A stretch of 48,703 nt of DNA from an uncultured Bacteroidales bacterium (GTDB lineage Bacteria; Bacteroidota; Bacteroidia; Bacteroidales; UBA932), in NCBI GenBank assembly GCA_944326265.1, contig CALVDE010000009.1, positions 1 to 48,703 of the forward strand, read 5' to 3'. Of the stretch, positions 1 through 48,703 are shown in pieces. Numbering within the stretch: the first letter of the stretch is position 1; every line of letters begins with the position of its first letter. Position numbers and translations under genes: made by a program. The notes beneath the pieces were generated by a model. It did not search any database. It saw only the letters and a program-made list of their open reading frames with translations, and was not told the DNA's origin.

Positions 1-89
1 GTAACGAATAAATTGATATATTTGCAAAACTAAGAGGTCTGAGGACTTAACCCAGACACACTGTTTGAAACACTACCTCCGTACTGCTT

Positions 90-368
90 ATGCTCAGCAA
101 GCGTAACGAGGGTGTCAGGGCCGGCATCTACACGCAGAGGATAAGCGGGCAGTTCCGCCTGGACTTGGAGCGCCACAACAGCCAGTACCCTCCAGTAGAA
201 GTGCATGTCTACAAGAAAAGCCACGACAGATTCCTGATTATCGACGGCACCGAAGTCTACCACATCGGAGCCTCGCTGAAAGACCTCGGCCGGAAAATGT
301 TCGCATTCTCAAAACTTGACATCCCGGCTTCGACTATTACCGGACTAGCACATATCCGCCTAAAGTAG
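90..368 (+). pseudogene. ORF6N-type DNA-binding protein, C-terminal fragment
   Basis: The 92-residue frame carries the stretch SHDRFLIID followed by YHIGASLKDLG and FAFSKLDIP, which I recognise from the C-terminus of Bacteroidetes ORF6N-domain (phage-like DNA-binding) proteins. The N-terminal ORF6N domain is absent: an in-frame TGA lies at 66-68, only 21 bases before the first ATG. The last residues and the stop codon lie inside the 3' end of crcB on the opposite strand, so the natural C-terminus also seems replaced. I read it as a remnant of a mobile-element gene truncated at both ends. Whether the start was lost by deletion or by a frameshift cannot be told at the window edge. Confidence 0.55.
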
Positions 369-705
369 CCAGTATTCCACAGATTACGCTACCGATAACG
401 TACAGCAGGAACATCTGGATATTCCCGCCCTGGAGCATTGTCACAGCCTCGTTGGAGAAGGTCGAAAATGTAGTGAAGCCTCCGCACAGGCCGGTCGTGA
501 GCAGCAGGCACAGAGCGGAAGGAGTCTCGGAGTATTTGGAAAACAGGCCGTAGAGCAGGCCGATCAGCAGACATCCGGCGATATTGACTATGAAAGTGGC
601 CGTCGGGAAGCCGCTCCCGCGGGGCGGAAGAGCCAGCGATACGAGATACCGCAGTATGCCGCCTGCACAGCTGCCTAATCCGACGAGAAGAATGGACTTG
701 ATCAT
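337..705 (-). CDS. crcB: CrcB/Fluc fluoride channel
   Basis: This 122-residue protein has four hydrophobic segments and the CrcB signatures: an N-terminal GGILRY stretch, an internal FIVNIAGC with the conserved Asn, and the central GFTTFSTFSNE motif. CrcB (Fluc) proteins are small dimeric channels that let fluoride leave the cytoplasm. The start at MIKS was chosen because it gives the usual family length and because its ATG overlaps the stop of the upstream acetyltransferase gene as ATGA, implying translational coupling. The longer frame extending to 948 is only the other frame of that acetyltransferase. The 3' end is overlapped by the ORF6N fragment on the opposite strand. No fluoride riboswitch is visible upstream. 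Confidence 0.9.
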   Translation of the reverse strand: MIKSILLVGLGSCAGGILRYLVSLALPPRGSGFPTATFIVNIAGCLLIGLLYGLFSKYSETPSALCLLLTTGLCGGFTTFSTFSNEAVTMLQGGNIQMFLLYVIGSVICGILATLGGYVLVR

Positions 706-1313
706 AGCAGTACGGCTTTCTGGAGACGGTCGAGGAACATTGCGGCGTGCGCTCCGTCCATCTGGGTGTGGTGGAACTGGAATGAGACGGTCAGGGTCTT
801 GCGGAAGAAATGCCGCCTGTACCGGCCCCATATCAGGAAAGGGTTGTTGAAGATACCGCTGTACATGCCGACGGCCCCGTCTATATCGTACCGGGCGAGG
901 GCGGAGGTGCCTATGACCATGCTGTCGGTGATGTCGTGGTTCCTGCATTTCTCCGCCACCTCCGCCGTCAGCCGCAGATAGTCCCGATTGAACGCCGCCA
1001 GGTCTTCCGACCAGGAGATGTCGCAGGAGCTGACCTCACCCCGGCTGTCCGCGACAATAGTGTTCACGGCGATGGAGTCATACTGCATCAGCTTCCGTCC
1101 GACCGGCAGCATGTAGAACTCCTTGATGCCGCTGGCCGCCCGTCCGACACACCAGCACATCAGCATATTCAGTTTCAGCCCTTTCCTCCGGCTGAACCGG
1201 ACGAGCCTCGTCACATCCACTGTCTTTATCAGCGTGACCATCGGCATAGGCGCGTCCATCCACAGCCGGAACGCCTCGGCCCTTGTCGTTTCTTCGGGAT
1301 TGATTTCTCTCAT
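702..1313 (-). CDS. CatA-like O-acetyltransferase (chloramphenicol acetyltransferase family)
   Basis: This 203-residue protein matches the trimeric CAT fold. Near the C-terminus it has HHTQMDGAH, equivalent to the HHxxxDG motif that supplies the catalytic His and structural Asp of CAT. FNNPFLIWGRY and VSFQFHH are further family stretches. The family moves acetyl from acetyl-CoA to a hydroxyl group. Chloramphenicol resistance is possible, but many CatA-like proteins in Bacteroidetes have unknown acceptors. Its length is slightly below the usual 210-220. It is the first gene of a two-gene unit with crcB (ATGA overlap), and a TAnnTTTG promoter lies 26 bases upstream of the start. Confidence 0.8.
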   Translation of the reverse strand: MREINPEETTRAEAFRLWMDAPMPMVTLIKTVDVTRLVRFSRRKGLKLNMLMCWCVGRAASGIKEFYMLPVGRKLMQYDSIAVNTIVADSRGEVSSCDISWSEDLAAFNRDYLRLTAEVAEKCRNHDITDSMVIGTSALARYDIDGAVGMYSGIFNNPFLIWGRYRRHFFRKTLTVSFQFHHTQMDGAHAAMFLDRLQKAVLL

Positions 1314-1338
1314 TGTGATAATGATTTTTAAAGGGCGG

Positions 1339-1346
1339 CAAAATTA
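1339..1346 (-). promoter_or_regulatory. Bacteroidetes -7 box for the CatA-like/crcB pair
   Basis: On the minus strand the site reads TAATTTTG, matching TAnnTTTG, with a TTG at 1365-1367 (18-base spacing) as a -33 element. It lies 25 bases before the ATG at 1313. It shares the 100-base divergent intergenic region with the next promoter. Confidence 0.55.
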
Positions 1347-1381
1347 CAATAATTTGGATTGCTGCAAACTGTCTGATTTTA

Positions 1382-1389
1382 TAAATTTG
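1382..1389 (+). promoter_or_regulatory. Bacteroidetes -7 box for the FMN reductase remnant
   Basis: TAAATTTG matches TAnnTTTG, with a TTG at 1359-1361 (20-base spacing). It is 24 bases before the ATG at 1414. The promoter of the now internally deleted gene therefore appears intact. Confidence 0.6.
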
Positions 1390-1413
1390 CGTTGTATTAA
1401 AATTCAGGATACA

Positions 1414-1812
1414 ATGAAAGTACTTTTAATCAACGGAAGCCCGAGAAGCAACGGGAATACATTCACGGCCCTGAAGGAAGTGGCCGGGGCCCTCGGGGCG
1501 GAGGGAGTGGAAACTGAGATAGTGTCAATAGGGGCGAATGCCGTCCAGGGCTGCATCGCCTGCCGGAGGGGAGGAGCCAGCGCGGCATTGGACCGTCTGA
1601 ACAAATATTTTTCCATCAACAATATGCCGGTGGTCAGCTCCCAGTACTGGAATATCGCATACGGCTCTCAGCCCGGCGAGGCGGCCCGGGATGCCGAGGG
1701 CATGCAGACCATGCGCACTCTCGGCCGCAACATGGCCTGGGTGCTGAAAGGCCTGAAGACGCAGCCCCTGCCCAGGAAAGAGCCCGCCGTCAAGACCAAC
1801 TTCGTCCGATAG
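1414..1812 (+). pseudogene. NADPH-dependent FMN reductase/flavodoxin-fold protein with internal deletion
   Basis: The N-terminus MKVLLINGSPRSNGNT is the FMN-phosphate-binding loop of the flavodoxin-fold iron-sulfur flavoprotein/NADPH-dependent FMN reductase family. The C-terminal half (LDRLNKYFSINNMPVVSSQYWN, then a MQTMRTLGRNMAWVLK stretch) is also typical. The two halves are joined in frame at about residue 50, straight from CIAC to RRGGAS. Full-length relatives have roughly 60 more residues here, with the rest of the cysteine motif, the dimer contact and the second FMN loop (GSPVYY-type). At 132 residues the product is unlikely to bind FMN normally. Promoter, start and stop look intact, so I call it a recent in-frame internal deletion. 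Confidence 0.7.
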
Positions 1813-1894
1813 TCAGTAGTAAGTAAGCGGCGGAATCCGTAAAATGCGTACAGACCTCAGTAAATCAGATACTGGGGTCTGTTGTTTTTGGGAA

Positions 1895-1902
1895 TATCTT
1901 TG
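1895..1902 (+). promoter_or_regulatory. Bacteroidetes -7 box for the exported hydrolase
   Basis: TATCTTTG matches TAnnTTTG and lies 19 bases upstream of the ATG at 1922. No clear TTG is present at the usual -33 spacing. Confidence 0.5.
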
Positions 1903-1921
1903 CACTGTAAAAACCAAGTGT

Positions 1922-3001
1922 ATGAATATGACGAAATCATTTATCCGAAGACTCCTTCTAGCAGGAGTGATTATCACGGCAGTCAATGCAAACTCAGTTA
2001 ATGCACAAGAAAATACAGGATTTATGGAAGAAAAACTCAACCTCACCCAGGAGTGGGACAAGGTATTCCCTCAGAGCGACAAGGTGACCCACAGCAAGAT
2101 CACCTTCCACAACCGCTACGGCGTAACACTCGCCGCAGACCTCTATATTCCCAAGAATACGGATGGCAGCAAGTTGCCCGCAATAGCCGTCAGCGGTCCT
2201 TTCGGAGCCGTGAAGGAGCAGGCATCCGGGCTGTATGCGCAGACATTGGCCGAACGCGGCTTTCTGACCATTGCCTTCGACCCTTCATTTACCGGAGAGA
2301 GCGGCGGACAGCCCCGTTATGTCTCCTCGCCCGACATCAATACGGAGGATTTCTGCGCAGCGGTGGACTACCTGTCCACCCGTGAGGATGTGGATCCGGA
2401 GCGCATCGGCATCCTGGGAATCTGCGGCTGGGGCGGCCTGGCGGTCAATGCAGCTGCCATAGACACCCGCATCAAGGCCACGGTGGCTTCTACAATGTAC
2501 GACATGAGCCGTGTTACAGCCAACGGCTATTTCGATGCGGCGGACAATGCCGATGCCCGCCACGAGACCCGCCGTCAGCTCAACGCCCAGCGTACCGAGG
2601 ACTACAGGAACGGCACATACGCGCTTGCCGGAGGAGTCGTCGACCCTCTGCCTGAGGATGCCCCGCAGTTCGTGAAAGACTACTACGCCTACTACAAGAC
2701 TCCGCGCGGCTACCACGGGCGTTCGCTCAACTCCAACAACGGATGGAACAGGACCTCCTCATTGTCCTTCCTCAATATGCCGATCCTGACGTATGCCGGT
2801 GAAATCCAGAGCGCAGTCCTCCTCGTCCATGGCGAGAAGGCCCATTCCCGCTATTTCAGCGAGGACACCTACAAGAAGCTCCAGGGCGACAACAAGCAGC
2901 TGCTCATCGTCCCGGATGCGGTCCACACCGACCTCTACGACAACCTCGAGAAGATTCCCTTTGACCGGATAGAGACCTTCTTCCGCGAGTACCTGAAGTA
3001 A
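1922..3001 (+). CDS. Secreted alpha/beta hydrolase with cysteine nucleophile elbow
   Basis: This 359-residue protein begins with a Lys/Arg-rich N-terminus and a hydrophobic core ending near VNAQ, a classic signal peptide, so it is probably exported to the periplasm. The alpha/beta-hydrolase core includes a strand-turn LAADLYIP, an oxyanion-type SGPFGAVKEQ loop, and a nucleophile elbow GICGWG at residues 166-171 with Cys where most hydrolases have Ser, as in dienelactone hydrolase. A likely catalytic His lies in PDAVHTDLYD near the C-terminus. The substrate is unknown. The start at 1922 was chosen over an in-frame ATG at 1844 because it follows the -7 box and begins the signal peptide. The gene stands alone, convergent with the AraC remnant. 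Confidence 0.75.
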   Translation: MNMTKSFIRRLLLAGVIITAVNANSVNAQENTGFMEEKLNLTQEWDKVFPQSDKVTHSKITFHNRYGVTLAADLYIPKNTDGSKLPAIAVSGPFGAVKEQASGLYAQTLAERGFLTIAFDPSFTGESGGQPRYVSSPDINTEDFCAAVDYLSTREDVDPERIGILGICGWGGLAVNAAAIDTRIKATVASTMYDMSRVTANGYFDAADNADARHETRRQLNAQRTEDYRNGTYALAGGVVDPLPEDAPQFVKDYYAYYKTPRGYHGRSLNSNNGWNRTSSLSFLNMPILTYAGEIQSAVLLVHGEKAHSRYFSEDTYKKLQGDNKQLLIVPDAVHTDLYDNLEKIPFDRIETFFREYLK

Positions 3002-3023
3002 AAGCCGCTTGACATAATACCAT

Positions 3024-3683
3024 CTACGCGGAACTCAGCCAATGCGGAGAGTCTGTAGCCTCGATGAGGACGCGCTCGCGGATGATGCGGCCTGGGCTTT
3101 TGCCGGAGACGGCCTTGACCTGGCGGGCGAAGGAGGAGGTGGATATCTGCAGGAAGCCCCTGACCACATCCCCTCTGAACCGCTGCTCAGTGAATCGGTA
3201 TATCCCCTTTACGGCCCTGTACAGCCGGATATAGTTGCTCATGGCCTCCTCTTCCAAATGTACCGTTACTGGAAAAGCCCGGTGCTGGATGAGCGAGGAC
3301 ACCTCCGACGTGGAGCGTTGCAGGTATTCTACATCATGCCCGTCAGTGAAGGCCATTGCTATGATTTTCAGATCGGAAGAGCACATCATGGCCTCTACGA
3401 CCGAGCCGTTCTGCACTATCAGGGCATCGCCTGTCGAGACCTGGTACTGCCTGCCGTTGACCGAGGCCGTCAGCTGTCCGCGCACCACTACGACAGCAGC
3501 CGTAAACGAGAGCTTGTAGGGAAAGCGGTTGATATCCTGCTGTGCATCCCCGGCCGGGACATACGAGGTGAGAGTCCGGTCATCATCCAGATTGTCATCG
3601 AGGAAGATGTCCCGGTCTATGGCGAGGCTCTTTCCGAGTTCGTGGAACAGCTCGAGACGTATCAGCGGCAGTGTCTTTTTCAT
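3024..3683 (-). pseudogene. AraC-family regulator, internally deleted and C-terminally truncated
   Basis: The first ~175 residues look like the cupin sensor domain of Bacteroidetes AraC-type regulators: a beta-rich segment, GDALIVQNGSVVEAM, then a helical linker ending RFRGDVVRGFLQ. The sequence then jumps directly into the middle of the first HTH subdomain (ISTSSFARQVKAVSGKSPG then RIIRERVLIEA) and ends after TDSPHWLSSA. The inter-domain linker, the start of the first HTH and the whole second HTH are missing. The length of 219 compares with about 280-300 for the family. DNA binding is probably lost, though a truncated dominant-negative product cannot be excluded. The gene ends 22 bases from the end of the hydrolase gene on the other strand. 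Confidence 0.6.
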
Positions 3684-3688
3684 GAGAA

Positions 3689-4139
3689 TCAGTCATTCTG
3701 TTCGTAATAATAAGAGTAGTCTATTCCCTTCATAAACATCTCGCGGTCATCAATCTTAGTGGTCAATGCGGGCTTTACCAAGGCTTTGATGTGAGTGCCG
3801 TCCGTCACACTTTCACGCATGGCTGCCAAATATTCGTTCTTATCTATCTGACTCCAATCCACACACCTTTTGAGTGACCGTTTTAGCATCAAGTCAAGCC
3901 AAATACGGGTAGCACGGCCATTTCCTTCCATATTCGTTTGCCCTATTATTTGGATAATGTTTAGCCAGTAGGGCTACATTCTCACTATTAAGCACATCCG
4001 CCATGCGTAACTTTCCGTCCGGCGCTTCGAATTTGAACCCGTGAGCAGCACTCACGAGTTGAATGCCTTCCTGCTTCAGCTTCCGCTTCAACCATCGCCA
4101 GTAGTTTCCAGCCTTCGTATAATCCGGCTCGTTATTCAC
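3689..4139 (-). pseudogene. Fic-family AMPylase-like gene, broken by internal deletion with frameshift
   Basis: Two overlapping frames are ends of one gene. The 5' part (4139-3894) reads NNEPDYTKAGNYWRWLKRKL and later AKHYPNNRAN, the N-terminal region I associate with large Bacteroidetes Fic proteins. The 3' part (3931-3689) reads MEGNGRATRIWLD and ends MKGIDYSYYYEQND, the Fic core after the HPF of the HPFxxGNGR motif and its C-terminus. Between them roughly 130 residues, including the catalytic His, are missing, and the two parts are in different frames. The 5' part opens with GTG just after an in-frame TGA, so the N-terminus is lost too. An alternative is a Bro-N-like phage protein fused to an unrelated Fic tail. 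Confidence 0.6.
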
Positions 4140-4301
4140 GGCTCATTGGCAGATGCCGCCAAGTCCATTCTCGAATACGTCAACAAACGGGTGAATAAGC
4201 AGAGTGCCCTCGCCCGCATCGAGATGCTTACCGAACCTTTCAAGAAGACCGCGACCCAGAAGATCCGCCGCTTCCTCTACATGACCCCCTCACACGCATA
4301 A
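4140..4301 (+). pseudogene. C-terminal remnant of a long-chain acyl-CoA synthetase (AMP-binding enzyme)
   Basis: The last ~53 residues of this frame (AAKSILEYVNKRVNK, then TEPFKKTATQKIRRFLYM) resemble the extreme C-terminus of Bacteroidetes long-chain fatty-acid-CoA ligases, where a VNxRVNK helix precedes an EPFxKTxTxKIKRFxY ending carrying the catalytic lysine. Everything upstream in the same frame is antisense to the Fic remnant, so the body of the enzyme is gone. The join at about 4140 coincides with the truncated 5' end of the Fic remnant, so a single rearrangement could explain both. Confidence 0.5.
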
Positions 4302-4330
4302 ATCTACTCTCATTCCATAATATTTCCGGA

Positions 4331-4400
4331 TCACCGGAGAAGCTCATGGCCAGTTTCTGTCGTCGGCCGTGGTGGTTTTAGTGTTCAGCTTCTCCGGTGA
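4331..4400. repeat. 14-bp perfect inverted repeat spanning the mscS stop codon
   Basis: TCACCGGAGAAGCT at 4331-4344 is the exact reverse complement of 4387-4400, which encodes the last codons of the mscS-type gene. Between the arms a second weaker pair (CATGGCC at 4345-4351 with GGCCGTG at 4365-4371) could extend the structure. There is no T-tract on either strand, so a standard Rho-independent terminator is unlikely. It may be a large 3'-end hairpin or the scar of an inverted duplication. Confidence 0.6.
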
Positions 4401-5533
4401 TTCTTTATATCCTCACCTGTAGGTTTCTGGAAGAGCCTCAGGCCGAACCGGGGCAGAGTGGCGATGATGTACTCGATGACGTCGGCTGCGATGTGCTCGT
4501 GGGCGACCCAGTCTTTCTCGCGGGTGAAGAAGTAGAGCTGTATCGGCAGACCTTCCGATGTGGGCTCGAGCTGGCGCACGAGGATGCGGAGATCGGTATT
4601 GACCTGAGCGAGGGTACTGAGATAATGCTCGGTGGCGGCGCGGAAGAGACCGAGGTTCACCGAGTTGCTGTCCAGAGCCCTGCCATCGGCCCATGCTTCC
4701 GAGGATAAGCGTTCCAGCTCTTCCGGGGAGCAGAACCGGATGGAATTCACGTCTATGTTGAGGGAACGGGCTACTCGGCGGCCGTCGCTCTCGCGCATTC
4801 CGCGCCAGTTCTGGAACGAATCGCTGACCAGGGCGTAGGGCGGGACGGTCACTATCGTATTGTCCCAGTTGCGGACCTTGACCGTGTTCAGGGTCACTTC
4901 CTCCACCGTACCGTTGACACCGTATTTTTCCATGACTATCCAGTCTCCCGGACGCAGCATGTCGTGGGCCGAGAGCTGGATGCCCGCTACTAAGCCGAGG
5001 ATTGTATCCTTGAAAATCAGCATCAGTACCGCAGCCGACGCGCCGAGTCCCGCCAGCAGGGTAGTGAAGTCCCTTTCCAGCAGCACGCCCAACGTCAGGA
5101 TGACGGCCACGCAGACTACGAGGACCTTCAGCATCTGGTAGACCCCCTTCATGGGCTTGTCCCTGAGCAGGTCGGAATCGCTGGAGATGGCGTACAGCGA
5201 GGATATGAACTCATTGATCAGGCGGGTCCCGATGACGATAAGATAAATATAGAGTGCCTTGGTAACGAAGGATGTCCAGTTCTGGCCGGGATAGAGCAGC
5301 GGCAGGGCGACGAGAAAAGTCACCGGCGGTATCAGATGGAAAATGTTGTGCAGGACCTTGCCTCCGGTCAGATAGTTGTCCCACTTGAACGCAGTCCTGG
5401 CCGCAATCTTCCTTATCACCGGGATCAACAGCTTGCAGCACAGAAAGTCCACGAGATACGCCGCGACCACCAGAGCGCAGGAGATAATCACCCGCATCTG
5501 CTCACTGAGATTCAATAATGCTTCTTGTTCCAT
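4385..5533 (-). CDS. MscS-family mechanosensitive channel (YbdG-like)
   Basis: This 382-residue membrane protein has several N-terminal transmembrane segments, the pore-lining helix FTTLLAGLGASAAVLMLIFKD and the following beta domain (SAHDMLRPGDWIVMEKYGVNGTVEEVTLNTVKVRNWDN in pieces, with VPPYALVSDSFQNW). The RNWDNTIVTVPPY stretch and the long soluble C-terminus resemble YbdG/MscM-type miniconductance channels, which release solutes under osmotic downshock. The start at MEQEALLNL was chosen because it lies 2 bases after the SMR gene and gives normal topology; the frame extending to 5773 is a shadow of that gene. The last codons form one arm of the 14-bp inverted repeat. Confidence 0.85.
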   Translation of the reverse strand: MEQEALLNLSEQMRVIISCALVVAAYLVDFLCCKLLIPVIRKIAARTAFKWDNYLTGGKVLHNIFHLIPPVTFLVALPLLYPGQNWTSFVTKALYIYLIVIGTRLINEFISSLYAISSDSDLLRDKPMKGVYQMLKVLVVCVAVILTLGVLLERDFTTLLAGLGASAAVLMLIFKDTILGLVAGIQLSAHDMLRPGDWIVMEKYGVNGTVEEVTLNTVKVRNWDNTIVTVPPYALVSDSFQNWRGMRESDGRRVARSLNIDVNSIRFCSPEELERLSSEAWADGRALDSNSVNLGLFRAATEHYLSTLAQVNTDLRILVRQLEPTSEGLPIQLYFFTREKDWVAHEHIAADVIEYIIATLPRFGLRLFQKPTGEDIKNHRRS

Positions 5534-5535
5534 AC

Positions 5536-5862
5536 TCAGTGGGATACTATCTTGAGTCCGATAATGGAGAGGATGAGGGTAGTGATGAAGAACAGACGCA
5601 GAAATGTCGCAGGCTCGTGCAAGAATATGATACCGAGAATCACCGTACACACTGCGCCTATACCGGTCCATATCGGATATGCCGTACCGATGGGAATGGT
5701 CTGCACCGCCTTGGCCAGAAGGGTCATGCTGGCAATAAGACACAGCAGGAAACCGGCTCCCCACAGCCACCACGCGGTGCCAGAAACCTCTTTCATCTTT
5801 CCTAAGCAGAAAGCGAATCCGGACTCGAAAAGTCCTGCAACGAAAAGAATAATCCAGTTCAT
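5536..5862 (-). CDS. Small multidrug resistance transporter, guanidinium exporter (Gdx/SugE)-like
   Basis: This 108-residue protein has four transmembrane segments. It carries the essential SMR glutamate at position 13 (VAGLFES) and the GTAYPIWTGIGAV signature, closest to the SugE/Gdx subgroup, which exports guanidinium in exchange for protons. The first-helix stretch ESGFAFCLG departs from the usual EVxWAxGLK, so quaternary-amine or unknown substrates remain possible. The start at MNWII was chosen because it follows the -7 box and gives family length. The gene sits 2 bases upstream of the MscS-type gene, suggesting a two-gene envelope-stress unit. An operator-like palindrome lies upstream. 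Confidence 0.8.
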   Translation of the reverse strand: MNWIILFVAGLFESGFAFCLGKMKEVSGTAWWLWGAGFLLCLIASMTLLAKAVQTIPIGTAYPIWTGIGAVCTVILGIIFLHEPATFLRLFFITTLILSIIGLKIVSH

Positions 5863-5888
5863 ATATCCGTATGTTTTACTTTGCGGTG

Positions 5889-5896
5889 CAAAAGTA
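5889..5896 (-). promoter_or_regulatory. Bacteroidetes -7 box for the SMR/mscS unit
   Basis: On the minus strand the site reads TACTTTTG, matching TAnnTTTG, 26 bases before the SMR start. No good TTG sits at -33; that position is occupied by a palindrome instead, suggesting factor-controlled transcription. Confidence 0.5.
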
Positions 5897-5918
5897 CACT
5901 TTATGTCGGAAACTCCTC

Positions 5919-5932
5919 TTACCATTTGGTAA
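5919..5932. promoter_or_regulatory. Operator-like palindrome upstream of the SMR exporter
   Basis: TTACCATTTGGTAA has perfect 6-base arms (TTACCA/TGGTAA) around a 2-base centre. It lies 22 bases upstream of the minus-strand -7 box, over the -33 region, where a repressor or activator of the exporter would bind. The cognate regulator is not obvious in the window. Confidence 0.45.
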
Positions 5933-6265
5933 AATCCTTAACGGTAAGTACGCGAGCGGTGTGTTTTTACAGTCTTATGATAATCAGATAGTTGCAGACA
6001 GGCGGTGAACTTTTCGCGCTGCAGCAACCAGCCGAAAAGCACGCACTATAATCATAATATCGTGTAAATCAGTGTATTACAATTTTGAGATGCTGCAGTA
6101 CTTACCGTTGACAACAGTACTGGATTGCCCGCATCAGATACAGAATACAAACAAGATAGATTTTTGTTGGATGATTTTATGTATGTGATTGATAGTCTGT
6201 ACTTTTAAATCTTGTTGAGATAGGTTTTTCTATTGCCTTGATAGTGAATACCGGGAGATATTCCG

Positions 6266-6273
6266 TAATTTTG
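6266..6273 (+). promoter_or_regulatory. Bacteroidetes -7 box for the short HTH protein
   Basis: TAATTTTG matches TAnnTTTG and ends 15 bases before the ATG at 6289. The -33 region is weak. Confidence 0.45.
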
Positions 6274-6288
6274 CAAAAACACATAATT

Positions 6289-6822
6289 ATGAAGATTAAG
6301 ATTTTTAATGCTCCGGGGGATTTAAAACTGTTTAGAGGCCGGCTTTTTAATTTCAGGTTAATAGGGAACATACGTTTTGGCATGTACAAAGAAATCTCGT
6401 ACAATGACATTAAGTCGTTCATTCAGGATTTCAGGGCTTTCCGAAAACACAGCACGGAAAGACCGCCGCTGCCTGAAGGTTCGGACTTCGCTATTCTGGA
6501 AAGGCTTTGCGAGCAGTACTATGTCTATGAGAGTACGGACAGGCTTAGGGACGGAATTGTTCGGGAGGTAGAGGGGATAATCGACAGGCTGCGGCATGAC
6601 GGGAAGGCTCTGCAGGCTTTGGAAGACTGGCTGAATGCCTCACAGGACGGGATAGTAGCAAAAGTCAGGGAGAAGCATCCGGAACTTACAGAACAGGACA
6701 TCCGGCTGTTTTGCTACCTCTCGGCCGGCTTTACCCCGACAATGATATCTGTCCTGCTGGGCAAAGACAAAAGCGTGGTGTACAACCGTACTTCACGCCT
6801 TAAAGCCAAGCTGAAGGAATGA
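6289..6822 (+). CDS. Short HTH regulator resembling the C-terminus of TPR-type Bacteroidetes regulators
   Basis: This 177-residue protein ends with a helical segment and a LuxR-like HTH: LTEQDIRLFCYLSAGFTP, then SVLLGKDKSVVYNRTSRLKAKLKE. The same arrangement closes the large Bacteroides regulators that have N-terminal TPR repeats, a transmembrane helix, a coiled coil and this DNA-binding end. Here TPRs and membrane helix are absent, and the first ~40 residues are basic and unfamiliar. It could be a worn-down remnant or a free-standing cytoplasmic regulator. A -7 box placed 15 bases before the ATG and an open frame favour expression. The start at 6289 is preferred over 6238, which lies upstream of that box. 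Confidence 0.55.
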   Translation: MKIKIFNAPGDLKLFRGRLFNFRLIGNIRFGMYKEISYNDIKSFIQDFRAFRKHSTERPPLPEGSDFAILERLCEQYYVYESTDRLRDGIVREVEGIIDRLRHDGKALQALEDWLNASQDGIVAKVREKHPELTEQDIRLFCYLSAGFTPTMISVLLGKDKSVVYNRTSRLKAKLKE

Positions 6823-6823
6823 T

Positions 6824-7204
6824 TTACTGGAAATCGGAGAAATCCGCCGTGGAGTAGGCGGCCTGTGTACCGGCGGCGAGTTTATCGGAAAGATCTGTCA
6901 GTGATTGCCTGCGCCGGTCGTTTTCAGGCAGAGAGGCCGCCATGCTGTCAATTACGCCACGCAACCTTATAAGCAGGTCATAATCAAAACCCTTGGTCTG
7001 CAATTCCTTGATCACCGTTTCAGCATCTGCGGAGGCTAGCATATCTATGTCGAGGTCTAGTTCGTCCTTAAGTTCTCCGCATATCTGCTGGATGGCAGAG
7101 CCGGTGTCTCCGCCGGACCGTAATCCGAGCAGGGTGCTCAGCATCCGTCCGAGCAAAATGCCGATCTGCTCAATCTGCCGTTTGATATAGTCCCGTTGTT
7201 CCAT
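6824..7204 (-). CDS. Conserved hypothetical, helical 126-residue protein
   Basis: The N-terminus MEQRDYIKRQIEQIGILLGRMLSTLLGL is an amphipathic helical region seen at the start of small uncharacterised proteins in Firmicutes and Bacteroidetes (possibly the DUF6483-like group; not certain). The rest is predicted helical with acidic stretches (ELKDELDLDIDML) and no cysteine clusters, signal peptide or membrane span. It starts 2 bases after the GNAT gene ends, so the two are probably co-transcribed. The start was chosen for that spacing. Function unknown; perhaps a partner or adaptor of the acetyltransferase. Confidence 0.65.
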   Translation of the reverse strand: MEQRDYIKRQIEQIGILLGRMLSTLLGLRSGGDTGSAIQQICGELKDELDLDIDMLASADAETVIKELQTKGFDYDLLIRLRGVIDSMAASLPENDRRRQSLTDLSDKLAAGTQAAYSTADFSDFQ

Positions 7205-7206
7205 GT

Positions 7207-7767
7207 TTACAGCAGTTTTTCGTAGGCCATGCGCTCGCCGGCATCGTAGCGGATGCGGCCGCAGTAGGTGAAGCCGAGGCGGGAGAAGACGCGCTGCATG
7301 TAGAAGTTGTCGTAGTTGGTGTCGACCTTGAAGCTGCGGATGCCGCGGGAAAGGGCCAGGTCGCAGACTGCCTGCATGTAGCGGACGGCCATGCCCTGAC
7401 GTTTCCAGGATTCGGCGACCGCCAGCCGGTGCAGTACCACGTAGGGCTGTCCGCTCAGCCATTTGCCGTCCCGCAGACCGTCATACGCAGGTTCTCCGTC
7501 AAAGACTACTGCCCCGTAGGCTATGATGTCAGAATCATCATCAGACGGTACCAGCACGTAACCCCAGCCCCGACGCACATCATTCTCCAATATCGGCACG
7601 GTAGGGTAGTTCTCGTCCCACTGGTGCTTGCCCTCGCGGTACATCTGTGCCTTGGCCTGCAGGATGATTTCCCAGATGGCCGGAACCTCTTCCATCGTCG
7701 CCGGCCGCAGGATATATCCGTCGCTGGCAGTCTGTGTATATACGTCAGCAGCTATTTTCTTGTTCAT
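7207..7767 (-). CDS. GNAT-family N-acetyltransferase
   Basis: The 186-residue protein has the GNAT fold: an N-terminal LRPATMEEVPAIWEI helix, the central beta strand LHRLAVAESWKRQGMAVR carrying the Q/RxxGxA-type pyrophosphate loop for acetyl-CoA (KRQGMA), and a C-terminal FKVDTNYDNFYMQRVFSRLGFTYCG segment usual for this group. It transfers acetyl from acetyl-CoA to an amine; the acceptor cannot be told. It is the first gene of a pair with the hypothetical helical protein. About 135 bases without a clear TAnnTTTG box separate it from the small membrane protein gene upstream. Confidence 0.8.
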   Translation of the reverse strand: MNKKIAADVYTQTASDGYILRPATMEEVPAIWEIILQAKAQMYREGKHQWDENYPTVPILENDVRRGWGYVLVPSDDDSDIIAYGAVVFDGEPAYDGLRDGKWLSGQPYVVLHRLAVAESWKRQGMAVRYMQAVCDLALSRGIRSFKVDTNYDNFYMQRVFSRLGFTYCGRIRYDAGERMAYEKLL

Positions 7768-7902
7768 ATCCTCACGTTGCTTTAGTTGTACTTTAAAATG
7801 CTATAGTTCAGGTAATTGCTGTGTAACGAAAAGGCATAGTGGCATCCGGAGGCTGAACAGACATTCACGCTATGTCAGTCCGGTGAGGTAAGTATCGGCG
7901 CA

Positions 7903-8130
7903 TCAGCAGTCCCCGCCGCTGCCGTCGGCTTCATCGCGGGTTGCCTTTTTAAGGCGTATATGTCGGAGGGCATAGAACCCTGCCATTATGAAGTCGATTA
8001 CGGCTATGATAAAAGGTGCTGAAGTGAAAACTGCCGATCCACGGTATCCGAGCAGGGCCCATATCAAGAGTCCGCATCCTATCACTGCGTAAATTATTGC
8101 GTTGGTTTTATCCGAATATTGCTTTGCCAT
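7903..8130 (-). CDS. Small membrane protein, two transmembrane helices
   Basis: The 75-residue protein has hydrophobic segments at about residues 12-28 and 37-55, then a basic and finally acidic hydrophilic tail ending GSGGDC. I do not recognise a family. It lies 3 bases downstream of the DUF486 gene and appears to be the last gene of the long minus-strand run that begins with carA. Its role is unknown. Confidence 0.6.
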   Translation of the reverse strand: MAKQYSDKTNAIIYAVIGCGLLIWALLGYRGSAVFTSAPFIIAVIDFIMAGFYALRHIRLKKATRDEADGSGGDC

Positions 8131-8133
8131 ACA

Positions 8134-8502
8134 TTACTTCATGAATACGAAGTACACCGCCAGTATCAGGCAGACGAAGGCGGCGATATGGTTCCAGTGG
8201 AAGGTCTGGCCCTTGAAGACCAGAATCGTGAACAGGGAGAAGACGGTCAGGGAGACCACTTCCTGTATTACCTTGAGCTGGACGAGGTTGAAGGGGCCGC
8301 CGTTATCCACGAAACCTATGCGGTTGGCGGGCACCTGAAACGAATACTCGAAGAGGGCGATGCCCCACGAGAAGAGGATGACCCCGATCAGAGGCCAGTT
8401 GTCGATGAGCTTCATCTCCTGCAGCTTGAGGTGTCCGTACCATGCGAAAGTCATGAATACGTTGGACACCATCAGCAGCAGTACAGTATAGAATCCAGTC
8501 AT
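8134..8502 (-). CDS. DUF486 (DMT-superfamily) membrane protein
   Basis: This 122-residue, four-helix membrane protein has the DUF486 signatures NVFMTFAWYGHLK near the N-terminus, SWGIALFEYSFQVPANRIG in the middle and a QLKVIQEVVSL stretch later. It is distantly related to SMR/EamA transporters; its transport function has not been defined. It follows the nitroreductase gene by 24 bases and precedes the small membrane protein by 3, consistent with co-transcription. Confidence 0.8.
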   Translation of the reverse strand: MTGFYTVLLLMVSNVFMTFAWYGHLKLQEMKLIDNWPLIGVILFSWGIALFEYSFQVPANRIGFVDNGGPFNLVQLKVIQEVVSLTVFSLFTILVFKGQTFHWNHIAAFVCLILAVYFVFMK

Positions 8503-8526
8503 ATCGGAAACTGAATCAAAAGGATG

Positions 8527-9168
8527 TTAGTCCACGAACTGAATCTTCGAGGCATCGCGGTCCTTTGCGGCAGGACTCTCGGCAGGATAGCCGAATCCGA
8601 TGCAGTAAAGCAGCTCATAGCCCTCGGAGAAGCCCAGACGCTTCAGATAATCAGCGGCCTCAGGCGATTTCATGAATCTTACCGGTCCGCCTAAGCAGCA
8701 TGAGCCGATACCCATGGACCAGGCCGAGAGGATCATGTTCTCTCCGAGCAGTCCGCAGTCGATGGGCGACATGTCGTAGGAGGGGTCGTGGGCGATGAAT
8801 ACCACGGTAGGCGCATTGCGGAACATATTCTTGAACGAAGGGTCCTCGGCTGCGCGGGGATTGGCCTTGACAAAGAGCTCGGTCACTCCGTCGATGAACT
8901 CGGGGGAGTCCACCACGCGGATCTCCCAGGACTGGCGGTTCTGTCCGTTGGGCGCGTTGATACCGCACTCGAGAATCGTCTTCATGGTGTCGCGTCCCAC
9001 AGCCACGGGCTGATACTGACGCACACTACGGCGGGTCATAATATTCTCAATCACAATGTCGGAGACACTCTTTTCGGAAGCAGTGCTCCCGGTCCCGGAA
9101 CCATTCCCGCAGGATGTCAGGGCCACAGCGCAGACTAAGGCCGCGGCAGATATTCTAAAAAGTTTCAT
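8527..9168 (-). CDS. Lipoprotein nitroreductase-family FMN oxidoreductase
   Basis: The start at MKLFRIS gives a lipoprotein signal peptide with lipobox LTSC at about residue 18, so the product is probably anchored in the envelope. The nitroreductase fold follows: MTRRSVRQYQ (FMN-phosphate contact), CGINAPNGQNRQSWEIRVV, then a LGENMILSAWSMGIGSCCLGG stretch and a C-terminal CIGFGYP. Such enzymes reduce nitro groups, flavins, quinones or enones with NAD(P)H; an extracytoplasmic location leaves the electron donor open. It follows the cysteate-synthase-like gene by 26 bases. Linkage to the Hdr cluster upstream suggests an electron-transfer role, which is inference. Confidence 0.75.
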   Translation of the reverse strand: MKLFRISAAALVCAVALTSCGNGSGTGSTASEKSVSDIVIENIMTRRSVRQYQPVAVGRDTMKTILECGINAPNGQNRQSWEIRVVDSPEFIDGVTELFVKANPRAAEDPSFKNMFRNAPTVVFIAHDPSYDMSPIDCGLLGENMILSAWSMGIGSCCLGGPVRFMKSPEAADYLKRLGFSEGYELLYCIGFGYPAESPAAKDRDASKIQFVD

Positions 9169-9194
9169 AACCGGTTTATACTTAAAATTAAACA

Positions 9195-10487
9195 CTAAGC
9201 AAACAGTTTCTCTATCTCCCGCACGATCCGGTCCTTGTCCTCCGAGGGAGAGATGACCAGCGAGGGCTTGAGCCAGTGCACCTTGCAGTCCTTCTTGAAG
9301 TGCTGCTCGCCACCGCCTGTGATATTGAGCATTATCACGTCGTCGCGGCCCACGGCACCGGCCTTCACGGCCTGCTCCAGACCGGCCAGCGCGGCACCCG
9401 AAGCGGAGTAGATGTCAACTCCCTCCAGCTCCTTGAACATGGCGGCGCAATGGCGGATCTCGGCGTTGGTCACGGCGCACACATCTCCATGAGTATCGCA
9501 CAGGCAGTCGTACACTCCTCCGGCGAGCGAATAGGGCGGGCGTCTGTTGGAGAGCACCTTGGCATCGATCATCGCGGCCTTCTGACGGGCCTCGTCGTCA
9601 TCGAAGGGCAGCAGATCCCTCTGACCGGCCTTCCATGCGTCGTACATCGGCAGGAAAGGCACGTTCTGCACCGTATGCAGCTTCATCTGAGCCGTACCGA
9701 AGCGGCCGTCCTCCAGCAGACGAAGATTGGCCTCACGGGCCGCAATGGCTCCTGTGCCGCTGCCTATGGCCTGGAAGTATGCGTCGGGTATCCGGCCGAT
9801 TTCCACAGTGGCCGAGAGTACGGTCGTACCCATGCCGTCGCGGCGGGCCACATTCTTCGCGCCTCCCTCGTCGATGAACATTCCCGAGCTGCAGGCAGCC
9901 TGCGACAGGGCGATGGCGTCGAAATAGTCGCTGCCTTTGGGAGCGCAGACGAGCCTGACGCAGTCCTTGATGGGCTTCTCGAACCAGAGAGCGTCGATAT
10001 TGTCCTCAGGCACGCAGAGCAGCAGGGGGATGTCGTTCTCCGAGCAGACCTTGGCGAAGGCCCTGGCCGTATTTCCGGCGGAAGCCACCGTCAGTATCTG
10101 CCTGCAGTCCTTGGGCAGACGGCCGCATACGGAATAGGCCTCGGTCTCCTTGAACGAGCAGGTCTTCATCAGTGCCCCGCGCTCAGGCCAGTAGCCGGAA
10201 AATGCAATATAAAGGTTGCCCAGACCGAGGTGACGGGCCAGTCCCTCGCTCCTGTATGTCACGGTGGTGGCTGAGTCCTGCAGCAGGCGGTGTACCGGCA
10301 GCCAGTCGGCGAAGCGGTAGAATCCCCAGTTGCTGCCCTTGACGTCTATCTGCTTCTTCTGATAGACCGTGCGCACCAGCGAGGGCTTAGGCGATTCGGG
10401 GTCAGCCAGCATCCAGCCGCTGTCCGGAAATATCCGTCCGGTAGCCACATTCATCAGTGAGTACACTGTAGGAGTAAAATTCTTCAT
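9195..10487 (-). CDS. Cysteate synthase-like PLP enzyme (threonine synthase superfamily)
   Basis: This 430-residue fold-II PLP enzyme carries stretches I recognise from archaeal cysteate synthase rather than ordinary threonine synthase: NLYIAFSGYWPERGA, TCSFKETEAY with the PLP Lys at 113, SAGNTARAFA, GGAKNVARRDGMGTTVLSA, QAIGSGTGAIAA and VLSNRRPPYS. Cysteate synthase makes L-cysteate from O-phosphoserine and sulfite, in methanogens for coenzyme M. In Bacteroidetes cysteate is the head-group precursor of capnine-type sulfonolipids, so that is the likely fate here. The N-terminus lacks the zinc-finger-like cysteines of some archaeal forms. It lies 24 bases after the Hdr membrane fusion gene. 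Threonine synthase remains the main alternative. Confidence 0.72.
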   Translation of the reverse strand: MKNFTPTVYSLMNVATGRIFPDSGWMLADPESPKPSLVRTVYQKKQIDVKGSNWGFYRFADWLPVHRLLQDSATTVTYRSEGLARHLGLGNLYIAFSGYWPERGALMKTCSFKETEAYSVCGRLPKDCRQILTVASAGNTARAFAKVCSENDIPLLLCVPEDNIDALWFEKPIKDCVRLVCAPKGSDYFDAIALSQAACSSGMFIDEGGAKNVARRDGMGTTVLSATVEIGRIPDAYFQAIGSGTGAIAAREANLRLLEDGRFGTAQMKLHTVQNVPFLPMYDAWKAGQRDLLPFDDDEARQKAAMIDAKVLSNRRPPYSLAGGVYDCLCDTHGDVCAVTNAEIRHCAAMFKELEGVDIYSASGAALAGLEQAVKAGAVGRDDVIMLNITGGGEQHFKKDCKVHWLKPSLVISPSEDKDRIVREIEKLFA

Positions 10488-10511
10488 GGCGTGTATATCG
10501 TTAAGTTGTTA

Positions 10512-12323
10512 TTAATTCATATTCTGAGCCACTACCTCGGCGAAATCGCTCACCTTATTAGGCGAATAGGGGGAGAATGTCTTCAGGCACAGGGGGCAGG
10601 CGGTGACAATCCTCTCGGGCGAGGCGTACATCAGGTTGTCCAGGGCCTTCAGGGTAATGTCCTTGCGGTCCTCATAGGACAATGTCAGGGAGCCCAGCGA
10701 CCCTCCGCAGCAGATGCTCTCATCGTGGTGCTTCTCCGCCTCCACGAGCTCTCCGGCCGCGCTCAGCACCCTCCGGGGCTGACGGTACACCTTGCAGCCG
10801 CGTCCCAGCTCGCAGGGGTCGTGGTAAACAATCTTCTCTCCCGAGTTCCTGAGGGTTATCCGGCCGAGCCGCACAAGCTCGTCGAAGTATTCGGTATAAT
10901 GCACGATGCGGATGCCCTTGAGGTCGTAGTTCTCGCGGAAGACCTTGTAGCAGATCGGGCAGGAGAGCAGCAGGGTAGTGGCTCCGCTCTGCCGTATCAG
11001 CTCGGTGTTGCGCCGGATCATTTCCTGCGCCCGTTCATCTCTTCCGGCCAGTATCAGGGGCCGTCCGCAGCATATACCGCCGTCACGGTCCATGAAGCTC
11101 CAGTCCACTCCGGCATGGTCCAGTACGGCCGCTACAGCCTTGGAAATGACGGGGGTGAGCTGGGTCATGCAGCCGGCGTAGTAGAGGACTTTCTCCTTGG
11201 AGTTCTCCACGCCCTCAGGCAGGCTGTAGGAGGTAAAATAGCTGTAGTCCGCAGGGGCGGGAACGGCCCTGAGTCCTCTCAGGCTCTGCTTGATGTTGCA
11301 GGAGTCCACGCCTACGGGGCAGACGGCGACGCACTTGCCGCACATCAGGCATTTGTCCGCGCTCTCCTCGCAGCGGGCCCAGTTGCGGCGACGCAGCAGA
11401 CGGTTGAAATATACCGTGGCGAAGCGCAGGTTCTTCTTCTGGCCCATCATCGGACATGCGTCAATGCACATTCCGCAGTTGGAGCAGGAGTATATCTGGG
11501 CGATGGAGTAGCCTTTGCGGGGATGGGAGACCTTGATGCCGGCATTGCGCAGCACTATCAGGAAGGCCTCCGTGGGGATGTGCATGTACCGGGTGAAGGG
11601 CAGCAGCACGAAGAAGGTGCCGAGGAGGGTGGAATAGGCCCACCAGGTCGGCAGGATGTGGTAGGTATTGGTCAGGAAGTTGCTGAACAGCCAGTACATC
11701 GGGCGGGTGAGGAAGCTGCCTCCGGCGATACCGGCGGTGAAGCTCTCGGCGAGGAGCCTGACGGGGAAAATGGCCCACAGGCAGTACATGGCCAGGCGGT
11801 CCGGTATCTGGTTCCTGGTGGTCCTGCGCATGCCGAACATCATCGAGCGGATGCGCTTGAACATGGCCAGGAACACTCCGCTGAGCACCACGAGCAGGAA
11901 GAAGTCCATCAGGAAGAAGAAGAACGAGCCCTTGAGGGTGTGGTCGGTCTCCATAACGAAGAACCTGAAGAACACGGGGTAGTAGAATGTCGAGAGACGG
12001 TCAGGCACGAATAGCCAGGTCTCGATATGTCCCAGGACTATCAGCATGAACCATCCGAAGGCTATGCTCGAGTGCATGTAGCCCAAGAGGGGCTTTCGCT
12101 TCCATATCTTGGTATGCAGGAGGACGTCGCAGATGATGTCCTTGAGATTGATGATCCAGAGTCTGGGATTGATCAGGGAGAGGAAGAACTTCTTTCGGTC
12201 CGCGGCCGGCAGCTGTACGATGACCCGGATGATCCCTATGACGAGATAGGTAATGATGAAGATCATGCCTATCACGAATGGGAGGACGAAATCGTTGTAT
12301 CCTGATATGAACCTGTCTTTCAC
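10512..12323 (-). CDS. Membrane-bound Hdr-like electron-transfer protein (cytochrome b/HdrE + ferredoxin + HdrD fusion)
   Basis: The 603-residue protein has three parts. Residues 1-250 hold about five transmembrane helices with His residues (YMHSS, LGHIETW, ETDHT) like NarI/DsrM/HdrE cytochromes b. Residues 280-335 hold two 4Fe-4S motifs, C280-C283-C286-C290 and C325-C328-C331-C335. Residues 385-579 hold two complete CCG domains (C385, C418-C419, C455, C458; and C504, C538-C539, C576, C579), as in HdrD/DsrK. This predicts electron exchange between (mena)quinone and a noncubane Fe-S disulfide-type site facing the cytoplasm. Its ATG overlaps the stop of the small HdrC-like gene. It is probably the membrane anchor for the HdrABC-like set upstream. 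The substrate is unknown. Confidence 0.8.
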   Translation of the reverse strand: MKDRFISGYNDFVLPFVIGMIFIITYLVIGIIRVIVQLPAADRKKFFLSLINPRLWIINLKDIICDVLLHTKIWKRKPLLGYMHSSIAFGWFMLIVLGHIETWLFVPDRLSTFYYPVFFRFFVMETDHTLKGSFFFFLMDFFLLVVLSGVFLAMFKRIRSMMFGMRRTTRNQIPDRLAMYCLWAIFPVRLLAESFTAGIAGGSFLTRPMYWLFSNFLTNTYHILPTWWAYSTLLGTFFVLLPFTRYMHIPTEAFLIVLRNAGIKVSHPRKGYSIAQIYSCSNCGMCIDACPMMGQKKNLRFATVYFNRLLRRRNWARCEESADKCLMCGKCVAVCPVGVDSCNIKQSLRGLRAVPAPADYSYFTSYSLPEGVENSKEKVLYYAGCMTQLTPVISKAVAAVLDHAGVDWSFMDRDGGICCGRPLILAGRDERAQEMIRRNTELIRQSGATTLLLSCPICYKVFRENYDLKGIRIVHYTEYFDELVRLGRITLRNSGEKIVYHDPCELGRGCKVYRQPRRVLSAAGELVEAEKHHDESICCGGSLGSLTLSYEDRKDITLKALDNLMYASPERIVTACPLCLKTFSPYSPNKVSDFAEVVAQNMN

Positions 12324-12649
12324 TTCTTTTGGTAGATTTTAGTTACACTTAGTATCAGATGCCTGGTGTTGATGCCGCGGGGGCAGACTATCAGGCATTT
12401 GCCGCAGAGCATACAGTGGGAGACCATCCTTAGGGCCTCGTCCTCCCGGCCTCGTCCGAGCAGCAGGATCACCCTCCTCAGGTTCATGTCGCTGTGTCCG
12501 GCCGTGGGGCAGGAGGCCGCGCATGAACCGCAGGCCATGCACTTGAGCACGTCCGGCTCCTCGCGGGCAAGTTCCTCGAATTTAGTCCTGTCGAACTTGT
12601 CCAGATTGATGGCGGAACTGGGTGATATGCCGTATCCGAAGTCTATCAT
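12320..12649 (-). CDS. Small HdrC-like 2x[4Fe-4S] protein
   Basis: The 109-residue protein carries two cysteine motifs, C37-C40-C43-C47-P and C79-C82-C85-C89-P, the HdrC arrangement that passes electrons between the flavin subunit and the CCG subunit. Its ATG overlaps the HdrA-like stop and its stop overlaps the start of the membrane fusion (ATGA at both ends), so the three are tightly coupled. The start at MIDFGYG was chosen for that overlap; the frame extending to 12733 is HdrA shadow. It is the second HdrC-like protein in the cluster and is shorter than the first. Confidence 0.8.
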   Translation of the reverse strand: MIDFGYGISPSSAINLDKFDRTKFEELAREEPDVLKCMACGSCAASCPTAGHSDMNLRRVILLLGRGREDEALRMVSHCMLCGKCLIVCPRGINTRHLILSVTKIYQKK

Positions 12650-13671
12650 TGCTCCTGGAGGTATTCGTGAATACTTGTAGCGGCGGCCCTGGCCTCTGCC
12701 ATGGTCTCTGGCAGGGTCTTGGGCCCGGTGCATGCTCCGGCATAGAACACTCCCGTGCAGTATGATGCCTGGGCGGCCGTGAGGGAGTCCTTGGGCTTGA
12801 GGAAACCGTCCTCCATGGTAGAGAGCGCGAGGGTACGCGCAATGGGATCGACGGCCCTGTTGTGGGACATTCCGGCCATCAGCACCAGCAGGTCGAGAGT
12901 GACCCTGAGCGGCTTGCCGGAGAGGGTGTCTTCGGCCTTGACGAAGAGATGCCCGTCCTTGTCCTCGGAGACCTCCGAGACACGGCCCCGGACGAAGATC
13001 ACGCCGTATTTCTTCTGGGCCTCGAGATACATGTCCTCGTATCCGCGGCCGAACATTCTCAGGTCCATGTAGAAGCAGTAGACCACCGCATCGGGAAACT
13101 TCTCTTTGATCTCGCAGGCCTGCTTTACCGCAGTAGCGCAGCAGACCTTGGAGCAGTAGCGGTTGCCCACCTTCTCGTCGCGGGAGCCCACGCAGTGCAC
13201 GAAGCCTATGCGGCGGGGATTGTCGACGGCGGGCACCGGTATACCGGAGAACCAGTCCTCCAGGTCCGCATTAGTGATTACCCTGTCATAGATGCCGTAA
13301 CCGTATTCCTCCTTCTTGGATGCGTTGAAAAGGGTGAAACCGGTGGTCAGCAGCAGGGCATCGGCCAGGACTGAGAGACCGTTGGAGAGGATGACATTGT
13401 AGCCCCTCTCGAGTTTATTGACCTGAGTCACCTCTGTAGCAGTGAACCACTTGATCCGTCCCATAGAGGCCGTCAGCTGACTCAGGACATCCTCCGCAGG
13501 TGTTCCGTAGGGGAAGAGCCTGTCCCAGCGGCACAGATGTCCACCCAGACGGCCATCCCTCTCCACGAGGAATACGGTATAGCCCATTGCGTCCAGAGCG
13601 CGGGATGCCTCTATTCCGGCCGGTCCTCCGCCGATTACCACTATATTGCGCTGTTGATTGCTTATTTCCAT
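12646..13671 (-). CDS. HdrA-like FAD-dependent oxidoreductase (QmoA-sized)
   Basis: The 341-residue protein begins with the FAD dinucleotide-binding motif VVIGGGPAGIEASRAL (residues 11-26), and the acidic end of the beta-alpha-beta unit is FLVERDGRLGG. The HdrA hallmark, C160-VGSRDEK followed by C173, C177 and C178, binds a 4Fe-4S cluster. AGACTGPKTLPETM near the C-terminus is the second FAD contact. It is shorter than methanogen HdrA (about 650) and near QmoA size, lacking extra ferredoxin domains. It probably splits or relays electrons between the HdrC/HdrB-like partners and a soluble donor. It lies 9 bases after the HdrB-like gene. Confidence 0.82.
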   Translation of the reverse strand: MEISNQQRNIVVIGGGPAGIEASRALDAMGYTVFLVERDGRLGGHLCRWDRLFPYGTPAEDVLSQLTASMGRIKWFTATEVTQVNKLERGYNVILSNGLSVLADALLLTTGFTLFNASKKEEYGYGIYDRVITNADLEDWFSGIPVPAVDNPRRIGFVHCVGSRDEKVGNRYCSKVCCATAVKQACEIKEKFPDAVVYCFYMDLRMFGRGYEDMYLEAQKKYGVIFVRGRVSEVSEDKDGHLFVKAEDTLSGKPLRVTLDLLVLMAGMSHNRAVDPIARTLALSTMEDGFLKPKDSLTAAQASYCTGVFYAGACTGPKTLPETMAEARAAATSIHEYLQEQ

Positions 13672-13680
13672 ATATGAAGA

Positions 13681-14754
13681 TTAGAATATTCTGATATTGG
13701 CAGGGCTGGCGGGGACTCCAAGGTCCTTGCCGCCCGGGCCCTTGTATTTTGCAGACTTGTCGTACTGCACACCCATTTTGTCCAGAAGCGGCTCGACCGC
13801 CACCTGATGCATCTGCAGGCCAAGATCCCATGGGTCGTAGCCCATGACCAGCGCGGCCACCTCCTCTGAGGATAGCACGGGGATGCCGTAGCCGGGGGTG
13901 TCGCCGTAGGTCTTGCCGGTGGTCTCGGCGATGACGTACTGCCAGCGGTCCAGGAAGTAGTTGCAGCCCGGGCAGTTGGTGATGATCAGGTCGGGATGGA
14001 AGGGTTCCATAGACTCGAACTTCTTATAGGTGTTGGTCAGCGAGTAGCCTCTGTTGGCCTTGACCAGGTACTGACGGAAACCGAAGCCGCAGCAGTGCCT
14101 CCGCTCGGGATAGTCCACCACGCTGCCGCCCAGGGCCTCCACCAGTCCGGCCAGAACGCGGGGATACTCGGCTCCGCCCACTGACTTGGAGGGAAAAATC
14201 TTGGAATAATGGCAGCCGATGTGCTCCACCACTTTCAGGGGCTCTCCGCTATACACGTTGATCAGCGGATATTTGGCCTGCTCGGAGATCAGAAAGCGGT
14301 AGTGGTACATAATGTCGCTGGAGTGCATCAGAAAGTCCGGCTTGGTGAATTCCCGCTTGCAGGCCTTCCACAGCAGCTCGTGTATCTTCTCCTCGATCTC
14401 GGGATGCTCCTCCCAGGTCTGGAGTATCTCGCTGTGCAGACCGAAGGAGGTCACGCACGATACCACGAAATTCCTGTAACCGGCCTGGTTCATCAGGGAA
14501 AACTGGCGGGCGATGATGGTCATGGAGGTCTCCTCGGGGGTGGTGTCGCTGTGGTAGGCTATGCCGCCGCAGGTGGTGTGGAGGGGATCCTCGTAGAAGT
14601 CCTTGCCGAAGCGGTTGCGCACTATGTCCAGAAAAGCCTGCTCGGCACCCGGATTGAAGTTCTGGCGGATGCAGCTGCGGGCGTAGAAATACTTGTCATC
14701 GGGTATCTCTTTCTGGAACTCGGACCATATTTTTTTCTTTCCTTCGTAATTCAT
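13681..14754 (-). CDS. HdrB-like CCG-domain protein with degenerate first CCG domain
   Basis: The 357-residue protein has a complete second CCG domain (GCH at 181, CCGFG at 221-225, CPGC at 261-264), the type of site that holds the noncubane 4Fe-4S cluster where HdrB reduces disulfides. The first half aligns with a CCG domain but keeps single cysteines only (C28, TCGG at 61-64, SC at 99-100), so it may bind a different cluster or none. HdrB normally works with HdrC and HdrA, both adjacent here (6 and 9 bases away). The last ~60 residues (Gly/Pro/Lys-rich tail) are beyond the family core. The substrate is not evident. Confidence 0.8.
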   Translation of the reverse strand: MNYEGKKKIWSEFQKEIPDDKYFYARSCIRQNFNPGAEQAFLDIVRNRFGKDFYEDPLHTTCGGIAYHSDTTPEETSMTIIARQFSLMNQAGYRNFVVSCVTSFGLHSEILQTWEEHPEIEEKIHELLWKACKREFTKPDFLMHSSDIMYHYRFLISEQAKYPLINVYSGEPLKVVEHIGCHYSKIFPSKSVGGAEYPRVLAGLVEALGGSVVDYPERRHCCGFGFRQYLVKANRGYSLTNTYKKFESMEPFHPDLIITNCPGCNYFLDRWQYVIAETTGKTYGDTPGYGIPVLSSEEVAALVMGYDPWDLGLQMHQVAVEPLLDKMGVQYDKSAKYKGPGGKDLGVPASPANIRIF

Positions 14755-14760
14755 GCGGTA

Positions 14761-15465
14761 CTACTGATTCTGTTGGTTAAGGTGCTCACCATGAGTCTCA
14801 TTGAACACTTCGTTGAAATACTCTTCCTCGCTCAGTCCCATCTCCTGAGCTTTCTTGCGCGAGAGGTCCTTAATCTTCTCGACCCGGGCCGAGCCGCCTG
14901 TCACGTCGAATATCTTCTGCAGGTCGTCAAGGGATTCGCGGGCAATCTTGCGCAGGGGACCCGGGCCGCTCTTTCCGTAGTTGGCACCCACGCGGTCGTA
15001 CACGTCCTGCAGATGGTCCTCGATCCATTTGCCCACCGTCCCGTACTCAGGGTGGGAGGCGTACTTGAAGGTCTCGGGATGAACGCAGTAGCCGTAATTG
15101 AGGACATTGCCGCAGAGTACCTTGGCCAGAGCATACTGCTGCCGGCCTTTCTCGGACTCCACGAAGTAGCCCAGTTCAACGGATAGGGTGCGCAGGGCGA
15201 TGATGACCTGCCCGGGTGCATTGGTCCTGGGACAGCGGGTCACGCAGGACATGCACTCACCGCAGTACCATATCGTATCGCTCTTGAGTAACTTGATGAT
15301 CTCCTCGTCGTCCTGGGTCTGGACGATATTGACGATGTTCTTGGGGTTGTAGCGGTAGAATTCGGCAGCCGGGCACACAGCGGTGCAGGTCCCGCAGTTG
15401 ATGCAGGCCTTCAGTCCCTCTTGGAGCCGGACGTCGCTCATCAGCCGTTCGTATATCTTACCCAT
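14761..15465 (-). CDS. HdrC-like 2x[4Fe-4S] protein
   Basis: The 234-residue protein has cysteine motifs C21-C24-C27-C31-P and C68-C71-C74-C78-P, spaced as in HdrC. It then has a long helical C-terminal half with a charged coiled-coil-like end (KIKDLSRKKAQEMGLSEEEY). It would carry electrons between the HdrA- and HdrB-like subunits. It begins 12 bases after carB and ends 6 bases before the HdrB-like gene. The carB-to-hdr junction has no visible promoter, suggesting the Hdr genes may be read through from carAB or from a promoter inside carB. Confidence 0.82.
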   Translation of the reverse strand: MGKIYERLMSDVRLQEGLKACINCGTCTAVCPAAEFYRYNPKNIVNIVQTQDDEEIIKLLKSDTIWYCGECMSCVTRCPRTNAPGQVIIALRTLSVELGYFVESEKGRQQYALAKVLCGNVLNYGYCVHPETFKYASHPEYGTVGKWIEDHLQDVYDRVGANYGKSGPGPLRKIARESLDDLQKIFDVTGGSARVEKIKDLSRKKAQEMGLSEEEYFNEVFNETHGEHLNQQNQ

Positions 15466-15477
15466 AATAATTGCGGT

Positions 15478-18400
15478 CTATCTGTATTCGTCCCAGGACT
15501 TGATCTGGATATTGTCGAGGGGCATGTTGCAGAATGCCGTGATGAAAGCCGATGCAAGCCTGGTGTTGGTTATAATCGGGATGTTGAAGTCCACGGCGGC
15601 GCGGCGGATGCGGTAGCCGTTGTCCAGTTCCTCCTTGGTGAGATTCTTAGGGATATTGACCACCAGGTCTATCTTGCGCTCGTGAAGCATCTCCAGGGCC
15701 TGAGGCTCTCCGGTTTCCGACGGCCAGTACACCAAAGTGGCAGGGACTCCGTTGTCCACCAGGAACTTGTAGCTTCCGCCCGTGGCAAATATAGAGTAAT
15801 TGTGCTTGGCCAGCAGCCTGCAGGCACCCAGGAGCTCGACTTTCTGCTTGGCATCTCCTGAGGATACCAGAATATTCTTGCCGGGCACGGTATAGCCTAC
15901 TGAGAGCATGGCCTTGAGCACAGCCTCGTTGGTGTCGTCTCCGATGCAGCCCACTTCTCCGGTGGAGGCCATGTCCACTCCGAGGACGGGGTCGGCCTTC
16001 TGCAGACGGGAGAATGAGAACTGGGAGGCCTTCACGCCCACGTAGTCAAGGTCGAACGCACTCTTTTCAGGAGGAGTGACCTTCTCTCCGGTCATGACCT
16101 TGGTGGCCAGCTCGATAAGGTTGATCTTAAGCACCTTGGACACGAAAGGGAAACTTCTCGAGGCCCTGAGGTTGCACTCGATGACCTTGATGTCGTTTTC
16201 CTTGGCCAGGAACTGGATGTTGAAGGGGCCCGAGATCTTCAGGGCCTCGGCTATCTTGCGGGCTATCTTCTTTATCCTGCGGGCGGTCTCCACGTACAGC
16301 TTCTGAGGCGGGAACTGAATGGTCGCATCGCCCGAGTGCACGCCCGCGAACTCGATGTGCTCCGAGATTGCGTAGGCTATGACGGTTCCGTGGTCGGCCA
16401 CTGCGTCGAACTCTATCTCCTTGGCGTGCTGGATAAATTCCGATACGACAACAGGGTGTTTCTTAGAAACTTCCGCCGCCAGTTTCAGGAACTGCTCGAG
16501 CTCGGTATCGTTGGAGCATACGTTCATCGCCGCACCCGAGAGCACGTAGGAGGGACGCACCAGGACGGGGAAGCCCACGTCGCGGATGAAGCTGTGGATG
16601 TCGTTCATTGAGGTCAGCTCCCTCCAGCGGGGCTGGTCTATGCCGAGACGGTCGAGCATGGCCGAGAAACGGTTGCGGTCCTCGGCGTTGTCGATGCTGT
16701 CTGCGGTGGTGCCTAAGATGGGCACTTTGGCTGCGTCGAGACGGGTGGCCAGGTTGTTGGGAATCTGTCCGCCCATGGATATGATGACTCCGTGCGGCTC
16801 CTCCAGGTCACAGATGTCGAGCACCCTCTCGTAGGTGAGCTCGTCGAAGTAGAGACGGTCGCACATATCGTAGTCGGTGGATACTGTCTCGGGGTTGTAG
16901 TTGATCATGATGCCCCTCCAGCCGCTCTTGCGGATGGTCTGCAGGGCATTGACGCTGCACCAGTCGAACTCCACGGAGCTGCCTATGCGGTAGGCACCCG
17001 AACCGAGCACGACAATCGACTTGCCGTCATGCTCATAGACTATGTCAGATGCAGTACCGTTGTAGGTCAGATAGAGGTAGTTGGTCTGGGCGGGGAACTC
17101 GGCTGCGAGAGTGTCGATCTGCTTGACTACGGGCAGCACTCCGAGCTTCTTGCGGTACTCGCGCACCTTTATGACCATCTCGTCTGTGTCGATGCGGTCC
17201 TTGAGGATGTGGCGTCCGATCTGGAAGTCGGAGAAGCCCTGGCGCTTGGCCTGTCGCAGCAGGGGCTCGCCCAGTTCTTCGAGGGAGCTAAGGGCGGAGA
17301 GTTCTGCGGCAGTGTTGATGATGTTCATCAGCTTGTCGATGAACCAGCGGTCTATCTTGGTGAGTTCGTGTATCTTCTCGGGGGTGTAGCCGTGAGTCAG
17401 GGCCTTGGATATGACGAAGATGCGGTTGTCGGTGGGCTCGCGGAGGGCCTTGTCGATGTTCTCGATGGGGATCTCCTTGTTGCCGGTGAAGCCGTGGGCT
17501 CCCTGTCCGATCATTCTCAGACCCTTCTGCAGGGCCTCCTCGAAGGTGCGGCCGATGGCCATCACCTCGCCGACGCTCTTCATGCTGCTGCCGATCTCGC
17601 GGGATACGCCGTGGAACTTGGAAAGGTCCCAGCGGGGAATCTTGCAGACCACGTAGTCCAGGGCGGGCTCGAAGAAGGCCGGGGTAGTCTTGGTAATGGA
17701 GTTCTTCAGCTCGAACAGGCCGTAGCCCAGACCGAGCTTGGCGGCCACGAAGGCGAGGGGATAACCCGTAGCCTTGGAGGCCAGGGCCGAGGAGCGGCTC
17801 AGACGGGCGTTGACCTCGATGACGCGGTAGTCCTCGGAGTTGGGGTCGAAGGCGAACTGTACGTTGCACTCACCGACGATGCCCACGTGACGGACGATGC
17901 GTATCGAGAGCTCGCGGAGCAGGTTGTACTCATGGTTGGTCAGGGTCTGGGACGGAGCGACCACGATACTCTCGCCGGTATGGATTCCGAGCGGGTCGAA
18001 GTTCTCCATGTTGCAGACCGTAATGCAGTTGTCGTAGCGGTCGCGCACCACCTCGTATTCTATCTCCTTCCACCCCTTGAGGGACTTCTCCACCAGCACT
18101 TGAGGTGAGTAGGAGAAGGCTTTCTCTCCCAGCTTGATAAGCTCGTCCGGATTGTCGCAGAATCCGCTGCCGAGACCGCCGAGGGCGTAGGCCGCGCGAA
18201 GAATTACCGGATAGCCGAGCTCGGAGGCTGCGGCGAGGGCATCCTCGATATTGCTGACCGCATGGCTCTTTATGGACTTAACATTGATCTCATCGAGCCT
18301 CTTGACGAAGAGCTCGCGGTCCTCGGTATCCATGATCGCCTGGACGGGGGTGCCGAGCACCTTCAGGTTGTATTTTTCCAGGATTCCCTCCCTGTACAGG

Positions 18401-18699
18401 GCCACTCCGCAGTTCAGCGCGGTCTGACCTCCGAATGCGAGGAGAATGCCCTGGGGCTGCTCCTTTTTGATAACCGCCTCAACGAAGAAGGGTGTCACGG
18501 GGAGGAAATATATCTTGTCGGCTATACCCTCCGATGTCTGGACGGTAGCGATGTTGGGATTGATCAGGATAGTCTCTATGCCTTCCTCGCGCATGGCCTT
18601 GAGGGCCTGGGAGCCGGAGTAGTCGAACTCGCCGGCCTCGCCTATTTTGAGTGCTCCTGAACCTAAGAGCAGGACTTTCTTTATAGTGGTGTCGATCAT
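15478..18699 (-). CDS. carB: Carbamoyl-phosphate synthase large subunit
   Basis: At 1073 residues this is the usual length. It has two duplicated ATP-grasp halves: the first with ALGGLGSGFC and the second with RPSYVLSGAAMNVC, each followed by ENARLSRSSA-type or CNLRASRSFPF metal/ATP stretches. It ends with an MGS-like allosteric domain (KHNYSIFATGGSYKFL). It makes carbamoyl phosphate from bicarbonate, ATP and ammonia channelled from CarA, for pyrimidines and arginine. It begins 3 bases after carA and continues closely into the Hdr-like genes. A 438-residue opposite-strand frame inside it is coding-bias shadow. Confidence 0.97.
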   Translation of the reverse strand: MIDTTIKKVLLLGSGALKIGEAGEFDYSGSQALKAMREEGIETILINPNIATVQTSEGIADKIYFLPVTPFFVEAVIKKEQPQGILLAFGGQTALNCGVALYREGILEKYNLKVLGTPVQAIMDTEDRELFVKRLDEINVKSIKSHAVSNIEDALAAASELGYPVILRAAYALGGLGSGFCDNPDELIKLGEKAFSYSPQVLVEKSLKGWKEIEYEVVRDRYDNCITVCNMENFDPLGIHTGESIVVAPSQTLTNHEYNLLRELSIRIVRHVGIVGECNVQFAFDPNSEDYRVIEVNARLSRSSALASKATGYPLAFVAAKLGLGYGLFELKNSITKTTPAFFEPALDYVVCKIPRWDLSKFHGVSREIGSSMKSVGEVMAIGRTFEEALQKGLRMIGQGAHGFTGNKEIPIENIDKALREPTDNRIFVISKALTHGYTPEKIHELTKIDRWFIDKLMNIINTAAELSALSSLEELGEPLLRQAKRQGFSDFQIGRHILKDRIDTDEMVIKVREYRKKLGVLPVVKQIDTLAAEFPAQTNYLYLTYNGTASDIVYEHDGKSIVVLGSGAYRIGSSVEFDWCSVNALQTIRKSGWRGIMINYNPETVSTDYDMCDRLYFDELTYERVLDICDLEEPHGVIISMGGQIPNNLATRLDAAKVPILGTTADSIDNAEDRNRFSAMLDRLGIDQPRWRELTSMNDIHSFIRDVGFPVLVRPSYVLSGAAMNVCSNDTELEQFLKLAAEVSKKHPVVVSEFIQHAKEIEFDAVADHGTVIAYAISEHIEFAGVHSGDATIQFPPQKLYVETARRIKKIARKIAEALKISGPFNIQFLAKENDIKVIECNLRASRSFPFVSKVLKINLIELATKVMTGEKVTPPEKSAFDLDYVGVKASQFSFSRLQKADPVLGVDMASTGEVGCIGDDTNEAVLKAMLSVGYTVPGKNILVSSGDAKQKVELLGACRLLAKHNYSIFATGGSYKFLVDNGVPATLVYWPSETGEPQALEMLHERKIDLVVNIPKNLTKEELDNGYRIRRAAVDFNIPIITNTRLASAFITAFCNMPLDNIQIKSWDEYR

Positions 18700-18702
18700 G
18701 GT

Positions 18703-19773
18703 CTACAGCATTTTAATGAATTTGTCAAAGAGGAATTCGGTGTCGGTCGGACCGCTGGAAGCCTCCGGATGGAACTGTACGGAGAAGAAACGGCCGCTCT
18801 TGTGCCGCAGGCCCTCGTTGGTGCCGTCGTTCATATTGACGAAAAGGGGCTCCCAGTCAGCGCCGAGGGTGTCTCCGTCCACAGCGTAACCGTGGTTCTG
18901 GGAAGTGACGTAGCAGCGTTCGGTGCCTACGAGGCGGACGGGCTGGTTGTGGCTGCGGTGGCCGTATTTGAGCTTGAAGGTCGAAGCGCCTCCGGCCTTG
19001 GCCAGCAGCTGGTTGCCCATGCAGATACCGAATATCGGCTTCTCAGCTGCCATGGCTTTCTGAATGTTACGGACGGCCTCGCCGCAGTACTCCGGGTTGC
19101 CGGGACCGTTGGAGATGAACAGACCGTCGTACTCCATGGTGTTGAAATCGTAGTCCCAGGGTACGCGGATGACCTCGATGTCACCGGAGCGGAGGAGGCA
19201 GCGGAGGATGTTGTTTTTGACTCCGCAGTCGAGCAGCACTACTTTCTTCCCGGCAGGGTTGCCGTAACGGATCACCTCCTTGCAGCTGACTATGGCCACC
19301 TGGTTTTCCGAGCCCGGGTCGTAAAGTGTCTCCGGTACCTCGAAGCCCTCAGGCACGATGCAGCCGGGCATGGAGCCCTGCTCGCGGAGGATCTTGGTGA
19401 TCTCCCTGGTGTCCACTCCGAAGATGCCGGGGATGCGGTATTCCTTGAGCCACTGATCCAGGCTCTTGACCGCGCTCCAGTGGCTGTACTTGAAGGAGTA
19501 GTCGGAGATGATCAGACCCCGGACGTGGATGCGCTCGGACTCGAAGTTGACGGATATACCGTCGGCCGTCTTCTCTTCAGGAACTCCGTAGTTGCCTACA
19601 AGAGGGTAGGTTACACATAATATCTGACCCGAGTAGGAAGGGTCGGTGAGGGATTCGGGATAGCCGACCATGGCGGTGTTGAAGACCACCTCTCCGTCGG
19701 CACGGCCCTCATAGCCGAAGGAAAATCCTTTGACCGCAAAGTCTTTTCCGAGATGTAATAGTGCTTCTTTCAT
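18703..19773 (-). CDS. carA: Carbamoyl-phosphate synthase small subunit
   Basis: The 356-residue glutaminase subunit has the CarA N-terminal domain and a class-I glutamine amidotransferase domain. The latter has oxyanion SNGPGNPEYC, nucleophile GICMGNQLLA and the catalytic His/Glu pair in VQFHPEASSGP. It supplies ammonia to CarB. The start at MKEALLHL was chosen because it sits 11 bases after the -7 box; the frame extending to 19830 would start upstream of that box. It is the first gene of the long minus-strand run and is divergent from the nfeD-like gene. Confidence 0.96.
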   Translation of the reverse strand: MKEALLHLGKDFAVKGFSFGYEGRADGEVVFNTAMVGYPESLTDPSYSGQILCVTYPLVGNYGVPEEKTADGISVNFESERIHVRGLIISDYSFKYSHWSAVKSLDQWLKEYRIPGIFGVDTREITKILREQGSMPGCIVPEGFEVPETLYDPGSENQVAIVSCKEVIRYGNPAGKKVVLLDCGVKNNILRCLLRSGDIEVIRVPWDYDFNTMEYDGLFISNGPGNPEYCGEAVRNIQKAMAAEKPIFGICMGNQLLAKAGGASTFKLKYGHRSHNQPVRLVGTERCYVTSQNHGYAVDGDTLGADWEPLFVNMNDGTNEGLRHKSGRFFSVQFHPEASSGPTDTEFLFDKFIKML

Positions 19774-19784
19774 ATCTAAGAATG

Positions 19785-19792
19785 CAAAATTA
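19785..19792 (-). promoter_or_regulatory. Bacteroidetes -7 box for carA and the genes behind it
   Basis: On the minus strand it reads TAATTTTG, matching TAnnTTTG, 11 bases before the carA ATG. It is the only clear promoter I see for the closely spaced minus-strand run down to about 7.9 kb; internal promoters within genes cannot be excluded. Confidence 0.55.
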
Positions 19793-19814
19793 GAAAAAAT
19801 TGGCATTTGTGCCT

Positions 19815-19822
19815 TATCTTTG
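19815..19822 (+). promoter_or_regulatory. Bacteroidetes -7 box for the nfeD-like gene
   Basis: TATCTTTG matches TAnnTTTG and ends 19 bases before the ATG at 19842. It and the carA -7 box are 22 bases apart, so the two divergent promoters overlap. Confidence 0.55.
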
Positions 19823-19841
19823 TGGTACAAAAAACCGACAG

Positions 19842-21206
19842 ATGAAAAAAATACTCGTCACACTCGCAGCCATAGCGGCATTTATCAGTTATTTCTCAGC
19901 CGCTTCGGCATATTCCCAGGAGACACCTGGAAAGGACACGGTCTACGTCATCGAAATCAAGCAGAATATCGACAACTCCTCCATGCGCAGGCTCAGCCTC
20001 GGGCTCGAGGACGCTCAGGCCAAGGGAGCGGACTACATAATCCTGCATCTGGACACTTACGGAGGAGCGGTGGAGGCGGCCGACAGCATGCGCAAGGCCA
20101 TCCTTCATGCGCCTGTCCCTGTAGTGGCTTTCGTGGACCTTCAGGCCGCCTCCGCAGGAGCCCTTATATCCATAGCCTGCGACTCGATATACATGAGGCC
20201 CGGGGCATCGATAGGGGCCGCTACGGTGGTCAATCAGAACGGGGAGGTGATGCCGGACAAATACCAGTCCTTCATGCGCGGGATGATGCGCTCCACCGCA
20301 GAGGCCCACGGGAGGAGGGCAGACGGCACCTGGTTCAGGGACCCTGCCATAGCGGAAAAAATGGTGGATACGGCGGGGGTCCTCAGCTTCACCCCGGACG
20401 AGGCGATAAAGGCCCGCTACTGCGAGGGCAAGGCCGAATCAATAGATGAGGTAGTGGAGCATATCGGACTGGAAGAATGTGAGATAATCCATCAGGAGCT
20501 GTCTCCTCTCGAGAGGTTCATCCTCTTCATGATGTCCCCGGTCCTGCAGGGAATTTTCCTGATGATGATCATCGGAGGCATCTACTTCGAGGTGCAGTCC
20601 CCCGGACTCGGGCTGCCGTCCATCATAGCAATTCTCGGGGCAGTACTCTATTTCTCGCCCCTGTACATCCACGGTCTGGCCATGAACTGGGAGATAGTGA
20701 TGTTCGTAATAGGACTGATCCTGCTCGGGGTGGAGATATTCGTCACGCCGGGATTCGGGGTGGCGGGCATCATCGGAGCCATCCTCTCCCTCGGGGCCCT
20801 CATCTTCGCAATGGTGGACAATGACCTCCTGTATTTCGAAGGGCACCTCAACCTTCAGGTCATCCTTACTCCCTGCGCAATAGTTTTAGTATCCACTGTC
20901 CTGGCCCTGATTCTGTCCATCTGGGGCGCATCCAAGCTCTTCCCCAAAAAGTCATTCTCCCACATCGCTCAGAAGACCGAGCTCAAGGGAGACGAAGGCT
21001 GGGTAGGAGTGGAGACAGGCACCATTGCAGGTTGTGTGGGACAGGAAGTTACGGCTGCCACCGAAATGTGTCCTTCAGGTAAGGTAGAATACAGCGGCAG
21101 GCAGTATGAGGCCGTCATGGAATACGGTTCGGCAAGCACCGGAGACCGGCTGAAGGTCATCCGCGCTGAGGGCGGCCGTCTGTACTGCGTCCGTCTTTCT
21201 CAATAA
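19842..21206 (+). CDS. NfeD-like membrane serine protease (ClpP-class, long form)
   Basis: The 454-residue protein has an N-terminal signal peptide and a ClpP-like serine protease domain (HLDTYGGAVEAADSMRKAI and LQAASAGALISIACD with the catalytic Ser). Four or five transmembrane helices follow (about 225-365), then a C-terminal OB-fold NfeD domain (GWVGVETGTI... GDRLKVIRAEGGRLYC). Long NfeD proteins (NfeD1b/STOPP type) usually act with stomatin-like membrane proteins, none of which is adjacent here. The start at MKKILVTL was chosen for the signal peptide and promoter spacing. Its 3' end overlaps the 3' end of ispG by 50 bases on opposite strands. Confidence 0.88.
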   Translation: MKKILVTLAAIAAFISYFSAASAYSQETPGKDTVYVIEIKQNIDNSSMRRLSLGLEDAQAKGADYIILHLDTYGGAVEAADSMRKAILHAPVPVVAFVDLQAASAGALISIACDSIYMRPGASIGAATVVNQNGEVMPDKYQSFMRGMMRSTAEAHGRRADGTWFRDPAIAEKMVDTAGVLSFTPDEAIKARYCEGKAESIDEVVEHIGLEECEIIHQELSPLERFILFMMSPVLQGIFLMMIIGGIYFEVQSPGLGLPSIIAILGAVLYFSPLYIHGLAMNWEIVMFVIGLILLGVEIFVTPGFGVAGIIGAILSLGALIFAMVDNDLLYFEGHLNLQVILTPCAIVLVSTVLALILSIWGASKLFPKKSFSHIAQKTELKGDEGWVGVETGTIAGCVGQEVTAATEMCPSGKVEYSGRQYEAVMEYGSASTGDRLKVIRAEGGRLYCVRLSQ

Positions 21207-22509
21207 GCTCCAACAGCACGTCTATGGCCTTCTCCTGAGGCACGGAGCGCACTACTGCCTCCTTACCCCGGTAGATGGACACCTTGCCGCGTCCCTCGCC
21301 GATATAGCCGTAATCGGCGTCGGCCATCTCGCCAGGGCCGTTGACGATGCAGCCCATGACCGCGATGGTCAGGCCGCGGAGATGGGAGGTGCGGAGCTTC
21401 ACTTCGTTGAAAGTGGACTCGATGTCGTAGAGGGTCCGGCCGCAGCTGGGGCAGGCGATGTACTCGCACTGGGTGATGCAGCGGCGCGTGGCCTGCATTA
21501 TATCGGATTTAAACTGCTCTATCTCAGATTTATCAGCCTCCTTATCTCCATAGATGCAGCGGATGTCGAAATCGTCTATTTCCTTATTCACCAGCATGGG
21601 GCCGAGTATGCATGAGGCCTTGACGATGAACTCCTCGTGGGAGACGCAGCGGAGCTCGAAGGAAGGGACTCCATCCCTGATGCCGGTCTGATAGTCAGAG
21701 GGCTTCTGAGCCGTGTCGAAGAACTCTGCTATGAGCCTTGCCGGGACAATCTCATTGACCGGGGGCTCGGTGAGGGATACCCTGATGGTATCCCCGATAC
21801 CGCGGGAGAGCAGGGTCGCCAGACCGGCCGCCGACTTGATGCGGCCCATGTCCCCGTTGCCGGCCTCGGTGACTCCGAGATGCAGGGGGAAGATGATTCC
21901 GCGCTCCTCCATCCACTGCTGAAGGAGGATGTAGGCCCGGGTCATGACCGGGACGTTGCTGGCCTTGAGCGAGAGCACCACATTGTAGAAATCCTCGTCG
22001 ATGCACATCTGTACCCACTCCGACATGGCTTCCTGCATTCCTTTAGGTGTATTGCCGTAGAGCTCTGTTATACGGGCGCCTAAAGAGCCGTGATTGATGC
22101 CTATGCGGACGGCCGTCCCGTGCCTGCGGCATTCTTCCAGGAACCTGCGGAACTGGCTGCACGCCACCTCGTGGTCCTTGGCGAAATTGCCTGGATTGAT
22201 GCGGACCTTGTCGGCCACTGCGGCTGCGGCGATGGCCACCTCCGAGGAGAAGTGGACGTCGGCCACCAGGGGAACGGGAACGCCCATTGCCCTGAGACGG
22301 GTCTTTATCTTCCCGAGAGACTCCACCTCACGGAGACCCTGGGTGGTGAGCCTGACCAGCTGCGAGCCGGCCTCATACAGGCCGAGACACTGCTGTACGG
22401 CAGCGTCCAGGTCATTGGTGTCGCAGTTGCACATACTCTGGACGACGGTCCTGCCTGCATCGTGTCCGATGAGCAGGCTATCTCCTATATTTGCAGTGAT
22501 GTAGCGCAT
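21157..22509 (-). CDS. ispG: (E)-4-hydroxy-3-methylbut-2-enyl-diphosphate synthase, short-insert form
   Basis: IspG makes HMBPP in the MEP isoprenoid pathway. The 450-residue protein has the TIM-barrel part (PLVADVHFSSEVAI, KVRINPGNF, GINHGSLG, LHLGVTEAG and DTIRVSLTEPP) and the C-terminal 4Fe-4S part (ACPSCGR and MGCIVNGPGEM, giving three Cys and the Glu ligand). Between them lies an insert of roughly 95 residues absent from E. coli IspG but much shorter than the A* domain of most Bacteroidetes IspG proteins (about 600 residues in total). The start at MRYITAN sits 2 bases after the upstream barrel gene; the frame running to 22575 is shadow. It is the last gene of the relA/lipoprotein/barrel/ispG run. 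Confidence 0.92.
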   Translation of the reverse strand: MRYITANIGDSLLIGHDAGRTVVQSMCNCDTNDLDAAVQQCLGLYEAGSQLVRLTTQGLREVESLGKIKTRLRAMGVPVPLVADVHFSSEVAIAAAAVADKVRINPGNFAKDHEVACSQFRRFLEECRRHGTAVRIGINHGSLGARITELYGNTPKGMQEAMSEWVQMCIDEDFYNVVLSLKASNVPVMTRAYILLQQWMEERGIIFPLHLGVTEAGNGDMGRIKSAAGLATLLSRGIGDTIRVSLTEPPVNEIVPARLIAEFFDTAQKPSDYQTGIRDGVPSFELRCVSHEEFIVKASCILGPMLVNKEIDDFDIRCIYGDKEADKSEIEQFKSDIMQATRRCITQCEYIACPSCGRTLYDIESTFNEVKLRTSHLRGLTIAVMGCIVNGPGEMADADYGYIGEGRGKVSIYRGKEAVVRSVPQEKAIDVLLELIEKDGRSTDGRPQRG

Positions 22510-22511
22510 AT

Positions 22512-23228
22512 CTATTTGAGTTTTACATGAACTCCAAAATTGATGCTGGCCTGCCATGGATAGCTGTACATCCATGACGTGCTGCTCATCCTTTCAGGAT
22601 GATACAGCATGGACAGGGAGTAGTGATACGCTCCTTCCAGGTGGAATTCCACTCTTTTCCCAAGTATGTAGGCAAGTCCGGCACCTCCGACTATTCCGTA
22701 ATCAAGCCGGATATCGTAACAGTCAAAACCGTTGGCTTTCGTAGTCGCAAAGCGGTATCCTATGAAGGGCCCAAGGCTTATGAGGATTCTGAAATGCTCT
22801 CCGAGGTCTATGTGGAAAGCGGACAGAAAAGGCAGCTCAACGACAGACACGGTCTGCTCGAAATTCTCAAAACTGTATTCGTCATTGACAAATCCGTAGC
22901 GGGTATACCTGAGTCCTGTCTGAAGTCCGAAAAAGTCATATACGTCCCACAGCGGATGATAGTAGGTATACAGCACGGCGATATTGAGGGGAGAGTTTAC
23001 GGATTTTATGCCCATGTCCGGAGTAATGTTGACACCGGTAAAAGAAAAATCGTAACGCACTCCTATGAGATGTTCCGGATATTTTTGAGGAAGTACCTTG
23101 ACGGTCGTATCCCACTGTATTCCGGGCTCAATCTTATGGGACACAGTATCGGTATTTCTTTGAGCCGATGCACTCAGGGATATCGACAACAGCAGGATAC
23201 ATGTTGTTATTGAAAGTATCGGTCTCAT
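22512..23228 (-). CDS. Outer-membrane beta-barrel protein (PorT/OmpX-like)
   Basis: The 238-residue protein has a signal peptide ending ISLSASA-Q. It then shows alternating hydrophobic/polar strands rich in aromatic residues (GVRYDFSFTGVNI, LQTGLRYTRYGF, IGYRFATTKANG, YGIVGGAGLAYILG) and ends in a strand finishing VHVKLK. This is the pattern of Bacteroidetes 8-10-strand PorT/outer-membrane proteins. Its ATG overlaps the stop of the upstream lipoprotein gene, and it ends 2 bases before ispG. Function beyond membrane location is unknown. Confidence 0.75.
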   Translation of the reverse strand: MRPILSITTCILLLSISLSASAQRNTDTVSHKIEPGIQWDTTVKVLPQKYPEHLIGVRYDFSFTGVNITPDMGIKSVNSPLNIAVLYTYYHPLWDVYDFFGLQTGLRYTRYGFVNDEYSFENFEQTVSVVELPFLSAFHIDLGEHFRILISLGPFIGYRFATTKANGFDCYDIRLDYGIVGGAGLAYILGKRVEFHLEGAYHYSLSMLYHPERMSSTSWMYSYPWQASINFGVHVKLK

Positions 23229-25042
23229 TTGAACATCTCTCCTATATCTATTGTCTGAATCAGTTCTGTCCTTTCCGGAATATCCATTATGTACGCATTG
23301 CTGCCCAGGCTGTTGTTTGCCCTGTACATCATGACTTTCTCCGGTTGTTTTCTGTCCAGCAGCGAGCCTGTGTCCACCTGTCCGTTGCCGTTCTTGTCTT
23401 CCGTGATGCGGATTGAGTATTTGCCGGCCTTGAGATAAGGGAAGAGGAGCACGGAAGCGGAGTCAATGGAATAGCTGCGGTACACTTTTGTCCTTTTCTC
23501 GTCCACCAGCTCGACGAGGTATTTCTCGTGTACGTTGGAGGCTTCGATGGTCAGCGAGCTCAGTTTCTCGTCCTGAGGCAGGCTGAAAGTCTTGCGCAGG
23601 CTGTCGCAATAGATACCGTCAATGTCCATGAACAGACTGTCCGGTATTCTCAGAGTGTATTCAAAACCCGGCATGAGCTTCTCCTGAGGCCTGATCACGA
23701 ATTTCTTTATGTCGGCAGTATCCTGTTCCACTGTGAAAGGCGCATCGGATACCTGTTCCCGGGTATTCTTTACCGTGAAAGTCACAGAATCGAAAGGAGT
23801 CGTGATCATAGGTGACTCGAAAGTGATTATTATTCCGTTCTGGTCGATATTCTCCGGTGTTGCATCTACTTTGTATGCAGCCACGGTATCTACTTCCTCG
23901 ACCATCTCACCACGCTTGTTCTCCACCATCTTGCCTTTCGGACGGATCATTTTTATCGTATCGGTGACAGGCACCAGTATATTGAGAGAGTCGTCCGTCT
24001 TCATATACGACAGTCTCATCTGAAGTGTGTCGTGCACTCCTCCCTGCTCGTTGATCCATATCACGATACTGTCACGGTAGAAGTTGTATTCCTTGATAAG
24101 TTTTTCATCAGGAATGCCGTCGATAATCAAGGAGTCGATCTGAGGGTAGGGAGCTGCGAACTTGAGGTACATCTGCCTTCTGGAAACTCTTTCCTTGGCC
24201 CTCAGAATCTGTCTCTGTGATAATTCCTTGAACATTGACAGTGACAGTTGTGCCGGACGTGCGAGACAGGCGGCAGTGTCCAGCATGCTTATCTGCATGA
24301 GCTCCGGCAGAGAATCCCTCATGATGCTGGACGGCAGGACAAGGGTATCCAAAAAGGCTACACGCTCCTGGTCCGGATCGTAAAGGTTGTTGTTGTTCAG
24401 ATCCTCGATGGCGAATACTCTGTATACAGTGTCAGCCTGAAGGTTCCTGACTGTAAAATATCCCCATGCGTCGCTTTTTGCGGCGGCCTTGGGCAGCACT
24501 TTGAAAATAGCCGAGTCAGACGGATCGGTATGGAACAGGACCGTGACATTGGGCATCGGCAGCATACTGGATGCTTCCATTATATTGCCGGATACGAAAA
24601 GAGAGTCAATATGGCCTCCGGTCGAGAAACTGATGGTATAGGGCGGAAACGGATTGCCCTCGTTGTTGTCCTTGACGGCCTCACCCAAAGACAGCGAATA
24701 TGTCCTGCTTGAGTCCAGAGGCTCTGCGAACGAGACAACCACTTTCTTGCCCTTTATCTTGGCTGTAGGGGGCTTGGTCTGCGGCGGAGAAAGGAAGATG
24801 TAGGATGATGGATTGTTCAGCGCCACATATTCGTTGAATTCAAATGACACCTGACTGTGCCTGATGTCTCTTGGATGATTGATGCTCATGTCGGCCGGCA
24901 GCACTTCGACAATCACAGGCGGAATGGTGTCTTTCGGGCCTCCCTCGGGAGGAGTGGATGTATTCGCGCAGGATTTGGAGAAAATCAGCGAAGTGAAGAT
25001 GCCGGTCACTACAATGGCGTTGAGCAGATTTTTGTGCTTCAT
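23225..25042 (-). CDS. Lipoprotein with N-terminal Ig-like (SbsA-type) domain
   Basis: The 605-residue protein has a lipobox-like SKSC at the end of its signal peptide (Cys near residue 26), followed by TSTPPEGGPKDTIPPVI, the typical start of Bacteroidetes Ig_5/SbsA Ig-like lipoproteins. The first ~120 residues form the Ig-like domain (SFEFNEYVAL, KVVVSFAEPLDSSRTYSLSLG). The remainder contains several beta-rich repeats and an EF-like DLNNNNLYDPDQERV loop, with a second KNGNGQVDTGSLLDRK near the C-terminus. It is probably displayed on the outer membrane. It sits 3 bases after relA and overlaps the barrel gene start by 4 bases. Function unknown. Confidence 0.75.
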   Translation of the reverse strand: MKHKNLLNAIVVTGIFTSLIFSKSCANTSTPPEGGPKDTIPPVIVEVLPADMSINHPRDIRHSQVSFEFNEYVALNNPSSYIFLSPPQTKPPTAKIKGKKVVVSFAEPLDSSRTYSLSLGEAVKDNNEGNPFPPYTISFSTGGHIDSLFVSGNIMEASSMLPMPNVTVLFHTDPSDSAIFKVLPKAAAKSDAWGYFTVRNLQADTVYRVFAIEDLNNNNLYDPDQERVAFLDTLVLPSSIMRDSLPELMQISMLDTAACLARPAQLSLSMFKELSQRQILRAKERVSRRQMYLKFAAPYPQIDSLIIDGIPDEKLIKEYNFYRDSIVIWINEQGGVHDTLQMRLSYMKTDDSLNILVPVTDTIKMIRPKGKMVENKRGEMVEEVDTVAAYKVDATPENIDQNGIIITFESPMITTPFDSVTFTVKNTREQVSDAPFTVEQDTADIKKFVIRPQEKLMPGFEYTLRIPDSLFMDIDGIYCDSLRKTFSLPQDEKLSSLTIEASNVHEKYLVELVDEKRTKVYRSYSIDSASVLLFPYLKAGKYSIRITEDKNGNGQVDTGSLLDRKQPEKVMMYRANNSLGSNAYIMDIPERTELIQTIDIGEMFK

Positions 25043-25045
25043 TTC

Positions 25046-27370
25046 CTATCTGTCCTCTTTGATGTCTATTCTGGTTACACTTTCGACTCCCTTTATCTTC
25101 CGGATGTGGGTCATGAGGTTGTCGAGATCCTCGGTACTGCGGACATAGCAGTCCACGTATCCTTCAAAAATGCTGTCGTGAGTGGCGATATACACCTTGC
25201 GGATATTGATGTTCAGCATTAATGTGGTCACCTTGGTGAGCTCGTTGAGTATGCCGAGACGGTCAGTGCCGAATACCTTGATGCGCGCCAGGAACGAGGC
25301 TGCGGTGTTCTTGCTCCATTTGGCATTGACAATCCTGTCTCCGTGAATGGACGCAAGATTGACTGCCTCCGGGCAAGTCTTCTTGTGTACGACCACTTCT
25401 CCGCTGTCATTGATAAATCCCACTATAGTATCACCCGGGATGGGGTAGCAGCAGTCTGCGATACGGTAGGTCACATGAGTGCCCGGATTCTTTCCCTCGC
25501 CTTTTCCCTTGCCGGACAGAATGAGGTCCCTGTTCTTGTCCAGCTGATTCTTTATTATGCGGTCGCGGATCTCGGCATTGGTCATCTCGTCCGAGCTGCC
25601 TTCTTCCGGCTCTCCTTCATCCCCGCTGCTGCCCTTGCTGCTGCGGAAAAGCTTCAGGGTCCAGTATATCACGTTCTTGTTTTCGGTATTCTTCCGCAGG
25701 ACCTTGTCCAGCTCCTTAAGGGAGATCACCCCTGTAGATATCTTGTTGTAGAGCTCTTCCTTGGTGTTGACGGCATATTCCAGAAGAAGCTTGTTGAGTA
25801 CGTTCTTCTGCAGTTTGACCCCGTAATTGGAAAGCTCCCTTTCCAGCATCTGCCTTCCGCTCCTTATACTGTCGCTAACATCATCCTTGAGCGCCTCATA
25901 GACATAGTTCCTGGCTTTTCCGGTCTTGAGGAACTCCAGCCATTCCGGCTGCGGTTTCTGGGATTCGGCGGTGATAATCTCCACCTGGTCACCGTTACGG
26001 AGCACTTTTGACAGGGGGGAGAGCTTGAAATTGATCTTGGCGGCGATGGCCCTGTTGCCTATCTGAGAATGAATGCTGTATGCAAAATCCAGGGCTGTGG
26101 CCCCTTTCGGCAGGGACTTGGATTCTCCCTTAGGGGTGAAGACGTAGATTTCCTGATCCAGCAGTGTGTCGTGGAATCTGTCCAGGAACTCGAGTGCGTT
26201 GGCATCCGGATTCTCCAGGACCTCACGTACCATATCCAGCCAGCGGTCCATCTCCTTCTCCGAGTTGGTCTCCTCGCCTTTCTGCTTGTAGCTCCAATGG
26301 GCGGCTATGCCTTTCTCGGCGATCTCGTTCATCCTCTCGCTCCGGATCTGGACCTCGACCCATCCGCCTCCGTTGCTCATGACAGTGCAGTGCAGGGCCT
26401 CGTAGCCGTTACTTTTCGGCCTTGTAACCCAGTCCCGGATACGGTCGGTCTTGGAAGTATAGATGCCTGATACGAGAGAATAGATGTACCAGCACTGAGT
26501 CCTCTCGTCCTCGTCCGGCTTGGGCGTGAAAATGATACGGATTCCGTAGATATCGTATATGTCCTCGAACTCCACGTGTTTCTGCTGCATTTTGTGCCAG
26601 ACAGAGTAGGGAGTCTTTGTTCTCTTGGTTATCTCGAAGTTATATCCGGCATTCTGCAGGGCACTCTCGACAGGCTTTATGAATTTGTCCATCGCCTCTC
26701 CCTTCTCCTTGATGACCCCGTCAATCCTTGCAACAATGTCGTTATAGACTTTGGGATTCCTGGTTCTCAGCCAGATATTCTCCATCTCGGACTTGATGTT
26801 GTACAGTCCAAGACGGTGGGCCAGCGGGACAAAGAGATACATGGTCTCGCTCAATATCTTGTCTTTCTTATAGTCCGGCATGGATTCTATGGTGCGGATA
26901 TTGTGCAGGCGGTCTGCCAGTTTAATCAGCACTACACGGACATCGTCATTGAGAGTCAGAATGATGCGCTTGAAATTCTCGGCCTGAAGATTGCCTCCGC
27001 CATCGGTGTCCATAGCTGCCTTGATCTTGGTCAGGCCGTCGACCAGGGAGGCTATCTTCTCGCCGAAAAGACGCTTGATGTCGTCCACGGTGTATTCCGT
27101 ATCCTCCACCACGTCGTGCAGAAGGGCGGCTACGATCGATTTGTATCCGAGACCAATTTCGTTGACAACTATCTTGGCAACGGATATCGGATGAATGATA
27201 TAAGGCTCGCCGGATCTTCTCCGGACACCCTTATGCGCTTCATTTGCAAAGTCAAATGCCTTGAGGACACCATCGTATTCCTCCTGCGAGGCACAACGCT
27301 TAAGGGCAGCCAGGCGCAGCTCCTCGAATTCCTTGTTAATCAGGTCGTAGTCGCTTTTTGTAAAATCCAT
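25046..27370 (-). CDS. relA: Bifunctional (p)ppGpp synthetase/hydrolase (RelA/SpoT)
   Basis: The 774-residue protein has the full Rel architecture. The HD hydrolase domain carries intact LLHDVVEDTEYT and KLADRLHNIRT motifs. The synthetase domain has YSVWHKMQ, DIYGIRIIF and SNGYEALHCTV. A TGS domain (YVFTPKGESKSLPKGATALDFAYSIHS in pieces) and helical, zinc-finger-like (TYRIADCCYPIPGD) and ACT domains follow. Both making and breaking of (p)ppGpp are therefore likely. It has its own promoter; the -7 box ends only 4 bases before the ATG, so the transcript would be leaderless or nearly so if this start is right. It is followed by the Ig-like lipoprotein, barrel and ispG genes. Confidence 0.95.
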   Translation of the reverse strand: MDFTKSDYDLINKEFEELRLAALKRCASQEEYDGVLKAFDFANEAHKGVRRRSGEPYIIHPISVAKIVVNEIGLGYKSIVAALLHDVVEDTEYTVDDIKRLFGEKIASLVDGLTKIKAAMDTDGGGNLQAENFKRIILTLNDDVRVVLIKLADRLHNIRTIESMPDYKKDKILSETMYLFVPLAHRLGLYNIKSEMENIWLRTRNPKVYNDIVARIDGVIKEKGEAMDKFIKPVESALQNAGYNFEITKRTKTPYSVWHKMQQKHVEFEDIYDIYGIRIIFTPKPDEDERTQCWYIYSLVSGIYTSKTDRIRDWVTRPKSNGYEALHCTVMSNGGGWVEVQIRSERMNEIAEKGIAAHWSYKQKGEETNSEKEMDRWLDMVREVLENPDANALEFLDRFHDTLLDQEIYVFTPKGESKSLPKGATALDFAYSIHSQIGNRAIAAKINFKLSPLSKVLRNGDQVEIITAESQKPQPEWLEFLKTGKARNYVYEALKDDVSDSIRSGRQMLERELSNYGVKLQKNVLNKLLLEYAVNTKEELYNKISTGVISLKELDKVLRKNTENKNVIYWTLKLFRSSKGSSGDEGEPEEGSSDEMTNAEIRDRIIKNQLDKNRDLILSGKGKGEGKNPGTHVTYRIADCCYPIPGDTIVGFINDSGEVVVHKKTCPEAVNLASIHGDRIVNAKWSKNTAASFLARIKVFGTDRLGILNELTKVTTLMLNINIRKVYIATHDSIFEGYVDCYVRSTEDLDNLMTHIRKIKGVESVTRIDIKEDR

Positions 27371-27374
27371 TCTG

Positions 27375-27382
27375 CAAAATTA
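27375..27382 (-). promoter_or_regulatory. Bacteroidetes -7 box immediately before relA
   Basis: Minus strand TAATTTTG, followed by CAGA and the ATG. The 4-base gap leaves essentially no 5' leader. Confidence 0.5.
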
Positions 27383-27402
27383 AACAAAATTTGAAGAGAT
27401 TC

Positions 27403-28821
27403 CTAATACAAGATGTCGCGGGTACCGTCTTTGCGGATTTTTTCCAGACGTTCTTTCAGCGAATTCTTCTCATCTCCCTCCGGCATCTTAGCCAGCTCCC
27501 TGTCAATGAGCTTGTATCCCTCCTCCTTGGTAAGGTCGGAAGAATAGTCCTCGAGATACTCCGCCAGGGTCAGAAGGGCGTTGCGGGTGCAGAAGCGCTT
27601 GATGAATCCAGGTATGGCGAATTCCATGAAATGCTCTCCGGTACGGCCCACGCGGTAGCATGCCGTGCAGAAACTGGGTATATAGTCGCGGGTGAGCAGC
27701 CAGCGTATCACCTCGTCCAGGCTGCGGGTGTCACCCACTTGGAACTGCTCCTCGTCGATGGCCTGCTCGACACCCTTGCGCTCCTTGTTGTAGCCTCCGA
27801 TCTCCAGCTTGGTGCCGGCATCGATCTGCGACACACCGAACTCCATCACCTCGTCGCGGATGGCCTTGGACTCGCGGGCAGTCATGATAAGGCCGGTATA
27901 AGGCACTGCGAGCCTGAGGATTGCCACCAGTTTCTTAAAGTCCTGGTCAGATACTCTGTAGGGAAGGTCCAGCTCCATGCCGTTGGCCGGCTGTATCCTG
28001 GGGAAACTGATGGTGTGGGGACCGACACCGTATGTTTCCTGCAGATGTATCGCATGGGACACCAGGCCGAGCACCTCGAATCTCCAGTCGTACAGTCCGA
28101 ACAGGGCACCGATACCCATGTCGTCGATACCGCCCTCGAAGGCGCGGTCCATGGCGTTCAGCCTCCAGAGGTAGTTGCTCTTCTGGGTATTGTACGGATG
28201 ATACTTTGCGTATGTCTCCTTATGATAGGTTTCCTGGAATACCTGGAATGTGCCGATACCGGCGGCCTTGACCACCTTGTAGCCCTCGATATCCAGGGGC
28301 GCGGCATTGATGTTGACCCTGCGGATTTCCCCGTTGCCGGATTTTGTAGCGTATGTCATTTTCACTGTATGCGCTATGAACTCCGGAGTGTACTTGGCGT
28401 GCTCGCCGTATACGAGAATCAGCCTCTTGTGGCCCTCGTCCTCCAGGGACTTCACTTCGCGCACCAGTTCCTCGTCAGATAGGGTGTGGCGGACGGTCGA
28501 GCGCAGGGAGCGGCGGAATCCGCAGTACTGGCAGTCATTAGTGCAGTAGTTGCCGATGTAGAGAGGGGCGAAAAGCACGATGCGGTTGCCGTAGACCGAA
28601 CGCTTGAGCTCACGGGCTGTCTCGAAGATCTCGTGCAGGCCCTCGGGGGAGTTGACCGCTATCAGAGCGGCTGTCTCCTCGACAGTCAGAGGTTGTTTGG
28701 AAAGGGATTTCTTAAGGATTTCCCGATAGACTGCAGGGTCTTCCTTGGTATCGTGTATCAGGGACTGCAGCCTGTTGTCGTCGATAAAGTCGACAAAGCC
28801 TTTAGTCAGTTCTGTATTCAT
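27403..28821 (-). CDS. hydG: HydG, radical SAM [FeFe]-hydrogenase maturase
   Basis: The 472-residue protein has the radical-SAM motif C93-x3-C97-x2-C100 (NYCTNDCQYCGF) and the HydG-specific C-terminal motif C385-x2-C388-x22-C411 (CTACYRVGRTGEHF to RFC). The latter binds the second Fe-S cluster that carries the dangler iron. HydG cleaves tyrosine to make the CO and cyanide ligands of the H-cluster. Possession of the CTACY motif separates it from ThiH. HydE, HydF and hydrogenase genes are not in the window. It begins 23 bases after the BrkB gene and ends 32 bases before relA, so it is likely the last gene of the ligA/flavodiiron/BrkB run. Confidence 0.92.
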   Translation of the reverse strand: MNTELTKGFVDFIDDNRLQSLIHDTKEDPAVYREILKKSLSKQPLTVEETAALIAVNSPEGLHEIFETARELKRSVYGNRIVLFAPLYIGNYCTNDCQYCGFRRSLRSTVRHTLSDEELVREVKSLEDEGHKRLILVYGEHAKYTPEFIAHTVKMTYATKSGNGEIRRVNINAAPLDIEGYKVVKAAGIGTFQVFQETYHKETYAKYHPYNTQKSNYLWRLNAMDRAFEGGIDDMGIGALFGLYDWRFEVLGLVSHAIHLQETYGVGPHTISFPRIQPANGMELDLPYRVSDQDFKKLVAILRLAVPYTGLIMTARESKAIRDEVMEFGVSQIDAGTKLEIGGYNKERKGVEQAIDEEQFQVGDTRSLDEVIRWLLTRDYIPSFCTACYRVGRTGEHFMEFAIPGFIKRFCTRNALLTLAEYLEDYSSDLTKEEGYKLIDRELAKMPEGDEKNSLKERLEKIRKDGTRDILY

Positions 28822-28844
28822 TTATATCTGTCTTTTAAATGTTG

Positions 28845-29771
28845 TCAGTTCATGTCTTCCAGCGGATAGTTGTCCACATTCTGGAACACGTAGGAGAGCT
28901 CAGAGCCCAGCAGGACGATGAACCATCCTATGTTGAGCCACACCATGAACAGGGGTATGGCCGCAAATACGCCGTAGACGGCATTCATCCGGGATACGAA
29001 CATCTGAGTCTCCAGATACAGGTACTGCACCACGGTGAACGCCAGCGATGATATGACAGCTGCGGAAACGGCCGGCAGCACTCTCACCCTGGCATTGGGT
29101 ATCAGGATGTACATCACTGTCAGTACTATGATCATGAAGGCAAAGAAAGTCAGCCATATCAGGAATGTGCTTATGGAACTCAGGAGCGGAATCTCCAGCC
29201 CGAGGGTATTGATGCCGTCCGATATCGACAGGGCTACCGAGAGGAAGACCATGATGATGAACGGAGAGGCCGCCATGGTTATGACGTAGGCGAGGATTCT
29301 TTTCCACAATATGCGGTTGCGGTCCACCTTCCATATCCGGTTGAAGGACCATTCGACTCTCGAAAGCAGCCAGATCACCATCCACAGGAAAACGAGTGAG
29401 GATATGATGCCGTAGATACCCTGCTGGGAGGCTGCTACGATATTGTCGGCAAAGGTCAGTATCTGGTCGACTATCATGTCGTGCCCGAAATTCTCGTATA
29501 TGAGCCCGCGCAGATAGTCCCCGAGTCCGGCGTAATTCGAGATAGCGAAAGCTACGGCGAGGAAGGGGACGAAGGCCATGGTTGTGAAAAAGCTCAGAGC
29601 CACGGCCTGCTGGCCCACATTCTGGTGGCTGAAATTTTTGGCCGTAAGTACAATTATCCTGATATATCTGACGACCTTGGCCTTCACCCGGCCAAGGTCG
29701 GAGGTATTGATATCCCAGATTCCGTCACGGAAAAAATTCCGGATCCGTCTTATGTTATCCGCGCATCGCAT
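28845..29771 (-). CDS. YihY/BrkB-family inner-membrane protein
   Basis: The 308-residue protein has about six transmembrane helices with YihY/BrkB features: GQQAVALSFFTTMAFVPFLA near the N-terminus, SRVEWSFNRIWKVDR in the middle, and MNAVYGVFAAIPLFMVWLN near the end. The family was once called RNase BN but is a membrane protein of uncertain transport role. Its start lies inside the flavodiiron gene (17-base overlap), implying translational coupling. HydG follows by 23 bases. Confidence 0.85.
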   Translation of the reverse strand: MRCADNIRRIRNFFRDGIWDINTSDLGRVKAKVVRYIRIIVLTAKNFSHQNVGQQAVALSFFTTMAFVPFLAVAFAISNYAGLGDYLRGLIYENFGHDMIVDQILTFADNIVAASQQGIYGIISSLVFLWMVIWLLSRVEWSFNRIWKVDRNRILWKRILAYVITMAASPFIIMVFLSVALSISDGINTLGLEIPLLSSISTFLIWLTFFAFMIIVLTVMYILIPNARVRVLPAVSAAVISSLAFTVVQYLYLETQMFVSRMNAVYGVFAAIPLFMVWLNIGWFIVLLGSELSYVFQNVDNYPLEDMN

Positions 29772-30939
29772 CCACGAGGGTCTTGGCGAAGGCGGCAGTA
29801 TTCTCTAGGTCTGATGCAAACGGGCGTCCGAGGAACTCGGCGGGATCGCCGGTCACAGGCATTTTGGCCTTCTCCGCAAACTCCTTCAGGGCCTTCACTC
29901 CGGCACCGTTCCAGCTCGAGCCTCCGAAGAGACCGAGAATCTTGTTCTGAGGCGCCGATACACTGATCTCGTGGGTCAGCAGGGCCATCATCGGATGCAT
30001 ACCGGTGTTGTAGGCGCAGCTTCCGAGCACGAGGCCCCTGTATTTCCAGATGGCAGTCAGCAGATAGGAGACATGGGTCTTGGACACGTCATATACGCGG
30101 ATATCCCTGACTCCGAGGGCCGATATCTGACGGGCTATCTCGTCGGCGAACTTCTCGGTGTTGCCGTACATCGAGGCGTAGGCAATCACGAAGCCGTCCT
30201 CAGCCTCATACTTGCTCCACTTGTCGTAGAGTGCCAGCACCTTGCCCGGATCCTTGCGCCATATAAGGCCGTGAGAGGGGCAGATAATCCTGACAGGCAC
30301 ACCCTCCAGCTTCTTGAAGGCCTTCTGCACCATGCCGCTCCACTTGCCCACGATGTTGGAATAGTAGCGCAGCATGTCCTCCTCGTAGAAATCGAAGTTG
30401 GCCGTATCGTCGAAGATGCCGCCGTCCAGAGTTCCGAACGAGCCGAAAGCATCGCAGGAAAAGAGAATCTGATCCACAGTGTCGTATGTAACCATAGTCT
30501 CGGGCCAGTGCACCCAGGGCACCATCACGAAAGTGAGCTTGTGGTAGCCCAGCTCCAGGATATCGCCCTCCTTGATCTCGTAGACGTTCTCTGCGGGCAG
30601 GGGATAGTAGGACTCGAGAATCTTGAATGTCTTGCAGTTGGCCACTACCTTCACACGGGGATAGCGGCGGAGAATCTCTCCGATCATGCTGGAATGGTCA
30701 GGCTCCATGTGATTGACCACCAGATACTCCAGGTCGCGTCCGCTGAGGGCAGTGTCAATATTGGAGAGGTAGTCGGGATCCGAGCCGTACTCGAGCGTAT
30801 CCACCAGTGCGGGATGCTCGTCAGCGATGATGTATGAGTTGTAAGCCACTCCGTTGGGCAGGGGCCAGTTGTTCTCAAACAGGTGTTTCTTTCTGTCATT
30901 GGTTCCGATGTAGAACACTTTGTTGCTGATCTGTATCAT
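29755..30939 (-). CDS. FprA-type flavodiiron protein (O2/NO reductase)
   Basis: The 394-residue protein has an N-terminal metallo-beta-lactamase-like diiron domain (NHMEPDHSS giving H77, E79, D81, H82; WVHWPETM; SCDAFGSFG; CPSHGLIW) and a C-terminal flavodoxin domain (IAYASMYGNTEKFAD). Flavodiiron proteins reduce O2 to water or NO to N2O using reduced rubredoxin or flavins, protecting anaerobes. It follows ligA by 14 bases and overlaps the BrkB gene. Its presence upstream of hydG suits protection of oxygen-sensitive Fe-S and radical chemistry. Confidence 0.93.
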   Translation of the reverse strand: MIQISNKVFYIGTNDRKKHLFENNWPLPNGVAYNSYIIADEHPALVDTLEYGSDPDYLSNIDTALSGRDLEYLVVNHMEPDHSSMIGEILRRYPRVKVVANCKTFKILESYYPLPAENVYEIKEGDILELGYHKLTFVMVPWVHWPETMVTYDTVDQILFSCDAFGSFGTLDGGIFDDTANFDFYEEDMLRYYSNIVGKWSGMVQKAFKKLEGVPVRIICPSHGLIWRKDPGKVLALYDKWSKYEAEDGFVIAYASMYGNTEKFADEIARQISALGVRDIRVYDVSKTHVSYLLTAIWKYRGLVLGSCAYNTGMHPMMALLTHEISVSAPQNKILGLFGGSSWNGAGVKALKEFAEKAKMPVTGDPAEFLGRPFASDLENTAAFAKTLVDAMRG

Positions 30940-30953
30940 ACTTGATATTAGGT

Positions 30954-33026
<2,073 letters not shown>

Positions 33027-33040
33027 TTAACAAAAGAGAT

Positions 33041-34288
33041 ATGAAACCGTCTATCGTAATTTTGGCCGGCGGAGGTCCGGCTCCCGGAATCAACACTGTC
33101 ATAGGCACTATCGCCAAGACCTTTCTTTCAAAAGGTTATCGTGTAATAGGACTTCATGAGGGCTACAAGGGACTTTTCTCAGACACCCCTTCCCACATCG
33201 ACATAGACTTCTTCCTTGCCGACGACATATTCAACCGGGGAGGATCCCATCTGATGATGAGCAGATACAAACCGTCTGACGAGGATTTTGACAAGCGGTT
33301 CAATCTCAGATTCTTTAAGGACAACCATGTCAGGCTGCTCGTGACCATCGGCGGAGATGATACGGCATCTACGGCCAACAGAATCACCAAATACCTGTCA
33401 TCACACAACATATCCATCCAGAACATACATATTCCCAAGACTATAGACAACGATCTTCCGCTGCCCAACAATCAGCCGACATTCGGTTACCAGTCGGCCA
33501 AATCGGAAGGTACAAGGGTTGCCACCATCGTGTATGAGGATGCCCGCACCAGCGGTACATGGTTCCTGGTGTCGGCAATGGGACGCTCCGCCGGACATCT
33601 TGCCATAGGAATAGGGGCCTCCTGCCATTATCCCATGATCGTCATTCCCGAGATGTTCAACAAGACGGAGCTTACCATCGACAAGATCGTGCGCCTGGCC
33701 ATATCGTCCATCATCAAGCGCAGAATCATGGGCATATCATACGGCGGTGTCATAGTTTCGGAGGGCATCTTCTATGAACTGAGCGACGAGGACCTCAAGT
33801 CCACGGGTGTGACATTCTCATACGATGAGCACGGGCATCCGGAACTGGGCAAGGTCTCCAAGGCCCAGATATTCTGTACGGCTCTTGAGGCCAAGCTGCA
33901 TCAGCTGAATCTTAATGCCAAGATACGGCCTATCGAGATAGGCTACGACGTGCGCTGCCATACTCCTGTGTCGTTCGATATCACATACTGCTCGCAGATG
34001 GCATTCGGGGTCTGGAAACTTTTTAAGGCCGGTGAGACCGGCTGCATGGTGTACATCAACTCACTGGGAATAGCCACTCCGTTGTATCTCAAGGATCTGC
34101 AGGATCCGGTCACAGGCAAGATAATGCCGCGCGGAGTGGATATCACCAGGGAGAAGGTGCAGAACGTTCTGAGATATATGCTGCACTATATCACTCCGGC
34201 TGATTACGCGGAGGCTCAGAAATACGTGCCTTATCCTCAGGATTACGATTTTTACAATATTCTTAACTGGGAAATGCCTGAAGACTGA
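33041..34288 (+). CDS. pfp: Pyrophosphate-dependent 6-phosphofructokinase
   Basis: The 415-residue protein has the phosphofructokinase fold with GGGPAPGIN at residues 10-18, GGDDT at 104-108 and PKTIDND at 132-138. The Asp in GGDD and the Lys in PKTIDND are the residues that mark PPi rather than ATP as phosphoryl donor. Further motifs are SAMGRSAGHLA and GYDVRC. It catalyses reversible fructose-6-phosphate phosphorylation in glycolysis. Its stop overlaps the start of the GH13 gene by one base (TGATG), suggesting translational coupling to glucan breakdown. Confidence 0.92.
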   Translation: MKPSIVILAGGGPAPGINTVIGTIAKTFLSKGYRVIGLHEGYKGLFSDTPSHIDIDFFLADDIFNRGGSHLMMSRYKPSDEDFDKRFNLRFFKDNHVRLLVTIGGDDTASTANRITKYLSSHNISIQNIHIPKTIDNDLPLPNNQPTFGYQSAKSEGTRVATIVYEDARTSGTWFLVSAMGRSAGHLAIGIGASCHYPMIVIPEMFNKTELTIDKIVRLAISSIIKRRIMGISYGGVIVSEGIFYELSDEDLKSTGVTFSYDEHGHPELGKVSKAQIFCTALEAKLHQLNLNAKIRPIEIGYDVRCHTPVSFDITYCSQMAFGVWKLFKAGETGCMVYINSLGIATPLYLKDLQDPVTGKIMPRGVDITREKVQNVLRYMLHYITPADYAEAQKYVPYPQDYDFYNILNWEMPED

Positions 34289-35682
34289 TGAAAGAGAAAT
34301 TTATCATATATCAGATGTTGCCGAGAATTTTCGGCAATGCCTGTACGGCCAATGTCCCCGGCGGCGGCCTTGCCGAGAACGGAAGCGGAAAATTCAAGGA
34401 CATAAGCGCAAAAGTACTGAAAGAGATAAAGGGCCTTAATGTCAATTATATCTGGTACACCGGAGTGATAAGGCATGCTGTGAAGGGAGACACTGGAGTG
34501 AAGGGCGGAGCCGGTTCTCCGTTCGCAATAGTGGACTATTACGACGTGAATCCGTATCTGGCCGTCAAGGAGGACAAGCGTATGGAGGAATTCGAGGCGC
34601 TCGTGGCACGGACAGCGGCAGCCGGCATGGGCACGATAATAGATTTCGTGCCAAATCATGTTTCACCGTCGTACCGCAGTACCGTCAATCCTTTCGGGGA
34701 CAAGAACTTCTATCCCGGACGGATACATGACGGAGACTGGACGGATACAGTGAAGCTCAACTACAATGACCGGGACACCTGGGAGAAAATGAGGGAAATC
34801 CTCATGTTCTGGGCATCCAAAGGAATAAGCGGATTCCGCTGCGATATGGTGGAACTCGTCCCTGTGGATTTCTGGCAATGGTGCATCGCCTCGGTTAAGA
34901 AGGCATATCCGAAACTAATATTCATAGGTGAGGCCTATCAGCCTGACAATTATCCGGCTTTGTTCGATCAGGGCGGATTCGACTGTCTCTACGACAAATC
35001 AGGTTTCTACGACACTTTGAAAAAAATTGTCAGGAAAGAGGCTCCGGCAAGCAGCATTACTGCCCAGTGGCAGAAGCTCGGACCTTATCAGGACAGGATG
35101 CTGAATTTCCTGGAGAATCACGATGAGGAGCGCATATCTTCCGCCGGTTTTGCAGGAAGTCCCTTCGGCGGTCTTGCAGCTCTGTTCGTATCCCTGTTCT
35201 TCAACCGCGCTCCATTCATGCTGTATTTCGGTCAGGAGCTGGGAGAGGGTCCCGAGAAGACATCCATATTCGATTTCTGCTCACTTCCCAAGGTCAGGAA
35301 CTGGCTGCGCGGTCTCAGGGCAGGCGATCCGATGAAGTATCTGGGATACGAGGAGCAGGCCCTGTATGTCGTGTACCGGGAGTTCATGAAGAAGGCTGCC
35401 GAGCCTGTGATCAGGAAAGGAGAGACGTATGATCTGGAATATGCCAATCCGCGTTCTGAGCATTTCAATCCGGATACCAATTTCGTTTTCCTGAGAAAAT
35501 TCAATAAAAGACTCTATCTCTGTGCCGCCAATTTCTCCAATGACAGAGTGCAGATAAAAGTGAACATACCCAGGGAAGCCTTCGAGTATTTCGGCATTGC
35601 CGAGACGGAGGACCTTAACTCAAATACCCCGGTGGACGTGCGCATAGCCTCTGACGCGGGGACATTGCTGATGTTACAATAA
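34288..35682 (+). CDS. GH13 alpha-amylase-family enzyme, cytoplasmic
   Basis: The 464-residue protein has a GH13 barrel: IIDFVPNHVSP (region I), GFRCDMVELV with the nucleophile Asp (II), LIFIGEAY with the acid/base Glu (III) and FLENHDEERIS with the transition-state Asp (IV). It ends with a C-terminal beta domain. No signal peptide is visible, so it should act on internal alpha-glucans or imported oligosaccharides; specificity is undetermined. It is joined to pfp (TGATG) and to the kinase-like gene (TAATG) by one-base overlaps, forming a compact cytosolic sugar module. Confidence 0.88.
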   Translation: MKEKFIIYQMLPRIFGNACTANVPGGGLAENGSGKFKDISAKVLKEIKGLNVNYIWYTGVIRHAVKGDTGVKGGAGSPFAIVDYYDVNPYLAVKEDKRMEEFEALVARTAAAGMGTIIDFVPNHVSPSYRSTVNPFGDKNFYPGRIHDGDWTDTVKLNYNDRDTWEKMREILMFWASKGISGFRCDMVELVPVDFWQWCIASVKKAYPKLIFIGEAYQPDNYPALFDQGGFDCLYDKSGFYDTLKKIVRKEAPASSITAQWQKLGPYQDRMLNFLENHDEERISSAGFAGSPFGGLAALFVSLFFNRAPFMLYFGQELGEGPEKTSIFDFCSLPKVRNWLRGLRAGDPMKYLGYEEQALYVVYREFMKKAAEPVIRKGETYDLEYANPRSEHFNPDTNFVFLRKFNKRLYLCAANFSNDRVQIKVNIPREAFEYFGIAETEDLNSNTPVDVRIASDAGTLLMLQ

Positions 35683-36743
35683 TGCGTATGACAGAAGAAC
35701 AACTAATCAGAACGGCAGGAATGTTCCGTCTGGAAGGAACGCCTGTCCGTGTGGACAATCTCGGAGACGGATTCATCAACGACACATTCATCATCAGGCT
35801 TTCCGACAGTCCTGTAAAGTATATCCTTCAGCGTAAGAACACCAATATATTCAAGGATATACCCGGCATGATGAACAATATTCAGGCTATAACTCAGCAT
35901 CTGAAGAAGAAGATAGAGTCTGCCGGGAGGGATCCCATGAGGGAATCTCTAACAGTAGTTCCGGCCAAAGACGGAAAGCTTTACTATGAATACGAAGGCG
36001 AATACTGGTGCGTAACAGTATTTATCGGAGATTCAGTAAGTTATGATAAGGCAGACACTCCGTTGCTCGCTGAGCGCGGAGGCTGCGGCATAGGCAGATT
36101 CCAGGCCATGCTCTCGGATTTCGACCAGCCGCTGGTGGATACATTGCCCGGTTTCCACAACATAAAATTCCGTTTCGGGCAGTGGGATGAGACTCTGGCC
36201 AGGGATCCTGAGCACAGGGCTGCGTCCGTAAGGAATCTGATTGCCGAGGTGGAGGCAAGACGGGATGAGATGCTGGATTTTTACAAACTGATTGAGGACG
36301 GCCGGATACCTCTGAGAGTCACGCACAATGACACCAAGATAGCCAACATGCTGTTCGACCGTGACGGCAACGTGCTCTGCGTCCTGGACCTGGACACAGT
36401 GCTAAAAGCTCCGTGCCTGTATGACTTCGGAGACTCGATCCGCTCATATACCAATACCGGTGCCGAAGACGATCAGAACCTGGACAACGTGTCCATGAGC
36501 CGGGAGATGTACGATGCGTTCCTGCGCGGTTATCTGTCCGAGGCCGGAAGTTTCCTGACCGACATCGAGAGGAAATATCTGCCGTTCTCGGCCAGGTACA
36601 TCACATACGAGCAGATACTGCGGTTCCTCATGGACTATATTGACGGCGACAAGTATTACAAGGTGAAGTATCCCGAGCACAACCTGGTCAGGACGAAGGC
36701 GCAGCTCAGGCTGCTTCAGTCCATTGAACAGCAACTGTTCTAA
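35682..36743 (+). CDS. Phosphotransferase of the APH/hexosamine-kinase-like family
   Basis: The 353-residue protein has a kinase-like fold: GDGFINDTFII (phosphate loop), YILQRKNTNIF with the nucleotide-binding Lys, THNDTKIANMLFD (catalytic Asp in HND) and VLDLDTVLKAPCLYDFGDSIR (metal-binding Asp). It resembles Bacteroidetes proteins annotated as N-acetylhexosamine 1-kinase (NahK)-like or mucin-desulfatase-associated kinases. It probably phosphorylates a free sugar released by its neighbour, but the sugar is not known. The start overlaps the GH13 stop by one base; MTEEQ, 6 bases later, is an alternative start. Confidence 0.82.
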   Translation: MRMTEEQLIRTAGMFRLEGTPVRVDNLGDGFINDTFIIRLSDSPVKYILQRKNTNIFKDIPGMMNNIQAITQHLKKKIESAGRDPMRESLTVVPAKDGKLYYEYEGEYWCVTVFIGDSVSYDKADTPLLAERGGCGIGRFQAMLSDFDQPLVDTLPGFHNIKFRFGQWDETLARDPEHRAASVRNLIAEVEARRDEMLDFYKLIEDGRIPLRVTHNDTKIANMLFDRDGNVLCVLDLDTVLKAPCLYDFGDSIRSYTNTGAEDDQNLDNVSMSREMYDAFLRGYLSEAGSFLTDIERKYLPFSARYITYEQILRFLMDYIDGDKYYKVKYPEHNLVRTKAQLRLLQSIEQQLF

Positions 36744-36756
36744 CACAATTTATATT

Positions 36757-38076
36757 ATGTTAAATAGGGTTCAGCAGGATACTGCGGCGCAGTTCTCCGC
36801 GCCTTCCATACCGCTCCCCGAGCGTATGCGTCCCGATTCTCTCGACGGCTTTGTCGGTCAGGAGCATCTGGTGGGTCCCGGAGCCGTGTTGCGTAAAATG
36901 ATTGAATCCGGCAACATATCCTCGTTCATACTCTGGGGACCTCCGGGTGTCGGCAAGACGACTCTGGCACACATAGTCTCCAGGGAGCTGCACCGGGAAT
37001 TCTACACACTCTCGGCCATCAGCTCGGGAGTCAAGGACCTTCGCGATGTATTTGCCCGGGCCAAGGACAACTCCATCTTCGCCAAAGGCTCCCCGATACT
37101 CTTCATCGACGAGATTCACCGCTTCTCCAAGTCCCAGCAGGATGCCCTTCTGGGGGCAGTCGAGACAGGTACAGTAACTCTCATCGGAGCCACTACTGAG
37201 AACCCGTCCTTCGAGGTCATCACTCCGCTGCTCTCCCGATGCCAGGTGTTCGTAATGAAGCCTTTGGAAATCAAGGACCTGGATGCACTGTTGAGCAGAG
37301 CTTTGGATCAGGACGCATATCTGCGCTCCCGTAATATCGAGGTCCGGGAACGGACCGCACTTTTCCGTTTTTCCGGAGGGGATGCACGTAAATTGCTCAA
37401 TATCCTAGAGATAGTTGTCAACTCCTTTCCTCCTGAGTCTCCCATAATAATAGATGATGCCACGGTGGCCGACCGCCTGCAGGAGAATATCGCAGTCTAC
37501 GACAAGAACGGAGAGATGCATTACGACATCATATCCGCATTCATCAAGAGTATGCGCGGCTCAGATCCCAACGGAGCCGTCTACTGGATGGCCAGAATGC
37601 TTGCCGGAGGCGAGGATCCCCTGTTCATAGCCAGACGTATGCTGATACTGGCATCGGAGGACATAGGCCTGGCCAATCCCAACGCCCTCCTGCTCGCCCA
37701 GGCTACGTTCGACGCAGTGCACAAGATAGGAATGCCCGAAGCCAGGATCATCCTGTCTGAGTGCGCCATATACCTAGCCACATGCGCCAAGAGCAACTCT
37801 GCATACATGGCCATCGACTCGGCTATGGCACTGGCGGAAAAAGGCGACAACTCCCCTGTTCCGCTTCATCTGCGCAACGCGCCTACTAAGCTCATGAAAG
37901 ATCTTGGCTATTCCAAGGACTACCGCTACGCCCACGATTACGAGGGCAATTTCACCGATCAGGAATTCCTGCCGGAAGGACTGTCCGGCACAAGGTTCTA
38001 TGAGCCGGGCAACAATCCTAAAGAAAATGAAATACGGGCCAGAATGGACAGACTCTGGCCGAAATACCGAAAATAG
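36757..38076 (+). CDS. rarA: Replication-associated recombination protein A (RarA/MgsA), AAA+ ATPase
   Basis: The 439-residue protein has Walker [11 protein letters not shown], Walker [11 protein letters not shown], sensor [10 protein letters not shown] and the C-terminal clamp-loader-like tetramerisation region ([24 protein letters not shown]). RarA acts at stalled replication forks. The start at MLNRVQQ was chosen because it follows the previous stop by 13 bases; the frame start at 36724 lies inside the kinase gene. kdsA follows after 2 bases. Confidence 0.93.
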
Positions 38077-38078
38077 AA

Positions 38079-38879
38079 ATGATTACGTTCAACGCACCCT
38101 ATTTCACGCTTCTGGCCGGACCCTGCGTCATTGAAGGCGAGGAGATTACCCGCTCGATAGCAGGCACACTCTGCGAGCTGACAGCCAGATATGACATACC
38201 TTTTATATTCAAGGCATCCTACAGGAAGGCCAACCGTTCAAGATATGACTCATTCACAGGCATAGGTGACGAGAAAGGTCTGGAGATACTGGCACGTATC
38301 AGAGAGGACTTCAAGGTTCCAGTAGTGACCGACATCCATCAGCCACAGGAAGCCGGGACAGCTGCATCATACGGAATAGACATGCTTCAGATACCCGCGT
38401 TCCTGTGCCGTCAGACAGATCTGCTGGAGGCAGCCGCACGCACAGGCAAGTGGGTCAACATCAAGAAAGGACAGTTCCTCTCCCCCGAGTCCATGAAATT
38501 CGCAGCACAGAAAGTCACCCACGCCGGCAACAGCAGGGTCACTCTCACAGAACGCGGGACCCAGTTCGGATATTCGGACCTTATAATAGACTTCAGGGGT
38601 ATTCCCACGATGAAGTCGCTGGGCTTCCCTGTGATCCTGGATGTCACTCATTCGCTTCAGGCCCCCAACCAGACCTCCGGAGTGACAGGAGGACATCCCG
38701 GAATGATATCCACCATAGCCCGCGCCGGTGTCGCGGCCGGTGCCGATGCGCTCTTCATGGAAACACATCCGGACCCTTCCTCCGCATTGTCCGACGGAGC
38801 CAATATGCTCAGACTTTCCCTTATGGAAGATCTGCTCAGGCAGCTTCTGCCCATAAGACAGGCGGTAAAGGACCTGTAG
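38079..38879 (+). CDS. kdsA: 3-deoxy-8-phosphooctulonate synthase
   Basis: The 266-residue TIM-barrel enzyme condenses arabinose-5-phosphate and PEP to make KDO-8-phosphate for lipopolysaccharide. Signatures include LLAGPCVIEGEE, FKASYRKANRSR, VTDIHQP, QIPAFLCRQTDLL, KKGQFLSP, LTERGTQFGY and DVTHSLQ. Cys16 in AGPC, where non-metal enzymes have Asn, indicates the metal-dependent class. It lies 2 bases after rarA and 12 bases from the convergent tamL-like gene. Confidence 0.95.
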   Translation: MITFNAPYFTLLAGPCVIEGEEITRSIAGTLCELTARYDIPFIFKASYRKANRSRYDSFTGIGDEKGLEILARIREDFKVPVVTDIHQPQEAGTAASYGIDMLQIPAFLCRQTDLLEAAARTGKWVNIKKGQFLSPESMKFAAQKVTHAGNSRVTLTERGTQFGYSDLIIDFRGIPTMKSLGFPVILDVTHSLQAPNQTSGVTGGHPGMISTIARAGVAAGADALFMETHPDPSSALSDGANMLRLSLMEDLLRQLLPIRQAVKDL

Positions 38880-38891
38880 TCCCGCAGGCTG

Positions 38892-41240
38892 TCAGAATGG
38901 ATAGCCTATACCGAACTGGAACGCATACCCTCCCCTCCTGAACCAGTTACGGGCATTCTGCCACTGCTGGACAGACGGATCGTACAGCTTTATTCCAAGG
39001 TCGAAACGCACCACGACGAAATTGAGGTCCAGCCTGATACCGGCACCCCAGCTCAGAGCTGACGTTCTCAGCATATTGCGTATGGAAAAATACGAAAGGG
39101 TCTCGGCCGTCTCGTCCTCGGTGCTGCCTTCAAGGGACTGGTGATTGCGGCCTGTACGGTCTATGTTCCAGACATTGCCCCAGTCAACGAAGACAGCTCC
39201 TCGAAATATGGAGAAAAGCGGGAAGCGGTATTCGATATTGGCTTCCAGCCGCATATCACCTGTCTGGTTGGGAATGGAGAACGTGTTGTCCATCTCGGAT
39301 GAACCTGGGCCTACGCTTCTGGCCGTCCATCCTCTCAGGCTGTTGGATCCGCCGGCCCAGAACAGACGCTCAAAAGGCATCTTGGTGGAGTTGCCGTATG
39401 CCAGTCCGGCTCCGCCCAGTGCTCTCACCGCCAGGGCCTGCTTGTTGTTCTTTCCGAATTTCCACGTATAGGCCAGCGACAGCTCGGCCCTGACGAACTG
39501 CGAATACGGAGAGCTCCAGATGGTCCGGAATCCTGAAGAGTCCACAGGCATGAACTTATTGAACGCCGAAAGCAGATTACCGGCCAGGTCAAACTGAAAA
39601 TCCGCCTTGAAAAACGATCCGGCCGGGTTGATACTGGGGTCACTGCTGTACTGAAGGTCAAATCCAAGACCGAATTCAAAATGGTTCTTGTACGCCTCGC
39701 GCACAAACGGATTGGTCAGTGACTCCATGAAAGCCTCGCTGTAGACAGGCAGATTGACGATGTTGAACTGCACTGGAACAACTTTGAAATAATACTTATT
39801 GGACTGGCTGCTCCAGCTCCATCCGAAACTGGCACCTATCATATTCCTGGTGTATTCCGGTCTGCGTTGATAATTATAGGTGAGGTCGAGGTCCGTTCTC
39901 GGGATGATGTTCTTGAACATACGGTCGGGAAGCAGGACGAACGTAGGGAAGCTCAGGCCTGCGCTTGCACCGAATTCGGTGGCACGGGTGGAGTTGCTGA
40001 CAGAGAACTGAAAGTTGCCCGACACGGACAGTGACAGCCATTCTCCTCCCTTGAAAATGTTCCGGTTGTAGTATGACAAAGTCGGCGATATACCGATAAG
40101 GCCGGTGGAGTTGGTCGATGCTTCCAGATTGATTTTGTACCCGTGGGCCTTGGACGGAATCAGGCGGATCATACAGTCAACGATGTTTGTATCCGTCTTG
40201 TTCAGCTCGACACTGACGTTGTTGTATATTCTCAGATTGGCAAATCTCTGGTATGTATTGTTGACAATCCACTCACTGTAAGTGTTGCCCGGCTCTATTC
40301 TGTTCATCTTGTACAGAATAGACGGACGTACCTTGCGCTTGGTGTCATACAGGATGGTAAGATTCTCATATCTGACAGTGTCCAGTATCTGCGGAATCTT
40401 CTTCGAGACAGAAGTACGGTACTTGATGTTGTCTGAGACAGGCCGGATGGATACATCGCCGAAATAGAAGCGCCGGTGCCTCCTGGCGTTCTCTGGAGAC
40501 TCATTCCTGGTATAATTGCGCACGTAAACTTTAAGGAGGGCTGAGTCCGGCGCGGAAACCGTATCGGCATCGAAGAAGTAGTAGTTCTTGGTGAACTCGT
40601 AGTACCCCATGTTCCTTATGTGGGCGGCAGACCGTTCTGTCTCCCGTTCCAGAAGTTCTTCGGACAACGGCATACCGCGGCGGATAAGTGAGTTGACAGT
40701 ATCCTTGTATATTTCCTCGGCCAGACCGGGGTCGTCCACACGGTACTCTATATCCTTTATCGGATACATCTTGCCCAACGTTACCCTGTAATCCACTACC
40801 GTCTGCTGCTTCCTGATCTCGGCACGGGTATCCACGTGCGAGTTGTAGTATCCGATATATTTCAGATGAGTGGTTATGTTTTCCCGGCTGTCCTCCATAA
40901 GTGAAGGATCGAAAACCACCGGCGCCTGCCCCAGTTTGGTCACGAAACGGTCCCATCCCTTGCCCTTGCCGTTGGTCCAGTTGTAGACGTAGATGAAAGG
41001 ATTCCATCCGCCACGCTTGGTCTTGATGAAATAGGTGTTGGCTTTCTGATGGATATAGTTGTCCAGCTGGGTGTCCTGGTATTCCGGATGCCCGTTTTTG
41101 TTTACAATAGTTATGACGTTGCTTTTCAGGCGGGTCTGATTGTCAGACAGAACTCTCGTCGTACTGCATGAGCCCAACAGGATGAGCAGCGGCAGAAGCA
41201 CTGCGTACAGGCGGATATGTCGAAGGCTCATGGGACGCAT
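38892..41240 (-). CDS. TamL-like BamA/Omp85-family outer-membrane lipoprotein
   Basis: The 782-residue protein has a signal peptide with lipobox LLGSC (Cys about residue 25), POTRA-like repeats in the N-terminal half (TRLKSNVITIVNKNG, IKDIEYRVDD), and a C-terminal 16-strand Omp85 barrel. The barrel has the conserved GGSNSLRGW (VRGF/RGF-type) loop and a final strand ending GIGYPF with terminal Phe. Bacteroidetes TamL is a lipidated TamA-like assembly factor working with TamB; no tamB is adjacent here. The start at 41240 is 13 bases after the -7 box; MSLRH, 9 bases later, is an alternative. Confidence 0.88.
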   Translation of the reverse strand: MRPMSLRHIRLYAVLLPLLILLGSCSTTRVLSDNQTRLKSNVITIVNKNGHPEYQDTQLDNYIHQKANTYFIKTKRGGWNPFIYVYNWTNGKGKGWDRFVTKLGQAPVVFDPSLMEDSRENITTHLKYIGYYNSHVDTRAEIRKQQTVVDYRVTLGKMYPIKDIEYRVDDPGLAEEIYKDTVNSLIRRGMPLSEELLERETERSAAHIRNMGYYEFTKNYYFFDADTVSAPDSALLKVYVRNYTRNESPENARRHRRFYFGDVSIRPVSDNIKYRTSVSKKIPQILDTVRYENLTILYDTKRKVRPSILYKMNRIEPGNTYSEWIVNNTYQRFANLRIYNNVSVELNKTDTNIVDCMIRLIPSKAHGYKINLEASTNSTGLIGISPTLSYYNRNIFKGGEWLSLSVSGNFQFSVSNSTRATEFGASAGLSFPTFVLLPDRMFKNIIPRTDLDLTYNYQRRPEYTRNMIGASFGWSWSSQSNKYYFKVVPVQFNIVNLPVYSEAFMESLTNPFVREAYKNHFEFGLGFDLQYSSDPSINPAGSFFKADFQFDLAGNLLSAFNKFMPVDSSGFRTIWSSPYSQFVRAELSLAYTWKFGKNNKQALAVRALGGAGLAYGNSTKMPFERLFWAGGSNSLRGWTARSVGPGSSEMDNTFSIPNQTGDMRLEANIEYRFPLFSIFRGAVFVDWGNVWNIDRTGRNHQSLEGSTEDETAETLSYFSIRNMLRTSALSWGAGIRLDLNFVVVRFDLGIKLYDPSVQQWQNARNWFRRGGYAFQFGIGYPF

Positions 41241-41253
41241 TGATATTTTTCTG

Positions 41254-41261
41254 CAAATTTA
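41254..41261 (-). promoter_or_regulatory. Bacteroidetes -7 box for the tamL-like gene
   Basis: Minus strand TAAATTTG, matching TAnnTTTG, 13 bases before the ATG at 41240. Confidence 0.55.
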
Positions 41262-41294
41262 TAATTTTTAATGCTTTTATAAAAAATAGTTGGA

Positions 41295-41302
41295 TATATT
41301 TG
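41295..41302 (+). promoter_or_regulatory. Bacteroidetes -7 box for the PLP decarboxylase
   Basis: TATATTTG matches TAnnTTTG. It leaves a leader of about 65 bases before the ATG at 41372, longer than for the other genes here. Confidence 0.5.
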
Positions 41303-41371
41303 CAGTGTGAAAAATCCGGGTGAGCCGGATGGCACAAAAAAAGTAAAAGTAACTAAGTTGCATTAAGTGTC

Positions 41372-42769
41372 ATGAAGAACAAGTACATCGATTTGGTTGA
41401 GCAGTCCTTCGAGTTTCCGCAGGACGAATTCCGTGTAGAAGACGGAGCACTTTATTTTCACGATATCCCGATGATGGATGTCATCGGACAGTACGGTACA
41501 CCGCTGAAGATATCGTATCTGCCGAAGATTTCCTCTCAGATACAGAGAGCGAAGAGAATGTTCAATGTCGCCATGGCAAAGGTTGACTATCAGGGCGATT
41601 ACCACTACTGCTACTGCACCAAGAGCTCGCATTTCTCCTTCGTGCTCGAGGAGGCCCTGAAGAACGACATCCATATCGAGACCTCGTCCGCCTTCGACTT
41701 TAACCTGATAGAGTCGCTCTATGACAGCAAGATTGTAGACAAGGACCTTTACATCATCTGCAACGGTTACAAGAAAGATACTTACATCGCCAACATCGCT
41801 CAGTTCATCAACGACGGCTGGCACAACACCATACCCATTCTGGACAATATGCCCGAGCTCGACCAGCTAGATGCGGCTGTCAATGTGCCTACCCGCATAG
41901 GCATCCGTATCGCAGCTGAGGAGGAGCCCAAGTTCGAGTTCTACACCTCCCGTCTCGGCATCCGCTACAAGGACATCATGCCCTTCTACCAGGAAAAGCT
42001 CAGCCACAACAAGAAGTTCAGCCTCAAGATGCTGCACTTCTTCATCAACACCGGCATCAAGGACAACGCCTACTACTGGAACGAGCTGGGCAAGTGCGTC
42101 AACGTCTACTGCAACCTCAAGGCCGTCTGCCCTACCCTCGACTCCCTGAACATCGGTGGCGGACTGCCGATCAAGAATTCCCTCGGCATGGATTACGACT
42201 ACGAGTACATGATCGAGGAGGTCGTGGCCCAGATCAAGAGCATCTGCAACTCACGGGGAGTCGAGGAACCCAACATCTTCACCGAGTTCGGTTCCTATAC
42301 CGTCGGCGAGAGCGGAGCCACCATATTCTCCATTCTAGGAGTCAAGCAGCAGAACGACCGGGAGAAATGGTACATGGTCGACAGCTCCTTCATGACCACC
42401 CTCCCCGATATCTGGGGCATCAAGCAGAAATTCATCCTCCTGCCTATCAACAAGTGGGACCAGCCTTACGAGAGAGTCTTCCTCGGAGGCCTCACCTGCG
42501 ACAGCCAGGACTACTACAACGCCGAGGAGCACGCCAACGCCATCTTCCTCCCGAAGGTCAACCCGGACGACCCTGAGCCCCTGTACATCGGATTCTTCCA
42601 CACAGGAGCCTACCAGGAGTCCATCGCCGGCTACGGCGGCATCCAGCACTGCCTCCAGCCAGCTCCCAAGCACATCATCATCGACAAGACCCCCGACGGG
42701 GACTACACCACCAAGCTCTTCAGCAAGGAGCAGACCTATAAGTCGATGCTCAAGATACTCGGTTACTAA
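41372..42769 (+). CDS. Fold-III PLP-dependent decarboxylase, probable arginine decarboxylase
   Basis: The 465-residue protein has an alanine-racemase-type barrel with the PLP Lys likely in YCYCTKSSH, LHFFINTGIKDN, the phosphate-binding SLNIGGGLP, and a C-terminal beta domain with TEFGSYTVGESG and GFFHTGAYQESI. In Bacteroidetes this shorter form (about 465 versus 630 for SpeA) is usually annotated as arginine decarboxylase feeding polyamine synthesis. Carboxynorspermidine or other basic amino-acid substrates are possible. It is divergent from the tamL-like gene and 14 bases upstream of the SpoU methyltransferase gene. Confidence 0.82.
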   Translation: MKNKYIDLVEQSFEFPQDEFRVEDGALYFHDIPMMDVIGQYGTPLKISYLPKISSQIQRAKRMFNVAMAKVDYQGDYHYCYCTKSSHFSFVLEEALKNDIHIETSSAFDFNLIESLYDSKIVDKDLYIICNGYKKDTYIANIAQFINDGWHNTIPILDNMPELDQLDAAVNVPTRIGIRIAAEEEPKFEFYTSRLGIRYKDIMPFYQEKLSHNKKFSLKMLHFFINTGIKDNAYYWNELGKCVNVYCNLKAVCPTLDSLNIGGGLPIKNSLGMDYDYEYMIEEVVAQIKSICNSRGVEEPNIFTEFGSYTVGESGATIFSILGVKQQNDREKWYMVDSSFMTTLPDIWGIKQKFILLPINKWDQPYERVFLGGLTCDSQDYYNAEEHANAIFLPKVNPDDPEPLYIGFFHTGAYQESIAGYGGIQHCLQPAPKHIIIDKTPDGDYTTKLFSKEQTYKSMLKILGY

Positions 42770-42783
42770 GCGTTTTTAGGATA

Positions 42784-43530
42784 ATGCTAAGCGACCGCAT
42801 CCCCTCCAAGGCCGACATCAAGCTCATCCGCTCCCTCGGGCAGAAAAAATTCCGGGAAGAGCTGGGGCTTTTCGTCGTCGAGGGGGAGAAAATGGTCGGG
42901 GAGGCCCTGACGCAGAAGCACTTCCCCGTGGAGGCGGTCTACCGTCTCTCCGACATCGGGGAGGAAGTCATGGGACGGATGAGCCATCTCTCGTCTCCCT
43001 CCCCAGCCCTTGCCGTGCTGCGCATCCCTCAGGAGAAGATACAGGACAATGCCCCGCCCCCCGCATTGCCCTCAGGTCTCTGCCTCGGACTGGACTCCGT
43101 CCGTGACCCGGGGAACGCCGGCACCATCCTGCGCCTGGCCGACTGGTTCGGTATCGGCACCGTCTACCTCTCCCCCGACTGCGTCGACCTGTACAACCCC
43201 AAGACCGTCCAGGCCACCATGGGATCCATCTTCCGCCAGCGGGCCGTCACCTGCGACCTTCATGCGCTTGTGCGCGGATGCACCGCCGCCGGAATCCCCG
43301 TCTACGCCACCGCCCTCGACGGAGAGGACATCCGCTCCGCCGCCCTGGACACCTCCCGGGCATTGATCCTGATGGGCAGCGAGAGGGACGGCCTCTCCCC
43401 TGCCCTCATGTCCGCCGCCACCCGCAGACTGCACATCCCCTCATTCGCCTCTAACCCCGACGGAGCCGCCGAATCCCTCAACGTGGCCATCGCCACCGCC
43501 GTCACTTGCTACGAGTTCCGCCGACGGTGA
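42784..43530 (+). CDS. TrmH/SpoU-family RNA 2'-O-methyltransferase
   Basis: The 248-residue protein has an N-terminal substrate-binding region (IRSLGQKKFREELGLFVVEG) and a SPOUT domain with motif 1 DPGNAGTILRLADWFG, motif 2 LMGSERDGLS and motif 3 AESLNVAIATAV. The knotted fold uses SAM to methylate ribose 2'-OH in rRNA or tRNA; the exact target cannot be assigned. Tandem repeats follow the stop codon. Confidence 0.9.
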   Translation: MLSDRIPSKADIKLIRSLGQKKFREELGLFVVEGEKMVGEALTQKHFPVEAVYRLSDIGEEVMGRMSHLSSPSPALAVLRIPQEKIQDNAPPPALPSGLCLGLDSVRDPGNAGTILRLADWFGIGTVYLSPDCVDLYNPKTVQATMGSIFRQRAVTCDLHALVRGCTAAGIPVYATALDGEDIRSAALDTSRALILMGSERDGLSPALMSAATRRLHIPSFASNPDGAAESLNVAIATAVTCYEFRRR

Positions 43531-43584
43531 TTTTTTCGTAAAATCGCCAGTGTGGAGTACGTTTTTTACGTAAAATTCGCCAGT
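43531..43584. repeat. Tandem imperfect repeat with TTTTACGTAAAA palindrome
   Basis: Copy 1 (43531-43551) and copy 2 (43562-43584) both run from a T-tract through CGTAAAAT to CGCCAGT, with a repeat period of about 31 bases. Copy 2 contains the perfect palindrome TTTTACGTAAAA (43564-43575), and copy 1 lacks one A of it. They lie between the SpoU stop and the rlmD promoter and could be operators or a degenerate terminator pair. Confidence 0.5.
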
Positions 43585-43652
43585 CAGGAGAATAATTTCT
43601 ACAGCAACTCAAAAAATTTCCCAAGAGGCATATCCGCACTCTGAATTTCGTG

Positions 43653-43660
43653 TAAATTTG
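43653..43660 (+). promoter_or_regulatory. Bacteroidetes -7 box immediately before rlmD
   Basis: TAAATTTG followed by CAGCCT and the ATG at 43667. The 6-base gap implies a leaderless or nearly leaderless transcript, and argues against a TTG start inside the box itself. Confidence 0.55.
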
Positions 43661-43666
43661 CAGCCT

Positions 43667-45217
43667 ATGAGCAGAAAGAAAGAAAAAGAGATAGTCCGCG
43701 GTGTGACCGTGGAGTCCGTCGGCGCTGAGGGAAAGGCGATTGCGCATATTGACGGAAAGGTCGTGTTCGTGTCCAATGCCGTGCCGGGGGATGTTATCGC
43801 CGTGCGGATCGACAAGCGGCGGGAGAAGTATTTCGAGGGGACGCTGGTGGAGATTGAGCAGCCCTCGCCCGACCGCCTGGAGCCGTTCTGCGAGCATTAC
43901 AAGGACTGCGGGGGCTGCGCCTGGCAGGAACTCCCCTATCACCTGCAGCTCAAGTACAAGCAGCAGCAGGTCGTGGACCAGTTCGCCCGCATCGGACATC
44001 TGCCGATGGACCAGGTGGAGGTGCTGCCGATCCTGCCGTCGGAGCGCACTACGGAGTACCGCAACAAGCTGGAATTTACCTTCTCCGACCGCCGGTGGCT
44101 GCAGAGCGGTGAGGACCCCTCGTCGGTATTCGACCCTCCTACCCCGCTCGACCCTTCGCAGTTCGAGGGCGGAGTCTTCCCGAGGCACCTGCGCGGAGGG
44201 TATTCGTCCGTCAATACCAACCCCGCCGGATTTGCCCTCGGCTTCCACATTTCCAAGGCATTTGACAAGATACTGGACATCAGGCACTGCTGGCTGCAGC
44301 CGGAGCCTTCCAACGAGATACGCAACTTCATCAGGCAGTACGCCATAGTACACGGCCTGCCCTTCTTCAACATACGGGAGCAGACCGGATTCCTGCGCAA
44401 TATCATCATCCGCACCAATCTTCGCGGGGAGGTCATGCTGACCGTCATGTTCGGGGCCCGTCCGCCGAGGCTCGGCAAACTGCGCTGCGGGTTCCGGCCG
44501 GAGGACTGCGACGCCGAGGCGGAGAAGCTCTTCGACGTGCTGATGGAGCGTTTTCCGCAGATCAAGTCGCTCAACTACCTGTATAACGGGCGGATGAACG
44601 ATGCGATAAACGACCAGGAGATATTCAATGCGAGGGGCGAGGACGCGATATACGAGGAAATGGAGGGACTGCGGTTCAAGATCGGGCCGAAATCCTTCTA
44701 TCAGACTAATCCGCTGCAGGCCTACAGGCTCTACTCCGTGGTGCGGGAGTTCGCAGACTTCCAGGGCGGTGAGCACGTCTACGACCTTTATACCGGCACC
44801 GGCACGATAGCCCTGTTCGTGGCCCGGAGCGTGGCTTCCGTGGTGGGCGTGGAATACGTGCCCGAGGCCATCGCCGACGCCAAGGTCAATGCGCAAATCA
44901 ACGGCATCGACAACTGCCGGTTCTACGCCGGAGACATGAAGGACATCCTCACGCCGGAGTTCGTGGCCGCACAGGGAGCTTCGCCCGACGTGGTGATACT
45001 CGACCCGCCGAGGGCCGGGGTACATCCTTCAGTCATCGAGGTACTTTTAGGCACCGGAGCTAAGCGAATCGTGTACGTGAGCTGCAATCCGGCCACCCAG
45101 GCCCGCGACCTGGCCCTGCTCACCGCCGGCGGCTACCGGCTCGTGCGCATCCGGCCGGTGGACATGTTCCCTCACACCACGCATGTGGAGAATGTCGCAC
45201 TTTTAGAGAAAATATAG
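43667..45217 (+). CDS. rlmD: 23S rRNA (uracil-C5)-methyltransferase RlmD/RumA
   Basis: The 516-residue protein has an N-terminal TRAM domain (VTVESVGAEGKAIAHIDGKVVFV in pieces), a Cys cluster (CEHYKDCGGCAW) for a 4Fe-4S cluster, and a SAM-dependent methyltransferase domain (VYDLYTGTGTIALFVA, VILDPPRAGVHPS). The catalytic cysteine lies in VSCNPATQARDL. It methylates uracil C5 in RNA, most likely U1939 of 23S rRNA (other members act on U747 or tRNA U54). It is somewhat longer than the E. coli enzyme. mnmE starts 1 base after its stop codon. Confidence 0.9.
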   Translation: MSRKKEKEIVRGVTVESVGAEGKAIAHIDGKVVFVSNAVPGDVIAVRIDKRREKYFEGTLVEIEQPSPDRLEPFCEHYKDCGGCAWQELPYHLQLKYKQQQVVDQFARIGHLPMDQVEVLPILPSERTTEYRNKLEFTFSDRRWLQSGEDPSSVFDPPTPLDPSQFEGGVFPRHLRGGYSSVNTNPAGFALGFHISKAFDKILDIRHCWLQPEPSNEIRNFIRQYAIVHGLPFFNIREQTGFLRNIIIRTNLRGEVMLTVMFGARPPRLGKLRCGFRPEDCDAEAEKLFDVLMERFPQIKSLNYLYNGRMNDAINDQEIFNARGEDAIYEEMEGLRFKIGPKSFYQTNPLQAYRLYSVVREFADFQGGEHVYDLYTGTGTIALFVARSVASVVGVEYVPEAIADAKVNAQINGIDNCRFYAGDMKDILTPEFVAAQGASPDVVILDPPRAGVHPSVIEVLLGTGAKRIVYVSCNPATQARDLALLTAGGYRLVRIRPVDMFPHTTHVENVALLEKI

Positions 45218-45218
45218 G

Positions 45219-46709
45219 ATGGAAAGCGGGACAATATACGAGCAGACGACAATATGCGCCAGGGCGACGGCTCCGGGACAGGGGGCGGTCGCGATAGTGC
45301 GCGTCAGCGGACCAGAGGCGGTGGAGGTGCTGGACAAGGTATTCCGGCCTTTCAAGGACAAAGGGCCGCGGGCTGCGGAGTTCCGGCCCAGGGAGATGCA
45401 CTACGGGCGGATTATTTTCCCTGAAAGCCCCGGTCATTCCACCGATAATGCCGAGACCGTCATCGACGAGGTGATGGCAGTGACCTTCCATGCCCCCCAC
45501 TCCTACACCGGAGAGGATTCCGCCGAGATATATTGTCATGGTTCCCAATACATTGTGTCCGAAATTCTGAGGGCGCTCCTCGCCGCAGGAGCGGTAATGG
45601 CCGCCGCCGGGGAATTTACCAAACGGGCCTTTCTCAACGGACGGATGGACCTCGCCCAGGCCGAGGCTGTCGCGGACCTGATCGCCTCCGAGAACAGAGC
45701 GGCCCACGATATTGCCCTGAAACAGATGCGCGGCGGCTATTCCTCCGAGCTGCAGGAGATGCGCTCGCAGATGGTGGACATCGTGTCGCTGATGGAGCTG
45801 GAGCTGGACTTCAGCGAGGAGGACGTGGAATTCGCCGACCGGAGCCAGATGCTCGCCCTCCTCGACCGGGTATCGGAGCACATCTCGCGCCTCGTGGACT
45901 CATTTGCCCTCGGAAATGCCATCAAGAACGGCATCCCCACCGCCATCGTAGGAGCCGTCAACACCGGCAAGAGTACCCTTCTGAATGCCCTCTTAGGCGA
46001 GGAACGGGCCATCGTCTCCGACATCGCCGGCACAACCCGCGACACCATCGAGGACACCGTCAACATCGCCGGCACCACTTTCCGCTTCATCGATACCGCC
46101 GGCATCCGCGACACCGCCGAGACCATCGAGGCCATCGGCATCAACCGCACCTACAGCACCATCGAGCGTGCCTCCGTCATCCTCCTCATGCTCGACGCCA
46201 CCAGACCCGGGACATTTGAGGAATCCTTCGGGGCCATCGCCTCGCGGCTTAACCATGTCCCCTCCACTCATAGCGGAATCAGCGAGCGGACACTGCTGAT
46301 ACTGCTCAACAAGGCGGACCTGCTCAGCGAGCCGGAAATCCCCGCGATGCTGACCTCAGCCGATGACCTCGCCCGCCGGAAGGGCCTCTCCCCCACCCGC
46401 ACCATCGCCATCAGCGCCCGCAACCGCCTCGGCCTGCCCGAAATCACCGCAGCCCTCGCCGCCACCGCCGTCACCCACACAGCCGACACCTCCGCCACCC
46501 TCGTCACCAACCTCCGCCACTACCAGGCCCTCCAGAAAGCCCTGGAAGCCCTCACCCGCGCCCGCGAAGCCCTCCTCGCCGGAGTCTCCACAGAATTCGT
46601 CACGCAGGACATACGCGAGGCCCTGCACCATATCGGGGAGATTTGCGGGGAGGTTACTTCGGAGGAGGTGCTGGGAACCGTGTTCTCGCGGTTCTGCATC
46701 GGCAAATAA
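45219..46709 (+). CDS. mnmE: tRNA modification GTPase MnmE (TrmE)
   Basis: The 496-residue protein has an N-terminal tetrahydrofolate-binding domain (ICARATAPGQGAVAIVRVSG, HAPHSYTGED), a helical domain and an inserted G domain. The G domain has G1 GAVNTGKST, G2 DIAGTTRDT, G3 DTAGIR and G4 NKAD; the protein ends with the catalytic C-I-G-K terminus. With MnmG it forms 5-carboxymethylaminomethyl-uridine at the tRNA wobble base; no mnmG is present here. The last ~110 codons are strikingly C-rich. The stop codon marks a sharp change to AT-rich DNA. Confidence 0.96.
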   Translation: MESGTIYEQTTICARATAPGQGAVAIVRVSGPEAVEVLDKVFRPFKDKGPRAAEFRPREMHYGRIIFPESPGHSTDNAETVIDEVMAVTFHAPHSYTGEDSAEIYCHGSQYIVSEILRALLAAGAVMAAAGEFTKRAFLNGRMDLAQAEAVADLIASENRAAHDIALKQMRGGYSSELQEMRSQMVDIVSLMELELDFSEEDVEFADRSQMLALLDRVSEHISRLVDSFALGNAIKNGIPTAIVGAVNTGKSTLLNALLGEERAIVSDIAGTTRDTIEDTVNIAGTTFRFIDTAGIRDTAETIEAIGINRTYSTIERASVILLMLDATRPGTFEESFGAIASRLNHVPSTHSGISERTLLILLNKADLLSEPEIPAMLTSADDLARRKGLSPTRTIAISARNRLGLPEITAALAATAVTHTADTSATLVTNLRHYQALQKALEALTRAREALLAGVSTEFVTQDIREALHHIGEICGEVTSEEVLGTVFSRFCIGK

Positions 46710-46749
46710 ATAATTGATTATCAACACATAAAAACAGCCATCATTAACT

Positions 46750-47712
46750 ATGGGGAAAATTACAGAAAGTATAACTGAGCGAAGAGGAATAAACGCAGTT
46801 GAAGCTTATTTCAACAATATAGGGTGGGTGTTTAGAGAAACACCTCATACAGATTGTGGAATCGATGGAGAAGTAGAACAGACTATAAATCAAGAATTAA
46901 CCGGTATGAAGATAGCACTTCAGATTAAGTCTGGAGAGTCGTACTTAAAGGAGAACAAGGCTGGAAATATTGTGTTTTATATTGATGAATGGCATTATAA
47001 ATATTGGCTTCAATACAGTATGCCGGTTCTTATTCTGTTCTACGATGAGGCTAACAAACGTATAATATGGGATCACGTTAAATTAGCAAATATTGAACAG
47101 ACTACAACTCAACATAAAATCGAATTATCTCCTTCGAAAGTACTAAATGAGTATTCTATTGAAGAACTTAATGATATCATTCAAACCTACCAACCACATC
47201 ATTTCTATGAATTAACAACGGATTTTGATAGTTTTGAATTTTCTCTTGATTGCTTTCATGAACTAAACAGATCTTTTATTCTATCTTGTAATGAGCTTCA
47301 ACATTTCAAAGATAAAATACAGAAACAACTCCTCAACCCTAATCCTGCTATTCTTTTATCAACAATAAATAGACTTGCAAATCAATTAAAAAAATACAAT
47401 GCTGATGACTACGAATACCTACATAAAGGATCTTGGTATTTAAGCAAAATGGCTGAAAATATTTCAGCTTTATTGTATGAAGCGTATACGACACAAGTAA
47501 ACAAATTTATTACTGTCATAAACGAAAATATAAAAATATGGAAAAGTATAAAGGCTGATATAAGCAAGCTGAAACACCCTAATATACCTCACAAGATACA
47601 AAGTTGTGCAACTCAGTGCAATATGGTCATCGAAAATCGAATAGCCTGTTTTGAACTAGTAAAAAATGAATATAATAATTGCCTGGCAACTATTGAAACA
47701 CGCACTCAATAA
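46750..47712 (+). CDS. DUF4365 nuclease-like protein, AT-rich accessory gene
   Basis: The N-terminal ~140 residues match DUF4365: ERRGINAVEAYFNNIGWVFR, then TDCGIDGEVEQ and MKIALQIKSG, a PD-(D/E)xK-like layout with D, E and QxK. YWLQYSMPVLILFYD follows. The remaining ~180 residues are helical and unfamiliar. DUF4365 domains occur alone or attached to other domains in mobile and defence-associated regions; nuclease activity is inferred from the motif only. Codon use is much more AT-rich than in mnmE upstream, consistent with transfer. A short hairpin follows the stop. Confidence 0.75.
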   Translation: MGKITESITERRGINAVEAYFNNIGWVFRETPHTDCGIDGEVEQTINQELTGMKIALQIKSGESYLKENKAGNIVFYIDEWHYKYWLQYSMPVLILFYDEANKRIIWDHVKLANIEQTTTQHKIELSPSKVLNEYSIEELNDIIQTYQPHHFYELTTDFDSFEFSLDCFHELNRSFILSCNELQHFKDKIQKQLLNPNPAILLSTINRLANQLKKYNADDYEYLHKGSWYLSKMAENISALLYEAYTTQVNKFITVINENIKIWKSIKADISKLKHPNIPHKIQSCATQCNMVIENRIACFELVKNEYNNCLATIETRTQ

Positions 47713-47729
47713 ATACTCTTTTTGAGTAT
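47713..47729 (+). terminator. Possible hairpin terminator after the DUF4365 gene
   Basis: ATACTC and GAGTAT pair across a TTTTT loop directly after the stop codon. The stem is only 6 bp and there is no long T-tract after it, so this is a weak call. Confidence 0.35.
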
Positions 47730-47928
47730 AATTCAGCAGTGCATAATAATACAGCTAATGATTATGTGGAATCCAGTACCAAGCAGGGACATGAATTAGC
47801 TTTAAATCCACTTGACAAGGAGGAATAAATATCAGAAACATTGGAACTTATTACCCTTTACTAATATCGATTTGACAACTATCGGATACCATTGAAAGCC
47901 ATCAATGTCTGATTGAGAGGTATTAGAT

Positions 47929-48606
47929 TCATCCATTTGGTCTTTGAATCACATTATTTTGATAATAATTATTATGTAGTAATTGGGTCATAGCATTATT
48001 AAGTGAACTGGCGGCTGTCACATTTTGATAATTTTCTATATCCCAAAAGAAACTACTATCCCATAAGCCACAATCAATATCAATAATCAAACGTTCAACA
48101 GCTTCAATATTTGGATTTCCAGTATTATCATAATATTCTTCAACTGCAACTCGCTCTTTCAAGACAGCTATGCCAAGTCTTTCTCCCAATGTAAATTTCA
48201 GAAACCAATTATGAGGATAAATTATAAGTGGAGGATTTTTGGTTCGGTCAAGTCTACTATTACCTAAAACATCTATTACCCATTTTTTAGCAACATAACG
48301 TAATGTCTTTAATCGAATATTTTCGCTAAAATAATTATCTGGCTCTATATAAAACAATTGGTCGCAATGCCCTAACGTTATTTGGTTAATAATCGCTGAA
48401 ATTTCATCTTTATCTATTTCTGCTTTCTCAAATGCAATATTCTGTATGTCAAACTTAGACTTTGGAGTTACCAAAATAGGAATACCTAATTTATGCAAAG
48501 CAACAATAAAAACCCTTTTTTCTGCTACACTTAGAGAATTATTAAATTCAGAAGCAGCAATATCATATGTTTGTCTTTTTCGAGCATACTTTAAAAATAT
48601 CTGCAA
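47929..48606 (-). CDS. Unrecognised AT-rich accessory protein, start uncertain
   Basis: This frame encodes about 225 residues (NNSLSVAEKRVFIVALHKLGIPILVTPKSKF; LRYVAKKWVIDVLGNS; NPPLIIYPHNWFLKFTLGERLG in pieces) with mixed alpha/beta character and no signal peptide. I recognise no family. The first usable start is a TTG at 48606; the open frame continues upstream to about 48672 as PTDLQLIINKFKQLLRNAAVK before a TAA, with no ATG. That stretch reads as protein, so the true start may be lost or non-standard. It faces the DUF4365 gene in the same AT-rich block and may belong to the same island. Confidence 0.5.
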   Translation of the reverse strand: MQIFLKYARKRQTYDIAASEFNNSLSVAEKRVFIVALHKLGIPILVTPKSKFDIQNIAFEKAEIDKDEISAIINQITLGHCDQLFYIEPDNYFSENIRLKTLRYVAKKWVIDVLGNSRLDRTKNPPLIIYPHNWFLKFTLGERLGIAVLKERVAVEEYYDNTGNPNIEAVERLIIDIDCGLWDSSFFWDIENYQNVTAASSLNNAMTQLLHNNYYQNNVIQRPNG

Positions 48607-48703
48607 AGCTTTAACAGCCGCATTTCTAAGAAGCTGTTTAAATTTATTTATAATTAGTTGTAAATCAGTAGGTTAATTGGGATATTTTTCGTAACTTTAT
48701 GGT

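Follow-up and report, generated by a model that had tools for sequence, protein, structure and literature searches.

An Hdr-like gene block linked to the sulfonolipid pathway of Bacteroidales and its possible role in sulfite formation

Known Hdr-type systems and the gene block

The sulfonolipid pathway is known from cysteate onward, the PAPS reductase CysH is the usual maker of sulfite, and HdrA-like subunits are combined with HdrC/membrane subunits in Qmo complexes as well as in the genes described here. Sulfonolipids of gut Bacteroidota have been linked to host inflammation (PMC9304779), and in the main texts of PMC9304779, PMC11211663 and PMC10191378 the source of sulfite is not addressed, the term "sulfite" occurring 0 times. 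Among described Hdr-type systems, sHdr has the gene order hdrC1B1A-hyp-hdrC2B2 (PMC6067878), and an sHdr-type system "releases sulfite as a product" (PMC12423496). The window (the whole 48,703-nucleotide stretch analysed, from an uncultured Bacteroidales bacterium) carries a related block whose genes all lie on the minus strand and are read from 15465 to 9195; these and their neighbours are as follows.

18703-19830: carA, adjoining carB (TIGR01368 above cut-off)
15478..18699, minus strand: carB (TIGR01369 above cut-off), 12 bp upstream of HdrC1
14761..15465, minus strand: HdrC1-like protein, 234 aa, two predicted [4Fe-4S] clusters (HdrC models at most 85 bits, below cut-off)
13681..14754, minus strand: HdrB-like protein, 357 aa, PF02754 CCG (HdrB model 145 bits, below its cut-off of 450)
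12646..13671, minus strand: HdrA-like FAD protein, 341 aa, core only (HdrA2 model 254 bits, cut-off 1100)
12320..12649, minus strand: small HdrC2-like protein, 109 aa, two predicted [4Fe-4S] clusters, 8 conserved Cys
10512..12323, minus strand: membrane fusion protein, 603 aa, with cytochrome-b-like helices, two [4Fe-4S] clusters and two intact CCG domains (HdrD-like)
9195..10487, minus strand: predicted cysteate synthase (phosphoserine + sulfite), 430 aa, PLP enzyme (TIGR03844; 9K3C)
8527..9195, minus strand: nitroreductase-family protein (PF00881, 94 bits), 1-bp overlap with the cysteate synthase stop

The five block genes are tightly spaced, with intergenic gaps from HdrC1 through to the cysteate synthase of 6, 9, −4, −4 and 24 bp (HdrC2 likely starts at 12649, with a 4-bp overlap between its ATG and the hdrA stop, and not at the ORF start, 12733). 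The carA and carB genes probably share a transcript with this operon, and carB is not thought to take part in the function of the block. The PLP enzyme lies above the equivalog cut-off of TIGR03844 (459.9 vs 324.9 bits) and its best solved relative is the cysteate synthase 9K3C (603 bits, full length 1–430), and by these matches we assign it as a true cysteate synthase. The first-pass annotation had read five consecutive genes for HdrC, HdrB, HdrA, a small HdrC and a cytochrome-b/ferredoxin/HdrD fusion, followed within 24 bases by a sulfite-using PLP enzyme; the profiles and gaps bear out both statements, as do other genomes. All five block genes are present in 42 of the 52 fusion-gene loci retrieved, and the arrangement is thus not due to chance; the order is identical in 39 of these 42. 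Muribaculum sp. An289 (L184) likewise has the block together with a cysteate synthase. Part of the block is missing from loci L130, L139, L150 and L274 though their sequence continues, and in L138 (genome G415) HAD hydrolase, PNPOx-like and ion channel genes are inserted within it; no shared theme was found among these inserted genes or those that flank the block elsewhere.

sHdr resembles the block in that two HdrC/HdrB-type modules flank a short HdrA and in its proposed product, sulfite, and its gene order, C-B-A-(x)-C-B, may correspond in part to that of the block. The HdrA of the block aligns over its full length with 6TJR, which we take to be the sHdr subunit HdrA of Hyphomicrobium (residues 9–333 in one stretch with 3–335 of its 349 aa), whereas it aligns with the 654-aa methanogen HdrA 5ODC in two stretches only. 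The two systems differ in that the block has no hyp gene and its last gene is a fusion with a membrane domain (C1-B-A-C2-(membrane HdrD), in 39/52 loci), in that sHdr has lbpA whereas the block has no recognised LbpA gene or extra GcvH-like gene, and in that the sHdr setting is energy-yielding whereas that of the block is biosynthetic. A GCV_H search of 45 genomes gave a single gene in each of 43, with or without the block, and none in G683 and G442, both of which carry the fusion gene. The label of sHdr proper was rejected because LbpA is missing.

Subunits of the block

HdrC1 keeps its 8 cluster Cys and C127 in at least 95% of 40 sequences and matches the QmoC model weakly (50 bits, cut-off 300); HdrC2 has its 8 Cys conserved (41 sequences), as has HdrA its C160, C173, C177 and C178 (47 sequences), and these counts, like that for the fusion protein below, were restricted to sequences that fell inside defined limits of length and coverage. 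Methanogen HdrABC and HdrDE have homologous subunits (solved HdrB relatives match the HdrB of the block at 3e-33), and the block combines these soluble and membrane types. Methanogen HdrA, however, carries ferredoxin domains used for bifurcation, whereas the HdrA of the block lacks both N- and C-terminal ferredoxin domains and only its FAD core aligns with the methanogen protein. The CCG motif of HdrB comprises five Cys, and the HdrB of the block differs from its methanogen relatives in having only one intact motif, at its C-terminus; the N-terminal one is reduced to C28, C62 and C100, with S103 occupying the position of the last Cys, and these three of five Cys are retained in 15 of 15 aligned sequences.

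The N-terminal "cytochrome b" part of the fusion protein has no Pfam match. The top Foldseek match of its AlphaFold2 model (pLDDT 86.9) is 9OJN (E 6e-20, TM 0.73, rmsd 7.0 and 17% identity, along the protein), which we take to be EtfD, an ETF:menaquinone oxidoreductase. EtfD/EMO and the fusion have a fold in common, with membrane helices, ferredoxin clusters and two CCG domains, and differ in that the fusion shares a gene run with HdrA, HdrB and HdrC. The match of the model to EtfD makes a membrane heme domain, with putative heme binding, likely; 18 cluster Cys and H70, H84 and H248 are kept in at least 95% of 51 sequences.

Association with sulfonolipid genes and the source of sulfite

The genome of the window encodes SulA, the acyltransferase of sulfonolipid synthesis (L264:1435-2694), which matches 7U7H, the SulA of Alistipes finegoldii (PMC9304779), at 607 bits and 28EH at 568 bits (the next SPT reaches 215 bits), and it retains the Lys of YAKSLPMP, which we equate with Lys281 on the basis of a primer in that paper. 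Two genomes of the GTDB family of the window place SulA beside the block: G419 (L135) has, on one strand, VOC-SulA-SDR-C1-B-A-C2-fusion-cysteate synthase, and G410 (L137) has SulA-PALP-SDR-VOC-C1-B-A-C2-fusion (in both, SulA is hidden under longer overlapping ORFs and was placed by DNA-level tblastn). In four further families (L271, L269, L268 and L166/L272), SulA and a PALP enzyme likewise lie in a run with the block, and block and SulA thus share a single gene run in five families. The linkage figure is at least 7/111, SulA positions being listed for part of the genomes (3/40 for loci from batches picked before SulA was considered), and chance estimates for the linkage assume 3.3-Mb genomes. 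The PALP gene, which in these four families and one window-family genome replaces that of the TIGR03844 enzyme in the run, encodes a second, threonine-synthase-like PLP enzyme; such genes fall below every NCBIfam cut-off, and the label of CapA-type cysteate synthase comes from SulA proximity and PMC10191378 alone. A VOC-domain protein also recurs in these clusters. Four fusion-less CysH-positive genomes (L276–L279) have CysH adjoining SulA with a PALP gene nearby; CysH would supply the same product as the block, but it is an unrelated protein, is reductive and requires activated sulfate. At the cysteate-synthase loci of a family outside the class of the window (f31, L033–L040), none of the window's other genes is nearby.

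Co-occurrence of the block with capnine synthesis genes was surveyed in 296 genomes of the order of the window (at least 95% complete, none dropped before the association counts), with the fusion alone as marker of the block and SulA scored as present at a best E < 1e-90 (the E values show a gap between 1e-76 and 1e-98). The fusion gene is present in 114 of the 296 genomes, and SulA is found in 111 of these 114 vs 107 of the 182 fusion-less genomes (OR 26, p = 1.4e-15). Among the 118 genomes without CysH the fusion is found in 38/52 that have SulA vs 1/66 that do not (OR 176, p = 4.6e-18), and in genomes with CysH the link is not significant (73/166 vs 2/12, p = 0.075). Permutation within families gives p = 0.001 for genomes without CysH and 0.03 for all genomes, and when one genome per family without CysH is taken the median p is 6e-5. 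Three fusion genomes (G446, G641 and G661) have no SulA. The tie to cysteate and sulfonolipid synthesis that had been suggested for the block is thus well supported, both by the run in G419 and by the association of the fusion with SulA, which is most marked in genomes without CysH. The TIGR03844 enzyme itself proved a weak marker of the partner of the block: 69 of the 114 fusion genomes are without it, the two occur together in 45/296 genomes (a weak link, OR 2.1, p = 0.004, that is not significant within families, p = 0.59 among genomes without CysH), and the pattern became clear only with the split by CysH and the switch to SulA. The first-pass annotation had named a wide occurrence without cysteate synthase or sulfonolipids as evidence against the tie; fusion genomes without the former are common, and those without SulA are the three above.

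A search of the whole genome of the window for ATP sulfurylase (PF01747) and for proteins of the PAPS-reductase family (PF01507) gave nothing at E 1e-5; ATP sulfurylase is found in 0 of the 52 genomes with SulA and without CysH, and a PF01507 (CysD/CysH-type) protein is absent from 33 of the 38 of these that have the fusion, the genome of the window included. The earlier remark that no apr gene was in sight can thus be extended, genome-wide, to ATP sulfurylase and PF01507. Fourteen SulA genomes have neither fusion nor CysH; a PF01507 protein of CysD size is present in two of them, G444 and G515, in which assembly gaps may therefore have removed cysH, and in G649 the PF01507 match is short and weak only. 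Among these exceptions, the neighbours of SulA in G705 (L291) are housekeeping-like (YfiO, Rpb6/omega, CoaBC, DUF4835, RecN/SMC and SDR), and ExbB/ExbD make up three of the four neighbours of cysteate synthase in G579 (L296). As 73 of the 218 genomes with SulA have both fusion and CysH and 14 have neither (93 have CysH alone), the block and CysH are not a simple swap; their avoidance in these genomes (OR 0.29) vanishes on within-family shuffling.

Proposed function and alternatives

We consider it probable that the block encodes a sulfur-oxidising complex akin to sHdr and linked to menaquinone, which provides the sulfite for cysteate. The five proteins would form one complex, in which HdrB, HdrC and the FAD protein HdrA would oxidise reduced sulfur (sulfide or persulfide) to sulfite, and electrons would pass from the HdrC clusters to the HdrD half of the fusion, on to its membrane domain and to menaquinone. 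Cysteate synthase would then convert sulfite and O-phosphoserine to L-cysteate, SulA would condense this with acyl-ACP, and reduction by the SDR would yield capnine, the base of the sulfonolipids. In this way the complex would replace CysH in Bacteroidales unable to activate sulfate. With potentials of about −116 mV for sulfite/sulfide and about −74 mV for menaquinone, electron flow from sulfide to menaquinone is feasible. The first-pass annotation had a menaquinone-linked complex making or consuming a thiol, disulfide or sulfite; the exchange with CysH points to production of sulfite, and we infer both that sulfite is made and that the five subunits act together.

The complex might instead act in sulfonolipid metabolism without making sulfite, as a redox module (thiol/persulfide balance or lipid modification) or in detoxification of sulfite or sulfide in excess, close to a pathway that uses sulfite. 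Such a role would suit the 73 genomes above in which the fusion accompanies CysH and so is not only its substitute, as well as the recurrent VOC-domain protein, and sulfide detoxification has been suggested for Hdr genes of Black Sea isolates, for some of whose genera capnine lipids are also reported (PMC11129491). A redox helper, however, would not be expected to track a missing sulfite source, whereas the SulA link is strongest where CysH is absent and CysH adjoins SulA where the fusion is absent, and we therefore think this role unlikely. A respiratory complex of general function in anaerobic Bacteroidales, with no relation to sulfonolipids and placed beside cysteate synthase by accident in the family of the window, is disfavoured and seems very improbable: the fusion is indeed found in 50 of the 96 families sampled, and the sulfonolipid genes sought are absent near the block in 23 of the 32 retrieved loci outside family f1 (3 of 20 inside it), but against it stand the presence of SulA in 111 of the 114 fusion genomes, the shared runs in five families and the association that persists within families where CysH is absent. 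A Qmo-like complex that passes menaquinol electrons to APS reductase for reductive sulfite formation agrees with the subunit combination and the weak QmoC match of HdrC1, but it was rejected as scarcely credible and largely refuted, since the absence of ATP sulfurylase from all 52 genomes with SulA and without CysH, and of CysD/CysH-type proteins from 33 of the 38 of these that have the fusion, leaves no known route to APS.

Taking the sulfite-forming reading further, we hold the chances to be evenly balanced that this is a new lipoate-independent, menaquinone-respiring Hdr complex of anaerobic Bacteroidales that turns sulfide or persulfide into sulfite for biosynthesis. If so, gut commensals usually regarded as fermenters and fumarate respirers would have a sulfur-oxidising enzyme, and their anaerobic oxidation of sulfide would be relevant to sulfide levels in the gut. 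The complex would be a third sulfite route for membrane lipids, beside CysH and sulfonate breakdown, and would offer both a genetic handle on sulfonolipid supply and a simpler, lipoate-free system in which to study Hdr-like sulfite-forming chemistry.

SulA and the Hdr-like block across the order

A sample of 296 genomes from 96 families of the order, each at least 95% complete, was surveyed for the 603-aa membrane fusion, the marker of the Hdr-like block (114 genomes at E 1e-60), for the cysteate synthase equivalog model TIGR03844 (88, 87 of them over cut-off), for the PAPS reductase CysH, the usual sulfite maker (178 at E 1e-10, 170 over cut-off), and for the sulfonolipid acyltransferase SulA (218). 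The SulA query was the window genome's own copy (L264:1435-2694). Among solved structures its best relatives are 7U7H (607 bits; Alistipes finegoldii SulA, according to PMC9304779) and a cysteate acyltransferase, 28EH (568 bits), followed by serine palmitoyltransferase at 215 bits. TIGR03844 and the fusion occur together in 45 genomes, TIGR03844 alone in 43, the fusion alone in 69 and neither in 139 (OR 2.1); they are independent where CysH is present (28, 38, 47 and 65 genomes in the same order, OR 1.02), and in genomes lacking CysH the fusion accompanies 17/22 TIGR03844-positive versus 22/96 TIGR03844-negative cases (OR 11.4, p=3e-6).

SulA tracks the fusion more sharply than TIGR03844 does. 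The first-pass annotation had proposed a link of the block to cysteate and sulfonolipid synthesis, to be checked by its co-occurrence with capnine synthesis genes; with the fusion as block marker this is supported, as 111 of the 114 fusion genomes carry SulA (OR 26). Among genomes without CysH the fusion is found in 38/52 with SulA versus 1/66 without (OR 176, p=4.6e-18), and among those with CysH in 73/166 versus 2/12 (p=0.075). The link in CysH-negative genomes holds under within-family shuffling (p=0.001, eight informative families) and with one genome per family (median p 6e-5), and is weaker when all genomes are shuffled within families (p=0.03). For example, families f97 and f125 each have one genome with SulA and fusion and four lacking both, f127 has four with both and one lacking both, and f147 one of each; f61 runs the opposite way, with one fusion genome lacking SulA and several SulA genomes lacking the fusion. 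CysH or the fusion is present in 204/218 SulA-positive versus 13/78 SulA-negative genomes; neither of them, nor a clear CysD, was found in twelve SulA-positive genomes (G474, G656, G477, G558, G705, G669, G579, G428, G649, G653, G459 and G607).

In the window's own family (35 genomes, 81–100% complete) the fusion and cysteate synthase are both present in 21, the fusion alone in 4, the synthase alone in none and neither in 10. By listed coordinates the two genes lie side by side in all 21. Of 20 fetched loci of this family 16 have both, and there the matches are 15–87 bp apart. Among the four genomes with the fusion alone, G410 has SulA, an SDR gene (putative ketone-reducing step), a threonine-synthase-like PLP gene (PALP) and the block in a single run. 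Outside the window's class, the cysteate synthases of family f31 (L033-L040; 38–40% identical) score above the TIGR03844 cut-off, and none of the window's Hdr genes was found near them.

Gene neighbourhoods of the block

The run in the window reads as follows:

Minus strand: carA, carB, hdrC1, hdrB, hdrA, hdrC2, 603-aa fusion, cysteate synthase, nitroreductase-family gene, DUF486 gene

Successive gaps from carA to the DUF486 gene are 3, 12, 6, 9, -4, -4, 24, -1 and 24 bp by coordinates. The window's cysteate synthase is 99–100% identical to Candidatus Coprenecus MAG copies (L169, L171, L173), which places the source in Candidatus Coprenecus or a close relative of it. In other Bacteroidales (L210, L215, L217) carA, carB and cysteate synthase are directly adjacent without the Hdr block, so that in Coprenecus the block separates genes that adjoin one another in those genomes. 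The nitroreductase-family protein directly after cysteate synthase (8527-9195, with a lipoprotein-like start, AVALTSCGN, by eye) is present in other Coprenecus loci too. Cysteate synthase occurs twice in a Coprenecus pullistercoris MAG, on separate contigs (L175, L179; 96% and 92% identity to the window copy), through either strain mixture or duplication, and the same is seen in G397.

All five block genes are present in 42 of the 52 fetched loci with the fusion gene, ordered C1-B-A-C2-fusion in 39 and C1-C2-fusion-B-A in 3. In six of the 10 shorter blocks a contig or stretch end lies close by (L141, L144, L145, L165, L273, L284); L130, L139, L150 and L274 have more than 4 kb of upstream sequence, yet block parts are missing or elsewhere. 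L130, L150 and L274, which retain the fusion and C2 and in which B, C1 or A was not found within 20 kb, may be read as split or reduced forms of it.

SulA and the block share a single gene run in G419 and G410 (the window's family), G466 (f97), G516 (f147), G688 (f81), and G496 and G570 (f127); in G419 nine genes, from a glyoxalase (VOC)-domain gene to cysteate synthase, occupy a single strand over 9.4 kb. By coordinates SulA is ~5 kb from the fusion in G663 and G702 (f127). Coordinates or gene content had prompted the choice of four loci (L268, L269, L271, L272); among the 40 fetched earlier, SulA is near the block in 3 (~0.24 expected). No SulA, PALP, cysteate synthase, CysH, SDR or VOC gene was found in the available stretch of 23/32 loci outside the window's family. 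In the window genome SulA is on a different contig from the block, a separation like that of the Alistipes ketocapnine reductase genes, which the available text of PMC11211663 describes as scattered and not linked to cfat and Cys.

CysH adjoins SulA in four fusion-negative genomes (L276, L277, L278, L279), with a PALP gene directly after in L276 and L279, after one gene in L278 and after three small to mid-sized ORFs in L277; CysH and the block thus keep the same gene company. These loci are also cases of a sulfite source clustered with sulfonolipid genes in CysH-positive genomes of the order. A ~356-aa VOC-domain protein, a candidate sulfonolipid gene, is found repeatedly next to SulA or SDR in loci that also carry the Hdr block or CysH:

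L166:12168-13238, VOC-domain protein
L135:13999-15078, VOC-domain protein
L278:9077-10198, VOC-domain protein
L279:10206-11261, VOC-domain protein

Subunits of the putative complex

The HdrB, HdrC and HdrA kinship claimed in the first-pass annotation was recovered by Pfam and NCBIfam, though all scores are far under the methanogen-model cut-offs, and its sulfite-using PLP enzyme at the end of the block proved to be cysteate synthase by the equivalog model and a solved relative. HdrA is the FAD core alone: it aligns from one end to the other with the 349-aa chain of 6TJR (202 bits), which we take to be a subunit of the Hdr-like sulfur-oxidising system (sHdr) of Hyphomicrobium denitrificans (the PDB title is silent on this), and in two separate pieces with a 654-aa methanogen HdrA, at a slightly higher score (217 versus 202 bits). 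The C-terminal CCG motif of HdrB (C181, C221, C222, C261, C264) is conserved in at least 95% of 39 sequences, and the N-terminal one is cut down to C28, C62 and C100, as in 15/15 of a second alignment. In the fusion, eight ferredoxin-type Cys, ten CCG Cys, H70, H84 and H248 are conserved in 95% or more of 51 sequences. No Pfam domain was found in the first 270 residues of the fusion; its AlphaFold2 model (pLDDT 86.9, pTM 0.81) aligns with EtfD of Mycobacterium smegmatis across 737 columns (E 6e-20, TM 0.73, rmsd 7.0), with the second-best structural match far behind at 8e-8.

A possible source of sulfite for cysteate

ATP sulfurylase is absent from 52/52 SulA-positive genomes lacking CysH. No PF01507 protein was found in 33/38 such genomes with the fusion, and G442, G460, G520, G587 and G531 have some PF01507 match. 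There is one GcvH-like gene per genome in 43/45, block present or not, and none in two fusion genomes, so the system has no dedicated LbpA, the lipoate-binding carrier of sHdr. In the open-licence PMC literature we found no paper linking Hdr genes with sulfonolipids, cysteate or sulfite supply; the available text of PMC11129491 reports Hdr genes and capnine lipids separately in Black Sea isolates, and suggests sulfide detoxification for the former.

The nearest functional relative, sHdr, makes sulfite from bound sulfur, according to the available text of PMC12423496 and PMC6067878. The complex would occupy the place of CysH beside SulA where sulfate activation is impossible, and its EtfD-like subunit could offer an electron path to menaquinone. 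Redox potentials make the oxidation of sulfide to sulfite by menaquinone feasible. The simplest reading of these gene patterns is that sulfide or persulfide is oxidised anaerobically to supply sulfite for cysteate, with the substrate, the sulfur carrier and the five-part assembly all putative. Since 73 SulA-positive genomes carry both CysH and the fusion, the role of the complex in some species would go beyond gap filling, and it is perhaps used when sulfide is available.
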